Below are positions 1-64,000 of a stretch of DNA of 64,000 nt, one piece after another. A program made the translations under genes and the position numbers. Below the pieces are notes generated by a model. That model ran no database searches and was not told the DNA's origin. It saw only the letters and a list, made by a program, of their open reading frames with translations. Origin of the DNA: Corallococcus macrosporus (GTDB lineage: Bacteria; Myxococcota; Myxococcia; Myxococcales; Myxococcaceae); assembly GCF_017302985.1 (NCBI RefSeq), contig NZ_JAFIMU010000007.1, positions 3,301,001 to 3,365,000 on the forward strand. Direction: 5' to 3'. Numbering within the stretch: the stretch's first letter is position 1; every line of letters starts with the position of its first letter.

Positions 1-1116
1 GGGCTTCTGGCTGGCCATGAGCAGCAGGTAGCTCCACACGGAGCTGCCCCGGCGGTTGAGCAGGGCGTAGGCAAAGGCCGTCGCGTCCTGGTTCACGTAG
101 CTGGGGACGTTCTCGAACCACTGGGAGCTGCTGCGCGCGGCCAACTGGATGGCCAGCAGGGCGGCGCGCCGCTCCTCGTCATAGGCCTCCAGCGCGGCGG
201 GCAGGTCTTCCGGATGGGCGCGCAGCTGCCGCGCCAGCCCGATGGCGTCTTGAATCGCCAGCTTCGTCCCGGAGCCGATGGAGAAGTGGGTGGTGTGCGC
301 GGCGTCGCCCATGAGCACGACGTTGTCGTGGTACCAGCGCTCGTTGGTGATGCGCTTGAAGTTGAGCCAGGGCGCCTTGCCCATGCCCTTCAACTGGTTG
401 AACAGCGACCTGCCCTGGAGCCGGCTCTGGAAGATGCCCTCCAGCTTGCGGAGCGTCTCGTCCATCCCCAGCGTGTCGAAGCCCAGCGCCTTCCAGGTCT
501 GCTCCTGGCACTCGACGATGCAGGTGCTGGTCTCGTTGTTGAAGCGGTAGCCGTGGAACCAGAGCCAGCCGGCGGGCGTCTCCTCGAAGGCGAAGGTGAA
601 GGCGTCGAACACCTTGTTGGTGCCCAGCCAGATGTACTTGTTGCGCCCCTCCTCCACGTGCGTCTGGAAGTGGTGGACGTGGCGCTGGCGCAGCCGGCTG
701 TTGACACCGTCGCAGGCGACGACGAGGTCCGCGTCCGCGAGCTGGGAGAAGTCCGTGACGTCGTGCTCGAAGCGCACGTCCACGCCCAGGCTCCTCGCCC
801 GCCGGATGAGGATGTCCAGCAGCCGGTCGCGGCCCAGCGCGAACCCATAGCCGCCGATGTGCGTCGCGTACTCGCCCCGCAGGTGCACTTCCTGGGTGTC
901 CCAGCGCGCCGCGGAGTCCGCGATCCGCCGCGCGCTCACCGGGTCGTTCCGGTAGAGGTCGTCCAGCAGGTCGTCCCAGAACACGACGCCCCAGCCGTAG
1001 GTCACGCCCGCGGGGTTGCGCTCGACGACGGTGACGTCGTGCTTCGGGTTGGACAGCTTCGCCAGGATTGAGAAATAGAGCCCCGCCGGACCCCCGCCAA
1101 CACAGACCATCTTCAT
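1..1116 (-). CDS. FAD-dependent monooxygenase, partial (C-terminus off the left edge)
   Basis: About 372 codons are visible; the gene runs off position 1. The start is the ATG at 1116, behind a run of G residues. The N-terminus reads MKMVCVGGGPAGLYFSILAK, a dinucleotide-binding GxGxxG fold for FAD. A second FAD signature, GDAAHTTHFSIGSGTKLAIQD, spans roughly residues 268-288. The overall pattern (KLSNPKHDVTVVERN, GWGVVFWDDLLD) is the one I associate with salicylyl-CoA 5-hydroxylase and anthraniloyl-CoA monooxygenase, proteins that often carry a C-terminal old-yellow-enzyme domain; that part would lie outside the window. By family it would hydroxylate an aromatic acyl-CoA using FADH2 and O2. 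It is transcribed away from the polyketide operon that starts at 1363. The FAD-monooxygenase call is firm; the substrate is inferred. Confidence 0.85.
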   Translation of the reverse strand, partial: MKMVCVGGGPAGLYFSILAKLSNPKHDVTVVERNPAGVTYGWGVVFWDDLLDDLYRNDPVSARRIADSAARWDTQEVHLRGEYATHIGGYGFALGRDRLLDILIRRARSLGVDVRFEHDVTDFSQLADADLVVACDGVNSRLRQRHVHHFQTHVEEGRNKYIWLGTNKVFDAFTFAFEETPAGWLWFHGYRFNNETSTCIVECQEQTWKALGFDTLGMDETLRKLEGIFQSRLQGRSLFNQLKGMGKAPWLNFKRITNERWYHDNVVLMGDAAHTTHFSIGSGTKLAIQDAIGLARQLRAHPEDLPAALEAYDEERRAALLAIQLAARSSSQWFENVPSYVNQDATAFAYALLNRRGSSVWSYLLLMASQKP

Positions 1117-1362
1117 CGCATCCCCCCTGCTCGAACGGCCCGGATGCTACCGGCCCGCCCTGAAGGGCGACCCTGTTCGGAAGCGCCGTCTGCCGTTGCT
1201 GGCAGGACAGAGCGTAAAAGGGGCGGGGCGTCGCGTGTGCAACAGTGTGGGCGCCCCGTGGGGTTCAGGGGCGTGCAGGTCCGGCGATAGACCATCGCAT
1301 CCGGGCCTGCCGCCGATTAAGCCTGGGGACTCGACTTCCCGGGTGGGACCCCTCAGGACTTC

Positions 1363-2448
1363 ATGCCCAGCACGACCCGTCACGACCCCGCGCCATCCCC
1401 TTCGTTGAGCGCGGTGGGACGCGCGCTCCCCCCGCATTACGCCAGCCAGGAGCAGCTCATCGCGGCGCTGCGCGACCTGTGGGCGACGAAGCACTTCAAC
1501 CTCGAGCGATTGGAGGACCTGCACCGCAACGTGCAGGTGGGCGGCCGGCACCTGGCGCTGCCCCTGGAGGAGTACCCGGCGCTCGCCACGTTCCAGCAGC
1601 GCAACGACGCGTGGATCCGCGTGGCCACGGAGCTGTCGGAGAAGGTGGCGCGTGAAGCGCTGGAGCGCGCGGGCCTCACGCCGAAGGACGTGGACCACGT
1701 CTTCTTCGTCACGGTGACGGGCATCGCCACGCCCAGCGTGGACGCGCGGCTGGTCAACCGGATGGGCCTTCGCGACGACGTGAAGCGCACGCCCATCTTC
1801 GGCCTGGGCTGCGTGGCGGGGGCGGCGGGGCTCGCGCGAGCGTCGGACTACCTGCGCGCGTTCCCGAAGCAGACGGCGCTGCTCATCGCCACGGAGCTGT
1901 GCTCGCTCACGCTCCAGCGCGAGGACCTGTCCATCCCCAACATCATCGCCTCCGGCCTCTTCGGTGACGGCGCGGCGTGCGTGGTGCTGCGGGGCGCGGA
2001 GGCAGGAGGCGCGGGCCCGCGCGTGGTGGGTTCGCGGTCGGTGTTCTACCCGGACACCGAGCGGGTGATGGGCTGGGACGTCGTGGACACGGGCTTCAAG
2101 GTCGTGCTGTCCGCGAAGGTGCCGCAGTTGGTGAAGGAGCACATCCGCGGCAACGTGGACGGCTTCCTCGCGGAGCACGGGCTCGCGCGCAAGGATGTGC
2201 GCCACTGGGTGGCGCACACCGGCGGGCCCAAGGTGCTGGAGGGCTTCGAGTCCGCGCTGGAGCTGGAAGCGGGCGCGCTGGAGCGCTCGTGGAAGTCGCT
2301 CAAGCAGGTGGGCAACCTGTCCAGCGCGTCCGTGCTCTTCGTGCTGGGCGAGACGCTGGAGGAAGCGGACGCGAAGCCGGGGGACTGGGGCGTGGTGATG
2401 GCCATGGGTCCGGGCTTCTGCGCGGAGATGGTGCTGGTGCGATGGTGA
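1363..2448 (+). CDS. Type III polyketide synthase (chalcone/stilbene synthase family)
   Basis: This 361-residue protein has the usual length for a bacterial type III PKS. Catalytic residues are visible: Cys150 in IFGLGCVAGAAGLARA, His285 in HWVAHTGGPK and Asn318 in VGNLSSASVLF, the Cys-His-Asn triad that loads a starter, extends it with malonyl-CoA and cyclises the product. The N-terminal 20 residues are Pro/Ser-rich and look dispensable. It heads an operon in which every following gene overlaps or nearly abuts the one before: methyltransferase, ACP, fatty acyl-AMP ligase, FAD oxidoreductase. A dedicated acyl activation and carrier pair implies a fatty-acyl starter, so an alkylpyrone or alkylresorcinol is the likely product. 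Type III PKS with an ICMT-like methyltransferase recalls Bacillus bpsAB and Streptomyces srsAB. Product chemistry is inference; family assignment is strong. Confidence 0.93.
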   Translation: MPSTTRHDPAPSPSLSAVGRALPPHYASQEQLIAALRDLWATKHFNLERLEDLHRNVQVGGRHLALPLEEYPALATFQQRNDAWIRVATELSEKVAREALERAGLTPKDVDHVFFVTVTGIATPSVDARLVNRMGLRDDVKRTPIFGLGCVAGAAGLARASDYLRAFPKQTALLIATELCSLTLQREDLSIPNIIASGLFGDGAACVVLRGAEAGGAGPRVVGSRSVFYPDTERVMGWDVVDTGFKVVLSAKVPQLVKEHIRGNVDGFLAEHGLARKDVRHWVAHTGGPKVLEGFESALELEAGALERSWKSLKQVGNLSSASVLFVLGETLEEADAKPGDWGVVMAMGPGFCAEMVLVRW

Positions 2449-3017
2449 CCGGCACACAGGCATTGTTCGCGGGCTTCATGGCGCTGCTCGTCGCGGAGCG
2501 GCTGCTGGAGCTGGTGCTCTCCAAGCGCAACGCGGCGCGGGCCTTCGCGCGCGGCGGCGTGGAGACAGGGCAGGGGCACTACCGGTTCATGGTGGTGTTC
2601 CACACGCTGTTCCTCGTCGCGTGCGTCGCGGAGGTGTTCGGCCTCCAGCGGCCCTTCTGGGGCGCGTGGAGCTGGGCGGCGCTCGCGGGCGCCGTCATCG
2701 CGCAGGGCTTGAGGTACTGGGCCATCGGGACGCTGGGCGACCGGTGGAACTCGCGCATCATCGTGGTGCCGGGGCTGGCGCCGGTGACGGGGGGGCCGTA
2801 CCGGTTCCTGCGGCATCCGAACTACGTGGCGGTGGTGCTGGAGCTGTTGTGCGTGCCGCTCATCCACGGGGCGTGGGTGACGGCGGTCGTGTTCACGGTG
2901 GGAAACGCGGCGCTGCTCTACGTGCGCATCCGCGCGGAGGAGGCGGCGCTCGGGGCGATGTACTCCGAGGCCTTCGCCCACCGTCCCCGCTTCATTCCGG
3001 AGGTTCGCCGTGGCTGA
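2442..3017 (+). CDS. ICMT-like membrane methyltransferase
   Basis: This 191-residue polytopic protein belongs to the isoprenylcysteine carboxyl methyltransferase/phospholipid methyltransferase superfamily. The C-terminal half carries the diagnostic GPYRFLRHPNYVAVVLE stretch followed by a final RIRAEEAALG motif, which bind S-adenosylmethionine at the membrane face. Hydrophobic segments near residues 4-20, 48-65, 70-88 and 128-150 fit four to five helices. The ATG at 2442 overlaps the last 7 bases of the type III PKS gene, so translation is probably coupled. In related type III PKS operons (bpsB, srsB) such an enzyme O-methylates the pyrone or resorcinol ring, and I infer the same role here. 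Many proteins of this family are otherwise uncharacterised. Confidence 0.85.
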   Translation: MVTGTQALFAGFMALLVAERLLELVLSKRNAARAFARGGVETGQGHYRFMVVFHTLFLVACVAEVFGLQRPFWGAWSWAALAGAVIAQGLRYWAIGTLGDRWNSRIIVVPGLAPVTGGPYRFLRHPNYVAVVLELLCVPLIHGAWVTAVVFTVGNAALLYVRIRAEEAALGAMYSEAFAHRPRFIPEVRRG

Positions 3018-3285
3018 CATCGTGATGGAGGCGGTGGCGGAGATCCGCCGCATCGCCCGAGAGGAGCTGGAGTTCGAGGGCGTCGTGGAGCCCACGCATG
3101 ACCTGCTGCGCGACCTGCACCTGGACAGCCTGGGGCTGACGGTGCTGGCGGTGGGGCTGGAGAACCGCTTCCGGGTGCTCTTGTCGGAGGAGGACGCGCA
3201 GGGCGTGCACACGGTGGAGGACCTGGCGCGGCTGGTGGCCTCGCGGGTCGCCGCGGCGAAGCCGGACGTGGGAGCGCACCTGTGA
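3010..3285 (+). CDS. Acyl carrier protein
   Basis: This 91-residue acidic helical protein has the phosphopantetheine attachment motif DLHLDSLGLTVL, with Ser40 as the serine that would carry the prosthetic arm. Length and charge are normal for a discrete ACP. The start is GTG at 3010, overlapping the last 8 bases of the methyltransferase gene; no later in-frame start keeps helix 1. It lies directly before a fatty acyl-AMP ligase, the classical partner that transfers an activated fatty acid to an ACP without CoA. I infer that it delivers the acyl starter to the type III PKS, which is noteworthy because most type III PKSs use CoA thioesters. Confidence 0.9.
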   Translation: MADIVMEAVAEIRRIAREELEFEGVVEPTHDLLRDLHLDSLGLTVLAVGLENRFRVLLSEEDAQGVHTVEDLARLVASRVAAAKPDVGAHL

Positions 3286-5039
3286 AGGGGCCGCCCCTGC
3301 CGGCGCTGAAGCACGCCACGGTGAACGCGATGCTGAAGGCGACGGCGCATACGTCGCTGGGGCTGGTGTTCGTGGACGCCGCCGAGCACGAGACATCCCT
3401 GCCGTGGTCCCAGGTCTACCGGCGGGCGAAGCGCGCGGCGGCGGGGCTGGCGCGGCTGGGCGTGCGTCCGGGGGACCGGGTGGCGCTGCTGCTGCCCACG
3501 TCGCCCGCGTTCATGGACGCGTACTTCGGCGCGCTTCTGGCGGGCGCGGTGCCGGTGCCGCTGTATCCGCCGGTGCGGCTGGGGCGGCTGGACGAGTACC
3601 ACCGCTCCACGGCGCGGATGCTCCAGTTGACGGGCGCGGTGGTGGTGCTGACGGACACGCGCGTGCGGCTGCTCCTGGGCCCGAGCATGGCGCAGGCGCG
3701 CCCCCGGCTGGGCTGTCACACGGTGGACGCGGTGCTGCACGGCGACGAGGACCTGGAGGTGGAGGTGGGGTCCGACGCGCTGGGGCTCATCCAGTTCTCC
3801 TCCGGTTCGACGGTGGAGCCGAAGCCGGTGGCGCTGACGCACGGGGCGCTGGTGGCGCAGGTGGCGGCGCTGGAGGCGGCGATGCCGGTGGCCGCGGGCG
3901 TGACGCCGGTGGGCGTGAGCTGGCTGCCGCTGTACCACGACATGGGGCTCATCGGCTGTGTGCTCTCGGCGCTGTACTACCCGGGCAGCCTGGTGCTGAT
4001 TCCGCCGGAGACGTTCCTGGTGAAGCCGGCGCTGTGGCTGCGAGCGCTGTCACGGCACCGGGGCTTCGTGTCGCCCGCGCCGAACTTCGCGTACGGCTTG
4101 TGCTTGAAGCGGGTGAAGGACGCGGACATGCAGGGCGTGGACCTGTCCGGGTGGCTGCACGCGCTGAACGGCGCGGAGCCGGTGTCCGCGGACACGCTGC
4201 GCCGCTTCGCGGAGCGGTTCGAGAAGTGGGGCTTCTCCGCTCGGGCGCTGCGGCCGGTGTATGGCTTGTCGGAGGCGTCGTTGGCGGTGACGTTCCCGCC
4301 TGCGGGCCGGGGCCCGCGCGAGCTGGGCGTGGATCCGGAAGTGCTGGCGCGAGAGGGACAGGCGCGCGACGGGACGCGGACGCTGGTGAGCGTGGGCGGG
4401 CCGGTCGCGGGCTTCGAGGTGCAGGTGCGAGGCGAGGACGGCGCGGTGTTGCCGGAGCGCAAGGTGGGGCGCGTGTTCACGAAGGGGCCATCTGTGATGC
4501 GCGGCTACTTCGAGGACGCGGAAGCAACGGCGCGAGCGCTGGTGGGCGAGGGCTGGCTGGACACGGGGGACCTGGGTTTCAGCGCGGACGGCGAGCTGTA
4601 CCTGACGGGCCGAGCGAAGGACCTGGTCATCATCCGGGGCGCGAACCACGCGCCGCAGGCCTTCGAGGAGCCGCTGGGCAAGGTGGACGGAGTGCGCACG
4701 GGCTGCGCGGTGGCGCTGGGCTTCACGCCGGAGGGCAGCGAGGACGAAGCGCTGCTGATCCTCGCGGAGCGAGCGGAGCGGGGCGCGGACGTGGCCTCGG
4801 TGGAAGCGGACATCCGAGCGGCGGTGGTGGAGGCGACAGGCGTGCAGCCGCACACGGTGAAGCTGCTGGAGCCGGGAACGTTGCCGCGCACCTCCAGCGG
4901 CAAGCTGCGAAGGAGCGAGGCGTTGCGGCGCTACCTCTCCGGAGAGCTGTCAGCGCCAAAGAAGGTAGGCGCTGTGGGGCTCGCGGTGGAGATGGCGAAG
5001 AGCGCCCTGGCGATGGTTCGCGCGGAGCACGACTCGTGA
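3282..5039 (+). CDS. Fatty acyl-AMP ligase (FAAL, FadD32-like)
   Basis: This 585-residue adenylate-forming enzyme starts at a GTG that overlaps the ACP stop codon (GTGA). The P-loop-like motif SSGSTVEPKPVALTH (residues 173-187), the A5-type motif WLPLYHDMGLIG (215-226), YGLSEASLAVTFPP, the GWLDTGDLGF motif and the C-terminal PRTSSGKLRR with its catalytic lysine are all readable. The YHDMGLIG wording and FAAL-like length favour acyl-AMP ligase over acyl-CoA synthetase. It would activate a fatty acid with ATP and pass it to the neighbouring ACP. Its place between ACP and FAD oxidoreductase supports a lipid starter for the type III PKS pathway. Substrate chain length cannot be read from the sequence. 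Confidence 0.9.
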   Translation: MKGPPLPALKHATVNAMLKATAHTSLGLVFVDAAEHETSLPWSQVYRRAKRAAAGLARLGVRPGDRVALLLPTSPAFMDAYFGALLAGAVPVPLYPPVRLGRLDEYHRSTARMLQLTGAVVVLTDTRVRLLLGPSMAQARPRLGCHTVDAVLHGDEDLEVEVGSDALGLIQFSSGSTVEPKPVALTHGALVAQVAALEAAMPVAAGVTPVGVSWLPLYHDMGLIGCVLSALYYPGSLVLIPPETFLVKPALWLRALSRHRGFVSPAPNFAYGLCLKRVKDADMQGVDLSGWLHALNGAEPVSADTLRRFAERFEKWGFSARALRPVYGLSEASLAVTFPPAGRGPRELGVDPEVLAREGQARDGTRTLVSVGGPVAGFEVQVRGEDGAVLPERKVGRVFTKGPSVMRGYFEDAEATARALVGEGWLDTGDLGFSADGELYLTGRAKDLVIIRGANHAPQAFEEPLGKVDGVRTGCAVALGFTPEGSEDEALLILAERAERGADVASVEADIRAAVVEATGVQPHTVKLLEPGTLPRTSSGKLRRSEALRRYLSGELSAPKKVGAVGLAVEMAKSALAMVRAEHDS

Positions 5040-5052
5040 TGGATCAAGGCGC

Positions 5053-6150
5053 GTGAAGCGTCACGACGTGGTCGTGGTGGGCGGAGGTCCTGCCGGGCTC
5101 GCGGTGGCCATCACGGCGGCCAGGCGTGGGCTGGACACGGTCGTGCTGGAGCGTGCGTCCACGCCCGTGGACAAGGCGTGCGGTGAAGGGCTGATGCCTT
5201 CGGGCCTCGCGGCGCTGGAGCGGCTGGGTGCGCTGTCGCACCTGGACATGCGCGACAGCTCTCCGTTCGTGGGCATCCGCTACGTCCAGGAGGACGGCAG
5301 CACGGCGGAAGGGAAGCTGCCCGCGCCCGGTGGGCTCGGTGTCCGCAGGCTGGCCCTGTCCCAGGCGCTGTCTTCCCGCGCTCGCGAAGTGGGCGTGGAC
5401 CTGCGCGAGAACTCGCACGCCGTGTCGCACGTGCGCACCCCAGACGGCGTGACGCTGGAGACGCCCACGGGCCCGGTGTCCGCGCGGTTCCTCGTCGCGG
5501 CGGACGGTCTGAACTCACCGCTGCGCAAGGCCGAGGGCCTGGACGTGGAGCGGGAGGTCCTTCGGCGCTATGGCCTGCGGCGCCACTTCCGCCGAGTGCC
5601 CTGGACTCCCTACGTGGAGGTGCACTTCGCCTCGGGCGTCGAAGCCTACGTAACGCCCGCCGGAGCAGAGCGCGTGGGCATCGCGTTCCTCTGGGAGGAC
5701 GGCACCGTGGAGGGCCGCGTGGGCTTCGACGCGCTCCTGGAGCGCTTCCCCCGCCTGGTGGAACAGCTCAACGGCGCGGAGCCGGACTCCCAGCCGCGTG
5801 GCGCCGGTCCCCTGGCTCGCGTGGTCCGCACTCGCATCGCGGATCGCTTCGCCCTGGTAGGCGACGCCGCGGGCTACGTGGACGCGGTGACAGGGGAAGG
5901 GCTCACGCTCGCCTTCGCCTGCGCGGAGTCCCTGGGCGCGCTGCTCCCGGACGCCCTGGCGAAAGGCGCGGGCCGCGACACGCTGCTGCCCTACGAGCGC
6001 ACCTTCCAGCAGGTGTTCCGCAAGTACGCCTGGACCACGCAGGGCCTGTTGATGCTCGCACGCCGCCCGCGCCTGCGCAGGCCCGTGGTCCGCCTGCTGG
6101 GCCGGGCCCCCTGGCTCTTCGAGCGCATCCTCGCCGCCGTGGTGAGCTGA
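5053..6150 (+). CDS. FAD-dependent oxidoreductase (geranylgeranyl reductase/aromatic hydroxylase type)
   Basis: This 365-residue flavoprotein starts at GTG 5053, 13 bases after the ligase stop. The FAD-binding Rossmann motif HDVVVVGGGPAGLAVA is at residues 4-19, the family motif ACGEGLMPSGLAALERLG follows near 43-60, and the second FAD site LVGDAAGYVDAVTGEGLTLA lies in the C-terminal third. This pattern is found both in geranylgeranyl-reductase-type enzymes and in hydroxylases encoded with type III PKSs. By analogy with the srsC flavoprotein of phenolic-lipid operons, it may oxidise the alkyl-aromatic product, or reduce an unsaturated alkyl chain. It is the last tightly linked gene of the operon. 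Confidence 0.85.
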   Translation: MKRHDVVVVGGGPAGLAVAITAARRGLDTVVLERASTPVDKACGEGLMPSGLAALERLGALSHLDMRDSSPFVGIRYVQEDGSTAEGKLPAPGGLGVRRLALSQALSSRAREVGVDLRENSHAVSHVRTPDGVTLETPTGPVSARFLVAADGLNSPLRKAEGLDVEREVLRRYGLRRHFRRVPWTPYVEVHFASGVEAYVTPAGAERVGIAFLWEDGTVEGRVGFDALLERFPRLVEQLNGAEPDSQPRGAGPLARVVRTRIADRFALVGDAAGYVDAVTGEGLTLAFACAESLGALLPDALAKGAGRDTLLPYERTFQQVFRKYAWTTQGLLMLARRPRLRRPVVRLLGRAPWLFERILAAVVS

Positions 6151-6214
6151 GCCCCCTGTCAGCTCCACGCGGCATGCTCCGTCCGCGCGACGCCCATCCT
6201 CCTTGGAGCCACGC

Positions 6215-6982
6215 ATGCACTGGATCGTCCAGAACAACCTCTTCAACGAGCAGGGCTTCCACACGCTGGTGGACGTCCTGGCGCACGGCTCCATCCCGCA
6301 CACCCTGGTCAAGGTCATCCCATTCGGCGGCGGCATCGAGCCCGCGGTGCAGCCGTCGGGCCCCGTCGTCGTGATGGGCTCGCTCTCCCTGACGCTGTAC
6401 GCGCGCCAGCAGGGCTGGACTCCCGGCGCCTTCATCAATGATCAGTTCGACTTCCGCGTCTGGCGCCAGCACCTGGGCCCGCACCTGCTGAACGCCCGTG
6501 CGACCGTGCACCGGTTCGCGGACGTGCCGGAGCAGCCGGGGCCCTTCTTCATCCGCCCGTGCCTGGACGACAAGGCCTTCTCCGGGATGATCACGTCCTG
6601 GGACGCGTTCTCGACCTGGCGCGAGCAGGTCCTGAAGCTCGACACGTACGCGACGGTCACCGCCGACACGCCGGTGGCCGTGAGCGCGCCCGTGCACATC
6701 CAGCGCGAGTACCGCATGGTCGTCGTGGACGGCCAGGTCATCACCGGCTCGCTCTACAAGCTGGGGGACCGCGTGGTGGCCTCGCCCCAGGTGGAGCCGG
6801 AGGTCCAGGCCTTCGCGCAGCGCATGGCGGAGACGTGGGGCCCGGACCGCGCGTACGCGCTGGACGTCTTCATGCACGACGGCGGGCTGTACATCGGGGA
6901 GTTCAACAACCTGAACTCGGCCGGCTTCTACGCCTACGACGTCGGCAAGATGGTGGCCGCCGTGGAGGCCATGCGGTTCTGA
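6215..6982 (+). CDS. ATP-grasp domain protein
   Basis: The start is taken as ATG 6215 because GGAG at 6205-6208 sits six bases upstream; a TTG at 6203 is also in frame. The protein has 255 residues. The C-terminal half shows ATP-grasp features: an REYRMVVVDGQVITGS strand-loop-strand, then YALDVFMHDGGLYIGEFNNL and NSAGFYAYDVGKMV, where the acidic and Asn residues would bind Mg-ATP. Such proteins ligate a carboxylate to an amine or thiol. It follows the polyketide operon by about 65 bases on the same strand, so co-expression is possible, but many genomes carry this family alone with no known substrate. Function beyond ATP-dependent ligation is unknown. Confidence 0.75.
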   Translation: MHWIVQNNLFNEQGFHTLVDVLAHGSIPHTLVKVIPFGGGIEPAVQPSGPVVVMGSLSLTLYARQQGWTPGAFINDQFDFRVWRQHLGPHLLNARATVHRFADVPEQPGPFFIRPCLDDKAFSGMITSWDAFSTWREQVLKLDTYATVTADTPVAVSAPVHIQREYRMVVVDGQVITGSLYKLGDRVVASPQVEPEVQAFAQRMAETWGPDRAYALDVFMHDGGLYIGEFNNLNSAGFYAYDVGKMVAAVEAMRF

Positions 6983-7030
6983 CGGCGCGGGCCTTGTTCC
7001 ACCGCCGCGCGCCGGGGACACTCCGTCCCC

Positions 7031-7570
7031 ATGGCACCTGGCCCCGCGGCTTCGCGTCCCTGGTTCGCGTTCTCCCTCGACCTGGCCCCGGCCGCGGCGA
7101 GCCGGCACCTGCACGGCCTGCCCCCCGTCCCCGACTTCCCCGAGGGCGAGCTCGCCGAGGCCCTGGACGTGGACGTCGTCTACGACGTGCACGTGCCCAA
7201 CTGGGGCGGCCGGGTCGCACGCCTCGTGGAGGCCCCCGGACACCGGCTGTCCGGGCGCCTGCGCCCCGTCGCCACCGAGTCCTGGCCCGTCCTCGCCCGC
7301 CTGGAGACCGCGCTCGCCCTGGCCACCGAGGAGGTCCCCGTGAAGGTGCGCACCGCCTCCGGCACCGTGGTGGACGCCCACGCCTTCACCCCCGCCGCGC
7401 GCAACACCTCCACGCAGGGGCCCGTCAGCGAGGCCTTCCTGATCACCCTCGCCGTCGCTGCCGAGCGCGCTCGCCTGCCTGCCGCCGTCGTCGAAAAACT
7501 CCAGGCCGAGGCCCGCATCGTCCACGCCGTCCAGCACGCCCCCACCGCGTCCAAGTCCGGCATTAAGTGA
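7031..7570 (+). CDS. Hypothetical protein, possible gamma-glutamylcyclotransferase-like fold
   Basis: A 179-residue protein with an N-terminal WFAFSLDLAP strand, a central NWGGRVARLVEAPGHRLSGRLRPV region and a following VKVRTASGTVVDAHAFTP strand. This order loosely resembles GGCT-like proteins, which start with YFAFGSNL, contain a GxVARLVP...GxLYxL core and continue with a V.V....G....A.xY segment. The conserved catalytic Glu of true cyclotransferases is not clearly identifiable, so activity is doubtful. It follows the ATP-grasp gene by 48 bases on the same strand. Composition is typical of the host. I treat it as a conserved hypothetical with a tentative fold. Confidence 0.55.
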   Translation: MAPGPAASRPWFAFSLDLAPAAASRHLHGLPPVPDFPEGELAEALDVDVVYDVHVPNWGGRVARLVEAPGHRLSGRLRPVATESWPVLARLETALALATEEVPVKVRTASGTVVDAHAFTPAARNTSTQGPVSEAFLITLAVAAERARLPAAVVEKLQAEARIVHAVQHAPTASKSGIK

Positions 7571-7715
7571 CAGCCGGGTCGGACCGGACCGAAAAACGCC
7601 CTGGCCCCTGAGAAAAAGGGCGGTGTGACGCAACCGGGCGCCGCGTCACGCCGACGATGCAGGGGAGGGGCCCTCCCCGACCGTCTCCCCCGCCGGCCCC
7701 GAGGACGTTCACCGC

Positions 7716-9161
7716 ATGTCGCTGCGAATCCCGACCGGAGTCTCCACTCCGCGCCTCACGCCCGCGAATGCCCCCGCCGCCGCGCCCGCGAACACCGCGG
7801 TGCCCGCCGGGGCGGACCTCCCCACCAGCGCACCCGCCGCCAACGTCGTGGCGCCCACGGGCGGAAGCTGGAAGCGCTCCGCCACCAAGGAGGTGGCCAT
7901 CTCCGACCTCCAGCAGAAGTTCGGCTGGACGGATGAGAGCTGGCAGGGGCGCCTGCTGCACGCGGCGGACGAAGGCGCCGACGGGACCCGTTCCCAGAAC
8001 GGCCAGGTGTCCGCGGCGGAGCTGGAGGCGTACCTCTCCGCGCCCACTGACGCGCAGTTCCTCACGTCCACGGCGCTCCAGCAGCAGCGCACGGCGCTCG
8101 ACGCGAAGCTCGCCGGGGGCGCGCAGTCCGCCAAGGTGGACAGCTTCGAGAGCCCCTGGCAGCAGTCGGTGGCGAAGCGCGCGGACCTGCTGGGCGGCAA
8201 CGGCGACGGGCAGCTCTCCGCGGACGAGCTGACGGCGTACATCAACGCGTCCAAGGCGAACCAGGCCAAGGGCACGGGCACCGCCGCGAACACGCAGTGG
8301 GTGCCGGATCAGCAGATGGCCGCCTTCCAGAGCCGCGTGGCGGAGGTCGCGGGAGAGGTGGACCCGCTCCAGGGCGTGGGCGCGCAGGGCGCGACGCCCG
8401 GGCTGAACATGGTGAAGGAGTACTCGCGCACGCTGATGGACACGGACAAGAACGTGCCCACGTTCGTGAGCTACCTGCTGTCCGCGGCGGACGTGAAGGA
8501 GACGCCCGCGGACGTCAGCCGGCTGGAGAGCACCTTCGTGCGCGACCCGGAGCTGAAGCAGGGCGGCGTGGTGGACTCCGACTACAACAACACCGGCTTC
8601 GACCGGGGACACATGAAGGCGGCCGAGGACTCGCCCACGCAGGCGGCGATGGACGAGAGCCACTACATGAGCAACATCGCGCCCCAGCACGGCAACCACA
8701 ACCAGCAGGTGTGGCGCACGCTGGAGCGCGGCGTGTCCGAGCTGGTGAAGGAGACCGGCGGCAAGGCCTACATCGTCACGGGCAACCTGTACCTGGACGA
8801 CAAGGGCAAGCCGCTGCCGCCCGAGTCCCTCCAGACGACGGGCTCGAAGGAAGACCGGCGCATCGCGGTCCCCACGCACAACTTCAAGACGGTGCTGCTG
8901 GAGCTGCCCAACGGCAACCTGACGATGTTCGCGTACATGGTGCCGAACCTGAAGGACGGCCCCTCCAAGAAGGAGGACATCCTCCCGCTGCTCCAGGAGT
9001 CGCGCGTGCCGGTGGACCAGCTGGAAGGGCTGCTGGGCCAGGACCTCTACGCGCAGCTTCCCGAGAGCGTGCAAGCGAAGCTGGAGAAGGACACCTCCGC
9101 CGCGGGCGTCTTCCAGCAGCAGAGCCTCTACGAGTCCGCGACGCTGCTGCGCGCGCCCTGA
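7716..9161 (+). CDS. DNA/RNA non-specific endonuclease (NUC1 family) with EF-hand-like repeats
   Basis: This 481-residue protein contains the active-site motif TGFDRGHMKAAED (DRGH at 296-299, His299 the expected general base) and the metal-binding strand HYMSNIAPQHGNHNQQVW (316-333) with the conserved Asn. These define the beta-beta-alpha-metal (NUC1/EndA) nucleases. Before the nuclease domain lie two EF-hand-like segments: AADEGADGTRSQNGQVSAAE (about 83-102) and LLGGNGDGQLSADELTAY (159-176), the second a good Ca2+ loop. The first 50 residues are Pro/Ala/Thr-rich with no signal peptide, so secretion by another route is possible but unproven. It should cleave DNA and RNA in a metal-dependent manner. 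Calcium control is an inference from the EF-hands. Confidence 0.88.
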   Translation: MSLRIPTGVSTPRLTPANAPAAAPANTAVPAGADLPTSAPAANVVAPTGGSWKRSATKEVAISDLQQKFGWTDESWQGRLLHAADEGADGTRSQNGQVSAAELEAYLSAPTDAQFLTSTALQQQRTALDAKLAGGAQSAKVDSFESPWQQSVAKRADLLGGNGDGQLSADELTAYINASKANQAKGTGTAANTQWVPDQQMAAFQSRVAEVAGEVDPLQGVGAQGATPGLNMVKEYSRTLMDTDKNVPTFVSYLLSAADVKETPADVSRLESTFVRDPELKQGGVVDSDYNNTGFDRGHMKAAEDSPTQAAMDESHYMSNIAPQHGNHNQQVWRTLERGVSELVKETGGKAYIVTGNLYLDDKGKPLPPESLQTTGSKEDRRIAVPTHNFKTVLLELPNGNLTMFAYMVPNLKDGPSKKEDILPLLQESRVPVDQLEGLLGQDLYAQLPESVQAKLEKDTSAAGVFQQQSLYESATLLRAP

Positions 9162-9179
9162 GCGTGCCTTCCCCGGGGC

Positions 9180-9863
9180 TCAGCGGCGCACGCGGTACCT
9201 GAGCCACACGATGCCGGCGTCCCGGCGCTCCACGTGGGTGAGCTCCAGCGCGGCGCCCATGCCGGTGGCGCCCTGGGGCCGGTCGAACAGGGTGGGCGTG
9301 CCGGGCAGGCCGTCGGCGGTGGGGTGCACGAGGAGGCTCACCTCGTCGATGAGGCCCGCGGCGAGGAACGAGCCGTTGATGCCACCGCCGCCCTCCAGCA
9401 GCACGGTCTTGATGCCGAAGGTGTCGCCGAGCGTCTTCAGCACGCGGGCGAAGTCGATGTCCTGCTTGCCGCCGAAGACATAGGAGACGCCGCGCTCGCG
9501 CAGGTGGGCCAGGTGCGCGTCGGGGACGGACTCGGTGAGCACGACGACGAGGTGGTCGTCGTCGATGGCGCCGGACTCCCAGCTCAGCTTGCCGTGGGCA
9601 TCCAGGGCGATGGCGTAGGACACCGCGTCCTTGCGAGCGACGAAGTCCGTGCGGGGCAGGGGCGCCGCGGGAGCCGGCTTGGGCACGTCCCCTTCCGCGG
9701 CGAAGTCCTCCATGGTGATGCGGCCGCACATCCACGCGTCCGCGTCGAAGGTGTCGGCGGTGCGCTCGTATTCACCGCGCATCGTCTGTTGATCCGGCCA
9801 GTGCTTGACGACGATGCGCCCGTCGATGGACGAGATCATGTGACAGATGACGTGGGGCTTCAT
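9180..9863 (-). CDS. Dihydrofolate reductase-like / RibD C-terminal domain reductase
   Basis: A 227-residue NADPH-dependent reductase of the RibD-C/DHFR-like superfamily. It starts MKPHVICHMISSIDGRIVVK, the typical 'xxxxSxDG' opening, and has the nucleotide-binding segment IKTVLLEGGGGINGSFLAAG near residues 151-170, followed by IDEVSLLVHPTADGLPGTPT. In riboflavin synthesis the RibD-C domain reduces the ribosylamino pyrimidine; stand-alone proteins of this size are usually of unknown substrate. No rib genes are next to it. It converges with the nuclease gene (18 bases between stops). Family is clear, physiological role is not. Confidence 0.85.
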   Translation of the reverse strand: MKPHVICHMISSIDGRIVVKHWPDQQTMRGEYERTADTFDADAWMCGRITMEDFAAEGDVPKPAPAAPLPRTDFVARKDAVSYAIALDAHGKLSWESGAIDDDHLVVVLTESVPDAHLAHLRERGVSYVFGGKQDIDFARVLKTLGDTFGIKTVLLEGGGGINGSFLAAGLIDEVSLLVHPTADGLPGTPTLFDRPQGATGMGAALELTHVERRDAGIVWLRYRVRR

Positions 9864-9984
9864 CGGGCGGCTCCGGAGCAGGGCCCGCCTTCAGGTGGCG
9901 GGCGGCGGAGCGCGGATGGTTTCCGAGGAGCCAGGGCCTGTCGAACCGAATCCGAGCCGGTCCGTTCACAATCCCGCGAGCTGG

Positions 9985-10233
9985 CTACTGCGTCGCGCCG
10001 GGAGCGTCGGAGGCCTCGGCGGTGGAGGCCTCCTTCGACGGAGCGGACTCCTCGGTCTCTGGCGACTTGAGGGGCTCGGACTCCTTCTCGCCGATCCGGA
10101 TGACCACGGGCTGCGTGATGGACTTACCGCCGAACGTGTTCGACGGAGTGGGACCGGCGGGGCTGCCCATGATGTCGAAGAAGGCGCAGCCAGCCAGGGT
10201 GAATAGCGGAACGACTGCGAGCAGACGGCGCAT
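9985..10233 (-). CDS. Small predicted lipoprotein
   Basis: An 82-residue protein whose N-terminus MRRLLAVVPLFTLAGCAFFD is a textbook signal peptide with lipobox LAGC. I chose the ATG at 10233 because it begins exactly at the positively charged n-region; an upstream in-frame start would add 14 residues before it. The mature part has a short VVIRIGEKESEPLKSPE stretch and then a Glu/Ser/Ala-rich low-complexity tail. I do not recognise the family. Confidence 0.7.
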   Translation of the reverse strand: MRRLLAVVPLFTLAGCAFFDIMGSPAGPTPSNTFGGKSITQPVVIRIGEKESEPLKSPETEESAPSKEASTAEASDAPGATQ

Positions 10234-10318
10234 GGAACAGGACCCCCGGGACCGGGTGGATGCGCGGGCATTCAACCGGACGCGCGGGTGGGAGGTCCAG
10301 GGCTGGAGGTGGGAGTCT

Positions 10319-10807
10319 TCAGACAGTGTCCGTCACCCGGGTGAACTCCATCACCCAGTTGGTCTCCCAGGTCTCGCCGTCGAGCGAGAAGGCCTGCTCC
10401 CACCGGGCCCGGTCGCTGCCCTGGCGGGTCCAGTGGAACACGACCTGGACCGGGCGGCCGCCTTCGGTGTCCTCGCCGTAGAAGCGGCCGTGGTCGCCCG
10501 TGAAGCCGCCGTGCACGGGCGGCTGGAGCACCGCGTGGCGGCTGTCGATCCAGTGGATGGACCAGCGGCGCTCCCGCGCGTCGAACAGGCGCAGCGCCAT
10601 GCCGGAGAAGCCCCGCTCGAAGACGGTCTCCTCGACGTTCGACAGGCCACCCAGGTGGGGCTGGCAGCGCATCCTCGACGTGAACACGTCCCAGTCATCA
10701 CTGCCCGTCAGTCGCTGCTTGAGCTTCCGGTTCACGCACGTCCACTCGCCCATGAGGAAGTCGAAGTCGTGCACGTCGCCGGTGGGGAGGGGAGGAAGGG
10801 GCTTCAT
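10319..10807 (-). CDS. DUF1579-like hypothetical protein
   Basis: A 162-residue soluble protein beginning with PTGDVHDFDFLMGEWTCVNRK. The 'FDFLxGxW' opening followed by alternating beta strands (ERRWSIHWIDSRHAVLQPP, RPVQVVFHWTRQG, WETNWVMEFTRV) is characteristic of small beta-barrel (calycin-like) proteins annotated DUF1579 and relatives. No signal peptide or catalytic motif is visible. It is the second gene of a minus-strand pair with the NIPSNAP-like gene 24 bases upstream, so the two are probably co-transcribed and may be under the MocR-type regulator encoded divergently. Function unknown. Confidence 0.7.
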   Translation of the reverse strand: MKPLPPLPTGDVHDFDFLMGEWTCVNRKLKQRLTGSDDWDVFTSRMRCQPHLGGLSNVEETVFERGFSGMALRLFDARERRWSIHWIDSRHAVLQPPVHGGFTGDHGRFYGEDTEGGRPVQVVFHWTRQGSDRARWEQAFSLDGETWETNWVMEFTRVTDTV

Positions 10808-10831
10808 GGAACAGGTCCTTTCTGGGGACGG

Positions 10832-11560
10832 TCAGCGCAGCTCGGAGCGCGCGGTGGGGGACAGCGTCAGGTGTTCAAGCGGTGCGCGCAGCCATGGCTG
10901 GAGCGGCTGCGCCCAGGCTTTCGATGCGGCCCGGCGTCGAAGGTGCTCGCGGTGATGTGCGGCGTCCGGGAAGACGGTGAGCCAGGCGAAGACGTGTTCG
11001 CCCGTGCGCACGGGCAGGGCAGGGAAGGTGTTCTCCGCGGGCTCGGTCTGGAACAGGGCCTTCGGTGCGGCGCCCAGCTCCGGGAGCAGCGGGTGCACGT
11101 GCTGCTTGAAGGAGGCCACGAGGGCGTCATCGGCGGGGGCCTTCAGGTAGCAGAGCGTCACCTCCACCCGGGAGTCCGGGCGCGCGTCCGTGCCGGGCGG
11201 TGGCCGAGGCGTGCAGGGATGCACGAGCCCTGCGTCCGGCCGCACGGGGCGCAGGAGGAGGACGTTGTCGGAGTCCAGCATGGTCGCGTTCGCGGCGTCG
11301 CGGTGCTCCTTCCACACCGGGCCGCCGTAGAACGCGCCCAGGGCCTCGCGTCGTGACGCCATGTCGCGGAAGCCTCGCATCCAGACGAACCGGTCCGGCC
11401 GGTCCTCGTCGCGGAACTGACCGATGACGTGCATCCCGGTGGCTTCCTGCGAATCGACGAAGGCCCGGTCGAAGAGCGAGAGGAGGACGTCACGTTGCCC
11501 GGGGCGCAGCGTGTACTGGCGCAGCTCGAGGACCGAGCAGCAGGCGGACTGTGACGGCAT
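10832..11560 (-). CDS. NIPSNAP family protein
   Basis: A 242-residue protein with the NIPSNAP signature at the N-terminus: VLELRQYTLRPGQRDVLLSL, followed by FRDEDRPDRFVWMRGFRDMA, the first of two ferredoxin-like alpha/beta modules; the second (VEVTLCYLKAPADDALVASF) begins near residue 132. The family has dimeric alpha-beta barrel folds without a firmly established enzymatic role. Start is ATG 11560. Its promoter region is shared with the divergent MocR-type regulator 92 bases away, which contains an inverted repeat, so regulation by that protein is plausible. Confidence 0.8.
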   Translation of the reverse strand: MPSQSACCSVLELRQYTLRPGQRDVLLSLFDRAFVDSQEATGMHVIGQFRDEDRPDRFVWMRGFRDMASRREALGAFYGGPVWKEHRDAANATMLDSDNVLLLRPVRPDAGLVHPCTPRPPPGTDARPDSRVEVTLCYLKAPADDALVASFKQHVHPLLPELGAAPKALFQTEPAENTFPALPVRTGEHVFAWLTVFPDAAHHREHLRRRAASKAWAQPLQPWLRAPLEHLTLSPTARSELR

Positions 11561-11603
11561 GAGGGCTTCCGGGGTGCGGGTGCGGGGACCATCCTTGGCA
11601 GGG

Positions 11604-11653
11604 AACTGGTAGGGTCATGAAGACCACTTTCGACAGAACTGGCCATACCAGTT
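11604..11653. promoter_or_regulatory. Putative MocR-type operator with three AACTGG half-sites
   Basis: AACTGG occurs at 11604-11609 and 11637-11642 (33 bases apart, about three helical turns), and the second forms an inverted repeat with CCAGTT at 11648-11653 across a 5-base spacer. The site lies between two divergent genes and runs into the TTG start codon of the regulator gene, as expected for autorepression. MocR/PdxR proteins are known to bind repeated half-sites of this sort; binding here is inferred. Confidence 0.5.
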
Positions 11654-13280
11654 GAAGACCTCCACCGGCGTCGCGTCCTCGCTCCTGCTGCGGCTCGATT
11701 CCCGGAGCCCCACGCCGCTCCACGAGCAGCTCTTCGAAGGCCTCCGAGCAAGGATCCTCGCGGGAGCATTGGCGCCCGGGCTGCGGATTCCGTCCTCCCG
11801 TCAGCTGGCCACCGAACTGGACGTGGCCCGCAGCACCGTCCTCCAGGCACTGGATGCGCTCACGGCGGAGGGCTACCTCGTGGCGAGCGCCGGCTCCTGC
11901 ACGCGAGTCGCGCCCGAGCTGCCCCTGCTCACCGGAGATTGGAGCCTGGCTCCCCGGCGCTCCCGTGAGTCCTGGCTCCCTGAGGCCGCGGAGAAACAGG
12001 GGCGCGGTGCATCGGCCCGGTCCGCCGTGCATGTCTCGCGCTCCGGGGACCGGGATCAAGGGTTCATGCCCCGTGTCCTGTGGAGGCCACGGCTTGCTGC
12101 CTCCGTGCGGGCGCTGAAGCCGGCGCCTGTGGGTGCTCCGCGACTGGGTTCGGCGCCTCGCGCGTTCCGGCCTGGTGTGCCCGCGCTCGACCTGTTCCCC
12201 ACCGCGCTCTGGGCCCGTACGGTGTCTCGCGTCCATGCTCGTGCGAGCACGGGGCTGCTCGATGGCGGTGACCCTTCGGGCCATGCGCCGCTGCGCGAAG
12301 CCATCGCCACCCATGTGTCCTCTTCGCGGGGTGTGCGCTGTGTCGCGGAGCAGGTCTTCGTCACCGCGGGCACCCAACAGGCCTTCGATGAAATCCTCCG
12401 GCTCGCGCTCGACCCGGGGGACTCCGTCTGGGTGGAGGACCCGGGCTATCCCGGTGCCCGTCGCGCCGTGCTCGCCGCGGGCGGCCGCCCCGTGCCCGTC
12501 CCCGTGGACTCGGAGGGGATTGATGTGGGAACGGGCATCGCTCGTGCTCCCAGGGCCCGTGTCGCGCTGGTGGCTCCTTCGCACCAGTACCCCCTGGGCG
12601 TCACGCTGAGCCTGGCGCGGCGGATGGCGCTGCTCCAGTGGGCCGGACGCACCCGCTCGCTGATCATCGAGGACGACTACGACAGCGAGTTCCGCCACCG
12701 GGGCCGCCCCCTCACCGCGCTCCAGGGGCTCGATGATGCCGGCTGCGTGGTCTACGTGGGCACGTTCAGCAAGTCGATGTTCCCCGGCCTGCGCCTGGGC
12801 TTCTTCATCGCGCCGCCCTCGTTGGTGGACGTCTTCTCCGCCGCTCGCGCCGCCGCGTCCGCGCCGGCCTCCGCGCTGGAGCAGGCCGCGCTCGCCGTGT
12901 TCCTCGCGGAGGGACACTTCGCTCGCCACCTGCGCCGCATGCGCGCGGCCTACCGTGAACGCGGCGAAGCCCTGCTCGACGCTTTGCGTGCTGACTGCTC
13001 GGGCGTCCTCACGCCCCGCCCCTGTGACACCGGCATGCAGGTGTGCGCATCGCTCGCGGCGCCGCTGTCCGACCTGCGCGTCCGCGATGAAGCGGCACGC
13101 AACGGCGTGGAGGTCGCCGCCCTGTCGGACTACTTCCTCGGACGGCGCCGCGAGTCCGGCCTCGTGTTCGGCTTCGGCGGTGTGCGCCCGGATGCCCTCC
13201 GCGCCGGGACGCGCACCCTGGCCCAGGTGCTCGACCTGACATCCCTTCCCGGGCCCGGGCCGTCTACGATGGCGCCATGA
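11652..13280 (+). CDS. MocR/PdxR-type GntR regulator with aminotransferase domain
   Basis: A 542-residue fusion. Residues about 15-90 form a GntR winged helix (PLHEQLFEGLRARILAG; IPSSRQLATELDVARST), a long low-complexity linker follows, and residues about 180-540 are a fold-type I aminotransferase domain. PLP-site residues are visible: HQYPLG (311-316), EDDYDSEFR (340-348) and the Schiff-base Lys374 in GTFSKSMFPGLRLGF. Such proteins sense pyridoxal phosphate or an amino compound and regulate PLP synthesis, GABA or taurine genes. None of those genes is adjacent, so the target is unknown; the divergent NIPSNAP gene is the obvious candidate. TTG 11652 is the only reasonable start before the HTH. 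It overlaps the next gene by four bases. Confidence 0.9.
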   Translation: MKTSTGVASSLLLRLDSRSPTPLHEQLFEGLRARILAGALAPGLRIPSSRQLATELDVARSTVLQALDALTAEGYLVASAGSCTRVAPELPLLTGDWSLAPRRSRESWLPEAAEKQGRGASARSAVHVSRSGDRDQGFMPRVLWRPRLAASVRALKPAPVGAPRLGSAPRAFRPGVPALDLFPTALWARTVSRVHARASTGLLDGGDPSGHAPLREAIATHVSSSRGVRCVAEQVFVTAGTQQAFDEILRLALDPGDSVWVEDPGYPGARRAVLAAGGRPVPVPVDSEGIDVGTGIARAPRARVALVAPSHQYPLGVTLSLARRMALLQWAGRTRSLIIEDDYDSEFRHRGRPLTALQGLDDAGCVVYVGTFSKSMFPGLRLGFFIAPPSLVDVFSAARAAASAPASALEQAALAVFLAEGHFARHLRRMRAAYRERGEALLDALRADCSGVLTPRPCDTGMQVCASLAAPLSDLRVRDEAARNGVEVAALSDYFLGRRRESGLVFGFGGVRPDALRAGTRTLAQVLDLTSLPGPGPSTMAP

Positions 13281-13861
13281 CCTGGCGTTCCCTCCTCCTC
13301 TCGCTGGCGCTGCTGGGCGCCGTGTCCGCATGCGGGCCGCGGCGCAGCGACCCCGCACGCGTGGCGGAGGACCTGATGCGCCCCGCGCCCGTGGGAGCCT
13401 TCGCCGCGGGCACACCTCCCGCCACCACCACGGACTGCACGGTGCGCACGGCGAAGACCTGCTTCGACCAGGCGCTCACCCTGCTGGCCACGAACGCTCA
13501 AGGCCCGGAGCGGCTGCGCGCGCTGTCGCTGATGGGCAAGGCGTGTGACGGACAGGTGAAGGACGCCTGCGCCTGGCTGTCCCAGCACGTGAAGGAGCCC
13601 CGGCGCGTGCGCGGTGGCCCGCCGGACGACCCGGTGTTCCAGGAGGCCTTCGAGCGTTGGCGCGAAGGCCGCAAGCACCATGTGCGCGTGACGTGCCGCC
13701 TGGTGCAGGGCGGCGTGCCCCAGCGCTGCGAGGTGCGCGAGGCGAACCTGCCCCCGGACCTGCTGGCGCAGGCGCTCAGCAACATCCAGGCTTCGCGCTA
13801 CGCGCTGCCCACCCTCGACGGAGAGCCCTTCGAATGCGACTGGACCATCGTCATCAAGTGA
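13277..13861 (+). CDS. Predicted lipoprotein with TonB-C-like C-terminus
   Basis: A 194-residue protein beginning MTWRSLLLSLALLGAVSACG, a lipoprotein signal peptide (Cys at 19). A central segment CFDQALTLLATNAQGPERLR ... GKACDGQVKDACAWL resembles Sel1/TPR helices with paired cysteines. The last 60 residues (VTCRLVQGGVPQRCEVREAN ... LDGEPFECDW) follow the beta-alpha-beta pattern of TonB C-terminal domains, where V.xxVxxDGxVxxxxV is usual. Its ATG overlaps the MocR stop (ATGA), and its own stop overlaps the GTG of the following metallo-beta-lactamase gene, so the three may be translationally coupled. Role unknown; the outer-membrane placement is inferred. Confidence 0.7.
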   Translation: MTWRSLLLSLALLGAVSACGPRRSDPARVAEDLMRPAPVGAFAAGTPPATTTDCTVRTAKTCFDQALTLLATNAQGPERLRALSLMGKACDGQVKDACAWLSQHVKEPRRVRGGPPDDPVFQEAFERWREGRKHHVRVTCRLVQGGVPQRCEVREANLPPDLLAQALSNIQASRYALPTLDGEPFECDWTIVIK

Positions 13862-14919
13862 CGCGGCTGTGGCCCGCGCTGGCCCTGTCGCTGTTCACGG
13901 GCTGCTTCGCCGGCACCGTGCACCGCGGCCCGGTGACGGACCACTTCGACGGCGAGTCGTTCCAGAACATCGGCGACGCGCCAAAGCTGTCCCCGCTCAC
14001 GCTGATCGCCGCCGTGATGGAGGAGAAGCGCGGCCCGTGGCGCGACTCCGCGGAGGAGCCGCCCGGCCCGAAGCCGCCCGAGCGCGTGGGCCCGGGACGG
14101 CTGCGCGTGACCTTCATCGGCCACGCCACGGTGCTGCTCCAGGCGGACGGCGTGAACGTGCTGACGGACCCCATCTACTCGGAGCGGGCGAGCCCCGTGT
14201 CCTTCGTGGGCCCCAAGCGCGTGCGCCCCCCGGGCATCCGCTTCGAGGACCTGCCGCCCATCGACGTCGTGGTGGTGAGCCACAACCACTACGACCACAT
14301 GGACCTGCCCACGCTGCGGCGGCTGGAGGCCGCGCACCACCCGCTCTTCGTCGTGGGCCTGGGCAACCGCGAGCTGCTGCGGGACGAGGGCTTCCAGCGC
14401 GTGGAGGAGCTGGACTGGTGGCAGGCCGCGAAGGACGGGCCGCCGGGGCTGAGGGTGTGGGCCGTGCCCGCGCAGCACCGCTCGAACCGCGGGCTGACGG
14501 ACCAGGAGGAGACGCTATGGGCGGGCTACGTGCTGGAGACGTCCGGCGGGCCGGTGCTCTTCGCGGGCGACACGGGGCTGGGGCCGCACTTCGACCGCAT
14601 CGCGGAGCGCTTCGGGCCCATGCGTCTGTCGGTGCTGCCCATCGGCGCGTTCCGTCCGCGCGTCCTGCACCCGGTGCACATGGGGCCGGAGGACGCGCTC
14701 CAGGCGCACCGCGTGCTGCGCTCGAGCACGTCGGTGGCGATGCACTACGGCACCTTCCCCATGGCGTGGGACGGCCAGGACGAAGCGAAGTACCTGCTCC
14801 TGCGGCTGCTGCTGAGGGAGGAGGTGCGGCCGCGCTTCTGGGCGCTCGGCTTCGGCGAGGGGCGGGACGTGGCACCGCTGGCGCCGGCGGATGACGGGCG
14901 GGCCGATGCCGGACGCTGA
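13858..14919 (+). CDS. Metallo-beta-lactamase fold lipoprotein (NAPE-PLD/UlaG-like)
   Basis: I start this gene at GTG 13858, overlapping the upstream stop codon, because it gives a signal sequence MTRLWPALALSLFTGCFAGT with a likely lipid-modified Cys; the open frame extends further upstream without a better start. The 353-residue protein carries FIGHATVLLQADGVNVLTDP (a Zn-hydrolase strand), the HNHYDHMD motif (HxHxDH), and downstream QHRSNRG, FAGDTGLG and MHYGTFPM segments supplying the other metal ligands. The overall order matches N-acyl-phosphatidylethanolamine phospholipase D-like and UlaG-like hydrolases. It probably hydrolyses a lipid or lactone from the periplasmic face. Substrate unknown. 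Confidence 0.82.
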   Translation: MTRLWPALALSLFTGCFAGTVHRGPVTDHFDGESFQNIGDAPKLSPLTLIAAVMEEKRGPWRDSAEEPPGPKPPERVGPGRLRVTFIGHATVLLQADGVNVLTDPIYSERASPVSFVGPKRVRPPGIRFEDLPPIDVVVVSHNHYDHMDLPTLRRLEAAHHPLFVVGLGNRELLRDEGFQRVEELDWWQAAKDGPPGLRVWAVPAQHRSNRGLTDQEETLWAGYVLETSGGPVLFAGDTGLGPHFDRIAERFGPMRLSVLPIGAFRPRVLHPVHMGPEDALQAHRVLRSSTSVAMHYGTFPMAWDGQDEAKYLLLRLLLREEVRPRFWALGFGEGRDVAPLAPADDGRADAGR

Positions 14920-15832
14920 GGGGGCGGTGCCGCCGGAGGTGGAGGCGCGGGAGAAGATGGACCGGGCGCGCGCGTTCATGCGCGCGGGGGAGGTGGAGGA
15001 CGCGATCCCCCTCTGCGACGAGGTGTACCGGCGCTTCACGCTGTCGAAGGCGCCAGCGCTCCAGCTCCAGGTGGCGCGGGCGCTGGCGTTCCGGGGCGCG
15101 GCGATCGCGGAGCAGGGGATGTACCACGAGGCGCTCGTCCACTTCGACGAGGTGGAGCGCCGCTTCTGGAGCCCGCGCAAGCCCGAGCTGTGGGAGGGCG
15201 TCGCGTGGGGCATGCTGTACCGGGCCCGCGTGCTGCTGGACCTGGACCGGGAGCCCATGTGCAGCAACTGGCTGGAGCGGATGCTGAGCCGCTTTGGTGC
15301 AGCCGCGCAGCGGCCCGACCTGCGCGTCCCGGTGGAGATGGCGCGCACGGCGGTGCTCGCCGCCCACAACCAGGGGCAGCGGTTCGAGGAGGCGCTGAGC
15401 CAGTCCGAGGAGCTCCTGAAGGGATACGACGGAAGCACCGACCCGTTCCTGGTGGAGCAGACGGCGGTGGCGCTGTTGCAGCGGGCCATCGCGCTCCAGG
15501 GGCTGGGGCACGTGGATGAAGCGCTGGAGGCGTTCGACGAGGTGGACGTGCGCTACAGCGAGGCGCCGGATCCGCGGCTGCGCGCCCTGGTCTCCACCGC
15601 GCTCATGGGCCGGGCCATCGTGCTGCTGCGGGAGGAGTTCCTGCCGGAGGCGCTCTCCGCGCTGGACGCCATCCTCGAACACGCCGGCCCGAACCCGGGA
15701 CGGCGTCTGCTGGAGCCCGTGAACTTCGCGAAGTTCCACCACGAGGTGGTCGAACGCCAGCTGCAGGTGGAGCGCGAGCGGGCGGCCCGCAGGCCGAAGC
15801 CCCCGCCCCTGGCGAAGCCGAAGCCGCGTTAG
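14891..15832 (+). CDS. TPR-repeat protein
   Basis: A 313-residue helical protein built of degenerate tetratricopeptide repeats: AREKMDRARAFMRAGEVEDA, ARALAFRGAAIAEQGMYHEA and RAIALQGLGHVDEALEAFDE show the helix-turn-helix spacing with small residues at the packing positions. The C-terminus is Arg/Pro/Lys-rich. ATG 14891 lies inside the end of the metallo-beta-lactamase gene (29-base overlap); ATG 14906 is an alternative. It probably mediates protein contacts. The stop overlaps that of the convergent Uma2-family gene by four bases, an unusually tight tail-to-tail arrangement. Confidence 0.75.
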   Translation: MTGGPMPDAEGAVPPEVEAREKMDRARAFMRAGEVEDAIPLCDEVYRRFTLSKAPALQLQVARALAFRGAAIAEQGMYHEALVHFDEVERRFWSPRKPELWEGVAWGMLYRARVLLDLDREPMCSNWLERMLSRFGAAAQRPDLRVPVEMARTAVLAAHNQGQRFEEALSQSEELLKGYDGSTDPFLVEQTAVALLQRAIALQGLGHVDEALEAFDEVDVRYSEAPDPRLRALVSTALMGRAIVLLREEFLPEALSALDAILEHAGPNPGRRLLEPVNFAKFHHEVVERQLQVERERAARRPKPPPLAKPKPR

Positions 15833-16416
15833 CCCGGAGGCGGAATCGACTTCCAGAGCCAACCCAGCCGCAGGTCCCGCTCCTCGAAGGGCGGGGCGCG
15901 GATGAGGTCATCCTCCTCGCTATAGACGCCCATCTCCATCCAGCGCCCCTCCCGCAGCTCGCTCACGGTGAGCGTGCGCGCGTCCAGGTCCACGAACCAC
16001 AGGTGCTTGATGCCGATGCGTGCGTAGAACGGACGCTTGATGCGCGTGTCGTAGGCCCGCGTGGACGGCGACAGGATTTCGCACGCCCAGTCGGGAACAT
16101 CCGTCCACTGGCCTTGGGGCATCAGGGGCACCCGTTCGCGCCGCCAGCCCGCGAGGTCCGGGATGAACTCCGGAGAGCCGCCGACCCGGATGCCGGGCTC
16201 GCTCATGATCCACCAGCCGCCCGGTTCCTCTCCGCTCAACTGGAGGATGTCATCCAGTTCGCGGTGAAGCTTGTATTCGAAGTGCCCATGCCCGGCCCGG
16301 GGCCGCGCATGCGTGTACAACGTCCCGTCGATGATCTCGCCCACCACGCCCTCGGGCAAGGCCTCGATGTCAGCGAGGGTCGCCGGACCCCCGAGTGGTT
16401 TCGCGCCATAGGCCAT
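15829..16416 (-). CDS. Uma2 family (DUF820) endonuclease-like protein
   Basis: A 195-residue protein of the Uma2/DUF820 family, a PD-(D/E)XK nuclease fold. Visible family features: VVGEIIDGTLYTHARPRAGH near the N-terminus, EFIPDLAGWRRERVP (the catalytic Asp strand), WACEILSPSTRAYDTRIKRP (the E-x-x-SPST signature) and YARIGIKHLWFVDLDARTLT. These proteins are abundant in Cyanobacteria and Myxobacteria, often in many copies, with unclear function. Start ATG 16416. It stands alone between two unrelated genes. Confidence 0.88.
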   Translation of the reverse strand: MAYGAKPLGGPATLADIEALPEGVVGEIIDGTLYTHARPRAGHGHFEYKLHRELDDILQLSGEEPGGWWIMSEPGIRVGGSPEFIPDLAGWRRERVPLMPQGQWTDVPDWACEILSPSTRAYDTRIKRPFYARIGIKHLWFVDLDARTLTVSELREGRWMEMGVYSEEDDLIRAPPFEERDLRLGWLWKSIPPPG

Positions 16417-16467
16417 GCCTGGAGTGTGGAGTTACCTCCACCGTCTGACAAGCCGCCGCCAGGACGG

Positions 16468-17508
16468 CTACTCCGGCTGCGCGATGATCAACGTCTGCAA
16501 CGGCAGATGCCGGATGGGCCGCGTGCTCTGCACCTTGAAACCCGCGTCATCCAGGAATCCCTCGACCTCCGCGGGCGTGTACGACGCGGCCCCGGACGTG
16601 AGGAAGTAGTGCAGCCCGATGAGCGGCGCGGACGTGCCCTGCGTGTCCCGCTCCTCGCGCAGGTACTCCAGCACCGCCAGCGTGCCCCGGGACGCCATCG
16701 TCCCGCGCACGCGCCGCAGGAGCGCCACGTTCTGCGCGGGCGTCAGGTGGTGCATCACCTGGAACAGCAGCACGCCGTCATACGGCCCGCCCAGCTCCGC
16801 GTGCAGCACGTCCCCTTCCTTGTGCGTCACCCGGTGCGACAGCCCCGCCTGGGCGATGATGTCCCGCCCCACGCGCACGCTGCCCTCCAGGTCCACCACC
16901 GTGGCCTTCAGCCCCCGGTGCATCCGGCACAGCTCCGCCGCGTACCAGCCGTGCGCACCGCCCAGGTCCAGGAGGTGCCGCGCGCCCCGGGGCAGGGGAA
17001 TGGCCGCCGCCACCTCCGGCGAGGCCAGCCGCGCCAGCTGGTACATGGCCTGGATGTAGTCGCGCCAGCGCGGGTCGTCCGGAGCGAACTGGTGGATGTC
17101 CACCGACTGCCCGCTCTTCACCGCGTTCTCCAACTGCCCCCACCAGTCCCACTGCGCGTAGTTGAACTCCAGGAACGCCGTGATGGCCTGCGGCGAGCGC
17201 GGGTCCAGCCACCGCCGGGCCCGGGGCGCCAGCCGGAAGCGGCCCCGGTGCAGCTCCACCACCTCGCAGGCGATGAGCGCTTCCAGCAGCGCCCGCATGC
17301 CTTCGGTGCTCGTCTTCAGCCGGGCCGCCAGCGCCTCCGCCGTGGCCGCGCCGTCCGCCAGCGCCGCGTAGACGCCCAGCCTCGCGCCGGCCATCAGCGT
17401 GCGCGACGCCATCATCCCGAAGAAGGCGTGCGCCAGGGGCTGCGGCGCCAGGTTGAGGAAGTCCGCCACCCGCTCCAGGAGGTTGTCCGCCTTGAGGCCC
17501 AGCCGCAT
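16468..17508 (-). CDS. SAM-dependent O-methyltransferase (Methyltransf_2 type)
   Basis: A 346-residue enzyme with the two-domain layout of plant-type O-methyltransferases. Residues about 30-115 form a winged-helix dimerisation domain (RLKTSTEGMRALLEALIACE), and the catalytic domain carries the SAM-binding motif HLLDLGGAHGWYAAELCRMH, then VVDLEGSV, a DVLHAELGGPYDGVLLFQVMH stretch interrupted normally, and a C-terminal beta strand. A general-base His is plausible in FQVMHHLTPAQN. It would methylate a hydroxyl group of a small molecule. The neighbours are unrelated, so the substrate is unknown. It is about 10 kb from the polyketide operon and a link is not supported. Confidence 0.85.
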   Translation of the reverse strand: MRLGLKADNLLERVADFLNLAPQPLAHAFFGMMASRTLMAGARLGVYAALADGAATAEALAARLKTSTEGMRALLEALIACEVVELHRGRFRLAPRARRWLDPRSPQAITAFLEFNYAQWDWWGQLENAVKSGQSVDIHQFAPDDPRWRDYIQAMYQLARLASPEVAAAIPLPRGARHLLDLGGAHGWYAAELCRMHRGLKATVVDLEGSVRVGRDIIAQAGLSHRVTHKEGDVLHAELGGPYDGVLLFQVMHHLTPAQNVALLRRVRGTMASRGTLAVLEYLREERDTQGTSAPLIGLHYFLTSGAASYTPAEVEGFLDDAGFKVQSTRPIRHLPLQTLIIAQPE

Positions 17509-17541
17509 CGCGCGTCGCTCCTTGGAATGGGGGCCTGGGTG

Positions 17542-17874
17542 CTACCGGCGGCGCCGCGAGCCTGCCACGGCGGCCACGCCCAGCACCATCAGCGCCGCCT
17601 GCGGGCCCAGCATGCAGCCCTGCGTCTCCGCCTGGCGGATGCCGGTGTACTTGCACTTGCCCGCGTTGCAGCTGAAGCGCGGCGCGCAGTCACTGGTGCT
17701 GCGGCAGTCGGTGGGCACGCGCCCCGTGTTGTCGTCCCCTTCGGGGGAGTTGGGATCGTCCGGCTGCCCCGCGTCCTGCGGCTGGCCCTCCTGGCCCAGC
17801 GCCACCAGGGGGGAGAACAGGAGGAATCCGGCCAGGAACCCTGCCGGGCAGATGCGGGAGAAGAGGGAGGACAT
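17542..17874 (-). CDS. Small secreted protein with MYXO-CTERM-like tail
   Basis: A 110-residue protein with an N-terminal signal peptide (to about residue 27), a Pro/Asp-rich linker, a small Cys cluster (TDCRSTSDCAPRFSCNAGKC, residues 56-74) and the C-terminal tail QGC (85-87), a hydrophobic helix (88-105) and RRRR (107-110). That Cys/helix/Arg arrangement is the layout of the MYXO-CTERM sorting signal, by which myxobacterial proteins are thought to be processed and displayed on the cell surface. I recall a small family named after MXAN_6627.5 with this look, but cannot verify membership. It stands 33 bases downstream of the O-methyltransferase start on the same strand. Confidence 0.7.
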   Translation of the reverse strand: MSSLFSRICPAGFLAGFLLFSPLVALGQEGQPQDAGQPDDPNSPEGDDNTGRVPTDCRSTSDCAPRFSCNAGKCKYTGIRQAETQGCMLGPQAALMVLGVAAVAGSRRRR

Positions 17875-18000
17875 GAGGCGGGCGCCACCCTAACGCCCCA
17901 GCGGGGCGCTTGCATCCATCCTCTGAAGGGGGCGGCCTTCCGGCGTTCCCTGGAAACGCTGGCCGCCCAGGCGCCCGAATCTGCTACGGTCCCCCCCGCG

Positions 18001-19323
18001 ATGGCGCCTCGAATCCTCGTCGTGGACGACAACCAGGAGCTCCTCTCCCTCCTCACGCAGCTGTTCGAGGACGCTGGGTACGAGGTGGTGGGCGCCAGCC
18101 GTGGCAAGCAGGCCATCGAGGCTGCCCGCGCCCAGCCGCCCGGCTGTGCTGTCTTGGACATCCTCCTGCCGGACATGATGGGTTACCACCTGGCGGACAC
18201 GCTGCGGAAGGACAACCCCCAGCTGCCGCTGCTCTTCATCACCGGCGTCTTCAAGGGCGGCAAGCACGCCACCGAAGCGCGCCAGAAGTACCAGGCCGCC
18301 GGCTACTTCGAGAAACCCTTCGAGGCCCAGAAGCTGCTCGAGGCGGTGGCCAAGGTGCTGCCCGCGGAGAAGAAGGTCCCCGCCGCCTCCATGCAGGACG
18401 CCTTCGAGGTGGAGCTGGACATCGACGTGGAGGAGGAGGGCCCGCAGGACGCCATGGAGCTGACCGGCCGCATCAAGGTCACCGGCGGCGGCAACCTCAC
18501 GGCCGAAATCCGCGGCGCCAACCTCACCGCCACGCCCATGCAGAAGGTGCCGTCCACCCAGGTGCGGCCGCCCACCGCGGGCCGCCCGCCGGATCCGCTG
18601 CCGGTGGGGGCGGGCTCGCCGGGCAGCCGCCGGGGCGAGCTGAAGGACAACCTGCCGTCGCTGCTCACCGCCTTCTACCTGTCGCGCGAGACGGGCGAAC
18701 TGGGCGTGCAGCGCGGCAAGGTGAAGAAGGTCGTCTACTTCGAGAACGGCACGCCGGTGTTCGCGCTCTCCAACCTGCTGGCGGACCGCTTCGGGCAGTT
18801 CCTGGTGCGCGTGGGGAAGATCAAACCCGAGCAGCTCCAGGACGCGTCCGCCGTCGCCGCGCAGAGCCACCGCCGCACCGGCGACGTGCTGGTGGAGCGC
18901 GCCCTGCTCAAGGACACGGAGCGGCTGTACTACGTGGGCCAGCAGGTGAAGGCCATCATCTACTCGCTCTTCTCCTGGGAGGAGGGCACGTACGTGATGA
19001 GCTTCAAGGAGAAGGCCTCCGCGGAGTCCATCAAGCTGGACGTGCACCCGGCGAACCTCATCGTCCGGGGCATCAAGAAGCTCTACAAGCCGGAGCGCCT
19101 GCGCCGCCTGCTCCAGCCCGAGGACCGGCTCATCCCCGCCGTCGCCCCCGCCTACGGCCTCAACGAGGTGGAACTGGAGCGCTGGGAGGCGGAGCTGCTG
19201 CCCAAGATTGACGGCAACCGCGTGGTGGCGGAGCTGCTCGCGTTCGCCAACCGCCCGGAGCACGTCGTCTACGGCTTCCTGGTGTCGATGATGGCGCTGG
19301 GCATCCTGGACAAGCGCTCCTAA
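18001..19323 (+). CDS. Response regulator: receiver domain plus DUF4388
   Basis: The start is ATG 18001 although the frame is open for about 2 kb upstream; it is the start that begins a proper receiver domain, MAPRILVVDDNQELLSLLTQ. The 440-residue protein has acidic Asp9/Asp10, phosphoacceptor Asp53 (AVLDILLPDMMG), Thr81 and Lys105 (YFEKPFEA). A low-complexity acidic linker follows, then from about residue 205 a DUF4388 domain: RGELKDNLPSLLTAFYLSRE and TGELGVQRGKVKKVVYFENG. DUF4388 occurs mostly in delta-proteobacteria and often attaches to receivers or GTPase-activating modules. There is no DNA-binding domain, so it likely acts through protein contacts. No kinase gene is adjacent. Confidence 0.88.
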   Translation: MAPRILVVDDNQELLSLLTQLFEDAGYEVVGASRGKQAIEAARAQPPGCAVLDILLPDMMGYHLADTLRKDNPQLPLLFITGVFKGGKHATEARQKYQAAGYFEKPFEAQKLLEAVAKVLPAEKKVPAASMQDAFEVELDIDVEEEGPQDAMELTGRIKVTGGGNLTAEIRGANLTATPMQKVPSTQVRPPTAGRPPDPLPVGAGSPGSRRGELKDNLPSLLTAFYLSRETGELGVQRGKVKKVVYFENGTPVFALSNLLADRFGQFLVRVGKIKPEQLQDASAVAAQSHRRTGDVLVERALLKDTERLYYVGQQVKAIIYSLFSWEEGTYVMSFKEKASAESIKLDVHPANLIVRGIKKLYKPERLRRLLQPEDRLIPAVAPAYGLNEVELERWEAELLPKIDGNRVVAELLAFANRPEHVVYGFLVSMMALGILDKRS

Positions 19324-19359
19324 GCGCTCGCGGTGCCGCGCGGCTCGCTCTCGGCTCTC

Positions 19360-20001
19360 CTAGACGAGCCGCGAGCCGATCCAGAACAGGCCCAGCGCGC
19401 CGGAGCCCAGCGCCACGCCGCGCTGGATCCACAGGCTGATGCGCGCGTTGGCGCGCGACAGGCCTTCCGCGAACAGGAGCCCCACCGCGCCCATGCCGAT
19501 GAGGATGCCCAGCGCGAAGCCGGGCAGGTACGTCCACGCGGACAGGCTCATGCTGCCGCCCACCAGCAGCGGGGGCAGCGCGATGAGCAGCGACCGCACG
19601 CCGCTCACGGCCATGAAGGCGCCCGCGGCGGTGCTCACGGTGTGCACGTGCTCGTGCGGCTCGCGGTCGTGGCCGGGCAGGTGCGGGTGGCCGTGGTCCA
19701 GGCTGTGCGGGAAGAGCAGGGCGGTGACGGCCAGCGCCACCAGCACCGCGCCGCCGAACACCTCCGCCCACCGCTCGAAGGTCTCCGACAGGCCCACGCC
19801 CGCGAAGAGGCACACCGCCGCGATGCCGCCCAGCATGGCCGCGTGGCCCAGGGCGAAGCGCAGCGCCGTCATGATGGCGACGCGGCGCCGGCCTCCACCC
19901 AGGGTGCCGAGCGTGGCCATGGCGGCGCAGTGGTCCGGCCCCAGGGCATGGAGCATGCCTTGGGTCAGGCCGAGCAGGAAGGCGAGCAGGATGGGAGCCA
20001 C
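19360..20001 (-). CDS. Nickel/cobalt-type (NicO/UreH-like) membrane transporter
   Basis: A 213-residue protein with about six hydrophobic helices. The first helix contains LTQGMLHALGPDHCAAM, close to the H-x4-DH signature of NiCoT/NicO transporters, in which His and Asp bind the metal. A His-rich loop (HSLDHGHPHLPGHDREPHEH, about residues 98-117) sits between helices, as in cobalt/nickel permeases. I start at GTG 20001, giving MAPILLAFLLGL; the frame continues upstream but has no better start. The substrate could be Ni, Co or another metal. No urease, hydrogenase or cobalamin-synthesis gene is adjacent, though the window does hold a B12-uptake locus 35 kb away. Confidence 0.75.
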   Translation of the reverse strand: MAPILLAFLLGLTQGMLHALGPDHCAAMATLGTLGGGRRRVAIMTALRFALGHAAMLGGIAAVCLFAGVGLSETFERWAEVFGGAVLVALAVTALLFPHSLDHGHPHLPGHDREPHEHVHTVSTAAGAFMAVSGVRSLLIALPPLLVGGSMSLSAWTYLPGFALGILIGMGAVGLLFAEGLSRANARISLWIQRGVALGSGALGLFWIGSRLV

Positions 20002-20058
20002 GACGGCGCACCCTAGCCGTGGTTTAAGCGGGTGGCCAGCAGGAGGAAGTCCCACACC

Positions 20059-20556
20059 GTGCGCATTGCTCATCCCCGACATTCCGCCGCGCTGCTGTTG
20101 GCGGGGCTGCTCGCCCTGTCCGGCTGCTCCACCGACCCCGGTCCGGAGCAGCTTCGCAAGGCCGAGGCCCGCTACCAGGAGCTCATCGACCGGAAACTCG
20201 CCGCGCAGGATCCGGCCTGGGCGGAGGTCGCCGCGCAGTTCGAGGCCATCCCCAAGGACTCCAAGGCCCGCCCGGAGGCCGAGAAGCGGCTGGCCGCGCT
20301 GAAGACGGCCCGCGAGAAGATTCCGCCGCGTCCCCTGGCCCGCCCCGGCGCCACGGGCCAGGGCGCCAGCGACGTGGAGGCCAAGCGCGCCGCGTGCGAA
20401 GCGCTCGCGAAGAAGATGGGCGAGTCCCAGACGGACGTGATGCGCGACACGCTGCGCAAGGTGCTGGAGACCTGCCAGGCGGAGCTGGTCCGGCTGGAGG
20501 CCAATGAGCACCCGCCGGGCGAGGAAGTGCATCCGCCGGGCGAAGGCGCGCACTGA
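20059..20556 (+). CDS. Predicted lipoprotein, helical
   Basis: The GTG at 20059 is preferred because AGGAGG lies at 20041-20046; an in-frame GTG at 20032 lies upstream of that site. The product (165 residues) begins MRIAHPRHSAALLLAGLLAL and has a lipobox LSGC. The mature protein is charged and mostly helical (RKAEARYQELIDRKLAAQD; EALAKKMGESQTDVMRDTLR), with two cysteines, and ends in two imperfect HPPGE repeats. Family not recognised. It is divergent from the transporter, 57 bases away. Confidence 0.65.
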   Translation: MRIAHPRHSAALLLAGLLALSGCSTDPGPEQLRKAEARYQELIDRKLAAQDPAWAEVAAQFEAIPKDSKARPEAEKRLAALKTAREKIPPRPLARPGATGQGASDVEAKRAACEALAKKMGESQTDVMRDTLRKVLETCQAELVRLEANEHPPGEEVHPPGEGAH

Positions 20557-20617
20557 AGTCCGCTCGACGCGCGCGTGGAGTTGAGAAGCCCGCGGGGTCT
20601 GGGTATGGAGCCGACGC

Positions 20618-21220
20618 ATGCCCATGCCCCAAGCAGGTGACAAGGCCCCCGGCTTCTCGCTCCCCGACCAGAGCGGCGCCACCGTCTCCCTCTCGCAGTT
20701 CAAGGGGCGGCACGTCGTCCTCTACTTCTACCCGAAGGACGCGACCCCCGGCTGCACCACGGAGGCGTGCGACTTCCGCGACGAGCACTCCACACTGGTG
20801 AAGGCCGGCGCGGTGGTGCTGGGCGTGTCGCCGGACAGCGTCGCCTCCCACCAGAAGTTCGCCACGAAACAGGGGCTGCCGTTCTCGCTCCTGGCGGATC
20901 CGGACCACGCGCTGGCGGACGCGTACGGGGTGTGGGGGGAGAAGTCCCTCTACGGCCGCAAGTTCATGGGCCTCATCCGCGCGACCTTCCTCATCGGCCC
21001 GGACGGCAAGGTCGTCCGCGTGTGGCCCAAGGTGAAGGTGGCCGGCCACGTCGCGGAGGTCCTGTCCACGCTCCAGGGCGGTGCTTCCGCCGACGCTCCT
21101 GCCCCGAAGGCCCCCGCGGCGAAGAAGGCTCCGGCGGCTGTCAAGAAACCGGCGGCGAAGAAGGCCCCGGCCGCGAAGCCGGCGGCGAAGAGCGCGGCCC
21201 GGAAGGGTGCTCGCGCCTGA
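20618..21220 (+). CDS. bcp: Peroxiredoxin (BCP/AhpC-TSA) with histone-H1-like tail
   Basis: A 200-residue protein. Residues 1-155 are a bacterioferritin-comigratory-protein type thiol peroxidase: YFYPKDATPGCTTEACDFRD carries the peroxidatic Cys46 and resolving Cys51, with downstream VLGVSPDSVASHQKFATK and the TFLIGPDGKVVRVW strand. The enzyme would reduce hydrogen peroxide and alkyl hydroperoxides using thioredoxin. The last 45 residues are an unusual Ala/Lys/Pro tail of AAKKAP-type repeats similar to histone H1 or bacterial AlgP/Hc1-like proteins; ordinary BCPs end without it. The tail is basic and could bind DNA or polyphosphate. TATGGAG just upstream of ATG 20618 provides a ribosome site. 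Confidence 0.9.
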   Translation: MPMPQAGDKAPGFSLPDQSGATVSLSQFKGRHVVLYFYPKDATPGCTTEACDFRDEHSTLVKAGAVVLGVSPDSVASHQKFATKQGLPFSLLADPDHALADAYGVWGEKSLYGRKFMGLIRATFLIGPDGKVVRVWPKVKVAGHVAEVLSTLQGGASADAPAPKAPAAKKAPAAVKKPAAKKAPAAKPAAKSAARKGARA

Positions 21221-21457
21221 GCGGAAACACCGGGGCGGGCGCCGGTGCACTCCTGGCGGGACAGGGAGGCCGGGACCGTGTATGCCTGCGCCCGTGGCTG
21301 GCTCCTCTCTCCCCGGGCGGGGCTGGCCGTTCACGATGAAGCCCTGACGGCCCATGGGCCGGACAGCGGGCGGCCGGCAGGGCCAGCCCCCGGGTGGATG
21401 CCCGGTGGTTGGCGAGGACGGCATGACCATTCCTCGGGGATGGCGGAGACGATGAAC

Positions 21458-21979
21458 ATGCGCGAGCGAGGCATTCAGCGGTGGATGGGGGCGGCGGCGC
21501 TGGTGGCGGGCGTGCTGCTGGGCACGGGCTGTGGCGGGCTGCCGGAAACGGGCGGCAAGCAGCCGGATGAGTCGCGGGGCAATGCCTTCGCGCAGCGTGG
21601 CACCCAGCCGGAGGCCGTCTACAACGTGGCCGAGCAGCAGGGGCACGAGAACCCCTCTGACGCGCACCACGGCGACGCGGCCGCGAAGCTGCCCGCGCAC
21701 GTGCTGACGGTGGACCGGGGCTACAACGCCACCATCGGGAAGATTGGCTCCAGCATCGACCCGCGCACGAAGGCCACGGACGGCCAGCCCAACAACTCCA
21801 AGTGGGACGACTCGGGCGGCATGATGGCGCACCGCTACGCGGCGTTCGGCGGGGCGACCTACTCGCCCGCGTCCCAGGGCGTGGGGGGCGGCATGTCCGG
21901 CAACCTGAACGAGACGCCTCGCGGCTTCGAGGCGCCCTACAGCTACGTCAGCCCGCCCATCTACCTGCGCGACCGGTAG
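21458..21979 (+). CDS. Predicted lipoprotein
   Basis: Three in-frame ATGs (21440, 21452, 21458) are possible; 21458 has GGAG at the best distance (9 bases). The product of 173 residues begins MRERGIQRWMGAAALVAGVL with lipobox LGTGC. The mature part is polar, with two short His/Asn-rich stretches and a Gly/Tyr-rich C-terminus (APYSYVSPPIYLRDR). I do not recognise it. It precedes another small lipoprotein gene on the same strand by about 140 bases; both probably attach to the outer membrane. Confidence 0.65.
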   Translation: MRERGIQRWMGAAALVAGVLLGTGCGGLPETGGKQPDESRGNAFAQRGTQPEAVYNVAEQQGHENPSDAHHGDAAAKLPAHVLTVDRGYNATIGKIGSSIDPRTKATDGQPNNSKWDDSGGMMAHRYAAFGGATYSPASQGVGGGMSGNLNETPRGFEAPYSYVSPPIYLRDR

Positions 21980-22116
21980 CTGTACGGCGGTTCAAGGGGC
22001 GCCCGCTGGCCAGCGTGCCAGCAGGCGTCCGTGCTCCGGCCCTGCCACTCCCGGTGGGGCGCCGGGGTGGCCACTCCTTCTGTCGAGGCCGTGACGGCTT
22101 CCGGAAGGAGCAGGCC

Positions 22117-22527
22117 ATGCACTCAAAGAGACTTCATCGCTGGACGCTGGTGGCCGTGTGCGCCGCGACGGCCGCGCTGGTGGGCCCCGGCTGCAACCGC
22201 GACAATCCCCTGCCGCGCACGGGCAGCAACTACGAAGGCGTCGCCAACGAGCAACAACCCGCGCCGCCGGGCACGGGAGGCTCCGGCCAGCAACAGGGCG
22301 AGAACACGCCCACGGACACGCCCAAGGACGCGAAGGGCCTGCCGCTGAAGCCGGGCCCCGCGGGTGCCCAGGGCGAGCAGAACCAGATTGGCGCGCCCGG
22401 CTTCACCACGCCGCAGGAGCGCGTGCCCGGGGACCAGGGCGGCGCGGGCCGCTTCCAGGGGCCCATGGGCCAGGGCTCCCAGGAGCGCGGGGCCCAGGAG
22501 CAGGGCTCCGAGTCGTCGGGCCACTAG
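22117..22527 (+). CDS. Small low-complexity lipoprotein
   Basis: A 136-residue protein with a strong ribosome site (GGAAGGAG at 22103-22110, six bases before ATG 22117). The signal peptide MHSKRLHRWTLVAVCAATAA ends with a Cys after GPG, a plausible though imperfect lipobox. The mature sequence is Gly/Gln/Pro-rich without predicted structure. Its stop abuts the stop of the convergent nagZ gene with no spacer. Confidence 0.6.
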   Translation: MHSKRLHRWTLVAVCAATAALVGPGCNRDNPLPRTGSNYEGVANEQQPAPPGTGGSGQQQGENTPTDTPKDAKGLPLKPGPAGAQGEQNQIGAPGFTTPQERVPGDQGGAGRFQGPMGQGSQERGAQEQGSESSGH

Positions 22528-23638
22528 CTACCGCGACGCGAGCATGACCTCCGTGGGGTCCTTGCCGGTGAAGGCACTGGCAAGGCCCTCGGCCAGCGAG
22601 CGGTGCGCGGCGTCGCCCAGCGTGGCGAGCCGGTCCTCGGCGGGGTGCGCGAAGCGGGCGGCGAGCGCGTCCAGGCGCCGGTGCGCTTCGGTGATGCGCT
22701 CGCGCGGGACGCGGCCGGACTCCACCGCCTTCACCAGCGCTTCGATGGCGGCGCGCTGCACGTCCGCCTTGTGGCACACGAGGAACAGGTCCACGCCCGC
22801 GAGCGTCCCCTGCACCGCGGCCTCCGCCACGGAGTAGTGGTCCGCGATGGCCTTCATCTCCAGGTCATCGGAGACGACGACGCCGTCGAAGCCCAGCTCC
22901 TTGCGGAGCAGGTCGTGCAGCGCGCGGTGGCTCATGGTCGCCGGGACGCCCTGCTCCAGCGCGTCGAACAGCACGTGCGCCGTCATCAGCGACGCGAGCC
23001 CCGCCTTCGCGAAGGCCTGGAACGGCACCAGCTCCACGCGGCGCAGGCGCTCCAGGTCGTGCGGCAGCTTCGGCAGGGTGAGGTGGCTGTCCGTCGTCGT
23101 GTCGCCATGGCCGGGGAAGTGCTTCCCGCAGGACGCGACACCGCCGGCCTCCAGGCCCCTGGCGAGCGCCACGCCCAGCCGGCCCACCTCCACCGGGTCG
23201 CGGCTGAAGCTGCGGTCGCCAATCACGGGGTTGGCCGGGTTGGTGTCCACGTCGAGCACGGGCGCGAAGTCCCAGTCGAAGCCCACGGCGCGCAGCTCGT
23301 GCGCGAGCAGCCGGCCCACGCGCTCGGCCAGGGCCTCGTCGCCGCGCTGTCCCAGCTCTCGCATGGGAGGCAGGGACGTGAAGGGTTCACCGCGAAGGCG
23401 AGCCACCCGGCCGCCCTCCTGGTCCACGGAGAGGATGAAGGGCCGGCCCGCGCGCGTCTTGATGTCACGGCACAGCGCCGCGGTCTCCGCCGCGGTGCCC
23501 ACGTTGCGCTTGAAGAGGATGGCGCCGTAGATGCCGTCGTCCATCAGCGCCGCGAGGTCGGCGTCGATGCGGGTGCCAGGGAAGCCCACCATGAAGAGGC
23601 GGGCGCAGTCGCGGTAGAGGGCGGAAGCAGGGCTCACG
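22528..23638 (-). CDS. nagZ: Beta-N-acetylhexosaminidase, glycoside hydrolase family 3 (NagZ)
   Basis: With the start at GTG 23638 the protein has 369 residues, the normal size for NagZ; ATG 23676 and TTG 23718 are in-frame alternatives. Family signatures are clear: LSVDQEGGRVARLRG near 69-83, the NagZ loop KHFPGHGDTTTDSH at 172-185 whose His acts with Asp in acid/base catalysis, and VVVSDDLEMKAI near 253-264 containing the nucleophile Asp. The enzyme removes N-acetylglucosamine from 1,6-anhydro-muropeptides in cytoplasmic cell-wall recycling. There is no signal peptide, consistent with the cytosol. It is downstream, across about 150 bases, of the AT-rich gene. Confidence 0.92.
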
Positions 23639-23791
23639 GCCGCGCAGTCTGTCAGAGCCCGCCGCCCCTGGGGCATCCCGTGCGCCCCCCGAGCGTCGGC
23701 TGCTTGGCAGAACGTCAACTGAGCCGCCCTGTTAGTCGATGGGCGTAAAGCGTACTGAGTTGCGAAAGCAAATAGGAAGGATAGGCGTCGA

Positions 23792-25099
23792 TTATCTTCG
23801 CATTTTTACTGGAATGCGAAGGTCGACTAGCCAGCCTTCTACTGCATTCTTGACGGACTCAGAGTCGACAACGTGTTTCTCGCTGATAATGAAGTTTTCT
23901 TGAATGGTTGATAGGATGTCTGCGCGAACATGGCCAAAGTTTTGCTCCTTGAGCAGCAATACATTTCTGCCTAGCGCAGTCATGAATCCATACTCAAGTG
24001 CAACGTTGGGGTTGAATTCAGGTCCGACATGATCTTCCAGTACGGCAATGCCGTATTTGCAGCCGATCATGTGGATGCAGATGTTGTCCCACATTTGTCG
24101 CCGATCGGAATAATTTGTCTTATCGGCTCTTCTTGCGGTGAGGCCATGGCGGGAGAGTTCATCCTTTATTGCTTGGTAGATATCGTCTAGGCACTTGACT
24201 TTCCATTCCTCCATGTTGGGAGATGGGAATTTCATCATGACAAAGACGCTTTTTTCGAATGCGTAGTCTTCGTGAAATGTCTTGATGTGTTTTTCGAGAA
24301 AGCGAAAATGTTCAGGAATATCCATGTTGAGTGTGGGGGCCCCTGAAGCAGGTTGTTGTTCCTTGGGGACTTCAATTGCGAGCCGACCGCTTGGCGTGAT
24401 TCGTGCGAAGCAGTTTCCGCCCATCATGAGTTGGGCGTCGATTAGGCCTTTTTGTTTGAGCAGTTTCAAGGCGTCGACAATCTCGCCTTGTGATGTTTTG
24501 TGGATGGGGTCTTGAGCGAGCTTGCTTGTGTCTAGGTTGACGTGGTTTGTCGACTTTGAGGTCGAGTTGTAGATGAGGGCAAGCAGCTGGTTTGCTAGTT
24601 CTTCGAAGCTTCGTGCGCTGCCTTTGGGGAATTGTAGTTTTTGCGAGATGAGGAACTCTCGCGTTTTCTGGCCAAGCCTATTGAGTTGATCGGCGGCTTG
24701 TTGGCCGAAATGTAGATTGAGGGCTAGTTCAGTGTTTGAGGAGTGGCCTTCAAGAGATCTGAATGTGTTTATGATGCTGAGCTTTGCTTGATTCAATTCT
24801 TGCTTGATTAACTCGCGGAGGGTGGCATGGACTTCTTGCCAGAATCCTTCGAGTTCTTCTGGGGCTAAGCTGAGCGCGTCGTTGCTAAGCGCCTCAAGGG
24901 TTTGGGTTGTTGCTCGGAGAATGTTGTTGGTTTCGATTTCGGCAATGGCGGCTGCGGCCATCCCTGAATTTGGGACGCCTCGACGTCGAGCGTCATTGCC
25001 CGCGTTTACAATTTCAGATTTTTTGAGGGAGACGTTCTCTGTGATTTTGTTGCTGAACCTAAGCTGTATTAGTTGCTTGATGTCTGGATGGAGGTTCAT
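23792..25099 (-). CDS. AT-rich gene with C-terminal TIR/deoxyribosyltransferase-like domain
   Basis: A 435-residue protein. Residues about 50-180 are helical with no known motif; 200-245 resemble a winged helix (SQGEIVDALKLLKQKGLIDA ... ARITPSGRLAIEV). From 284 on, VFVMMKF, IYQAIKDELSRHGLTARRAD, MWDNICIHMIGCKYGIAVLE and FNPNVALEYGFMTALGRNVL match the flavodoxin-like TIR/nucleoside deoxyribosyltransferase pattern, with Glu369 the likely catalytic residue. Such domains in phage-defence proteins cleave NAD or nucleotides. Base composition is foreign: 23 of 60 bases at 24241-24300 are G/C versus 46 of 60 at 25261-25320. The ATG is only six bases after the BatA stop codon on the same strand, so it may be read from the moxR operon. 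Recent horizontal gain is very likely; the defence role is inferred. Confidence 0.75.
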   Translation of the reverse strand: MNLHPDIKQLIQLRFSNKITENVSLKKSEIVNAGNDARRRGVPNSGMAAAAIAEIETNNILRATTQTLEALSNDALSLAPEELEGFWQEVHATLRELIKQELNQAKLSIINTFRSLEGHSSNTELALNLHFGQQAADQLNRLGQKTREFLISQKLQFPKGSARSFEELANQLLALIYNSTSKSTNHVNLDTSKLAQDPIHKTSQGEIVDALKLLKQKGLIDAQLMMGGNCFARITPSGRLAIEVPKEQQPASGAPTLNMDIPEHFRFLEKHIKTFHEDYAFEKSVFVMMKFPSPNMEEWKVKCLDDIYQAIKDELSRHGLTARRADKTNYSDRRQMWDNICIHMIGCKYGIAVLEDHVGPEFNPNVALEYGFMTALGRNVLLLKEQNFGHVRADILSTIQENFIISEKHVVDSESVKNAVEGWLVDLRIPVKMRR

Positions 25100-25105
25100 T
25101 AGGGG

Positions 25106-27205
25106 CTACTTTCGGAGCAGGGTGCCTTCGAAGAAGAACGCTAGGCACGCGGCCAGGATGAGCCAGGTCCACAGCGGCACGGCGGGCTTGTCCGCGTCCC
25201 CCGTGGAGGCCTTCACCGTGTCCTCGCCGAAGTAGGCCGTCAGCGTGTCCTGGGGCACTCGCGTCAGGTCGCTCTCCGCCGGGTCCAGCGTGGCGGCGAA
25301 GTCCAGCGCGGCCACCGGCTTGCCTTCCGCGCCCAGCACCGAGTGCACGCCCGGCTCTACCGTGGGGCCCGCCACGAACGAGCCGTCCGGCTGTGCCTTC
25401 ACCGGCAGCTCGCTGCCATCCGGCGCGCGCACGCCCGCCACCTTCTGCGTGCCCTCCGGACGCAGCGTCACGGTCTCGCCCACGCGCACGCGCACCTCCT
25501 CGCGCTCCTCCAGCGAGCCCGTGAGATACGCGGCGAAGCGCTGCATCAGCGGCAGGAAGCTCGTGCGGATGGCGAAGTCGCTCCAGTCGCGGTCCACCGT
25601 GCTGGTGAACAGCGCCACGCGCCCCTTGCCCCGGCGCGCCACCGCCACCGCCGGCGCTCCGTCCTCGTACGTGGCCAGCACCTGGCTGGTGCCCGGCGCG
25701 GACGGGCTGTCCGCCTCCAGCAGCATGTACTTGTAGAAGCGCGCCCCGATGAGCCCCTCCTCCGCGCGGCCCGTGAAGGGCGCGAACAGCGGATGGTCCA
25801 CCTTCACCTGCGCCAGCTTCGCCGTCTTCGTCTCCGCGTCGGGGTCCTCGCGCTCGGCGCTCGTGCGCACCAGTCGCAGCGGTCGCGGCAGGAGCGTGCC
25901 CAGCCGGGAGTTGTACGCCTCCGGGTTCACGTGGTCGCCCACGCTCACGAAGAGCCCGCCGCCGTTCTCCACGAAGGCCGTCAGCTTCTGCGCCTCCTCC
26001 TCCGACGGCGCCGTCGCGTTCAGCAGCAGCACCAGGTCATACGCGCTGAAGTCCTCGCGCAGCCCCACCTCCGCGTCGCGCACCGCCACGTCCACCGGCG
26101 AGCCCGGCGACGTGAGCGCCGCGTCCACGAAGAAGGCCTCGTCCCGGTAGCGCGTCGCGTGCGGCGAGCCGTTCACCACCAGCGCCTTCAGCCCGCGCGG
26201 CACCGGCAGCACGAAGGACCGCCGGTCGTCCTCCGCCAGCGCGTCCGGCGCGAGCGCCACCTGGCCCACCACCGTGCCGCCCTGCGGGAAGCGCACCGTC
26301 AGCGTCTTCTGCGTCGTGCCGCCCGCGGGCACGTCCACGAAGCCCTTGGCCAGCGTGGACTCGCCCACGCGCACCGCGGCCTCCAGGTCCTTCGCCGGCT
26401 TCGTGCCGAAGTTCCGCACCGTGAACGTGAACTGGTACGCGCGAGGGCCCGCCTGCAGCGCGGGCTCCACCCGCAGGTCCACCAGCGCGTGGTTGTCCAG
26501 CGACTCGCGCCCGGACGCCACGTCGCGCAGCACGACCTCCGGCTTCACCATCGCGCCCGTGGGCCCCTTCACCGTGGGCGGCGGCGCTTCCAGCCGGAAG
26601 CCGGAGGCCGTCATGTCGGAGACCACCACCAGGCGCTTGCCCGGCATCGGGTTCTCCTCCAGCGCCCGAGCCGCCAGGTCCAGGCAGCGCGACAGGTCCG
26701 CCGTGCCGTACGTGGGCTTCGCCTCGTCCACCAGCCCGCGCAGCCGGGCCCGGTCGAAGCCCGGCGGCGGAGGCGCTTCCGGCGACGACGTGCACACCAT
26801 CACCGTCGCGGGCTCCTCCGGCAGCAGGTCCTTGAGCGCGTCGCGCGCCTCGTCGCGGCCCTTCTCGAAGTTCGACGTGCCGTCCGACCAGCGCATGGAC
26901 AGCGACGCATCCAGGATGACCGCCGTCGCCGCCGGCCCGCGCGTCACCGTGGCCGCCTGCGCGTCGCGGGTGAACTCCGGCCGCGCCAGCGCGATGGGAA
27001 TGGCCAGCAGGATGAGCGTGCGCAGCGTGTAGAGCAGCAGCCGCTTCAGCTTGAGCCGGCTGGCGGTGCGCTTCTGGCTGCGCAGCACGAACGCGAGCGG
27101 CCCGAACGGATGCGCCCGGGGCCGGCGCCGGTCGAACAGGTGCACCAGCACGGGGATGAGCGCACCCAGCGCGCCCAGCAGGAACCACGGGTTGCCGAAC
27201 GTCAC
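25106..27205 (-). CDS. BatA-like von Willebrand factor A membrane protein
   Basis: A 699-residue protein. N-terminal residues 5-22 and 58-74 are two membrane helices framing an Arg-rich loop, the 'BatA N-terminal' arrangement. A VWA domain follows with the MIDAS motif LDASLSM (Asp99, Ser101, Ser103). The middle has CARDB-like beta sandwiches (AYQFTFTVRNFGTKPAKDLE) and a glutamine amidotransferase-like segment; a final helix lies near the C-terminus (WTWLILAACLAFFFEG). It would assemble in the inner membrane with MoxR and DUF58 partners, which form chaperone-like complexes for metal or cofactor insertion or for envelope stress. Its ATG overlaps the DUF58 stop codon. Confidence 0.88.
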   Translation of the reverse strand: MTFGNPWFLLGALGALIPVLVHLFDRRRPRAHPFGPLAFVLRSQKRTASRLKLKRLLLYTLRTLILLAIPIALARPEFTRDAQAATVTRGPAATAVILDASLSMRWSDGTSNFEKGRDEARDALKDLLPEEPATVMVCTSSPEAPPPPGFDRARLRGLVDEAKPTYGTADLSRCLDLAARALEENPMPGKRLVVVSDMTASGFRLEAPPPTVKGPTGAMVKPEVVLRDVASGRESLDNHALVDLRVEPALQAGPRAYQFTFTVRNFGTKPAKDLEAAVRVGESTLAKGFVDVPAGGTTQKTLTVRFPQGGTVVGQVALAPDALAEDDRRSFVLPVPRGLKALVVNGSPHATRYRDEAFFVDAALTSPGSPVDVAVRDAEVGLREDFSAYDLVLLLNATAPSEEEAQKLTAFVENGGGLFVSVGDHVNPEAYNSRLGTLLPRPLRLVRTSAEREDPDAETKTAKLAQVKVDHPLFAPFTGRAEEGLIGARFYKYMLLEADSPSAPGTSQVLATYEDGAPAVAVARRGKGRVALFTSTVDRDWSDFAIRTSFLPLMQRFAAYLTGSLEEREEVRVRVGETVTLRPEGTQKVAGVRAPDGSELPVKAQPDGSFVAGPTVEPGVHSVLGAEGKPVAALDFAATLDPAESDLTRVPQDTLTAYFGEDTVKASTGDADKPAVPLWTWLILAACLAFFFEGTLLRK

Positions 27206-28083
27206 CGGCGCCTCCCGCGACGTCCCAAAAAGCGCAGCAACACCTCATCCAGCCGCTCGTCCGTGCGCACCAGCTCGTAGTCCACGTCGGCCTCGGCGCA
27301 CTTCGCCTTCACGTCCGCGAGGAACGCGCCGAACTCCTCCAGGTAGCTCTGCTTGATTTCACGCGGGTTCACCTCGATGCGGCCCTCGCCCTCCATGTCC
27401 AGGAAGAGCGTGGGGTCGTCGAAGGGGAACGTCAGCTCCGCGGGGTCCACCAGGTGGAACACCGCCACGTCGTTCTTGCGCTGCCGCAGGGCCAGGATGC
27501 GCTTGAGCGCCTCCTGCCGCTCATCCAGCAGGTCCGACAGCACGATGACCGTGGAGCGCCGGGGCAACACCTCGGCGAGATGATCCGCCGCGCTGCCCAG
27601 GTCCGTGGGGCCCTTGGGTTGCGTATGCTCCAGCGCGTCCAGCAGCACGTTGAGGTGGCCGGCGGACGCGCGGGGCGGCACGTCCTTGAACGCGCCGCCC
27701 ACCATGAGGGCCAGGCCCGCCGCGTCCTGCTGTCGCACGAGCAGGTAGCTGAGCGCGCCCGCGAGCGTCTTGGCGACCTCCAGCTTGGACATCGCGCCGC
27801 TCTGGTAGCCCATGGACGCGGACGCATCCACGACCATCACCGAGCGCAGGTTCGTCTCGTGCTCGAAGCGCTTGACGTAGTACTTGTCGAACTTGCCGTA
27901 GGCCTTCCAGTCCAGGTGGCGCAGCTCGTCGCCGGGGGCGTACTCCTTGTGCTCGGCGAACTCCACGCTCTGGCCCTGATGGGGGCTCTTGTGGAGGCCG
28001 GACAGCACGCCCTCCATCACGGCGCGGGCGCGCAGCTTCACGCCCTGGAGGCGGGACAGTGTCTGGGCGTCGAGCAGCGACAT
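27202..28083 (-). CDS. DUF58 protein (MoxR-associated, VWA-like)
   Basis: A 293-residue soluble protein. It has the DUF58 signature YAPGDELRHLDWKAYGK (48-64) and a VWA-like metal site MVVDASASM (Asp86, Ser88, Ser90). DUF58 proteins are the invariant partners of MoxR ATPases, acting as adaptors for client proteins. The gene is 13 bases downstream of moxR and overlaps the BatA gene by four bases, so the three form one operon read leftward. Confidence 0.92.
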   Translation of the reverse strand: MSLLDAQTLSRLQGVKLRARAVMEGVLSGLHKSPHQGQSVEFAEHKEYAPGDELRHLDWKAYGKFDKYYVKRFEHETNLRSVMVVDASASMGYQSGAMSKLEVAKTLAGALSYLLVRQQDAAGLALMVGGAFKDVPPRASAGHLNVLLDALEHTQPKGPTDLGSAADHLAEVLPRRSTVIVLSDLLDERQEALKRILALRQRKNDVAVFHLVDPAELTFPFDDPTLFLDMEGEGRIEVNPREIKQSYLEEFGAFLADVKAKCAEADVDYELVRTDERLDEVLLRFLGRRGRRR

Positions 28084-28096
28084 GGGGTGGAAGCGC

Positions 28097-29125
28097 CTAG
28101 CCCTTCACCACCGTGAGGAGCTGGTCGATGAGCTTCACGGACGTGATGCCGTCGCTCTCCGCGGTGAAGTTGGGCAGCACGCGGTGGCGCAGCACGGGCC
28201 TCGCCAGCGCCCGCACGTCCTCCACCGTGGCCACGAAGCGGCCGTTGAGGATGGCGCGCGCCTTGGCCGCCAGCACCAGGTACTGGCTGGCGCGAGGACC
28301 CGCGCCCCACGACACGTTCTTCGCCACGAAGTCCGGCGCGCCCGCTTCCTTGGGGCGCGTGTGGCGCACCAGGTCCACCGCGAAGCGCACCACGTGGTCC
28401 GGCACCGGCACGCGGCGGACCAGCTCCTGGAGGGCGAGGATGCGCTCGGGGGAGAGGATCTTCTCCAGCTTCGGCGGCGCGCCAGCGGTGGTGCTCTTGA
28501 CGATCTGCACCTCTTCTTCCGCCGTGGGGTAGCCCACGTCCACCAGGAACATGAAGCGGTCCAGCTGCGCCTCGGGGAGGGGATAGGTGCCCTCCTGCTC
28601 GATGGGGTTCTGCGTCGCGAAGACGAGGAAGGGCAGCTCCAGCGGGTACGTGCGGCCACCGGCGGTGACGCGGTACTCCTGCATGGCCTGGAGGAGCGCG
28701 GCCTGCGTCTTGGGCGGCGTGCGGTTCACCTCGTCCGCGAGGATGATGTTCGCGAACAGCGGCCCCTGCATGAAGCGGAAGGAGCGGCGGCCCGTCGTCT
28801 TGTCCTCCTCCAGGATGTCCGTGCCCGTGATGTCCGACGGCATCAGGTCCGGCGTGAACTGGATGCGGTTGAAGGACAGGTTGAGCACGTCCGCCAGAGT
28901 GGAGATGAGCAGCGTCTTCGCGAGGCCCGGCACGCCCACGAAGAGGCAGTGGCCGCGGCTGAAGAGCGAGATGAGCAGGTGCTCCACCACGTCCCGCTGC
29001 CCGACGACGCGCTTTTCAATCTGCTCGACGATGGCGTTGCGGGCCTGGGCAAGCTCCTCGACGGCGCGCAGGTCCTCGGGGGTGGCGTCGGACGGGGGGA
29101 GTGGGGCGGGGGCGGCGCTTTCCAT
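28097..29125 (-). CDS. moxR: MoxR family AAA+ ATPase
   Basis: A 342-residue AAA+ ATPase. Walker A is GVPGLAKT (64-71), Walker B ends in ILADEVNR (128-135), sensor 1 is FATQNPIEQEGTYPLPEAQL with the MoxR-specific wording, and the C-terminal lid has DVRALARPVLRHRVL. MoxR proteins hydrolyse ATP to remodel client complexes together with VWA proteins. It is the first gene of the moxR-DUF58-BatA operon; the 263-base region upstream to 29388 should hold its promoter and that of the divergent lipoprotein. Confidence 0.95.
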   Translation of the reverse strand: MESAAPAPLPPSDATPEDLRAVEELAQARNAIVEQIEKRVVGQRDVVEHLLISLFSRGHCLFVGVPGLAKTLLISTLADVLNLSFNRIQFTPDLMPSDITGTDILEEDKTTGRRSFRFMQGPLFANIILADEVNRTPPKTQAALLQAMQEYRVTAGGRTYPLELPFLVFATQNPIEQEGTYPLPEAQLDRFMFLVDVGYPTAEEEVQIVKSTTAGAPPKLEKILSPERILALQELVRRVPVPDHVVRFAVDLVRHTRPKEAGAPDFVAKNVSWGAGPRASQYLVLAAKARAILNGRFVATVEDVRALARPVLRHRVLPNFTAESDGITSVKLIDQLLTVVKG

Positions 29126-29388
29126 GGAAGGGTTCTCTTAATCGGCGCGGCGGGGGCGGACCAACGGTTTCCGTCGCCCTGGAGCCCCGAGCGTGGGGTG
29201 GCAACCGTTCCAGGGGCTCCGTATTCCACGCGTCAAGCCACGGGTCCGCCCGGCCCCGCGCCTGAACCCCCGTTCGCCCCCCGGCCTGTTTCAGTGCCCC
29301 CTGGACAGGGGGGAATGCCGGACCGTGGACACACTGCTTACGTTCCCAAGGCACCTGCGATGGAGCAGGGCAGGCATGGGAGCACGGC

Positions 29389-30780
29389 ATGCGTTCAGCA
29401 CGGCGAGTCATCTGGGGCGGGTGGGCACTTCTGGGCGCGGGGCTCCTCGGGCTGGGCGGCACGGCTTGTGGCGGTGCCTCGGCGGAGGAAGCTGGCGACG
29501 TGACCGCCAGCGCGGAAGCCCAGGGCACCCTCCCGGCGCCGGCCCCCCAGACGGCTGCTCCCTCGGCCGGTACCCAGGCCCCCACGCAGGCGCCCACCGC
29601 CGAGGCCCCCAAGCCCGCGGCCCCGGCGGTGAGCCCCTGGTCGCTCAAGCAGGGCGGCCCGCAGGACGACACGGGCTGGGGCGTGGCGGTGGGCCGCGGC
29701 GGCGATGTGCTGTGGGTGACGTCCGGCACGCCGCGCTCGGACGAGGACCGCGAGCAGGTGGAGGGCGAGCGGCTGGTGGTGACGCTGTCGCGCTACTCGG
29801 CGGACGGGACGAAGCAGTGGGCGAAGGAGTTCGAGCGCAACCGCCTCTCCGACCTGCGCGTGGCGGGCTCCACCGGCGCTGACGGCGCGGTGTTCCTGTC
29901 CGGCAACGCGTTCCTGTACTCGGCGGACTTCGGGCTGGGCGAGGCGCAGGACGGCTTCCTGGTGAAGTTCTCCCAGTCCGGCGCGCCCGAGTGGCAGACC
30001 CGCGTGGGGCAGAAGGTCTACGCGGTGGCGGCGGACGCGGTGGGCGGAGTGGTGGCGCTGGGCGAGGAGTGGACGACGGAGGCCCACACGCCCCGGCTGG
30101 TGCGCTACGCGGCGGACGGCGCGGTGAAGTGGACGAAGACGTTCGACGGCGCGAAGGAGGGCACGCTGCTGTCGGCGGTGGCGCTGTCCGCCACGGGCAC
30201 GTCGGTGGTGGCCGGCCGGCTGGTGGGCCCGGTGACGGTGGATGGGCGCACGTTCGACGACGAGGGCGCGGGCGGCTTCGTCGTGCTGGCGTTCGGCGCG
30301 GACGGGACGCTGGCGTGGGGCCGCGAGGTGCCGGGCGTGAACGGCCGCGTGGGCTCCGTGTCGGTGGGCGCGGACGGCACGGTGGCCGTGGCCGGCGAGG
30401 CGGTGGGCCTGCTGGTGTGGAACGGCGTGGCGCTGGATGAGGGCGGTCCGTTCGTGCTGACGGCGGCGGCGGACGGGCAGGAGCGCTGGGTGAAGCAGCC
30501 CACGTGCGGCTCGACGTCGGTGGGCACGGTGGCCGCGGTGGAGGCCACGGGTCCTGTGGCGGCGGCCTGCGGCAACACGCTCACCCGCTACGCGGCGGAC
30601 GGCGCGCTGCTGGGCACGAAGACGCTGGCGGCGGAGGCGTGCGGCAGCGGCACGTGCTCGCTGGCGACGACGGCGCTGGTGGCGGCGCCGGAGTCCGGGC
30701 TGGTGGTGTCCGGCTGGCAGCGCGACGGCGCGGGCGACACCTGGAACCAGGATGCGTTCCTGCGGCTCGTGACGCCCTGA
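29389..30780 (+). CDS. Propeller-like lipoprotein with PQQ/SBBP-type repeats
   Basis: A 463-residue protein. The signal peptide ends in LGGTAC|GG, a lipoprotein site near residue 27. A Pro/Ala/Thr linker (about 40-80) precedes repeats of four-strand beta-propeller character: VVTLSRYSADGTKQWAKEFE, DGFLVKFSQSGAPEWQTRVG, TPRLVRYAADGAVKWTKTFD and GFVVLAFGADGTLAWGREVP share the pattern 'xxxYxADGxxxWxxxF' and repeat about every 55 residues. Similar myxobacterial surface lipoproteins are common and of unknown role. The mature protein should be outside the inner membrane. A strong hairpin after the stop likely ends transcription. Confidence 0.75.
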   Translation: MRSARRVIWGGWALLGAGLLGLGGTACGGASAEEAGDVTASAEAQGTLPAPAPQTAAPSAGTQAPTQAPTAEAPKPAAPAVSPWSLKQGGPQDDTGWGVAVGRGGDVLWVTSGTPRSDEDREQVEGERLVVTLSRYSADGTKQWAKEFERNRLSDLRVAGSTGADGAVFLSGNAFLYSADFGLGEAQDGFLVKFSQSGAPEWQTRVGQKVYAVAADAVGGVVALGEEWTTEAHTPRLVRYAADGAVKWTKTFDGAKEGTLLSAVALSATGTSVVAGRLVGPVTVDGRTFDDEGAGGFVVLAFGADGTLAWGREVPGVNGRVGSVSVGADGTVAVAGEAVGLLVWNGVALDEGGPFVLTAAADGQERWVKQPTCGSTSVGTVAAVEATGPVAAACGNTLTRYAADGALLGTKTLAAEACGSGTCSLATTALVAAPESGLVVSGWQRDGAGDTWNQDAFLRLVTP

Positions 30781-30817
30781 CGCTGACAACGCAGCGCGAA
30801 TGACGTGAGCGGCCGGT

Positions 30818-30844
30818 GGGGGACGCGCGACCCGCGCGCCCCCC
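30818..30844. terminator. Strong GC hairpin between convergent genes
   Basis: GGGGGaCGCGCG at 30818-30829 pairs with CGCGCGcCCCCC at 30833-30844 across a 3-base loop, with one internal A/C mismatch. It lies between the stop of the propeller lipoprotein (30780) and that of the LysR gene (30850), so it can serve both directions. No long U tract follows. Confidence 0.55.
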
Positions 30845-30849
30845 TCTGG

Positions 30850-31767
30850 CTATGCGGCCGCTAGGCCTACGGCGCGTGCCGCGTCCTGCACGAGCGCTCG
30901 GACCCAGGCGTGCTTCGGGTCGGCCTCGTTCCCCAGGTGCCAGACGAGGAGCATCTCGAGCGGAGGCATCGACACCGGCAGCGGCCGAAGCTCCAGTCCG
31001 AGTGCCTTCGCGTGCAGGGCGGCGAAGCTGCGCGGAAGGACGGCGAGCCGGTCCGAGCCCTGAATGAGCGGCAGTGCCAGGGAGAACGTGGTCACCACGC
31101 GCGTCACGCGACGCGGGAACCCCTCCTTCTCCAGGAGCACGTCGATGCCGCCACGTCGCGACTGCGCGAGCGGGGCGACGAGGACGTGCTCCCACTCGGT
31201 GAACCGCTTCAGCGACATGCGCCCGGTGGCGAGCGGATGCTCCCCGCGCATGACGCAGACGAACTCGTCGACGAACAGGCGCTGCGAGCGCAGGTCCCGC
31301 TCCTTCGCGACGTCCGGGACGATGGCGATTCCGCCGTGCTCCCGCAGGAACGCCCCCAGGTCCGACGTCTGGGTTCGTAGCGAGAGCAGGGCTCCGGGAG
31401 CGCGCGCCAGGAGGAGCCGGTCGAGCGTCGGCAGGAGCAGCTCCGCGACGCGGTCCGACGTCGTCACGTGGATGTCCCAGGTCGTGGTCGCCGGGTCGAA
31501 GGGGCGCCCCTGGTCGAACAGCCGCCCGGCCGCCAGCATCACCTCCCTGGCGGGCGCGCGAAGCGACTCGGCCCGCTGGGTTCGCACGAGCGTCCTTCCG
31601 TTGCGGACCAGGAGCGGGTCATCGAAGTCGACGCGCAGCCGGTGCAGCGCGTTGCTCGCCGCCGCGGGCGTGATTCCAAGCTTCTTCGCCGCGCGCGTGA
31701 CGTGAGCCTCCTCCAGGAGGTGATGGAGCGCGCGCACGTGGTTCAGGTCGAAGGCGGAGAGATTCAC
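30850..31767 (-). CDS. LysR family transcriptional regulator
   Basis: With the GTG at 31767 the protein has 305 residues and begins MNLSAFDLNHVRALHHLLEE, the usual LysR start; the frame is open further upstream but no ATG there fits. The helix-turn-helix (VTRAAKKLGITPAAASNALH) is followed by a periplasmic-binding-protein-like effector domain (GGIAIVPDVAKERDL). It is divergent from a quinone oxidoreductase gene, with 67 bases between, the standard arrangement for a LysR regulator and its target. The inducer is unknown. Confidence 0.9.
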   Translation of the reverse strand: MNLSAFDLNHVRALHHLLEEAHVTRAAKKLGITPAAASNALHRLRVDFDDPLLVRNGRTLVRTQRAESLRAPAREVMLAAGRLFDQGRPFDPATTTWDIHVTTSDRVAELLLPTLDRLLLARAPGALLSLRTQTSDLGAFLREHGGIAIVPDVAKERDLRSQRLFVDEFVCVMRGEHPLATGRMSLKRFTEWEHVLVAPLAQSRRGGIDVLLEKEGFPRRVTRVVTTFSLALPLIQGSDRLAVLPRSFAALHAKALGLELRPLPVSMPPLEMLLVWHLGNEADPKHAWVRALVQDAARAVGLAAA

Positions 31768-31834
31768 GACATGAACAATAGCCCTTCCCACCATCAAGTT
31801 CCGCGAATGAGTGCCGCCCCGTACCTTGAGGGGC

Positions 31835-32782
31835 ATGAACGCACTCACCTACAGCCACTTCGGAAGCCCTGCCGTCCTCCAGCACACCCAGGCGCAGGCG
31901 CCCCGCGTCCGCGCCCACCACCTGCTCATCCGCGTCCGAGCCGTCTCGGTGAATCCCATCGACGGGAAGATCCGGCGGGGCGAGCTGCGGCTGCTCAGCG
32001 GTGCCCACTTCCCGAGGTCGCCCGGCTCGGACTTCGCCGGGGTCGTCGAGGAGGTGGGGGCGGGCGTCGAGGGTTTCTCCGTCGGGGACCGCGTGTTCGG
32101 CTTCCCCGGAAGCATGCGGGAGGGAACGCTCGCCGGACTCATCACGGTCGCGGCGAAGTCCGTTGCCCGGATTCCGGCAGGGCTCGATGACGTCGGGGCC
32201 GCGGCGGTATCGATGGTGGGGCTCGCGGCGCTCCAGGCCCTACGGGATGTCGCGCGCGTCGCCCCCGGTGAGCGCGTGCTCGTCAACGGCGCGACGGGCG
32301 GCGTGGGGCTCATGTTGATCCAGCTCGCCCGGGCGCGTGGCGCGCACGTCACCGCCGTCACCTCCGCCGCGGGTCTGGCCGTGGCACGGCAATTCGGTGC
32401 CCAGGAGGTCCACGACTACCGCGCCCGGCCGCTATCGATGCTCGGCGAGCGTTTCGACGTCATCTTCGACCTGAGCACGAAGCTGTCCTTCGCGGAGGCG
32501 CGAGGTCTCCTGACGCCGCGCGGCCGGCACGTGGGGTTCGAGCCGTCGCCCGCGTCGCTCATCGCCTCCAAGGTGCTCGGCCCCTTCCGTCGCCAGAAGC
32601 AGTTGCTGCTCGTCACCCATCCGTCCGGCCGGGACCTCGCGGAACTCGCGGGGAAGCTCCAGGCCCGGGAGCTCGTCCCTCCGCCGGTGGAGGTGTTCGA
32701 GCTGTCCGACGCTCGCGACGCGTTCGAGCGGGCCGAGCGAGGCGGCGTCATCGGCAAGGTCGTCATCCGCGCCGCGCCCTGA
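31835..32782 (+). CDS. NADP-dependent quinone oxidoreductase-like (zinc-type MDR superfamily)
   Basis: A 315-residue medium-chain dehydrogenase/reductase without the Cys zinc ligands. The N-terminal GroES-like fold contains VRAVSVNPIDGKIRRGE and SPGSDFAGVVEEVGAGVEGF, and the nucleotide-binding motif is VLVNGATGGVGLMLIQLARA. Such enzymes reduce quinones or enones with NADPH. ATG 31835. Its position opposite a LysR gene suggests inducible detoxification, and the alpha/beta hydrolase 53 bases downstream on the same strand may be co-expressed. Confidence 0.9.
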   Translation: MNALTYSHFGSPAVLQHTQAQAPRVRAHHLLIRVRAVSVNPIDGKIRRGELRLLSGAHFPRSPGSDFAGVVEEVGAGVEGFSVGDRVFGFPGSMREGTLAGLITVAAKSVARIPAGLDDVGAAAVSMVGLAALQALRDVARVAPGERVLVNGATGGVGLMLIQLARARGAHVTAVTSAAGLAVARQFGAQEVHDYRARPLSMLGERFDVIFDLSTKLSFAEARGLLTPRGRHVGFEPSPASLIASKVLGPFRRQKQLLLVTHPSGRDLAELAGKLQARELVPPPVEVFELSDARDAFERAERGGVIGKVVIRAAP

Positions 32783-32835
32783 AGCCCCCGCCGTTCAACG
32801 CAATCCCACATACCGCCGCATCCCAGGAGTCACCC

Positions 32836-33807
32836 ATGTCCACCCGTCATCTTGTCGACCCGTCCCTCCTTCCCCTCACCGCCCACGCGTTCCTCCCGGG
32901 GCTCTCGCGAGAGAACCTCACGGACGCCCGCGCGTTCATGGACCAGATGATTTCGTCCATCGCCCCCCGCACCACCGCGCTCCGCAGCGAGGTGCGCATC
33001 CCCGGGCGGAACGGAGCGCCCGACGTGCGGCTCGTCATCCAGACGCCGCCGGGCCAGGCCACGGCACGGCCCGCGGTGCTGTTCCTCCACGGTGGCGGCA
33101 TGGTGATGGGCAGCGCCTCCATGGGTGAGGGCTTCGACGCGGAGCTCGCCCTCGCGCACGACGCCGTCGTCGTCTCGGTCGACTACCGCCTCGCGCCGGA
33201 GGTGCCGTTCCCGGGTCCCATCGACGATGCGTACGCGGCGCTGCGCTGGGTCCACGCGAACGCCGCTTCACTCGGCATCGACCCGTCGCGCATCGTCCTC
33301 ATGGGGCAGAGCGCGGGTGGCGGGCTGGCCGCTTCGCTGGCGCAGCTCACCCGTGATGACAACGGGCCCCGGCCCGCGGCGCAGATCCTCATCTACCCCA
33401 TGCTCGACGCCCGCACGGGGACGGCCCAGGAAGCGGACCCCAACCCGACGACGGGCGAGTTCTCATGGACGCGTGCGCACACCCGCTTCGGCTGGGAGTC
33501 CCTGCGCGGGGACTACCTCCCGACCGACGCCCGTGCCGGGCACTTCTCGGCCTCGCTCGGGCAGGACGTCTCGCACCTGCCGCCCGCCTTCATCGCCGTG
33601 GGTTCGCTCGACGTCTTCTTCGACGAGTCCATGGACTACGCCCGCCGCCTCTCCCGTTCGGGAGTGCCGGTGGAGCTCCATGTCTACCCCGGGGCCATCC
33701 ACGGCTTCGACGCCATCCCGAACGCCTGGATGACCACCTGCTTCAAGCGCGAGCTGAACGAGGCGCTCGCCCGCGCGCTCCGTGCGCCGGCGGAACTGGC
33801 GGCGTGA
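32836..33807 (+). CDS. Alpha/beta hydrolase (hormone-sensitive lipase-type esterase)
   Basis: A 323-residue esterase. The oxyanion-hole motif is FLHGGGMVMGS (83-93), the nucleophile Ser159 lies in MGQSAGGGLA, the acid is within VGSLDVFFDESMDY and the catalytic His in VYPGAIHGFD. The HGGG signature puts it in the HSL family (family IV esterases). It would cleave short- to medium-chain esters in the cytoplasm; no signal peptide is visible. ATG 32836 has AGGAG-like sequence upstream. Confidence 0.92.
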   Translation: MSTRHLVDPSLLPLTAHAFLPGLSRENLTDARAFMDQMISSIAPRTTALRSEVRIPGRNGAPDVRLVIQTPPGQATARPAVLFLHGGGMVMGSASMGEGFDAELALAHDAVVVSVDYRLAPEVPFPGPIDDAYAALRWVHANAASLGIDPSRIVLMGQSAGGGLAASLAQLTRDDNGPRPAAQILIYPMLDARTGTAQEADPNPTTGEFSWTRAHTRFGWESLRGDYLPTDARAGHFSASLGQDVSHLPPAFIAVGSLDVFFDESMDYARRLSRSGVPVELHVYPGAIHGFDAIPNAWMTTCFKRELNEALARALRAPAELAA

Positions 33808-33812
33808 GCCCT

Positions 33813-34472
33813 TCAGTCCCGGTCCGGCGCGCCCAGGGGGAAGAGGGGGCGGAACGGGCGGCCTCCGTCCACCGCGCGGGCGACGGACGGGCGGGCCAGC
33901 AAACGTGCGCGGTAGGCGCGCAGCTGGGGACAGGACTCGGGGATGCGGTGGGTCCAGTCCGCGTAGAAGAGGGAGGGCGCCGCCGCACAGTCCGCCAGCG
34001 TGAAGTCCGCGCCCGTGGCCCAGGTCCTGCCGGCGAGCTGTCCCTCGACCCAGGCATAGGCGCGCTCCAGGTTCTCCACGGCCGTGGCCAGGCCTTCCTT
34101 GCGCTTCGTGGCGTCCCCCGTCAGCGCGCCATTCACGGCGTGCTGGACCATGCTCATGACGTGCAGGTCGAAGAATCGGTCGAGGAAGCGCACGTCCAGC
34201 GCGGCCATCGGATCCGCGGGCAGCAGGCGCACCGGCCCGGGGTGCGCGAGCTGCAGGTACTCGATGATGATGCTGGTCTCAACGACCTGGCGCTCGCCAT
34301 CCACCAGCAGGGGGAACTTGCGCAGCGGCCAGCGGCGCAGCCACTCGGCCGTGTGCTCCGGCGTGTCCGGCCCGATGTTCCGGAACTCGAAGGGCGTGCC
34401 GTTCTCATACAACGCGATGAGCACCTTCTGCGTGTACGAGGAGAAGGGGTGACCGTAGACCGCGAGCGCCAT
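33813..34472 (-). CDS. Glutathione S-transferase family protein
   Basis: A 219-residue protein starting at ATG 34472 (MALAVYGHPFSSYTQKVLIA), the usual thioredoxin-fold GST opening with a Ser/Tyr pair at the GSH-activation site. Residues FPLLVDGERQVVETSIIIEY form the GSH-binding strand with the 'E(T)SxxI' motif. The C-terminal helical domain contains FTLADCAAAPSLFYAD, the N-capping box of GSTs. It should conjugate or reduce an electrophile. It is divergent from the HxlR regulator gene, with two copies of a palindrome between them, so HxlR control of this gene is likely. Confidence 0.92.
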   Translation of the reverse strand: MALAVYGHPFSSYTQKVLIALYENGTPFEFRNIGPDTPEHTAEWLRRWPLRKFPLLVDGERQVVETSIIIEYLQLAHPGPVRLLPADPMAALDVRFLDRFFDLHVMSMVQHAVNGALTGDATKRKEGLATAVENLERAYAWVEGQLAGRTWATGADFTLADCAAAPSLFYADWTHRIPESCPQLRAYRARLLARPSVARAVDGGRPFRPLFPLGAPDRD

Positions 34473-34489
34473 GGTGAGACCTCTCAACC

Positions 34490-34544
34490 ACTTGTGAATT
34501 GCAAGCGGTTGAACCGTATCCGCGCTACTTGCATATTGCAAGTA
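34490..34544. promoter_or_regulatory. Two HxlR operator copies and hxlR promoter
   Basis: A 19-base perfect palindrome, TACTTGCATATTGCAAGTA (34526-34544), lies over the -10 of a promoter reading rightward (TTGAAC at 34509-34514, 17 bases, CATATT at 34532-34537). A second, imperfect copy (ACTTGTGAATTGCAAGC, 34490-34506, 13 of 17 identical to the core) lies 37 bases away beside the start of the GST gene. This is the expected layout for an HxlR dimer repressing both genes. Confidence 0.7.
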
Positions 34545-34564
34545 TCAACCCCGGGAGGACGGCC

Positions 34565-35062
34565 ATGCCACAGACGGGACGTTCCGGCTGTCCCATCAAC
34601 CTGACGCTCGAACAGCTCGGCGACCGCTGGAGCCTCATCGTCATCCGCGACGTCATGTTCGGGAACCGGCGCACCTATGGCGAGCTGCTGGAGCAGAGCG
34701 AGGAGGGCATTGCCTCCAACATCCTCGCGGACCGGCTGAAGCGGCTGACGGCGTCCGAGCTGCTGTCGCGGCGTCCGGATCCGAACCACCGGCAGAAGGG
34801 CATCTACAGCCTCACGGAGGCGTCCATCCAGTTGGTGCCGCTGCTCGCGCACATGGCGGCCTGGGGCCGCCGGCACACGCAGCCGAGCGAGGAGCTGTCG
34901 GTGCGCGCGGAGTTGCTGGAGAAGGGCGGTCCGCCCCTCTGGGACGCCTTCATGGAAGAGCTGCGCCACCTGCACCTGGACGCACCGCGCCCGGCGCGCT
35001 CGGTGTTCGGTGAGCTTCAGGCCGCGTACGAGAAGGCCATGGCGCGCAAGGCCCGGAGGTGA
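34565..35062 (+). CDS. HxlR family transcriptional regulator
   Basis: A 165-residue winged-helix regulator. The HxlR signature opens with CPINLTLEQLGDRWSLIVIR (about 9-28), with the N-terminal Cys that senses quinones or electrophiles in related proteins (YodB, HypR type), then RTYGELLEQSEEGIASNILA and DRLKRLTASELLSRRPDPNH, the recognition helix and wing. GGGAGG at 34553-34558 precedes ATG 34565. It is divergent from the GST gene and its own promoter overlaps a perfect palindrome, consistent with a redox-sensitive autorepressor. Confidence 0.92.
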   Translation: MPQTGRSGCPINLTLEQLGDRWSLIVIRDVMFGNRRTYGELLEQSEEGIASNILADRLKRLTASELLSRRPDPNHRQKGIYSLTEASIQLVPLLAHMAAWGRRHTQPSEELSVRAELLEKGGPPLWDAFMEELRHLHLDAPRPARSVFGELQAAYEKAMARKARR

Positions 35063-35072
35063 TCAGGCCGCG

Positions 35073-35363
35073 CTACCACGCGACCTCGATGCCTCCGGTG
35101 TCCTGCGCCCAGTCGGTGATTGCGCGGTCGCGGGTGAGCAGCGGCAGTCCGAGCCTGCGGGCCGCCGCCACGATGAGCCGGTCGAAGTGGTCCCGATGCT
35201 CCCAGTCGAGTCGGGCCGCTTCCCGGACATCCGCTTCGCTCATGGGCTCGTGGACCAGCTCCGGACACTCGATGTCCGCCCACCAGGCGTCCAGCGTCGT
35301 GGGGAAACGCAGCTTCCCACCCTGGGCGAGCAGCCACGTCTCCAGCACGTAGCCTTCACTCAA
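35073..35363 (-). CDS. VapC-type PIN toxin lacking its N-terminus
   Basis: Only 96 residues, against about 125-135 for VapC. The visible part aligns with the VapC body: EGYVLETWLLAQGGKLRFP corresponds to the 'SxxSxWE...GKL' region with its conserved Glu, and DHFDRLIVAAARRLGLPLLT followed by RDRAI carries the two C-terminal acidic residues. The first strand with the DTHxLLW motif, which supplies the first catalytic Asp, is absent. The same frame is closed by a TGA a few codons upstream, inside the antitoxin gene. The start used is TTG 35363. It is probably inactive, or the gene is a degraded remnant. Its start overlaps the antitoxin's stop. Confidence 0.7.
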   Translation of the reverse strand: MSEGYVLETWLLAQGGKLRFPTTLDAWWADIECPELVHEPMSEADVREAARLDWEHRDHFDRLIVAAARRLGLPLLTRDRAITDWAQDTGGIEVAW

Positions 35364-35745
35364 GCTCCAGCACCTCCGCGGAGGTCAGGGCCGAGCGCTG
35401 AAGTCGCTGACTGGGACTCTCCTCAAGGGCTTCCAGGTCGCCGACGATGCGCAGGGAGCCCCGAAGCTTCGACTTCCGCTTCCGGGAGGGGCGTGCCTTC
35501 CGCTCCGCTTCCAGAAGGGCCTCCAGCCGTGAGGGCGCGATGAGGAACGCTTTCAGTTCGTCGTGCACCGTGATGGCAGTGACATGCCGCTGGGTGGCTG
35601 CCTGCTGCACGAGGGCGCTGAGATGGCTGCGCGCCTCACTGAGCGGGACACGCTGCATGGGCAGGGGCCACGTGGGCGGTGATGCGGCGGCGCGACGCGC
35701 GGTCGCGGGACGAGGAGGGGGCCGCCGTCGATGTTTGCTGGCCAT
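35356..35745 (-). CDS. Phd/YefM-type antitoxin
   Basis: A 129-residue protein from ATG 35745; the Phd-type domain begins at internal ATG 35658 with MQRVPLSEARSHLSALVQQA, which matches the usual 'xxxVxxxEARxxLxxLV' DNA-binding start, followed by RHVTAITVHDELKAFLIAPS. The first 30 residues are Arg/Pro-rich and may be a non-native extension, or the real start may be 35658. The C-terminus (LTSAEVLELE) runs to the overlap with the truncated toxin. Such antitoxins bind their operator and the toxin. The partner's missing N-terminus suggests a decaying module. Confidence 0.75.
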   Translation of the reverse strand: MASKHRRRPPPRPATARRAAASPPTWPLPMQRVPLSEARSHLSALVQQAATQRHVTAITVHDELKAFLIAPSRLEALLEAERKARPSRKRKSKLRGSLRIVGDLEALEESPSQRLQRSALTSAEVLELE

Positions 35746-35795
35746 GGTCCGCGGATAATAGCCACAGGTCCGACACAGGCCCGTTGGCCCAGGTG

Positions 35796-36941
35796 TCAAG
35801 CCGCCGTCGCCGTGTTCAGCTTCAGGTCCTGGTTCAGGCCCGCGTCCTTGCGCACGCGCCAGATGTACTGGTCCAGGAAGTAGTGGTGCAGCGCGAAGCC
35901 CCAGATGAAGCCTTCCATCAGGTCGCGCAGCGTGAGCCCGCTGCCGCCCAGCGCCAGCTTCGCATCGAACGCGCCACAGCCCGGGTGCACGCCCATGCCG
36001 CAGCCCAGCGTCCGGTACGCCAGCGTGAACGCGAGCCCGCAGAGCGCGTAGACGATGAAGCGCTGGCTCACCTTCGGCGCCCAGCCGAACGCGGCGCGGT
36101 CCACGCCGTCCGCGTGGTAGCGGTTGCGGTGAAAGAACCAGACGATGCCGTGGTACTGCACGTTGTGGAACGCCGTCACCGCCACGGTGAACATCAGGAA
36201 GTCCATCCGGCGCGACACCGACGGCCAGAACACCAGCGACGTCAGCCCCAGCGCCGCGCCGAGCATCAGCAGCTTCGGCCCGTTCACCCCCAGCCCCCGG
36301 CGCCACCGCCACACCTGCCGCGCCGCGAGCACGCCCACCACCGCGAGCACCAGTCCGAAGCACGCGTGCGCCACCCCGACCTCCCAGGTCGGCTCCGCCA
36401 TCAGCCCCAGCCGGCGGCGGGCCCCCGGATGCGTCAGCGCGAACGCCACGAACGGCGCGAGCAACCCCACGTACAGCGTCACGCTGTCCAGCCGCCGGTC
36501 CCACGCGTCCTTCTCCCCGGCCTTGCGCTGGTAGAGGACCATGATGCCGTAGTGCTGCCGCACCACGTGCCAGTACGCCCAGAGCGCCGCCAGCGTCACG
36601 AACACCGCGAACGGCCAGCGCTGCCCGGCCAGCACCGACACCGCGAACACCGCCGGCCCCGCCACGAACCAGCCCAGGCTGCCCCAGAGCAGCCGAGCCC
36701 GCGCCTTCCGCTCGCGCGCGTCCAGGTACGTGCGCGACACCGTCGCGAACAGGTGCGGCCCGTCCAGGAGCAGCACCCACGCCCACCACAGCGGCGGCCC
36801 GCTCACGCCGCCCAGCACGTGCAGCGCCATCAGCGCCAGGCTCGCGCCCAGCCCCCCGACCGTGGAGAGCAGGTCGTGCCGGCGGTCCACCAGCCACCGC
36901 GCATGCAGGGGAACCGGGGCGAAATGGGGAACCGCGTTCAT
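35796..36941 (-). CDS. Polytopic membrane protein with clustered histidines
   Basis: A 381-residue protein with roughly eight or nine hydrophobic helices. Three His-rich motifs lie at helix edges: YWHVVRQHYGIMVLYQRKAG, AFHNVQYHGIVWFFHRNRYH, and FALHHYFLDQYIWRVRKDAG near the C-terminus. The repeated HxxxH and HH pairs recall membrane di-iron desaturases and hydroxylases, but the spacing does not match the classical eight-His set. I do not recognise a named family. ATG 36941 with GGAG six to ten bases upstream is the start. It is transcribed away from the PilZ-Hsp70 gene. Confidence 0.65.
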   Translation of the reverse strand: MNAVPHFAPVPLHARWLVDRRHDLLSTVGGLGASLALMALHVLGGVSGPPLWWAWVLLLDGPHLFATVSRTYLDARERKARARLLWGSLGWFVAGPAVFAVSVLAGQRWPFAVFVTLAALWAYWHVVRQHYGIMVLYQRKAGEKDAWDRRLDSVTLYVGLLAPFVAFALTHPGARRRLGLMAEPTWEVGVAHACFGLVLAVVGVLAARQVWRWRRGLGVNGPKLLMLGAALGLTSLVFWPSVSRRMDFLMFTVAVTAFHNVQYHGIVWFFHRNRYHADGVDRAAFGWAPKVSQRFIVYALCGLAFTLAYRTLGCGMGVHPGCGAFDAKLALGGSGLTLRDLMEGFIWGFALHHYFLDQYIWRVRKDAGLNQDLKLNTATAA

Positions 36942-37119
36942 CGGGAACTCCTGTCCGGAAGACCCGGACTGCTTCCTGGAGGGGCAACGAAGTCCCAGGA
37001 TAGCGGGGACATACAGGTAAGACGCAGGCGCACCTGGGCCTTGAGGGGATACCGGACGGCCGGGCAGGGGGCCAGAACCCTCTTGAGGGAATGGCCCCCG
37101 GACGCGACAGTGCCAAACC

Positions 37120-40100
37120 ATGGATCAAGGTCGGCGTACCTCGGACCGCAAGTCGGTCGGTCTGTTGGTGAAGCTCAAGCATGAGACTGTGGGGAGCTTC
37201 ACCGAGGAGTTCGCCACCAACATCAGTCCCGGGGGCATGTTCATCCGCTCGCGCACGCCGCAGCCGGTGGGCACGCCCGTACGCTTCGAGGTGCAGATCG
37301 CCAATGGCGTGCGCGTGCTCCAGGGCACCGCGACCGTGCGCTGGGTGCGCGATGTGAACGACCCCGCGGGGCCTCCGGGCATGGGGCTGGCGTTCGAGGA
37401 CCTGGACATCGCGAGCCGCGCGCTCGTGGACCTGATGCTTCAGCGCAAGCCGGGCGCGGGTGCCGCGCCGGCCGCCGCGCCGCTGCCGTCCATCGCGCCG
37501 GCGGTCGCTCCGGGAATCGCGCCGGTCGTGGCTCCAGGCATCGCGCCGTTGGCCGCGCCGGGAATCGCACCGGTGCGTCCGCCCGTGGCCGCGCCGCCGC
37601 GTCCCGCCGCCGTGGCACCCGTGCGTCCTGCCGCGCCGCCTGCGCCCACGCGTCCCGCGCCGCCCGCGCCCACGCGTCCCGCGCCGCAGGCCCCGGGGGG
37701 CGCCGCGCTCGACTCGCTGTTCGATGACCTGGATGCGCCGTCCAGCCCCGCGCCCGATTCGCTGTTCAACGACCTGGATGCGCCGTCCAGCCCGGCTCCC
37801 GCGGATGAGCCGCTGTCGCTGGGCGGAGCGGATGAGCCGTTCTCGCTGGGGGCTCCGGAAGAGGACGTGGGCCTGGCGCTGGCGGACTCCGCGAACGACG
37901 TGGACATCCCGCTGGATGAGCTCATCGCGGGGACGCCTCCGCCCACCGTGCCGGGCGTGTTGTCGGGAGGCGACGAGCCGCTGCCCGGGTTCGACTTCGA
38001 GTTCGAGGCTCCGGCCATGGACGCGCCCATCGCGATGGGCGAGCCGCTCGAAGAGGCGCCCATCGAGGTGGGCATCTCGGTGGAGGACAGCGCGGCTTCG
38101 GGCGCGGGTGATGCGAGTGGGTTCGAGCTGGATTTCTCGGACGTCTTGGACTCCGCGCCGCCGCCGAGAGCCGCGCCGGTGGCACCGCCGTCCGTGCAGC
38201 GCGCCGCTCCGCCTCCGCCCGCCGCGCCGCCGGCAGCGCCCGCGCAGGCCTCCGGTGGCAGCACCGAGTTCGACCTGGACCTGTCGTCCCTGGACGACGA
38301 GGCACCGCTGGAGCTGGCGAGAGAGCCCGCATCCTCACCGGGCCGGCACCGGCCGCTGGGCCGTGAGCCTGCGTCGTCTCCAGGCCGTGCCGCCGCGCCG
38401 GGCCTGGGCCGTGAGCCCGGATCCGCGGCCGGTCGTGCGCCTGGGTTGGGCCGTGAGCCCGGATCCGCCGCTGGCCGTGCGCCTGGGTTGGGCCGTGAGC
38501 CTGGATCCGTCGCGGGCCGGGCCGCGCCTGGCTTGGGCCTGGAGCCCGGGTCCGCAGCCGGTCGTGGTGCGCCTGGATTGGGCTTGGAGCCCGGGTCAGC
38601 AGCCGGTCGTGGTGCGCCGGGCCTGGGTCGTGAGCCTGGGTCCGCAGCGGGTCGCTCCGTGCCTGGCTTGGGCCTGGAGCCCGGATCCGCAGCCGGTCGT
38701 GGCGCACCGGGCTTGGGCCTGGAGCCCGGGTCCGCAGCCGGTCGTGGCGCACCGGGCCTGGGTCGTGAGCCTGGATCCGTCGCGGGCCGGGCCGTGCCTG
38801 GATTGGGACTCGAGTCTCTCTCGTCGGGTGGCCGTGCCGCCGCGCCGGGCCTGGGCCGTGAGCCGGGCTCCGTGGCTGGACGTCCCACCGCGCGGGCTCC
38901 CGGTGAGCTGCCGCTGGAGCCCGGCTCCTTCGCCAATCGCCCCGCCGCGCCGGGCCTGGGCCGCGAGCCCGGTTCCGCCACGGGCCGTGCTCCCGACCTG
39001 TCCCAGGAGCCCGCGTCCTCCTGGGGCCGCGCCGTCCCGCAGCAGCCTCCCGCGCCGCAGCGCCCGTCCGGCGGCAGCGCCGAGTTCGACCTGGACCTGT
39101 CCGTGGACGACGACGGGCCGCTGGAGCTGGCGCGCGAGTCCACGTCATCACCGGGACGTCCCGCCGCGCGGCCCATGGCGCCACCTCCTCCCGCGCCCCC
39201 GCCGAGCGTGCTGCCTCCCTCCGTGCGCCAGGCCCCTCCGGCCCCCGTTGCTCCGAGCGCCCCCGCGATGCTCGCGCCCGCCGCGGCCCCCGCGGCGCCC
39301 GCGCCACCTCCGGCCCTGGACGCCAACGGCCAGGTGCGCCCCATCTACCTCACGCCGCCGCAGACGCTGGCGGGCACGGGCCCCGTCATCGGCATCGACC
39401 TGGGCACCACCAACTCCTGCGTGGCGCTGCTGTCCAACGGCCGCCCCGTCGTGCTGCGCTCGCGCGAGGGCTACAACACCATCCCGTCCGTCATCTCGCT
39501 GAGCGCGCAGAGCAAGCTGCTCGTCAGCCACCGCGCGAAGAACCAACTGGTGCTGCGGCCCACGCACACCATCTACGGCGCGAAGCGCCTCGTCGGCCGT
39601 CCCTACGACAGCGCCGTGGTGAAGCAGGTCCGCGAGCGCTTCCACTACGAAATCACCCCCGACGCCGCCGGCCGCGCCGCCGTGCGCCTGGGCAACGACG
39701 TGCTGTCGCTGGAAGAGGTGCAGGGCATCATCCTGCGCGAGTGCAAGGAGATGGCCGAAACCCACCTCAACCAGAAGGTGGAGCGCGCCGTGGTGACGGT
39801 GCCGGCCTACTACTCCGAACCGCAGCGTGAAGCGGTCCGCAAGGCAGGCGCGATGGCCGGCCTCAAGGTGGAGCGCATCCTCAACGAGCCCACGTCCGCG
39901 GCGCTCGCGTACGGCCTCAACCGCGAGCTCAACAAGAAGGTGCTCGTCTACGACCTGGGCGGCGGCACCTTCGACGCGACCATCCTGCGCATCGAGAAGA
40001 ACGTCTTCGAGGTGCTGGGCACCGGCGGCGACATCTTCCTGGGCGGTATCGACTTCGACAACCTCATCGTCGACTTCCTCCTGGAGCGCTTCCAGGAGAA

Positions 40101-41013
40101 GGAGGGCATCGCGTTCAACGGCGACGGCATCGCCCTCTCACGCGTGGCCGACGCCGCCGAGCGCGCGAAGATGGGGCTGTCCGAGCGCAGCACCTTCGAG
40201 GTCCACATCCCCATGCTGATGATGGACAACGCGGGCCGTCCCCGGGACCTGCGCGTGACGATGTCGCGCCAGGACCTGGAGAAGATCTGCGACCCGCTGC
40301 TCAACCGCACCATCGACGTGGTGCGCGACGTGCTCCTGGACGCCAAGCTGAAGGCCTCCGAGGTGGACGACATCATCCTCGTGGGCGGCATGAGCCGCAT
40401 GCCGCTGGTGCGCGAGAAGTTGAAGGGCCTCTTCGGCAAGAACGCGCAGGCGAGCGTCAACGCGGACGAGGCCGTCGCGCTGGGCGCGGCGCTGTACTCG
40501 GGTTCGGTGGACAAGGTGAGCAGCGTGGTGCTCATCGACGTGCTGCCGATGACCATTGGCGTGGCCATGCCCGGCGGCGCCTTCAAGCGCGTCGTCGAGC
40601 GCAACAGCCCGCTGCCCACGCAACGCTCGTTCGCCATCAGCACGTCGCAGGACAACGAAGAGCGGATGGAGTTGTCCATCTTCCAGGGCGAGGACAACCA
40701 CATCTCCGCCAACGAGTACCTGGGCACGGTGCGCATGGAGGGGCTGCCCCGCGGCCCCAAGGGCTCCGTGCGCGTGGCCGTGACGCTGAAGCTCGACTCC
40801 GAATGCGTGCTGCACGTGGAGGCGCGCGAGTACTCGACGCGCAAGGAAGTGAAGGCGACGCTCGCCACGCGCTACTCGCCGGAGGAGCTCCAGCGGCAGC
40901 TCCAGGTGAGCAAGGAGGCGGTGAGCGCCGCCGAGGAGCGCCGGGGCGCGGACCTGAAGGACCGCGCGGGCCGCTTCTGGGGGTTCGTGAAGAAGGCGCT
41001 GGGCCGCAAGTAG
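37120..41013 (+). CDS. PilZ-Hsp70 (DnaK-like) fusion protein
   Basis: 1,297 residues. Residues 1-110 are a PilZ domain with both c-di-GMP motifs: RxxxR at Arg6-Arg10 and NISPGG at 34-39. About 110-280 are Ala/Pro-rich, then acidic segments occur, including two 'DSLFxDLDAPSSPAP' copies. About 403-640 hold a 13-14-residue tandem repeat. From 757 (IGIDLGTTNSC, residues 757-767) to the end is an Hsp70: LNEPTSAALAYGL, VYDLGGGTFDATILRIE, ILVGGMSRMPLVREKL and the substrate-binding beta domain are all present, but the C-terminal lid is reduced to about 45 residues. By family it is an ATP-driven chaperone whose activity may be governed by the second messenger. Proline and acidic linkers suggest tethering. 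Myxobacterial DnaK homologues such as SglK affect motility, so a motility or envelope role is a guess. Confidence 0.85.
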   Translation: MDQGRRTSDRKSVGLLVKLKHETVGSFTEEFATNISPGGMFIRSRTPQPVGTPVRFEVQIANGVRVLQGTATVRWVRDVNDPAGPPGMGLAFEDLDIASRALVDLMLQRKPGAGAAPAAAPLPSIAPAVAPGIAPVVAPGIAPLAAPGIAPVRPPVAAPPRPAAVAPVRPAAPPAPTRPAPPAPTRPAPQAPGGAALDSLFDDLDAPSSPAPDSLFNDLDAPSSPAPADEPLSLGGADEPFSLGAPEEDVGLALADSANDVDIPLDELIAGTPPPTVPGVLSGGDEPLPGFDFEFEAPAMDAPIAMGEPLEEAPIEVGISVEDSAASGAGDASGFELDFSDVLDSAPPPRAAPVAPPSVQRAAPPPPAAPPAAPAQASGGSTEFDLDLSSLDDEAPLELAREPASSPGRHRPLGREPASSPGRAAAPGLGREPGSAAGRAPGLGREPGSAAGRAPGLGREPGSVAGRAAPGLGLEPGSAAGRGAPGLGLEPGSAAGRGAPGLGREPGSAAGRSVPGLGLEPGSAAGRGAPGLGLEPGSAAGRGAPGLGREPGSVAGRAVPGLGLESLSSGGRAAAPGLGREPGSVAGRPTARAPGELPLEPGSFANRPAAPGLGREPGSATGRAPDLSQEPASSWGRAVPQQPPAPQRPSGGSAEFDLDLSVDDDGPLELARESTSSPGRPAARPMAPPPPAPPPSVLPPSVRQAPPAPVAPSAPAMLAPAAAPAAPAPPPALDANGQVRPIYLTPPQTLAGTGPVIGIDLGTTNSCVALLSNGRPVVLRSREGYNTIPSVISLSAQSKLLVSHRAKNQLVLRPTHTIYGAKRLVGRPYDSAVVKQVRERFHYEITPDAAGRAAVRLGNDVLSLEEVQGIILRECKEMAETHLNQKVERAVVTVPAYYSEPQREAVRKAGAMAGLKVERILNEPTSAALAYGLNRELNKKVLVYDLGGGTFDATILRIEKNVFEVLGTGGDIFLGGIDFDNLIVDFLLERFQEKEGIAFNGDGIALSRVADAAERAKMGLSERSTFEVHIPMLMMDNAGRPRDLRVTMSRQDLEKICDPLLNRTIDVVRDVLLDAKLKASEVDDIILVGGMSRMPLVREKLKGLFGKNAQASVNADEAVALGAALYSGSVDKVSSVVLIDVLPMTIGVAMPGGAFKRVVERNSPLPTQRSFAISTSQDNEERMELSIFQGEDNHISANEYLGTVRMEGLPRGPKGSVRVAVTLKLDSECVLHVEAREYSTRKEVKATLATRYSPEELQRQLQVSKEAVSAAEERRGADLKDRAGRFWGFVKKALGRK
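38325..39050 (+). repeat. In-frame 39-42-base tandem repeat in the PilZ-Hsp70 gene
   Basis: About 15 copies encode P-G-L-G-[RL]-E-P-G-S-[AV]-A-G-R plus one or two residues. Copies vary by synonymous and conservative changes, so the array is an old amplification still in frame. Flanking it are two near-copies of 'FDLDLSxxDDxxPLELAREp', so the array may have arisen by expansion between duplicated segments. It is coding and is not a CRISPR. Confidence 0.85.
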
Positions 41014-41023
41014 ACTGCCGCCC

Positions 41024-42475
41024 ATGACCGCCTCCGCCCCCCGCTACATGGCGCGCTTCCGCTGCATCGCGGAAGCGTGCGAGGACACCTGCTGCGCGGG
41101 GCTCACGGTGCCCATCAGCGAGTCGCGCTGGAGCCTGCTGCGAGAGAAGGTCGCGGGCAGCCCGGACGAAGCGCGAGTCGCGGCGCTCATCACCCCGAAC
41201 CCGGAAGGCGCCACGGGCCAGCAGGCGGGCATCCTGGGCAAGCGCGCGGACGGACACTGCGCCTTCCTGGATGAAGCGAAGCTGTGCTCGCTTCAGCGCC
41301 GCTACGGCGAAGCGGTGTTGCCGGACGGCTGCTCCGTTTTTCCACGGGTGCTCACGCGCTGGGGCACGCAGGTGGAGATGGCGGGTTCGCTCGCGTGCCC
41401 GGAGACAGCGCGCCTGTGCCTGCTGGCGGAGGACGCGCTGGTGCGCGAGCCCGTACCCGAGGAGCAGGCCCTGCGTCCGCAGGTCGCGCGGCAGGTGGCG
41501 GCGGGCGACGATGCCTGGACGGCCCACGCGGACACCGTGCGCGAAGCGATGCTGCGGCTCCTGAACCGGCGCGAGGTCCCGTTCGCCGCGAGGCTGTATG
41601 CGCTGGGCCGCATGGCGCTGGGCCTGGGCGACTTCTACTTCCCGGGGACGACGGCGTTCGCACTGGCGGCAAGCCATGCCAGCGCGAGCGAAACCGAGGA
41701 AGCGTCCGCGACCGCGGCGCGCGAACCCATGGCGGGCCCCGCGCTGGCTGCGAGCGAGGCATCACGGCATGCCAACGCGAGTGAAGCCGTGGATGCTTCC
41801 GCGTTCGCAACGCGCGAGCCCTTGGCGGACTTCGCGCTGGATGCGAACGAAAGCCGCGTGGAAACGGCTGGGTCGCGGCTCGTGCGCATCCTTCGCGAGT
41901 ACGAATCCGTGGACACGCTCGCGTCCTTGCATGCGCAACTCGACGCGCTGGAGCTGCCCGGCGGACCGTGGGCCGGCATCTGCGGCGCGGTGCTCCGCTC
42001 GCGCGAGGCCGCCGTGAGCAGCCCGCGCTTCCTCTCACTCGTGCGCGACGTTCACGCGTCCTACGGCGGCTCGAACGCGAACCCGGACGAAGCGTGGCGA
42101 CTCCACGCCACCCGGCGCGCCGCCCTGGAGTCCCTGCACGGCGAGCGCGTGCACCAGTATTTCCTGCACCACGCGCTCAACCACGTCCTGCGCCACCCGT
42201 TCACGGAAGCCCCGAGCCTCCTGAACGCCGTGTTCCTGCTCGTGCTGCGCGCGTCCGTGGTGCGCTGGGTCCTGCTCGGGCACCCGGCCGTGGTGGCGCT
42301 GCTGGAGGCTCCCGGCACGCCCGTGTCCACGCTGGACGCCGCCGCCGTGGAGGCGTTCCAGGTCGTCGCCAAGCACGTGGAGCAGGCCCCCACGTTCCTG
42401 GACTTCGCCCGGGGGCTGGCCGGCGAAGGTCCGGAGACCTTCGCGCGGCTGCTCATCCTGGTGAAGGGCCTGTAG
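41024..42475 (+). CDS. FliB-like (flagellin lysine N-methylase family) Fe-S protein
   Basis: A 483-residue protein whose start lies 11 bases after the PilZ-Hsp70 stop. The N-terminus has the Cys cluster FRCIAEACEDTCCAG (Cys14, 19, 23, 24) and, further on, GHCAFLDEAKLC (79, 88), DGCSVFPR (103) and SLACPET (125), matching the FliB/YkgJ pattern, in which Cys residues bind an Fe-S centre. The C-terminal half is helical. Residues about 218-280 are an Ala/Ser/Glu-rich insert with an internal imperfect duplication. Known FliB methylates flagellin lysines; myxobacteria have no flagella, so the substrate must differ. The neighbouring Hsp70 gene may be in the same operon. Confidence 0.8.
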   Translation: MTASAPRYMARFRCIAEACEDTCCAGLTVPISESRWSLLREKVAGSPDEARVAALITPNPEGATGQQAGILGKRADGHCAFLDEAKLCSLQRRYGEAVLPDGCSVFPRVLTRWGTQVEMAGSLACPETARLCLLAEDALVREPVPEEQALRPQVARQVAAGDDAWTAHADTVREAMLRLLNRREVPFAARLYALGRMALGLGDFYFPGTTAFALAASHASASETEEASATAAREPMAGPALAASEASRHANASEAVDASAFATREPLADFALDANESRVETAGSRLVRILREYESVDTLASLHAQLDALELPGGPWAGICGAVLRSREAAVSSPRFLSLVRDVHASYGGSNANPDEAWRLHATRRAALESLHGERVHQYFLHHALNHVLRHPFTEAPSLLNAVFLLVLRASVVRWVLLGHPAVVALLEAPGTPVSTLDAAAVEAFQVVAKHVEQAPTFLDFARGLAGEGPETFARLLILVKGL

Positions 42476-42478
42476 CGC

Positions 42479-43099
42479 TCAGCCCTGCTGCTTCGGCTTC
42501 GCGCCCAGCTGCTGCATGGCCTTCTGGAACGACGGGTACTCGTGCGCGCCCTGGATGGCCAGCTTGTCACCCAGGATGAACGTGGGCACCGCGCGGATGC
42601 CCATCTCCTGGGCCTCGCGCACGGACTCCTCCACCAGATGCCGGTAGCGGCCTTCCTCCACCGCGCGCTGGAGTTCGTCCGGATCCAACCCGGCCTCCGC
42701 GCCCGCACCGCGCAGCGTGTCCCACTGCCAGAGGTCCTCACCCTCGGTCCAGTAGCGCCGCAGGATGGCGGCCTGGAAGGGCTCCAGCCGGCCTTGCGCG
42801 CGCGCGTACTCCGCCGCCTCGTGCGCACGGCGCGTGGACGGGATGATGTCCCGGTGCACCATCTTCAGCCCGGCCTTCGCGGCGCGGAGCTTCAGCGGGT
42901 TGTTGGGGTCCTTCATCCCCTGGCGCACGTACTCGGGCAACGGCAGCCCTTCCGGAGGCGTCTCCGGGCGCAGGAAGTAGGGGTGCCACTCCACCTGGAC
43001 GTCGTATTCCTTCTTCAGCTTCTCGACCTCACCGAGGCCGACGTAACACCAGGGTCAAACGAAGTCGGACCAGATGTGGACGACGATGGGTGCGCTCAT
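42479..43099 (-). CDS. FrnE/DsbA-like thioredoxin-fold protein with in-frame TGA, candidate selenoprotein
   Basis: Reading from ATG 43099 gives MSAPIVVHIWSDFV, then TGA (codon 15, 43057-43055), then PWCYVGLGEVEKLKKEYDVQ and so on to a stop at 42479: 206 residues if TGA is read. FrnE proteins have DFVCPWCYxG here, so the TGA replaces exactly the first active-site Cys and gives UxxC, the standard signature of selenocysteine in thioredoxin-fold proteins. The cis-Pro motif RAVPTFILGDK (Pro172) is intact, with no other stop, frameshift or decayed codon use. A hairpin of the bacterial SECIS type follows the TGA. Without Sec decoding the only frame starts at GTG 42994 and lacks the active site. By family it is a disulfide oxidoreductase or isomerase. 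A pseudogene is the main alternative. Confidence 0.78.
43023..43057 (-). promoter_or_regulatory. Candidate bacterial SECIS hairpin with UGA
   Basis: On the minus-strand RNA the UGA is at 43057-43055. Thirteen bases later an 8-bp stem forms: UCGGCCUC (43041-43034) pairs with GAGGUCGA (43030-43023) with one G.U pair, closed by the loop GGU (43033-43031). The loop begins 21 bases after the UGA. Known bacterial SECIS elements, e.g. in E. coli fdhF, lie immediately after UGA, with a loop that starts GGU and a similar distance. I cannot confirm SelB recognition from sequence. Confidence 0.65.
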
Positions 43100-43224
43100 G
43101 GGCTGAATCTCTAGCACCGCGCGTCGGAGCCTTCCACCCCTTCCACCCGGCCCGCATCCAGCGGTGGACAGCCCGCCCTCCCAAGGGCACGGTCCGGGTT
43201 CCATCCTTCCGGAGGAACCTCCCC

Positions 43225-45254
<2,030 letters not shown>

Positions 45255-45255
<1 letters not shown>

Positions 45256-45290
45256 CGCGCGCCCCGCGAGGCCTTCCCTGGGGCGTGCGC
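45255..45290. terminator. Hairpin terminator after the S9 peptidase
   Basis: GCGCGCGCCCC (45255-45265) pairs with GGGGCGTGCGC (45280-45290) with one G.T wobble, an 11-bp stem with a 14-base loop. It starts in the peptidase stop codon and ends 8 bases before the stop of the convergent small lipoprotein gene, so it may serve both. Confidence 0.6.
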
Positions 45291-45298
45291 AGGCCGCC

Positions 45299-45577
45299 TC
45301 AGGGGATGCCGAAGCAGTCGTCGATGCAGCTGGCGACGACCTCCGAGCAGGTGCGGTCGGCGATGCACTCCGAGCACTCCGCGGTGCGCTCGCGGCGGTC
45401 GTCCTGCTCGCTCTCCTTCTCGTCCTCCCAGGCGCCAATCTTCTCGGCGCACTTGCCGGTGTCCAGGTCGGAGTCGAAGCACTCCTTGCGGTAGTCGCAG
45501 ATGGCGTCCGCGTCGTTGGAACAGCCGGTCAGCAGCAGCACGGAGACACAGGAGGCCAGGGCAATCAGTCGTGACAT
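45299..45577 (-). CDS. Small Cys-rich predicted lipoprotein
   Basis: A 92-residue protein. The signal peptide MSRLIALASCVSVLLLTGCS ends in lipobox LTGC. The mature part holds eight further cysteines in the pattern ICDYRKECF, GKCAEKIG, AECSECIADRTC and SCIDDCFG, which could form disulfides or hold a metal, and is otherwise acidic. Several small myxobacterial lipoproteins have this composition; I do not recognise a named family. It is separated from the upstream DUF4142 gene by a strong hairpin. Confidence 0.75.
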   Translation of the reverse strand: MSRLIALASCVSVLLLTGCSNDADAICDYRKECFDSDLDTGKCAEKIGAWEDEKESEQDDRRERTAECSECIADRTCSEVVASCIDDCFGIP

Positions 45578-45599
45578 GGCGCGGCATCATGCACGCGAA

Positions 45600-45634
45600 G
45601 ACGCCTCCCGGGAATGCTCTTCCCAGGAGGCGTC
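45600..45634 (-). terminator. Intrinsic-type terminator of the DUF4142 gene
   Basis: GACGCCTCC (45600-45608) pairs perfectly with GGAGGCGTC (45626-45634), and inside it GGGAA/TTCCC adds five more pairs around a 5-base loop. It lies 21 bases past the stop of the DUF4142 gene and before the start of the small lipoprotein gene. The U-run after it is weak. Confidence 0.65.
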
Positions 45635-45655
45635 AGGTGCTTCAGCGAAGCTGGA

Positions 45656-46426
45656 TTACTTCGTCTTCGTCGCACCGCCCGTGGTGCCCGTCGAGCCGCC
45701 CATGGAGCCGCCCGTGGTGCCCGTGGAGCCGCCCATCGAGCCGCCCATGGAGCCCGGGGAGCCGTGGTTCATGGAGCCGTGGTCCATGGAGCCGCCCTGC
45801 ATGCCGGAGCCGCCCACGCCCATGGTCTGGGGCAGCTTGCCCAGCGTCTGGTAGGCCATGTCGCGGTGCTTGGGCAGCTCCTGGCTGAGCTGCGTCAGCA
45901 TGGTGGTCATCTCCGCGGGAGCGGAGGTCATGCCCTGCTTCGCGGCCATCACCTTGCCAATGGCGTCGTCATGGGCGCCGACCTGATTGGCCATGTAACA
46001 CGAGTCGAACGGCATGCCCTTGAGGGTCTGGAGCTTCTCCATGTGCGCCTTGTCGGCGGCCATGGCCTTCTTCTCCATGTCGTTGGCGGGCTTGGGCATG
46101 TCCGCCAGGGTCATCTTCTGCGTCTTCGCGAAGTCCATGACCTGCTTGTCCGCGGCCGTGTGCGAATCAATCATCATCTTCGCGTAGCTCTTCACGTCCG
46201 GGTTCTCGGAGGTCTTCTGCGCCAGCTCGGCCTGCTTGATCTCCGACTGGTTGATGTAGTGCAGGCGCTCCAGGAAGGCCTTCGGGTCCGTGGGGGCCAT
46301 GAAGCCCTTGAAGTCGGCCATGCCCTTGGCGGCGGGCTTCGCGGCGGGCGTGGCGCTCTGGGCCAGCGAGACACCGCCGGTGAAGAGGACCGCGGCGAGG
46401 GTGACTCCGTGCAGGGTGCGCTTCAT
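45656..46426 (-). CDS. DUF4142 domain protein, exported
   Basis: A 256-residue protein with a signal peptide (MKRTLHGVTLAAVLFTGGVS, cleavage after SLA) and a ribosome site AAGGAG upstream of ATG 46426. The ferritin-like DUF4142 domain is seen in FLERLHYINQSEIKQAELAQ, NPDVKSYAKMMIDSHTAADK, and GAHDDAIGKVMAAKQGMTSA, four helices with conserved His and Glu positions. The C-terminus is a Gly/Ser/Met-rich tail with two MGGSTGTTGGS repeats, probably disordered. The domain occurs in predicted outer-membrane or periplasmic proteins of unknown role, sometimes linked to stress. Confidence 0.88.
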   Translation of the reverse strand: MKRTLHGVTLAAVLFTGGVSLAQSATPAAKPAAKGMADFKGFMAPTDPKAFLERLHYINQSEIKQAELAQKTSENPDVKSYAKMMIDSHTAADKQVMDFAKTQKMTLADMPKPANDMEKKAMAADKAHMEKLQTLKGMPFDSCYMANQVGAHDDAIGKVMAAKQGMTSAPAEMTTMLTQLSQELPKHRDMAYQTLGKLPQTMGVGGSGMQGGSMDHGSMNHGSPGSMGGSMGGSTGTTGGSMGGSTGTTGGATKTK

Positions 46427-46726
46427 TGGGTGCTGCTCCTTTTCAAGGCCTCGGAAGTGAGGCGGGACAAAGTCGGTGGACCGGGGGTAGCCGGATCCGC
46501 GCGGCGCACCTTGGGGCAGGGCGCCACGGCGGACCCAGGGCGTAGGAAGGCAGACGTGTGCCAACTCACGTTGCGCCAGCGGTCGGGTGCGCCAGTGGAC
46601 AGCACCACTGGCCCCGGGACCGGGCGCGGACGTTCAGCACCACACGGCTGTCTGGGAACGCCATCCGTCCTCCTGTGCCCGAAAAGCTAGGCATCCCGGG
46701 AGGGCGGGAAGGCAACGAAGGCATTG
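46427..46726. other. Intergenic stretch, nothing coding seen
   Basis: About 300 bases upstream of the DUF4142 gene hold no convincing gene in any frame: open frames here lack ribosome sites and domain patterns. The promoter of the DUF4142 gene should lie at its left end. The only structure I noticed is a weak hairpin with GGCAA/TTGCC arms (46711-46728), directly before the strong terminator hairpin of the peptidase operon. Confidence 0.5.
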
Positions 46727-46749
46727 CCCCGGCTGGCTGGCAGCCGGGG
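46727..46749 (-). terminator. Terminator hairpin of the peptidase/DUF4175 operon
   Basis: CCCCGGCTG (46727-46735) pairs perfectly with CAGCCGGGG (46741-46749) around a 5-base loop. It lies eight bases downstream of the stop (46757) of the minus-strand peptidase gene. Confidence 0.6.
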
Positions 46750-46756
46750 AGGGTGG

Positions 46757-48532
46757 CTACTTCGCGGGCTTGGGGGCCGGGGAAGATTTCGGTGCGGCCT
46801 TCGGCGCGTCGGGTGTGCCGGCGGGGACGTTCTTCGTCTCCGACAGCTCGTCCTCCGCGCGCAGGAAGGCCTGGGCGGCGCGGTCCACGTCGTCGGGCTT
46901 GAGGCCCGTGAGGTTGGCGGCGGCCACGCGCGTGCGCGACGCGAGCGCCGTCTCCCCCAGCGCGCCGTGGATGCGCGTGAGGGCCACGTGGATTTCAGGG
47001 TCGAACGGGTCCGAGGCCAGCGCCTCCAGGTACGCCGTCTTCGCCTTCGGGTAGTCCTTGCGGAACAGCAGGATGCGGCCCAGGTGCACGTTGGTGGAGG
47101 GCGAGCCCGGGTGCATGCGCAGCGAGCCGCGCAGCACGGACTCCGCCTCGTCCAGCCGGCGCAGCTCCAGCAGCGCGAGCGCGAACTTGTTGGAGACGGA
47201 CTCGTACTTGTCGCCCACCAGCTTGTGCGCCCGCGCGTACTCCTCCGCGGCGGCCTTCACGCGGTTGCGCTCGCGCAAGACCTCGCCCAGGTGCGCGAAC
47301 TTGCGCGCGGGGACCTCCGTCACCTCGGAGAAACCGCCGAAGGAGATCTCACGCCCCTTCTTCTTGTCGCCGTCCTTCTGCGCGCCCTTGGCGTCCTCCT
47401 TGAGCACCACGCGGTCGTCGCGCGGCACCAGCTCCTGGGGGAAGGGCTGCTTCTTCACGTAGGACAGCCACGTCTTCTCGAAGAGGGGGAAGGGCATGCC
47501 CGTCGCCGCCTCCACCGCCTTCTTGTCCAGCTGGCCCGCCTTCAGCTCCTGGAGCAGCGTGCGCAGGCCCGCGGTGCCCTTGGTGCCGTGGATGTAGTCG
47601 ATGGCGTAGAACACCTCCGCGAACGCGGTGGCCGCGTCCTCCGCCGTGGGCAGCATGGCGATGGAGGGGTGCATCTTCTCGAAGGGGATGAGCTTGTCCT
47701 CCTTCACGCGCTTGCCCAGCAGCGCCTGCGTGGAGGGCGTCATGGCCAGGCCACCCTTGCCGCGCCAGCGCGACTCCAGGAACTTGGCCAGGCCCTCGTG
47801 CAGCCAGATGGGCACGGTGTTGTGGGACAGCTGGCTGACCACCAGGTGCACGTACTCGTGCGCCAGCGTGTCCTGCCAGTCGTAGCCCTGCGCCACGGCC
47901 TTGGGGCTCGTCACCATCAGCTTGTTGAACTTGCAGATGGCGATGGTGCCCGTGGTGCGGATCTGCTTCTCCGTCAGGGTGCTGACGCGGGACAGCTCGC
48001 GCGCGTTGTTCACCACCTCCACGCGCACCTTGCCCGGAGGCGTCCAGCCCAGGTCCTCCGCGAGCGCGCGGTGGATGGACTCCAGCGTCTCCAGCGCGTA
48101 GGGCACCAGCACCTCTTCCTTGCCCTTCGGGTAGTAGAAGATGAAGTGCTCGGACTCCGCGCGCTGGTGGTCCTTGACGATGGCGCGCGTGTCCTTCGCG
48201 AGCCGCAGGTAGCTGCCCGGCTTGTCCTCGATGTTGGCCGCTTCCAGCAGCGTCACCGCGTCCTCGTACTGGCCCTCCTCGAAGGCCACGCGCCCCTGGA
48301 AGTACTTCAGGGGCTCCAGCTCGGACGGCACGCGCTTCTCCACCTCGGCCAGCTCGCGGCGGGCGCTCCCCACGTCCCAGTCATCCAGGGACTGCTCCAC
48401 CTTGCCCAGCCGCTGCTTCACGTCCTCCTTGAGGGCCGCGTCTGGCGGCTGCGCGAAGGCCGTGGGGACGGCGAGGAGAAGGGCGCACAGGAGGCCCAGG
48501 CAGGGGATGGACGCGTGCGTGCGGCGGCTCAC
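46757..48532 (-). CDS. Exported peptidase MA-type metalloprotease with TPR repeats
   Basis: A 591-residue protein with a signal peptide (cleavage after AFA, about residue 27). Residues 221-250 contain the zinc motif DTLAHEYVHLVVSQ (His225, Glu226, His229) and the downstream WLHEGLAKFLE that gives the third ligand, as in 'peptidase MA family' proteins. Helical TPR-like units precede it (LDDWDVGSARRELAEVEKRV) and follow it (EYARAHKLVGDKYESVSNKF; ALLELRRLDEAESVLRGSLR). The C-terminal 40 residues are Ala/Pro/Lys-rich. Its start overlaps the stop of the DUF4175 gene (4 bases), so the two are co-translated and may work together in the periplasm. Confidence 0.85.
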   Translation of the reverse strand: MSRRTHASIPCLGLLCALLLAVPTAFAQPPDAALKEDVKQRLGKVEQSLDDWDVGSARRELAEVEKRVPSELEPLKYFQGRVAFEEGQYEDAVTLLEAANIEDKPGSYLRLAKDTRAIVKDHQRAESEHFIFYYPKGKEEVLVPYALETLESIHRALAEDLGWTPPGKVRVEVVNNARELSRVSTLTEKQIRTTGTIAICKFNKLMVTSPKAVAQGYDWQDTLAHEYVHLVVSQLSHNTVPIWLHEGLAKFLESRWRGKGGLAMTPSTQALLGKRVKEDKLIPFEKMHPSIAMLPTAEDAATAFAEVFYAIDYIHGTKGTAGLRTLLQELKAGQLDKKAVEAATGMPFPLFEKTWLSYVKKQPFPQELVPRDDRVVLKEDAKGAQKDGDKKKGREISFGGFSEVTEVPARKFAHLGEVLRERNRVKAAAEEYARAHKLVGDKYESVSNKFALALLELRRLDEAESVLRGSLRMHPGSPSTNVHLGRILLFRKDYPKAKTAYLEALASDPFDPEIHVALTRIHGALGETALASRTRVAAANLTGLKPDDVDRAAQAFLRAEDELSETKNVPAGTPDAPKAAPKSSPAPKPAK

Positions 48533-51500
48533 TTCACCAGCTCCTCGTAGTAGCGCTTCACCTGCTCGCGGTACTTCTCCGGCGCGCCCTGCTTCATGGC
48601 GTCCAGCAGGTCCTTGCGGAACTCGCGAGGCGCCTGGAACGCGTCCTCGTCCGGCAGCTCCACCTTGTCCTGCGGGTTGCGGCCGTTGCCCTCCTGCTGG
48701 CGGCCGGAGCCCATGGGCATGGGCAGCCCGCGGCCGCCCTTGCGGCCCTTCTGGCTCTGCTGCATTTGCTGCTGGAAGCGCTTGAGGCCTTCCATGGCGG
48801 CCTGCTGTTCGCCGTAGCCGCGGCCGGGGTCCTTGCCCTGCATGCGCTGGGACGCCTCGCCCATGCGCTGGCCAATCTCATCCATCTGCTGGCCGGCCTC
48901 TTCGCCGAAGAGCGGCGCCGTCTGCTCCATGTCCTCCATCTGCTGGCGCAGGCCCTGCGCGCGCTGCTCCAGTTGCTGCTGGCGCTGGCCCAACTGCTGG
49001 AGCTGCTGCTTCTCCTGCTGCGACAGCTGCGAGCCCGGCGGCGGGAAGAGGTTCTGCAACTGCTGGCTCACGTCCGACACGTCGCGCGCGTCCTTCTTGA
49101 GCTGCTCCGCGAGCTTCGCGGACTGCTGACGCACCTCCGGCGGGTTGCCGAACATCTCGTCCAGCTGGCGCTGCTGCTCGCCCATGCTGGACAGCTGGCG
49201 CGCGGCGTCCTCGGCGCGGGCGGCGGACTCCGCGGCCAGGTCGAAGTCGTCCACCTTGAGCGCGTTCTCCACGTTGCGCAGCTCGGACTGGGCCTCCTCC
49301 AGCGGGCGGGCCGCGCGGCTGTTGAGGCGACCCGGGTCCAGCTTCTGGTAGTGCTCCTGCACCTGCTGCACCTTGCGCGCGAGCTCGTCCTTGAGGGCCT
49401 GGCCCTTCTCCTTGAGCCGGTCGCGGTTCTGGCTGCGGGCCTGGTCGCGCAGGGCGCGCGTCTGCTCGGCGACCTTCTGCTGCTCGTCCATGGTGCCCTG
49501 CAGGTCGTCCATGAACTTGCCGAACTTCTCCGCCAGCTCCGGGTACTGCTCCGCGCCGAAGTCCTCCTGGGACTTGTCCATGGAGTCGAGCATCTCGTCC
49601 ATCTGCATGCCCAGCTCCTGGAGCTTCGCCAGGGCTTCGTCCGCCTTGCCCTCCTGCATCAGGCGCTCGACTTCATCCATGGCGCCCTGCATGTCCTCCT
49701 GCTCCATCATTTCCGACAGCGCCTCGGCGTTGAGGTGCTCGTCGCGGATGCCCTTGCGCAGCTCCGCCATGCGCTGCATCAGCTCCTGGATGCGCGACTT
49801 GAGCTGCTGGATCTGTTGCATCACCTGTTCGCGCGCGGCCTCGTCCGGGTTGGCCTTGAACTGCTCGATGAGGCGGGACAGGTCGCGGCGCTCGTTGGCC
49901 AGCTGCTTCGTCAGCTCCTGGAGCGCCTCCAGCTTCTGCCGGTCCAGCAGCGACTCCAGGTAGAGGATGTCGCGCTCCAGGCCCTCGATTTCGTCCTCCA
50001 CCACGGCGGTGAGCCGGGTGCCGGTGCCCCAGTCCTCGCCGCGCGCTCGCTGGGTGCGCAGGTACAGGCGGCGGAAGTCGGAGGTGGTGCCCACGCTGCG
50101 CTTGAGCTCCCCGCCGATGTTCAGGAGCGCGGAGATGATCTCCTTGGGGACGTCCTTCTCGCGCGACAGCTCGGAGCCCTGGGCGCGGAAGTCGTCCGCG
50201 AGCTGCTGGCCGTTGGTGTCCACGGACTTCGCGGACTCCACCGCCTGCGCGTCCTTCTGCTTCGCGCGGTCGGGGCCCTCCAGGCGGTCCGCCAGGTGGT
50301 CCACGAGCCGGCCCCAGAGGACTTCCGCCTTCTCCAGGGCGGCGCGGCGGTGCTCGGCGGCGCTGTAGACGCGCAGGGTCTGCGTGCGGCTGACGCCCTT
50401 CTTGGGGCCCTCCACCGCGTCGTTGTCCTTCGCCTCCACGTAGTAGGTGATGCGGTCGCCGGGGGCGGGCTTGAGCGGGCCCAGGTCCCAGTTGAAGGTG
50501 CCCCGGCTGCGGCGGCTGTCCTCGCGCGGCAGGTTCACGCGCGTCTCCTGCTTCGCGCCGGGCATGCGGAACACCAGAGCCAGGCCGGACAGGCCGTAGT
50601 CGTCGGTGGCCTCGTACTTGAGCGTCACCGTCTGGCCGGGGTCGACCTCAATCTCCGTGGACGGCGTGAGCAACGTCACCTGGGGGGACTTGTCCGCCTC
50701 CACGGTGAGGGGGATGTCCGGGCCCACCGCGAGCGGCTTCGCGCGCGCGCCGTAGAAGACGAAGTGGTAGTGGCCGCCCTTCTGGGCGACGAAGCTGCCG
50801 GTGAGCTCGCGGCCGCCGGTGACGGTGAGGGGCAGCGTCTGGTCGTTGACGACGACCTCCGCGCGCTCGATGGGGCGGTCCGAGCGCGTCTTCAGCGCGA
50901 CCTCGGTGCCGGCGGGCGCGCTGACCTCGCCGTTGGTGCCCGGCACGGTGCGCGGCGCCAGGCCGGTGTACGCGGGGTAGCGGTACGTCAGCTCGATGTC
51001 ACCGGTGATGGGCTCGACCTGCGCGGCGGTCTCCGGGCGCGCGGCCTGCTCCCGCAGGTGCTTCCAGCCCGCGGCCCACCGGCCGCCCACGAAGAACAGC
51101 GCCACCGCGAGCAGCAGCACCGCGGCGCCGCACGCCATGGCCACGCGGCGCAGCGGCTGGCGGTCCACCACGAGCCCGGCGTCCACCGTGCGGGCCCGCT
51201 CGTCCATCTGCCGCAGGAACGCGTCCGCGAGCTGCGGAGACCAGCCGGCCTCCTCCCGGCGCTCGCGCGACAGCTCCACCGCGGCGAGCACGTCCAGCGA
51301 CAGCTCCGGGCGGCGCTGGCCCACGAGCCGGGCGGTGAGCAGGTCGTCGCCCACCTGCCGGCGCGCGAGCACGACGCCGAAGAAGGCCGCCACCGCCGCG
51401 CCCGCCGGTACGGCGAGCCACAGCAGCCCCTGCGCGAACCCCGGCGCCACGCGGCCCAACAGGCCCGTGGCGAACAGGAGCACGAGGGCCGTGACGGTGC

Positions 51501-51672
51501 CCAGCAGGGCGCCCTGGGCCCAGAGCTGGCGGCGCTGGCGGGCGCGCACCTGGGCGAGCAGCTCCGCCACGCCGTGCGAGCGCGCTTCGCGCCGGGCCTG
51601 GGGCGGCGGGGCCGGAGGAGGTGGCGGGGGCGGCAGCTCGGGGCCTGGGCTCTGCGGTGTCTCGAGGTTCAC
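48529..51672 (-). CDS. DUF4175 large membrane-anchored coiled-coil protein
   Basis: A 1,047-residue protein starting at GTG 51672. The first 25 residues are Pro-rich, then there are two membrane helices (about 53-92) and another near 175-190. A beta-rich region follows (ELTYRYPAYTGLAPRT; TLKYEATDDYGLSGLALVFR), then from about residue 450 to 1000 a long Gln/Glu/Arg/Lys-rich coiled coil with several 'LEQRAQGLRQQMEDMEQ'-type stretches. This is the layout of DUF4175 proteins, which usually lie beside MoxR/DUF58/BatA genes. In this genome a moxR-DUF58-BatA set lies 19 kb away, so the modules have separated. The cellular role is unknown; scaffolding or envelope stress is a guess. Confidence 0.85.
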   Translation of the reverse strand: MNLETPQSPGPELPPPPPPPAPPPQARREARSHGVAELLAQVRARQRRQLWAQGALLGTVTALVLLFATGLLGRVAPGFAQGLLWLAVPAGAAVAAFFGVVLARRQVGDDLLTARLVGQRRPELSLDVLAAVELSRERREEAGWSPQLADAFLRQMDERARTVDAGLVVDRQPLRRVAMACGAAVLLLAVALFFVGGRWAAGWKHLREQAARPETAAQVEPITGDIELTYRYPAYTGLAPRTVPGTNGEVSAPAGTEVALKTRSDRPIERAEVVVNDQTLPLTVTGGRELTGSFVAQKGGHYHFVFYGARAKPLAVGPDIPLTVEADKSPQVTLLTPSTEIEVDPGQTVTLKYEATDDYGLSGLALVFRMPGAKQETRVNLPREDSRRSRGTFNWDLGPLKPAPGDRITYYVEAKDNDAVEGPKKGVSRTQTLRVYSAAEHRRAALEKAEVLWGRLVDHLADRLEGPDRAKQKDAQAVESAKSVDTNGQQLADDFRAQGSELSREKDVPKEIISALLNIGGELKRSVGTTSDFRRLYLRTQRARGEDWGTGTRLTAVVEDEIEGLERDILYLESLLDRQKLEALQELTKQLANERRDLSRLIEQFKANPDEAAREQVMQQIQQLKSRIQELMQRMAELRKGIRDEHLNAEALSEMMEQEDMQGAMDEVERLMQEGKADEALAKLQELGMQMDEMLDSMDKSQEDFGAEQYPELAEKFGKFMDDLQGTMDEQQKVAEQTRALRDQARSQNRDRLKEKGQALKDELARKVQQVQEHYQKLDPGRLNSRAARPLEEAQSELRNVENALKVDDFDLAAESAARAEDAARQLSSMGEQQRQLDEMFGNPPEVRQQSAKLAEQLKKDARDVSDVSQQLQNLFPPPGSQLSQQEKQQLQQLGQRQQQLEQRAQGLRQQMEDMEQTAPLFGEEAGQQMDEIGQRMGEASQRMQGKDPGRGYGEQQAAMEGLKRFQQQMQQSQKGRKGGRGLPMPMGSGRQQEGNGRNPQDKVELPDEDAFQAPREFRKDLLDAMKQGAPEKYREQVKRYYEELVK

Positions 51673-51906
51673 GCTGGCTTGTCCGCTCGTCGGTCGCGAG
51701 CCAACCCCGGGCGGGGCAGGCTATTTCCCAATTGTGACGCACTCCCGCCGTCTTCGCGCGTGCATCGCAGGGGCGGAGGGCGGAAGGGAACGGCCTGTGT
51801 CCGCCGCAGGAAGGAGGGGCGGACGGCAGGGTTCTGGGGACAACGCGGAAGGGGGACCCGCGCCCTCCCCGCCCGCTGGGGACGGTGGGAGGGCAGGGGA
51901 GCGCGC

Positions 51907-52461
51907 TCAGCCTTCAGCGGGAGGGGTGGAGCGGGAGGCCGCCGGAGCGTCCTCCAGGGGCGCGGAGAGGCCGCCCAGCTCCTCGGCGAGCGCGGTGAGC
52001 ACTTCCTGGGTGAAGACGATGCGGTCGCGGGGCATGCGGGCGAGCACGCGCTGCACGGCGGACTCGACGGTGCCTTCCGACGGGATGTCCAGCGCGCGGC
52101 CGGAGTCGGTGAGCGCGAAGAGGGCCTTGCGGCCATCGAGCGGATCCGACTTGCGCTCCAGCAGGCCACGCTTCTCCAGGCGCTTGAGCACCCCGGTCAG
52201 GGTGCTGGGGTGCACGTGGAGGATGTTGGCGAGCGTGCCGGCGGTGATGCCCGGGAAGCGTCCCACCAGCCGGATGACCAGCCGCTGCGGGCCGGTGAGC
52301 CCCAGCGTGGACTCCATCCGCTTGGACGTGGACTGCAGGCCATGGTCCACGGCCCACAAGAGGCGCATGAACTCCAGCACCTCGCCCAACTGCTGTTGCG
52401 ATCCCCGGGACTTGCTGCCGTCCGGGCCTGCCATCGACTCCGGGGCTTGTGTGTCCTTCAT
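51907..52461 (-). CDS. MarR family transcriptional regulator
   Basis: A 184-residue regulator starting at ATG 52461 with GGGAGG upstream; the frame runs upstream without a better start. The winged helix includes LGLTGPQRLVIRLVGRFPGI, GTLANILHVHPSTLTGVLKR and the wing ERKSDPLDGRKALFALTDSG, the 'DxRxxxxxLT' motif of MarR. The last 30 residues are variable. No ligand or target is evident; the divergent gene at 52748 is a candidate. Confidence 0.9.
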   Translation of the reverse strand: MKDTQAPESMAGPDGSKSRGSQQQLGEVLEFMRLLWAVDHGLQSTSKRMESTLGLTGPQRLVIRLVGRFPGITAGTLANILHVHPSTLTGVLKRLEKRGLLERKSDPLDGRKALFALTDSGRALDIPSEGTVESAVQRVLARMPRDRIVFTQEVLTALAEELGGLSAPLEDAPAASRSTPPAEG

Positions 52462-52747
52462 GGGCGCATCCTCCCTCACCTCCGGCCTCCCTGTCTTTCC
52501 GTTGTGTTCCAAAGGTGGGCGTGTCCTAGCGCGTCGGCCTGGGGGTTCCAGCAAAATCCGGAAGGGGTGCTGGAAGGAAGACGGGGACGCCCGCCCGGGG
52601 ACCATGGAGGGCGGCGATGACGCGGACGGATGACGCGGCTCCCCAGGCGTGATGGGTCCTGTCCAGGGGGCAACCCTCCGTGTTTTCCTGGTTGTCCGGT
52701 AGCGCGGCTCTTGGCGCCGCACGGTTCCAGGAGGCTTGAAGTCCATC

Positions 52748-53686
52748 ATGTTGGTCCTGCCTGACGGTCGCGTCATCCGCTCGCCGAGCGCCACAATTCC
52801 CCTCGAGCTCTTCGGGACGAAGATCTCGGTCACCACCAACGGAGGCGGGGCCAAGGTCAGCATCAAGCTGGAGGAGCTGGGGAAATACCTGGCGCGCGAG
52901 TACCTGGGCCGGTACTTCCCGACGGGGTGGGTGACGGACCTGCTCAAGTCCTTCGTGGATGTGAAGACCAAGTGCAACGCGGCGCTCAGCTACAACTACA
53001 AGCGGCCGAAGCGCGAGGGGCTGCACGGCTTGATGATGGACGCCACGAACAACGCGTTCGGCGACCTCCAAGGCGCGCTGCTGGGCGTGGAGCACGGGCC
53101 GCTGGAGCTGTGGAACACGGTGGAGGACCTGAGCGGGACCGTGCGCAAGTGGAAGCCGACGGACCCCATCCGGGCCTGCACGGCGAAGGTGGTCGCGGGG
53201 GTGGTCCTCAAGTCCAAGGTGGCGTGGCTGCCCATCGACGGAACGCTGAAGATCAATTACTCGGTGGTCTACGAGGAGTACGTCGACCGCATCGAGGTGC
53301 ACCTGGCGGACATCAAGGTCGCGGGCGGGCTGAAGTACCATGCCCGTCTGGACGTCCCCCGGCTGACCACGGTCGTGGAGGGCATGGACCGGTTCTCGGG
53401 CCAGTACCCGCTCGGGGGCACGATGGCGCTTCCGTCCTCGGTGATTCCGACGTCGAAGAAGGTGGAAGCCGAGCCGCTGACCCTCGAGGGCGCCTCGAAG
53501 ATCAAGCAGCTGTCCTTCAAGCAGGAGATTGAGGCCTCCACGTTCACATGGAACCGGCGCACGGGGGCCGTGGGCATCTCCGGCTTCGTGGTGCAGAACT
53601 TCCAGCTGGTGCTGCTGCTGGTGCTCATCTTCTTCATCTACTTCCGGTGCTCGTACATGAACCTCAGCAAGCTGATGGAGCGCTGA
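52748..53686 (+). CDS. Hypothetical protein with C-terminal membrane helix
   Basis: A 312-residue protein (from ATG 52748; a TTG at 52736 is directly after AGGAGG at 52729-52734, so the start is uncertain). Mostly beta and alpha mixed, with no motif I know. The last 30 residues form a hydrophobic helix (FQLVLLLVLIFFIYFRCSYM) followed by MNLSKLMER, i.e. a tail-anchored topology with most of the protein inside or outside the membrane. Strands such as IEVHLADIKVAGGLKYHARL and ALPSSVIPTSKKVEAEPLTL suggest a beta domain. It lies across from a MarR gene with about 290 bases between. Confidence 0.55.
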   Translation: MLVLPDGRVIRSPSATIPLELFGTKISVTTNGGGAKVSIKLEELGKYLAREYLGRYFPTGWVTDLLKSFVDVKTKCNAALSYNYKRPKREGLHGLMMDATNNAFGDLQGALLGVEHGPLELWNTVEDLSGTVRKWKPTDPIRACTAKVVAGVVLKSKVAWLPIDGTLKINYSVVYEEYVDRIEVHLADIKVAGGLKYHARLDVPRLTTVVEGMDRFSGQYPLGGTMALPSSVIPTSKKVEAEPLTLEGASKIKQLSFKQEIEASTFTWNRRTGAVGISGFVVQNFQLVLLLVLIFFIYFRCSYMNLSKLMER

Positions 53687-53701
53687 GCCGGACGGGAAGC
53701 A

Positions 53702-53747
53702 AGGGCCGCCACCCCCGGACATGCCGGGGCCCGGGAATGGCGGCCCT
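53702..53747. terminator. Two-tier hairpin between convergent genes
   Basis: AGGGCCGCCA (53702-53711) pairs perfectly with TGGCGGCCCT (53738-53747), and inside it CCCCGG/CCGGGG (53713-53718, 53724-53729) forms a second stem. Located between the stop at 53686 and that of the ComEA-like gene at 53774, it is a bidirectional terminator candidate. Confidence 0.7.
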
Positions 53748-53773
53748 CATGAGCCTGACTCAACCAATGGGTT

Positions 53774-54127
53774 TCATGGGTTCGTGATGGGTCCCTCCCT
53801 TCCCGGCGGCGGGGATGCGGGGACCTGCTCCACCTTGAGCGTCGTGGGGCCGCTGAGGGCCAGGTGGGCCCTGAGCTTGAGGAACTTCTTCTTGCCGAAG
53901 CCCTTGACCCGGACCAGCTCCTCGACGCGACCGAAGGGCCGCTTCTTGCGGTGCTCGAGGATGCGCTGCGCCGCCTTCTCACCCACGCCCGGCAGCAGGT
54001 CCAACTGTGCCGCCGAGGCTTCATTCAGGTTGACCACCCCCACGTATTGCATGCGCGGGCTGGCGGCATCCGCACGCCCCGGCCCCATCAGCACGCAGCC
54101 CAACACCCACGCCCAGGCCCACTTCAC
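53774..54127 (-). CDS. ComEA-like helix-hairpin-helix protein
   Basis: A 117-residue exported protein: a signal peptide (MKWAWAWVLGCVLMGPGRAD) followed by VVNLNEASAAQLDLLPGVGE and AAQRILEHRKKRPFGRVEEL, then KGFGKKKFLKLRAHL, the tandem helix-hairpin-helix pair of ComEA. Such periplasmic proteins bind incoming double-stranded DNA in competence. The protein lacks the membrane-anchor spacer seen in Bacillus ComEA, as is normal in Gram-negatives. Its ATG overlaps the stop of the upstream small gene (ATGA). Confidence 0.85.
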   Translation of the reverse strand: MKWAWAWVLGCVLMGPGRADAASPRMQYVGVVNLNEASAAQLDLLPGVGEKAAQRILEHRKKRPFGRVEELVRVKGFGKKKFLKLRAHLALSGPTTLKVEQVPASPPPGREGPITNP

Positions 54128-54366
54128 GAGTGGCCCCCCACGCCCGTCTCCACCCCCGCGTCGCCCGCGAAGCGTCCGCCCGCCGCCGTGTCGCGCTTCT
54201 CCGCCGCCTCGCGCACGTGCAGCTTCCCGTCGAGGGGCAGCACGTCCAGGAGCACGTTGAGCGAGCCGTCCTTGTTCACGAACGCGCTGCCCGCGCGCAC
54301 CCAGATGCTCCCGCCCTTGCCCTCGCGGATGGAGAACACCGCCAACCGCTTCCCCGCCATCAGCAT
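54124..54366 (-). CDS. Small conserved-looking hypothetical protein
   Basis: An 80-residue protein from ATG 54366, chosen because GGGGGA lies nine bases upstream; a GTG at 54402 is an alternative. It reads MLMAGKRLAVFSIREGKGGS and IWVRAGSAFVNKDGSLNVLL then DVLPLDGKLHVREAAEKRD, a compact beta pattern ('RxGxAfxNkDGSlNvlLDvLPlnGkl') that I have seen in small uncharacterised myxobacterial proteins. It precedes and overlaps the ComEA-like gene, so a competence-linked role is possible but unsupported. Confidence 0.6.
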   Translation of the reverse strand: MLMAGKRLAVFSIREGKGGSIWVRAGSAFVNKDGSLNVLLDVLPLDGKLHVREAAEKRDTAAGGRFAGDAGVETGVGGHS

Positions 54367-54625
54367 CGACACGCTTCCCCCTTCAGACTCCCGCGCCACC
54401 ACGGCCCGGGCACCTCGCTGGCTCGACCGCCTGAGGTCGCGTCGGGGCTTGAGCAGTCCGCGTGCCAGCGGCGTACGCCTCTGAAGTGGAGTCAGCGCAC
54501 CGTGCGGCGGTGCGCGCGGCGTCCACGCGCGGGGATGGGCGCGGATGCTCCAGCGCGTGTCTTGCGCGGTGAGAGTTGGGGCATCGCGTCAGCACCGGGG
54601 GCATCGGTGGCAAGGATGGCGGCCG

Positions 54626-54652
54626 AATTGTCTCCGCGGTGCGGAGACAATT
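54626..54652. promoter_or_regulatory. 27-base perfect inverted repeat
   Basis: AATTGTCTCCGC (54626-54637), a GGT spacer and GCGGAGACAATT (54641-54652) form a 12-bp perfect dyad in the 562-base intergenic region between the leftward small gene (start 54366) and the lipoprotein at 54929. It could be an operator or a bidirectional terminator. The rest of this region (54367-54770) shows nothing coding. Confidence 0.55.
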
Positions 54653-54772
54653 GGAGGCACGCCCTACTCGGCATCATTTTGCACGTGCGTGTGCCTGCAA
54701 TGGGCTCATCGCGCCAGGTGTCGGGCGCAGCCCCTCTCGTCGCGGTGCCGTGAGGCATTGCTCCGGCCCGCA

Positions 54773-54837
54773 TTGACAAACACTTTCCCGATGCCTACCT
54801 CGCGCACTGTCCGTGTGCCGCGCCGGTCCGGTGCGGC
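54773..54837 (+). promoter_or_regulatory. Promoter and 5' leader hairpin of lipoprotein paralogue 1
   Basis: TTGACA (54773-54778), a 17-base spacer and TACCTC (54796-54801) form a sigma-70-type promoter. From 54817 to 54837 a leader hairpin GCCGCGCC/GGUGCGGC with a GGUCC loop begins about ten bases past the expected start of transcription. The same promoter spacing and a covarying hairpin are found before paralogue 2. Confidence 0.6.
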
Positions 54838-54928
54838 GTTGAAGCAGTCGCTGAAGGTCCAGGCAGTGGCGGATTCCCCCTCCGCAAGACGCTTCCCACA
54901 TGTGCGCAATGCACAGGAGCAATCACGG

Positions 54929-56107
54929 ATGAAGACCGGAGAGGGATTCAAGGGGTTTACCTGGGTGCTGACGACCCTGGCGATGGCACTGACCAGCACG
55001 GGCTGCGGTGAGGAGGACGTCGCGGATTCCAACGACTGGAACCCGCACACTGTCTTGACGGCCGCTTCCACGTCCGACGCGGGCACGAGCATCGACGCGG
55101 GCTGGGACCTCGACGCGGGGCCGTGCGAAACCACCCCGTACGACCCGAAGCTGGGCACGCTTCAGCTCCAACCGGGCTTCGTGGCCGGTGAGTCCGTGCC
55201 ATTACCCGCGGCGGCCGGCGTGGTGGGCGTGACGCCCGGCCCTACGTACTCGCTCTACACGTTGGTGTCCGAGAACTATCACGGCCCGCATGCGCTGTAC
55301 TCGCTGGGCACGTGGCCTCTCCTGTCGTTGGGCTCGGCGCCGCTGCTCGACATGAGCCCTTCCGGCCTCCCGAACTACAGCAGTTACTTCGTGCAGACGG
55401 ATGGCCAGCACGTCATCACCGGCGTGAACTTCCCAGGCACCGTGGGCGTGTATGACATCGCCGCGCCCTCCGCCTCCACCTCCATTCCTTTGACGACCCT
55501 CACTGCCGCAGCGGTCGTGCCGGGCGCGTTCCTCCTCACCACGAGGCCCCTGGGGAACCCGCCAGGAGGCGCCGGCGAAACAGAGACCCTCGTCGCGTTG
55601 AGGACGGACACGTCGCCGCTCACCCAGACGACGGTGGCGACGTTCCCTGCGGAGAGCCAACGCAGCGCCTCCGTCTCCGTGGCCACTCACGGCGCACTGA
55701 TGGTGAGCTATTACGAGGCCTCCTCCTTCATCAAGGCCCGCCTGGTGGCCCCGGCGACCGTTGCCCAGGCGCTCACTTCCGGCGTGCCGTTCTCCCTGGC
55801 GGACGCGCCCGTGATGAACGTGGGTTCGCGCTTCAACCGCATTGCCGGGCACGGCGCCGGCATGTCGGTGCTTCGTGGCTCCATTCCCGCGCCGGGCTTC
55901 CCCTATACCGACAGCGACGTCTCGCGCTTCCCCATCACCGTGACGAACAACGGTGCAACCGTGACCGTCGGCAGCCGTCAGCCAATCGTTGTCTTCCCGG
56001 ACCGGTGCACCCAGGTGACCGGCATGAATGCCATCGGTCCAGATCTGCTCCTGCGTGTGCAGGACAAGAACGGCACTCGCCTGGTCCGCATCCAGCAGGC
56101 TCCGTGA
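54929..56107 (+). CDS. DAG-repeat lipoprotein, paralogue 1
   Basis: A 392-residue lipoprotein, ATG 54929 with AGGAG nine bases upstream. The signal peptide ends in TSTGCGE. A short linker holds three DAG units (SDAGTSIDAGWDLDAG). The rest, starting YDPKLGTLQLQPGFVAGESV, is beta-rich with a regular strand pattern (VTPGPTYSLYTLVSENYHGP; FVQTDGQHVITGVNFPGTVG) and ends DLLLRVQDKNGTRLVRIQQA; it may be a beta propeller. Paralogues 2 (56370) and 3 (61981) share this whole domain. Paralogue 3 follows a cobalamin riboswitch, so a B12-uptake link for the family is inferred. I do not recognise a named family. Confidence 0.8.
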   Translation: MKTGEGFKGFTWVLTTLAMALTSTGCGEEDVADSNDWNPHTVLTAASTSDAGTSIDAGWDLDAGPCETTPYDPKLGTLQLQPGFVAGESVPLPAAAGVVGVTPGPTYSLYTLVSENYHGPHALYSLGTWPLLSLGSAPLLDMSPSGLPNYSSYFVQTDGQHVITGVNFPGTVGVYDIAAPSASTSIPLTTLTAAAVVPGAFLLTTRPLGNPPGGAGETETLVALRTDTSPLTQTTVATFPAESQRSASVSVATHGALMVSYYEASSFIKARLVAPATVAQALTSGVPFSLADAPVMNVGSRFNRIAGHGAGMSVLRGSIPAPGFPYTDSDVSRFPITVTNNGATVTVGSRQPIVVFPDRCTQVTGMNAIGPDLLLRVQDKNGTRLVRIQQAP

Positions 56108-56225
56108 GCCGAGGCCGCACGGATCCGTGCGGCTTCCCTCTCGGAGGAGGCGACCGTCTGGAATCGAGGCGGTTCGGGTTGAGGCCCGTCCGCCACGGTG
56201 CCGTGAGGCATCGACCCGGTCCGCA

Positions 56226-56290
56226 TTGACAAACACTTCCTCGATGCCTACCTCGCGCACTGTCCGTGTGCCGCATCGGTACGGTGCGGC
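56226..56290 (+). promoter_or_regulatory. Promoter and 5' leader hairpin of lipoprotein paralogue 2
   Basis: TTGACA (56226-56231), 17 bases, TACCTC (56249-56254). The leader hairpin at 56270-56290 is GCCGCAUC/GGUGCGGC with a GGUAC loop. Relative to paralogue 1, a G.U pair has become A-U and a C-G pair has become U.G, so pairing is kept although the bases differ. Confidence 0.6.
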
Positions 56291-56369
56291 GTTGAAGGTC
56301 CAGGCAGTGGCGGATTCCCCCTCCGCATGACGCTTCCCACATGTGCGCAATGCACAGGAGCAACCACGG

Positions 56370-57650
56370 ATGAAGACCGGAGAGGGATTCAAGGGGTTTG
56401 CCTGGGTGCTGACGGCCCTGGCGATGGCACTGACCAGCACGGGTTGCGGTGAGGGGGACGTCGCGGATTCCAACGACTGGAACCCGCGCACTGTCTGCGT
56501 CGACGGACAGTGTGGACTGACGGCCGCTTCCGCGTCCGACGGGGGCATGGCTTTCGATGCCGGCACGACTTTCGATGCCGGCACGACCTTCGATGCCGGC
56601 ACGGCGGCGGACGCGGGCACGACCTCCGACGCCGGGTCTTCGTGCGAAACGGAGACGTATGACCCGAAGCTGGGCACGCTCCAACTCCAGCAAGGCTTCG
56701 TGGCCGCTGAGTCCGCGCCCCTGCACGAGGGGACGGGCCCATTGGGCGTCACTCCTGGCCCCGCGTACTCGCTCTACACGTTGGTGTCGGGGAGCCCCAA
56801 CGGCCCGCATGCGCTGTATTCGCTGGGCACGTGGCCTCAACTGTCATTGGGGGTGACGCCGCTGCTGGAAATGCCCGCTGCTGACAGCTACAACCACCGC
56901 GGCGATTTCGTGGAGACGGATGGACAGCGCGTCATCGCCGGCGTGAACTACCCGGGAACCCTGGCGGTGTATGACATTGCCGCGCCCGCTGCTTCCACCT
57001 CCATCCCTTTGACGAACCTCACTGCCGCAGGGGTCATCCCGGGCGCGTTCCTGCTCACCACGAGGCCCTTGGGAAACTCCCCGTGGGAATACCCGTGGGA
57101 GGGGGAGGCCGGAGAACGTGAGACCCTCGTCGCGCTGAGGACGGACACCGCGCCGCCCACACGGACGACGGTGGTGACGTTCCCGTCAGAGAACCGAAGC
57201 AGTGTCTCCCTCTCCGTGTCCACTCACGGCGTGGCGCTGGTGAGCTACTACGACCCCGCCTTCAACCTCGTCACCCGCGTGGTGGCCCCGGCGGCCATCG
57301 CCCAGGCCATGACTTCCGGCATCCCGTTCTCCCTGGCGGATGCGCCCGTGATGAACACGGGGGCACCTGCCGTCCGCGTGGTGAGGCACGGCAGGGGTGT
57401 GTCGGTGCTTCGCATCGGTCCCCCAGCGCCCAACTCCCCCTATGCGTTTGATTACAGCGACGTCTCGCGCTTCGCCCTCAGGGTGACGAACGCTGGTGCG
57501 ACCGTGACCGCTGGCGCCCGGCAACCCATTGTCGTCTTCCCGGACCGGTGCACCCAGGTGACCGATATGACCGCCATCGGGCCGGACCTGCTCCTGCGCG
57601 TGCAGGACAAGAACGGCGCTCGCCTGGTCCGCATCCAGCAGGCTCCGTGA
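56370..57650 (+). CDS. DAG-repeat lipoprotein, paralogue 2
   Basis: A 426-residue lipoprotein, ATG 56370, same ribosome site as paralogue 1. Signal peptide ends TSTGCGEGD; the linker has a Cys pair (CVDGQC) and five DAG units. The C-terminal domain (YDPKLGTLQLQQGFVAAESA onward) parallels paralogue 1 but carries an extra PWEYPWEGEAG insert near residue 245. The gene is a tandem copy. It is followed after about 25 bases by the promoter of the riboswitch-btuB unit. Confidence 0.8.
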   Translation: MKTGEGFKGFAWVLTALAMALTSTGCGEGDVADSNDWNPRTVCVDGQCGLTAASASDGGMAFDAGTTFDAGTTFDAGTAADAGTTSDAGSSCETETYDPKLGTLQLQQGFVAAESAPLHEGTGPLGVTPGPAYSLYTLVSGSPNGPHALYSLGTWPQLSLGVTPLLEMPAADSYNHRGDFVETDGQRVIAGVNYPGTLAVYDIAAPAASTSIPLTNLTAAGVIPGAFLLTTRPLGNSPWEYPWEGEAGERETLVALRTDTAPPTRTTVVTFPSENRSSVSLSVSTHGVALVSYYDPAFNLVTRVVAPAAIAQAMTSGIPFSLADAPVMNTGAPAVRVVRHGRGVSVLRIGPPAPNSPYAFDYSDVSRFALRVTNAGATVTAGARQPIVVFPDRCTQVTDMTAIGPDLLLRVQDKNGARLVRIQQAP

Positions 57651-57673
57651 GCCGTGGCCGCACGGGCCGCGCC

Positions 57674-57702
57674 TTGACGGGCATGGGGTGACCTCCTAGA
57701 AC
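57674..57702 (+). promoter_or_regulatory. Promoter of the riboswitch-btuB unit
   Basis: TTGACG (57674-57679), a 17-base spacer and TAGAAC (57697-57702) lie directly upstream of the first cobalamin riboswitch. Confidence 0.55.
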
Positions 57703-57711
57703 GGCCGGGCC

Positions 57712-57920
57712 CTTGGGTGCCCATGCCGGGCCTTCAAGAGGGAAGCCGGTGTGAGTCCGGCGCGGTCCCGCCACTGTGTACGGGTTGCCCTGAGGTCCAG
57801 GGCCGGAAGCCTCGGCTGTCACCACTTTCGCATCCCGATGCGAGGGGAAGGTGGAGGCTTCCTTCCAGAAGGGCGCAGCGTGCGCCCACGTCTGGAGCCC
57901 GTCAGCCAGGAGACCTGCCC
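57712..57920 (+). ncRNA. Cobalamin (B12) riboswitch upstream of btuB
   Basis: The core reads GGGAAGCCGGTGTGAGTCC then GGCGCGGTCCCGCCACTG, the conserved B12-box region of cobalamin riboswitches. The 3' part of the aptamer is present at 57902-57916 as GCCAGGAGACCTGCC. Between them lie variable stems (e.g. around 57826-57860, including GGGGAAGGTGG). Binding of adenosylcobalamin is known to shut off downstream expression. It precedes the BtuB gene by 65 bases. Exact ends are approximate. Confidence 0.9.
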
Positions 57921-57927
57921 AGGGGTG

Positions 57928-57944
57928 CGGCAGCGGTGCTGCCG
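57928..57944 (+). terminator. Hairpin in the expression platform of riboswitch 1
   Basis: CGGCAGC (57928-57934) and GCTGCCG (57938-57944) pair perfectly around GGT. The T/C-rich stretch CCTTCTCTCTT (57950-57960) follows, so it may be an intrinsic-type terminator that competes with the free aptamer. Whether control is by termination or by hiding the ribosome site cannot be decided by eye. Confidence 0.5.
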
Positions 57945-57985
57945 TCAGGCCTTCTCTCTTCGACGGAGGGAGCGGAAGGCGGAGC

Positions 57986-59980
57986 ATGCGGCGCTCGCTT
58001 CTTGCCCGGACCGTCGCGGGTCTGGTGCTCAGCTTCCAGGGACTGGCCCGGGCCGGGCAGGAGACGCCTGCGCCCGAGGCCAGCGAAACGCCCCTTCCCG
58101 AGTTCGTCCTCCCCACCGTGGAGGTCATCGGCAGGGACGACCCCTCCGCCCCCGTCGACTCCGCTCAACGCCGCGACCCCACCGGCGCCATCACCGTCAT
58201 CGATGCCCGCGAACGCGCGGGTGAAGCTCGCGACACGGCGGAGTTGCTCGGCGGATCCGCGAGCCTCGTCGTGCAGGACTCCGGCGGCTATGGCCAGAGC
58301 AAGAGCCTGGTGGTTCGCGGCGCGTCGTCCAATGGCGTGCTCGTGTTCCTGGATGGCATTCCGCTCAACGGCGCGGGCGGCGTCGCGGACCTGTCGCTCA
58401 TCCCCGTCGCGCTGCTGGAGCGCATGGAGATCCTTCGCGGCGCGGCCGGGGCCCGCTACGGCGCGGGCGGCCTGGGCGGCGCGGTCAACCTCGTCACCCG
58501 TGCGCCTTCCTCACGGCTGCTCTCCAGCGGCGAGGTCACCTACGGCAGCTTCGACACCGTGATGGCCCACGTCGCCGCGTCGGGCGCGCTGCTCGACGGT
58601 CAGGCGCTGGTGCTGCTGCACGGTGGCCGCTCGCAAGGGGACTTCAGCTACCGCGTGGACGAACTGCCCGCGCTGGACGACAACCCGCTCACGCAGGAGG
58701 TGCGCACCCGCAACGACGCTCGCGGCGGTGGTGCGCTCCTGAAGTACCGGCACGGCCTGGACGGTGGCGGACGCGTGGACGTGCTGGCGGAGCTGTCGCT
58801 GGAGGACCGCGCGCTCGCGGGCACCGTGCAGAACCCCACCGCGTCCCGCCGTCAGGACCAGACGCGCCTGTCGCTGGGGGCTCGCTGGGCACGGCCCTTC
58901 GGTGACACGGGCGAGGGCAGCGCTCGCGGGTTCTTCCGCCGCGACTGGCTGGACGTCACCGGCGGCACCACCGGCGTGGACTCCGGCGCGCAGCACTACA
59001 CCGTGGGCGGCGTGGAGGTGGAGGGCCGCGCGGTGCTGGGGCCGAACGCGCTCGCCGTCACGCTCGCCGGGTCTTCGGAGTCCGTCACGCAGGCGGTGGG
59101 GGGCCAGGCCGCGTCGTGGTGGCGCGCGAGCGTCATGGCCATGGACGAGCTGTCCCTGTTCTCCGAGCGCGTGAAGCTGGTGCCTTCGCTGCGCGTGGAG
59201 CGCGTGGGGCACTACTCGCTGCTGTCGCCCAAGCTGGGCGCGAGCGTGGACCTGGGCCGTGGCTTCGGCGTGCGCGCCAACGCGGGCCAGTCCCACCGCG
59301 CGCCTTCGTTCCTGGAGCTCTACATCCGTCAGGGGCTGATGCTCCCCAACCCGGAGCTCAAGCCCGAGCGCGCCCTGTCCGTGGACGCCGCGGCCCTGTG
59401 GCACGGCGACACCTGGAGCGTCACGGCCGGTGGCTTCGCGGCCGTGTACGAGAATCTCATCGCCTACGAGCTGTATCCGCCGAATCTCGCCAAGCCCTAC
59501 AACTTCGCCGCCGCTCGCGTGTGGGGCGCGGAGTTGGAGGTGGAGGCCCGGCCTCGTGCGTGGCTCACCGCCACCAGCAGCTATGCGTGGACCCGCACGC
59601 AGAACCGCTACGGCGACCCCCGCTACTTCGGCAAGGAGCTGCCGTACCGGCCTCGCCACAAGTGGGTGGGCCGGCTGCGCGTGGGGCCGGACTGGCTCAA
59701 CGGCCGCACGGAGGTGCTCGTCCAGTCCGCGCAGTTGATCAACCGCGTGGGCGAAGCGCGCCTGTCGCTGCCTTCGCGCACCTGGGTGAGCGTGGGGGCC
59801 TCCAGCACCTTCCTGCACAAGCCCGACCTCACCGTGTCGTTCGACGTGAAGAACCTGCTCGACGCGCGGACCGCTGACTACACCGGCATGCCGCTGCCCG
59901 GCCGCGCCGCCTACGTGACGTTCGCCGTGGCGCTCGACCCTTCCGCCTCCGAGGACTCCCATGTCGCGTCCCTTCCCTGA
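57986..59980 (+). CDS. btuB: TonB-dependent cobalamin receptor (BtuB)
   Basis: A 664-residue outer-membrane receptor, starting at ATG 57986 with GGAAGG upstream. The signal peptide ends near ARAGQ. A TonB-box-like LPTVEVIG is followed by the plug domain (DTAELLGGSASLVVQDSGGY; VFLDGIPLNGAGGVADLSLI; MEILRGAAGARYGAGGLGGA), then the barrel, ending with FDVKNLLDARTADYTGMPLP and a C-terminal strand AAYVTFAVAL, a few residues before the end of the protein. The upstream cobalamin riboswitch identifies the substrate as B12 or a corrinoid. The gene overlaps the next gene by 20 bases, which argues for paired function. TonB-ExbB-ExbD and the BtuCDF genes are not in the window. Confidence 0.93.
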   Translation: MRRSLLARTVAGLVLSFQGLARAGQETPAPEASETPLPEFVLPTVEVIGRDDPSAPVDSAQRRDPTGAITVIDARERAGEARDTAELLGGSASLVVQDSGGYGQSKSLVVRGASSNGVLVFLDGIPLNGAGGVADLSLIPVALLERMEILRGAAGARYGAGGLGGAVNLVTRAPSSRLLSSGEVTYGSFDTVMAHVAASGALLDGQALVLLHGGRSQGDFSYRVDELPALDDNPLTQEVRTRNDARGGGALLKYRHGLDGGGRVDVLAELSLEDRALAGTVQNPTASRRQDQTRLSLGARWARPFGDTGEGSARGFFRRDWLDVTGGTTGVDSGAQHYTVGGVEVEGRAVLGPNALAVTLAGSSESVTQAVGGQAASWWRASVMAMDELSLFSERVKLVPSLRVERVGHYSLLSPKLGASVDLGRGFGVRANAGQSHRAPSFLELYIRQGLMLPNPELKPERALSVDAAALWHGDTWSVTAGGFAAVYENLIAYELYPPNLAKPYNFAAARVWGAELEVEARPRAWLTATSSYAWTRTQNRYGDPRYFGKELPYRPRHKWVGRLRVGPDWLNGRTEVLVQSAQLINRVGEARLSLPSRTWVSVGASSTFLHKPDLTVSFDVKNLLDARTADYTGMPLPGRAAYVTFAVALDPSASEDSHVASLP

Positions 59981-61568
59981 TGCGCGGCTCGCGCTGCTGC
60001 TGTCGGCCGTTGCCGCGGTGCTTCTCACCGGTTGCCCCGAGGAGAAGGTCCTGTGCACGTCCGGCCTGAGCGTCTGCGGCGCGGAATGCGTGGACCTCCA
60101 GGGCGACCCTTCGAACTGCGGCGCGTGTGGCACCGCGTGCGGGGCAGGGGAGACGTGTCAGGCGGGCGTGTGTGGCTGCCAGCCGGGCACGGAGGTCTGC
60201 GGTGACGCGTGTGTCGCGCTCGCGAGTGATCCGCTGAACTGTGGCGGTTGTGGCGTCACGTGTCCTTCCGGCCAGGTCTGCGAGTCCCGCACCTGCCGCG
60301 AGGGCTGCTCCGCCGGTGCCGAGCGGTGCGGGGACAGCTGCGTCGTCCTCGCGAATGATCCGCTCCACTGCGGCGCTTGCGGCAGGGTGTGCCCGGACGT
60401 GCAGTCCTGCCACGAGGGGCGGTGCATGTATGACGTGGTGACGGCCTGCTACACGAACGGGCAGCTCGTCGGCATCCAGGCGGGGACGGACCGGATGGGC
60501 CCCCGGCGGCAGTTCGGCTCGGGCGTGCAGGCGCTGGCGGCGTGGGATGGCGTGGTGCTGGCGGCGGACGCGGCGCGCTCGGTGCTGTCGCAGGCGCCGG
60601 CGGGCGCGCTGGGGACGCTGGTGGAGGAGGACTCGCTGGGCGCGGTGGCGGCTTCGCCCAATGACATCCTCGTGGACCCTCCGTATGTGTATGTCCTCGA
60701 CTCGGTGAACAACACGCTCCAGGTGCTCAAGCGGGAAGGGGCCGCGCAGGGCGGTGGGCTGGGATTGCGCACGGTGGGGCAGGTGAACCTGGGCGCGAAC
60801 ACCAGCCCGCAGGTCCTCACGAAGCGCGGCGACACGTTCTACATCCCGCTGTTCGGCACGGCCGGCTCCGACTTCAAGCAGGGCAACGCGGTGGCTCGCG
60901 TCAGCGTGAGCGACCCGGAGCATCCCCGGCTCGTGGACACTGTTTCGCTCAAAGGCCTGGACCTGAAGTCGTTCGATGGCGGCACGACGATGGCACTGCC
61001 GTACGCGGCGGTGTCGGTGGACGCGGGCGTGTACGTGGCGCTCACCAACCTGAACCCCGCGAATGATTACCTGCCCAACGGGCCCGGGATGCTCGCGCGC
61101 ATCGACCCGGCGGATGGCGGTGTGAAGGCCATCGACCTGGGCGCGAAGGACTGCCTCAACGCGGGCGACGTGCAGGCCGTGGGCGACCAGTTGGTGGTGA
61201 GTTGCCTGGGCGAAGCGGTGTTCGACACGGCGGGCGGCTACCGCGCGAAGGCGGTGCGGGCGACGGGGCTGGTGCTGGTGAAGGATGACAAGCCCGTGGC
61301 GTCGTATGCGCTGTCGCCGGGGTGCTCGGGCGGGCCGGAGAACGGCTGCGACCTCGCGGTGGGCGGGCGGCTCGCGGTGGTGGGCAATGCCGTGTACGTC
61401 ACGGACGTGAACGCGGGCCGCGTGTTCGTGGTGGAGGTGCGCGATGGCCAGCTCGTCGAGCGGCGCGGCAATTCCACTCCGGCGGCGAAGGGCCCGGCGT
61501 TGGATGTGTGTCCGGTGGATGCGCGGCGCGGGGTGTCCAACGCCATTGACATCGTCGCGGTGCCTTGA
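59961..61568 (+). CDS. Stig1-type Cys-rich plus beta-propeller lipoprotein, coupled to BtuB
   Basis: A 535-residue lipoprotein whose ATG overlaps the end of btuB by 20 bases. The signal peptide ends LLTGCPEE. Residues about 30-155 hold three Cys-rich modules of the type DPxNCGxCGxxCxxGxxC (Stig1-like). From 160 on there are WD/YncE-like beta-propeller strands: GVQALAAWDGVVLAADAARS, PNDILVDPPYVYVLDSVNNT, LPYAAVSVDAGVYVALTNLN and so on. In Bacteroides the propeller lipoprotein BtuG binds B12 on the cell surface and passes it to BtuB. The gene order here suggests a functional counterpart, but the sequence does not look homologous at a glance and the role is inferred. Confidence 0.8.
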   Translation: MSRPFPDARLALLLSAVAAVLLTGCPEEKVLCTSGLSVCGAECVDLQGDPSNCGACGTACGAGETCQAGVCGCQPGTEVCGDACVALASDPLNCGGCGVTCPSGQVCESRTCREGCSAGAERCGDSCVVLANDPLHCGACGRVCPDVQSCHEGRCMYDVVTACYTNGQLVGIQAGTDRMGPRRQFGSGVQALAAWDGVVLAADAARSVLSQAPAGALGTLVEEDSLGAVAASPNDILVDPPYVYVLDSVNNTLQVLKREGAAQGGGLGLRTVGQVNLGANTSPQVLTKRGDTFYIPLFGTAGSDFKQGNAVARVSVSDPEHPRLVDTVSLKGLDLKSFDGGTTMALPYAAVSVDAGVYVALTNLNPANDYLPNGPGMLARIDPADGGVKAIDLGAKDCLNAGDVQAVGDQLVVSCLGEAVFDTAGGYRAKAVRATGLVLVKDDKPVASYALSPGCSGGPENGCDLAVGGRLAVVGNAVYVTDVNAGRVFVVEVRDGQLVERRGNSTPAAKGPALDVCPVDARRGVSNAIDIVAVP

Positions 61569-61577
61569 AGCGTTGCA

Positions 61578-61606
61578 TTGACAAGGACTGCCGTCCGCCA
61601 TACTCC
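61578..61606 (+). promoter_or_regulatory. Promoter of the second riboswitch unit
   Basis: TTGACA (61578-61583), 17 bases, TACTCC (61601-61606). The upstream bases GCATTGACAA are the same as in the promoters of paralogues 1 and 2. Confidence 0.6.
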
Positions 61607-61622
61607 AGCGCGCGTCGTTGGT

Positions 61623-61812
61623 ACGCCGCATCCGCATGATGTGGCGTTTAAAGGGAACCCGGTGTGAGTCCGGGACTGCCCCGCAGCGGTGATCAGGAAC
61701 GAAAGCCGTCCTCGCAAGCACTGGTCCTTCAATGGGCTGGGAAGCGACGGCCAGTAGGTGGGTGACCCGATGAAGGTCTCCCTCGCCTGTGAGTCCGAAG
61801 ACCTGCCACGAC
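61623..61812 (+). ncRNA. Second cobalamin riboswitch
   Basis: A 5' hairpin (61623-61647) is followed by AAAGGGAACCCGGTGTGAGT and CCGGGACTGCCCCGCAGCGG, close to the E. coli btuB leader, then variable arms and the 3' aptamer segment GAGTCCGAAGACCTGCC (61791-61807), which is almost identical to E. coli. It lies upstream of lipoprotein paralogue 3 (start 61981) and presumably controls that gene and the surface protein after it. Confidence 0.92.
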
Positions 61813-61869
61813 CCATGCCCCCGGGCATGGCCAGACCGGAGCCTCCGAGGGGAGGTGACGGAGGTCTTC
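61797..61869 (+). promoter_or_regulatory. Expression platform of riboswitch 2
   Basis: GAAGACCT (61797-61804, in the aptamer's conserved 3' strand) is exactly complementary to AGGTCTTC (61862-61869). Between them are two self-contained hairpins: CCATGCCC/GGGCATGG (61813-61830, 2-base spacer) and CCTCC/GGAGG (61842-61855). The long-range pairing would dismantle the aptamer, as expected for a switch. The mechanism is inferred. Confidence 0.55.
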
Positions 61870-61980
61870 CGCTCGCGCGGCGTGTCGTGTCCTGACGTGT
61901 CCCTCGTTCGCGGTCCGCTCTCCGTCAGCGCCCCTTGGATTCACCTCGCCCGTGGGGGCGATGCAAGGGAGCAGTCGCGG

Positions 61981-63489
61981 ATGAAGACAGAGCGGATGAT
62001 GACGGGGCGGGGACTCAAGGACGTCGCGTGGGTGCTGACGACCCTCGTGATGGCGTTGACCGCGACCGGTTGCGGTGATGAGTGCACCGATGATTTCGAC
62101 TGCCGCGACCAGGGCACTCCCGCGGAGGGCCAGCGGTATGTCTGCGTCGAGAACCGTTGCGAGCTGACGTCCAACCCCGTGCCTGATGCGGGCACGGGTA
62201 GCGACGCGGGCTCGAACACCGACGCGGGCACGGGTGGCGATGCCGGTGCGACCACGGACGCGGGCACCGTCACCGACGCGGGCTCGAACACCGACGCGGG
62301 CACGGGCACCGATGCCGGTACGTCGACCGACGCGGGCACGAGCACGGACGCTGGGACGACGACGGACGCGGGCACGGGCAGCGATGCCGGTACGACGACC
62401 GACGCGGGCACGAGCACGGACGCTGGAACAACCACCGACGCGGGCACGGAGACGGACGCGGGCACGGAGACCGACGCAGGAACGGATCCGTGCGCGAGCG
62501 CCACCTACGACCCGAAGCTGGGCACGCTCCAGCTCCAGACGGGCTTCGTGGCCGGTGAGTCCGCGCCGCTGCCCACGGCCGCGGGCCCGGTGGGCGTGAC
62601 GCCCGGCCCCACGTACTCGCTCTTCACGGTGGTGTCGGAGGGCTACACCGGCCCGCATGCGCTGTACTCGCTGGGCACGTGGCCGCAGGTGTCGCTGGGC
62701 GCGACGCCGCTGTTCGACGTGGCCGCTCCCGCCGACCGGGGCCCCTCCGCCGCGATCTTCCTCAGCCCCTTCGTGGAGACGGATGGTCAGCGCGTCCTCA
62801 CCGGCTACACGAAGTCCGGCGGTGGCTTCCCCGGCTCCGTGGGCGTCTACGACAGCGCCACTCCGTCCTCCTCCACCTACGTCTCCGCCCCGAGCAACTT
62901 CTCCGCGGGCGTCGTGCCGGGCGCGTTCCTCGTCAACGGCGGTGGGCTCGGCACGGTGTCGGCGGGCCTGGGCATCTACGCGTTGAGGACGGACACGTTC
63001 AGCGCGCTGAAGGTGGGCACGCTCCCTCCGGAGACGGGCGGCAGTGGCTTCACCGCCGTGTCCACCAACGGCGTCGCGATGCTCGGCTACTACTCCGACG
63101 ACACCTTCCTCAACGAGGGCCGCGCGGTGGGCCCCGCGACCATCGCCCAGGCGCTCTCCTCCGGCACGCCGTTCGACGTGGCGGCCGCGCCCGCGCTCGA
63201 GGTGGGCTCCAACTTCGTCGCCGCCTCCGGCCACGGCGAGGGCGTGTCGGTGCTTCGCGGTGACTACGTTCCCCCGAACTACAACTTCGAAGGCACGGAC
63301 GTCTCGCGCTTCGCCTTCACCGTGACGGATGCCGGCGCGACCGTGTCCATCGGCGCCCGTCAGCCCGTCCTCGTCTATGCGGATCAGTGCACGCGCGTGA
63401 CCGGGCTGACCTCGCTCGGCTCGGACCTGCTCGTCGGCGTGGATGACAAGAACGGCACGCGCCTCGTGCGCATCCAGCAGGCCCGGTGA
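61981..63489 (+). CDS. DAG-repeat lipoprotein, paralogue 3, under riboswitch control
   Basis: A 502-residue lipoprotein from ATG 61981 (GGGAG upstream). Signal peptide ends TATGCGDE. A Cys-rich segment (CTDDFDCRDQ; YVCVENRCEL) precedes 17 DAG hexapeptides, much longer than in paralogues 1 and 2, and then the shared domain from YDPKLGTLQLQTGFVAGESA to DLLVGVDDKNGTRLVRIQQA. The gene lies about 170 bases after a cobalamin riboswitch, and the next gene, a surface lipoprotein, follows after eight bases. A B12-binding or scaffold role at the cell surface is inferred from context. Confidence 0.85.
   Translation: MKTERMMTGRGLKDVAWVLTTLVMALTATGCGDECTDDFDCRDQGTPAEGQRYVCVENRCELTSNPVPDAGTGSDAGSNTDAGTGGDAGATTDAGTVTDAGSNTDAGTGTDAGTSTDAGTSTDAGTTTDAGTGSDAGTTTDAGTSTDAGTTTDAGTETDAGTETDAGTDPCASATYDPKLGTLQLQTGFVAGESAPLPTAAGPVGVTPGPTYSLFTVVSEGYTGPHALYSLGTWPQVSLGATPLFDVAAPADRGPSAAIFLSPFVETDGQRVLTGYTKSGGGFPGSVGVYDSATPSSSTYVSAPSNFSAGVVPGAFLVNGGGLGTVSAGLGIYALRTDTFSALKVGTLPPETGGSGFTAVSTNGVAMLGYYSDDTFLNEGRAVGPATIAQALSSGTPFDVAAAPALEVGSNFVAASGHGEGVSVLRGDYVPPNYNFEGTDVSRFAFTVTDAGATVSIGARQPVLVYADQCTRVTGLTSLGSDLLVGVDDKNGTRLVRIQQAR
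62185..62484 (+). repeat. DAG-encoding 18-base repeat array
   Basis: Seventeen copies of a D-A-G-(T/S/A)-x-x unit, 18 bases each, run in frame. Related linkers in paralogues 1 and 2 have 3 and 5 units. Variation is mostly in the third and last two residues. The array is coding and of the low-complexity, spacer type. Confidence 0.9.
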
Positions 63490-63497
63490 GGACACCC

Positions 63498-64000
63498 ATG
63501 AAGACCCTTCTTCCGAAGTCGTTCGCGCTGGGCTTCACCGCGCTGCTCGCCGTGGCTTGCGGCGGCGAAGACATGCAGGACTCCCTCCAGACACAGCCGC
63601 TCGTGGGCGACGCTTTCGCGGACCGCATCGAGTCCTTCTCGCCGGGCACCGGCGCCGGGTTCGGTCAGTCGCAGCTTCCGGGCATCGTGCTGGGCGCTCC
63701 GCAGGGGGCTGGCGCGGGGTCGGGCTCGCTGGACGTGGTGTCGCTCGGGTTCAACGGCGTCATCGTCCTGGAGTTCACCGACATCGCGGTGACGGACGGG
63801 CCGGGCGTGGACCTGCTGGTCTTCGAGAACGCGTTCATCAAGCCCAGCGGCAAGCCGTTCGCGGAGACGGGCGTGGTGGCCGTCAGCGACGACGGCGTCA
63901 CCTGGCACGAGTTCCCGTGCGCGTCCTCGGACGTGACGAACAACTTCCCGGGCTGCGCGGGCGTCACGCCCGTGTACTCGAGCTCCGCCAGTGGCATCTC
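63498..64000 (+). CDS. Surface lipoprotein, partial (C-terminus off the right edge)
   Basis: At least 167 residues. MKTLLPKSFALGFTALLAVA ends in a Cys followed by GG, a lipoprotein signal. The mature part has SLDVVSLGFNGVIVLEFTDI and VTDGPGVDLLVFENAF, then VVAVSDDGVTWHEFPC. The pattern 'GSxxLGFxGxIxLxFxDxxVxDGxGxDxxVFENAF' is one I recall from surface proteins encoded in B12-uptake loci of Bacteroidetes and others, but I cannot check it. The gene begins eight bases after paralogue 3, so it is probably in the same riboswitch-controlled operon. Confidence 0.75.
   Translation, partial: MKTLLPKSFALGFTALLAVACGGEDMQDSLQTQPLVGDAFADRIESFSPGTGAGFGQSQLPGIVLGAPQGAGAGSGSLDVVSLGFNGVIVLEFTDIAVTDGPGVDLLVFENAFIKPSGKPFAETGVVAVSDDGVTWHEFPCASSDVTNNFPGCAGVTPVYSSSASGI

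Follow-up and report, generated by a model that had tools for sequence, protein, structure and literature searches.

A candidate cobalamin-repressed outer-membrane system for cobamide capture in Corallococcus macrosporus

A gene cluster in Corallococcus macrosporus is predicted, with a probability of about 0.77, to encode a cobalamin-repressed outer-membrane system that captures and imports B12 and other cobamides through a BtuB-like channel assisted by BtuG-like and BtuH-like lipoproteins. The cluster lies at the end of a 64,000-nucleotide stretch of DNA (the window) and continues past it. A preliminary description of the window had proposed multi-lipoprotein B12 capture, and this reading is supported by a conserved gene order and by the BtuH-domain fold predicted for the small lipoprotein S1. 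A capture system of this make-up is apparently new to Myxococcota, as had been surmised: BtuG/BtuH-type systems in this phylum are absent from the portions of the open-access full-text literature consulted, except for DUF4465 (BtuJ-type) homologues, which are said to occur in Myxococcota (PMC13398666, in part).

Organization of the locus

The features are, in window coordinates:

54929..56107, + strand: DAG-linker lipoprotein A, 392 aa, paralogue of C, upstream riboswitch not detected
56370..57650, + strand: DAG-linker lipoprotein B, 426 aa, paralogue of C, upstream riboswitch not detected
57698..57936, + strand: cobalamin riboswitch 1 (RF00174), 5' of the btuB-like gene, 69.3 bits, E 5.2e-15
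57986..59980, + strand: btuB-like TonB-dependent receptor, 664 aa, PF07715 and PF00593 over cut-off
59961..61568, + strand: propeller-type lipoprotein, 535 aa; lipobox, then Cys-rich STIG1/MXAN_6577-like region, then propeller-type domain (60435-61565)
61601..61824, + strand: cobalamin riboswitch 2 (RF00174), 5' of the C-S1 pair, 98.9 bits, E 1.8e-23
61981..63489, + strand: DAG-linker lipoprotein C, 502 aa; residues 171-502 a predicted β-propeller, no Pfam family
63498..64000, + strand: S1, small lipoprotein of 224 aa whose gene runs past the window end (to window-equivalent 64172), BtuH-like predicted fold

The two riboswitches first described as about 4 kb apart both exceed the gathering cut-off of the RF00174 covariance model (31.5 bits) and are spaced by 3.7 kb. 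Genome-wide (9.8 Mb, 99.99% complete), the search found three such riboswitches, all at this locus. The third lies at window-equivalent 66268-66427, 2.3 kb beyond the window end, and scores 61.7 bits. Riboswitches 2 and 3 each stand 5' of one pair consisting of a family C lipoprotein and S1, the second S1 copy being located behind riboswitch 3. The preliminary description had correctly placed a DAG-repeat lipoprotein and what it called a surface lipoprotein (S1) after riboswitch 2, and the 20-base overlap it gave for the btuB-like and Cys-rich propeller lipoprotein genes is exact; these two genes are probably translationally coupled. The lipoboxes of the locus lipoproteins were judged by eye.

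Five copies of family C are present at the locus: C itself, A and B 5' of riboswitch 1, and two more past the window end. A sixth paralogue is solitary on another contig. A, B, the two distal copies, the sixth paralogue and the second S1 had been overlooked in the preliminary description. Rfam searches for remnants of a riboswitch ahead of lipoproteins A and B were negative in the window and in locus L065, where a 67-base nhmmer match was unsupported by the Rfam search. A terminator scan around riboswitches 1 and 2 found nothing terminator-like on the + strand; its single match is on the minus strand inside riboswitch 2.

The receptor and its overlapping lipoprotein

The receptor carries a TonB plug (PF07715, 73.7 bits) and a β-barrel (PF00593, 114.6 bits), both over cut-off. 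Its best NCBIfam match is TIGR01779, where its 118 bits fall short of the BtuB cut-off (599.7), and the protein is therefore named BtuB-like rather than BtuB. The statement that BtuCDF genes are missing holds, for btuF and btuC, in the immediate surroundings, where no homologue of either was found in a 20-kb stretch (L004), but this absence is local because many relatives have these genes in the btuB operon. The btuF and btuC products of one relative (G034) clear the PF01497 and PF01032 cut-offs. In the C. macrosporus genome, FecCD permease matches occur at four sites and BtuF-like matches at three, with identities of at most 38%.

The propeller fold of the overlapping lipoprotein is suggested by profile matches to NHL and YncE chains, including BtuG1 (8blw). 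BtuG1 was found weakly (E 0.4 and 0.0061) and ranks below NHL propellers. PF16819 (DUF5074), probably the Pfam family of BtuG (to judge from PMC13398666), does not match the window protein at E ≤ 1. The same family gives weak matches, under cut-off, in two distant btuB neighbors (L174, E 0.0073; L176, E 0.12), and a PDB profile search with the L174 propeller-like protein returned just two LexA chains (E 0.02-0.03). The lipoprotein is described as BtuG-like by position and is not filed as BtuG. By analogy, its most likely place is on BtuB, like that of BtuG in Bacteroides.

S1 has a predicted BtuH-type fold

The S1 fold was modeled on a 90% identical copy from Corallococcus carmarthensis (L105; pLDDT 89.7). 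The closest structures to the model are BtuH2 (7biz_A), with Z 13.9 and rmsd 2.9 over 152 aligned residues, and the BtuG1 H domain (8blw_B), with Z 13.0 and rmsd 3.0 over 158; the next-best fold has a Z of 9.5. Foldseek returned BtuG1 (E 4.1e-5) and BtuH2 (E 1.1e-3) with a modest TM-score of 0.48 by query length. The fold predicted for S1 is thus that of the C-terminal domain of BtuH, which binds B12 (PMC8941943, in part). BtuH2 contacts the corrinoid through Gln333, Asn399, Phe401, His476, Tyr510, Trp511 and Trp577 (PMC8941943, in part). Asn110-x-Phe112 of S1 has the same spacing as BtuH2 Asn399-x-Phe401, a lead from spacing rather than from residue-level alignment; in the S1 family (n = 71), Asn110 is invariant and Phe112 is found in at least 90%. 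Judged by the model, S1 most likely binds corrinoid as the BtuH domain does.

At the sequence level, profiles A1 and A4 give no match to BtuH at E ≤ 10. S1 matches NF033170 (LIC_13355 family) with 37.3 bits (E 1.6e-9) against a curated cut-off of 120, which marks it by sequence as a distant relative of LIC_13355 that is not filed as a member. An assignment to DUF4465/BtuJ was rejected as no DUF4465 was present among 18 S1 members scanned, and tblastn of S1 against plasmids gave no match.

Family C lipoproteins

The closest folds to the predicted β-propeller of C, which falls outside known families, are generic propellers, with no BtuG among the matches listed (VIA). The lack of BtuG chains among these listed matches is not counted as contrary evidence. 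A PDB profile search with C returned nothing at E ≤ 10. C, whose propeller is carried on a flexible Asp-Ala-Gly linker, most likely also captures cobamide or serves in docking.

Conservation across relatives

The C and S1 families travel together. Each occurs in 56 of 117 genomes of the order and both in 55, with one genome having S1 alone and one having C alone. S1 lies within 600 bases behind 44 of 47 C genes (34 loci). A riboswitch-like stretch is found no more than 900 bases upstream of 41 of these 47 genes; three more are at contig edges, and the three without it are extra paralogues that lack S1. Counted from S1, a same-strand riboswitch is upstream in 54 of 74 loci (53 riboswitch-like stretches and one at 31.4 bits by Infernal), with none behind the last S1 and one on the minus strand. 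The 20 loci without an upstream riboswitch comprise 9 with less than 1.5 kb of upstream DNA and 11 with at least that much, the latter including all three titled Polyangiaceae (L155, L158, L171). L156 was considered as a weak-riboswitch locus, was not confirmed on re-examination and is counted among those without one. On the counts over the 74 S1 loci and 47 C genes, a chance association of the DAG lipoprotein and S1 with a riboswitch is rejected.

The preliminary description had made its proposal depend in part on lipoprotein genes being conserved next to btuB in relatives, and they are, in the order riboswitch, btuB, propeller-type lipoprotein gene: Cys-rich or propeller homology follows btuB in 19 of 20 sampled loci of the order. 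These loci have btuF in 19 cases and btuC in 13, and a lipoprotein relative lies between btuB and btuF in 18.

Apparent B12 dependence and proposed mechanism

The earlier claim that cobalamin synthesis genes are missing was followed by reading translations within the stretch and by profile searches of the genome for two key enzymes of the synthesis, CobM/CbiF and CobQ, which gave no match. Judged by sequence, the host appears unable to make vitamin B12. M. xanthus imports B12 but cannot synthesize it (PMC8156234, in part).

The riboswitches would switch expression off when B12 is bound and permit it when cellular B12 is low. Riboswitch 1 would govern the BtuB-like transporter and the overlapping propeller-type lipoprotein, and riboswitches 2 and 3 the C-S1 pairs. 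We infer that the lipoproteins are exposed at the surface, bind cobamide and form a complex with BtuB; they would gather cobamide when it is scarce, from lysed prey for instance, and pass it on to BtuB.

Comparison with known B12 uptake systems

Lipoprotein-assisted B12 capture has so far been worked out in gut Bacteroides. The BtuB-BtuG-BtuH(-BtuJ) loci described there share with the present locus cobalamin riboswitches, a BtuB-type receptor, an adjoining propeller-type lipoprotein gene and a BtuH-fold lipoprotein (PMC6143338, PMC10404256, PMC8941943 and PMC12751083, each in part), and share with many myxobacterial relatives the presence of btuF and btuC inside the operon. The present locus differs in phylum, in the Cys-rich STIG1-like region of its propeller-type lipoprotein, in its five copies of family C propellers on DAG linkers, and in S1 being a lone H-type domain that has no sequence-level match to BtuH; btuFC is missing from it. 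E. coli BtuB/BtuFCD likewise has a TonB-dependent receptor under a cobalamin riboswitch, but is not known to have accessory capture lipoproteins of the present kind (PMC8941943, in part).

Alternative explanations

S1 and C could instead serve in surface adhesion or glycan binding, as lipoproteins with a discoidin/CBM32-type jelly roll and a propeller, and merely be under B12 control. Many CBM32 and discoidin domains are listed below BtuH for S1 (Foldseek, VIA), and F5_F8_type_C is the sole Pfam family in the 18 scanned S1 members, matching 2 of them weakly (best E 0.041). LIC_13355 has been studied as an adhesin, and in vitro binding of laminin and plasminogen has been reported for it (PMC11891782, in part), so other S1 ligands are possible. 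We nevertheless consider this explanation improbable: both BtuH domains exceed the next family by 3.5-4.4 Z in the fold comparison, an adhesin would not readily account for the cobalamin riboswitch linkage seen in 54 of 74 loci, and the LIC_13355 gene is within the Leptospira cob II cluster (PMC4758666; name equivalence PMC5348505; both in part).

The C-S1 pair does not always adjoin btuB. Riboswitch, C and S1 are a conserved unit, but btuB is absent from the fetched stretch in 8 of 21 S1-bearing loci of the order (L080 and L081 run to contig edges, and L084 lacks C), and C-S1 therefore need not act on BtuB directly. B12 uptake might then be confined to the btuB-like receptor and the propeller-type lipoprotein, with C-S1 serving another part of the B12 economy such as corrinoid-precursor capture or cobamide display on outer-membrane vesicles, on which BtuJ acts in Bacteroides (PMC12751083, in part). 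We regard this division of labor as unlikely; in other lineages S1 is lined up with btuB and additional lipoproteins (L159, L163, L166, L167, L174, L176).

A possible wider two-lipoprotein unit

The preferred reading, cobamide capture by BtuB with its lipoproteins, suggests that B12 scavenging of the kind known from gut bacteria has a counterpart in a second phylum. In predatory soil bacteria, which rely on outside B12, a BtuH-type fold controlled by B12 riboswitches points to capture of this kind as a general answer to B12 scarcity. Candidate functions follow for the 'hypothetical lipoprotein' families S1, C, MXAN_6577-like and LIC13354/LIC13355. We tentatively extend the proposal, at somewhat less than even odds, to a two-lipoprotein cobamide-capture unit widespread outside Bacteroidota, in which a BtuH-fold lipoprotein has an exchangeable partner: C in Myxococcaceae and a LIC13354-type repeat protein in other Myxococcota and Leptospira. 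C and the LIC13354-type domain would then be two new cobamide-binding classes and LIC_13355 a B12 scavenger, an alternative reading for this published adhesin.

The Leptospira pair LIC13354-LIC13355 (LA_4202-LA_4203) is linked to the present locus by the S1 match to NF033170. It adjoins cobTSC, not btuB (PMC4758666, in part), and in Myxococcaceae C takes the position of its first gene. A PDB search with the repeat protein of locus L129 gave nothing convincing. A repeat-domain lipoprotein gene lies at most 0.35 kb before S1 in 13 of the 74 loci, none titled Myxococcaceae. Four of these repeat-domain proteins were scanned and match NF047669 (LIC13354) with E values from 1.8e-13 to 1e-6; none of the matches to the two Leptospira families reaches its curated cut-off (120 and 130 bits).

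Organization of the B12 locus

The gene cluster is on contig C7 of the 9.8-Mb genome and runs past the window end; positions above 64000 are window-equivalent coordinates. A to E denote DAG-linker lipoprotein paralogues, and S1 and S2 are small lipoproteins, S1 with a BtuH-like predicted fold.

54929-56107, lipoprotein A
56370-57650, lipoprotein B
57698-57936, riboswitch 1
57986-59980, btuB-like gene
59961-61568, Cys-rich propeller-type lipoprotein
61601-61824, riboswitch 2
61981-63489, lipoprotein C
63498-64172, S1 (runs over the window end)
64783-66189, lipoprotein D (beyond the window)
66268-66427, riboswitch 3 (beyond the window)
66602-67954, lipoprotein E (beyond the window)
67954-68742, S2 (beyond the window)

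The genome search returned three cobalamin riboswitches, all at this locus. Within the propeller domain, C shares 50-57% identity with lipoproteins A, B, D, and E, and a sixth C-type copy stands alone on contig C17. S1 and S2 are paralogues with 68% identity over the domain, and the window's S1 is 82-90% identical to named Corallococcus copies. Two further open frames beyond the window were noted by eye on L004, the 20-kb stretch with this locus: a small frame between S1 and lipoprotein D whose start resembles a signal peptide (L004:11320-11655), and a frame with Rieske-type CTH...CPCH motifs 3' of S2 (L004:15743-16282) that possibly shares one transcript with the riboswitch 3 genes. A further genome from the window's genus carries five cobalamin riboswitches, including two near neighbors (G095:C1:8345832-8346894) that lie about 120 kb away from the btuB locus of that genome.

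CobM/CbiF and CobQ profiles had no genome matches at E ≤ 0.001; each profile had matches in 13 out of 14 controls, exceeding the cut-off in 5 and 7 of them, respectively. The genome encodes a MetH-type protein, which scored 779.5 bits across positions 326-1182, short of the 1010.85 cut-off. M. xanthus is described as taking up B12 and being unable to make it (PMC8156234).

The propeller-type lipoprotein is an old member of the btuB operon

For residues 14-156 of the Cys-rich lipoprotein, NCBIfam NF041328 (MXAN_6577-like cysteine-rich) scores 164.7 bits against a cut-off of 100; PF04885 likewise exceeds its cut-off. The remainder is propeller-type, and a profile of 20 homologues matches NHL and YncE chains. 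An NHL chain (E 1.5e-8) ranks above 8ptd/8ptf (E 8e-4) and BtuG1 (8blw, E 0.0061); 8BLW is the BtuB1G1 complex (PMC10404256). BtuG-like is therefore offered as a reading based on position and fold class.

Gene order around btuB was compared in 20 same-order loci, one per genome, picked non-randomly for a riboswitch and/or a Cys-protein match. Cys-rich or propeller homology lies 3' of btuB in 19 of these chosen loci (exception L102), in agreement with the lipoprotein linkage proposed in the preliminary description. A btuF homologue is present in 19 (exception L087), both features occur together in 18, and btuC is found in 13, several loci stopping at contig edges. BtuF and BtuC of one of the order genomes (G034) exceed the Pfam cut-offs for Peripla_BP_2 and FecCD. 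This conservation makes the propeller-type lipoprotein a long-standing component of a btuB-lipoprotein-btuF(-btuC) operon. The lack of btuF and btuC stated in the preliminary description holds at the window's locus but not as a general trait; the absence is local. Across 45 loci (L004, L065-L084, L105-L128), 19 have the propeller-type gene with neither btuF nor btuC: the window's own, Corallococcus loci, several from Myxococcus (L120, L122, L123, L125), and a few others (L074, L078, L112).

S1 is BtuH-like by predicted fold

The AlphaFold input for S1 was 71 aligned sequences headed by the Corallococcus carmarthensis copy, which is 90% identical to the window's S1. The model has a pLDDT of 89.7 and a poorly predicted N-terminus. 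The best VIA-align row is BtuH2 (7biz_A, chain 315-592; Z 13.9, rmsd 2.9, 152 aligned, 17% identity), followed by the BtuG1 H domain (8blw_B, chain 390-660; Z 13.0, rmsd 3.0, 158 aligned, 22% identity), PAPP-A (Z 9.5), and CBM32 domains (Z near 9). Foldseek gives a single match at E ≤ 0.001, to BtuG1, with BtuH2 next (E 1.1e-3); normalized by query length, the TM-score is 0.48 for both. The BtuH C-terminal domain, in which B12 sits in a cleft, is described as having little structural likeness to other known structures (PMC8941943). S1 is classed as BtuH-like by predicted fold and not filed as BtuH, because the predicted structure matches while S1-family sequence profiles do not reach BtuH.

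The lipoprotein C domain is confidently modeled as a beta-propeller (pLDDT 95.8). Of the 50 closest solved structures listed, most are propellers (designed, NHL, PQQ, integrin, YncE, and others; Z 15.6-18.1), and these neighbors of the predicted fold are too generic to indicate function. None of 17 members scanned matched a Pfam family in the C domain at E below 0.01. What ties C to B12 is the riboswitch together with the bond between C and S1.

C and S1 form a riboswitch-associated unit

C and S1 are each present in 56 of 117 order genomes, 55 of them common to both; G008 alone has S1 without C, and G109 has a weak C match (E 5e-4) without S1. In the named collection, 74 distinct loci were obtained with the S1 profile (best 80 of 143 matches). 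Their titles give Myxococcota genera, MAGs of Myxococcota or of Deltaproteobacteria/Proteobacteria, an unclassified bacterium (L149), and two odd labels. One of these, L124, titled Comamonas sp. KCTC 72670, is probably mislabeled because it bears a Myxococcus-type B12 locus. The other, L175, a MAG labeled Planctomycetaceae, has S1 1.5 kb 3' of a strong cobalamin riboswitch, by transfer or misbinning.

Riboswitch-like stretches were located with a sequence profile of 17 order-genome riboswitches, some from the same species as the tested loci. Among the 74 loci (best 80 of 143), a same-strand stretch lies 142-5588 bases 5' of S1 in 53, a minus-strand stretch occurs in one, and none lies 3' of the last S1. 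C is followed by S1 within 600 bases for 44 of 47 C genes, and 41 of 47 have a riboswitch-like stretch ≤900 bases upstream; these counts and those over the 74 loci are non-independent, the loci sharing kinship. By coordinate arithmetic, Infernal matches over the cut-off (31.5 bits) fall at the same place in 28 of 29 profile-positive loci within L129-L178. Profile-positive L142 scored 26.9 bits; L162, at 31.4 bits (0.1 under the cut-off), was added to the riboswitch-bearing loci. Represented among these are Myxococcaceae, Nannocystis (L169), a Polyangia MAG (L164), and a Lujinxingiaceae MAG (L178), and none of the three loci titled Polyangiaceae. No riboswitch was located 5' of S1 in the other 20 of 74 loci (best 80 of 143): nine have <1.5 kb of upstream DNA (L132, L135, L138, L140, L149, L150, L154, L156, L161), and eleven have more (L131, L155, L157, L158, L160, L170-L173, L176, L177), with btuB nearby in L131, L155, and L176.

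Among the open-access literature matches listed, none describes BtuG or BtuH in Myxococcota. A further family of B12-binding lipoproteins, DUF4465, is said to be present in this phylum; the six new test proteins of that study include none from myxobacteria (PMC13398666).

Other S1 partners and a Leptospira relative

In 13 of the 74 loci (best 80 of 143), a gene ≤0.35 kb 5' of S1 encodes a protein carrying a domain of ~95 residues in one to three copies; the domain has a GCGGFxWTxL-like motif at its end. Four of the encoded repeat-domain proteins were scanned:

L129:3636-4535, repeat-domain protein 5' of S1
L143:8910-9923, repeat-domain protein 5' of S1
L145:7764-9008, repeat-domain protein 5' of S1
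L178:9201-9887, repeat-domain protein 5' of S1

All match NF047669, the LIC13354 family (E 1.8e-13 to 1e-6), and S1 matches NF033170, the LIC_13355 family (E 1.6e-9), each under the curated cut-off. Leptospira LIC13354 is a relative of these repeat-domain proteins, and the repeat is a candidate new cobamide-related domain. LIC13354 and LIC13355 correspond to LA_4202 and LA_4203 (PMC5348505); LA_4202-LA_4206 are genes of the Leptospira cob II cluster, whose role in B12 synthesis is given as uncertain for two of its five genes (PMC4758666). LIC_13355 was investigated as a laminin and plasminogen binder in a study that never mentions B12 or cobalamin in its main text (PMC11891782), and the open-access literature search found no description of BtuH in Leptospira. 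Five S1 loci (L159, L163, L166, L167, L176) have one or two other lipoprotein-like genes between btuB and S1, putative propellers judging by weak matches in some and by similarity.
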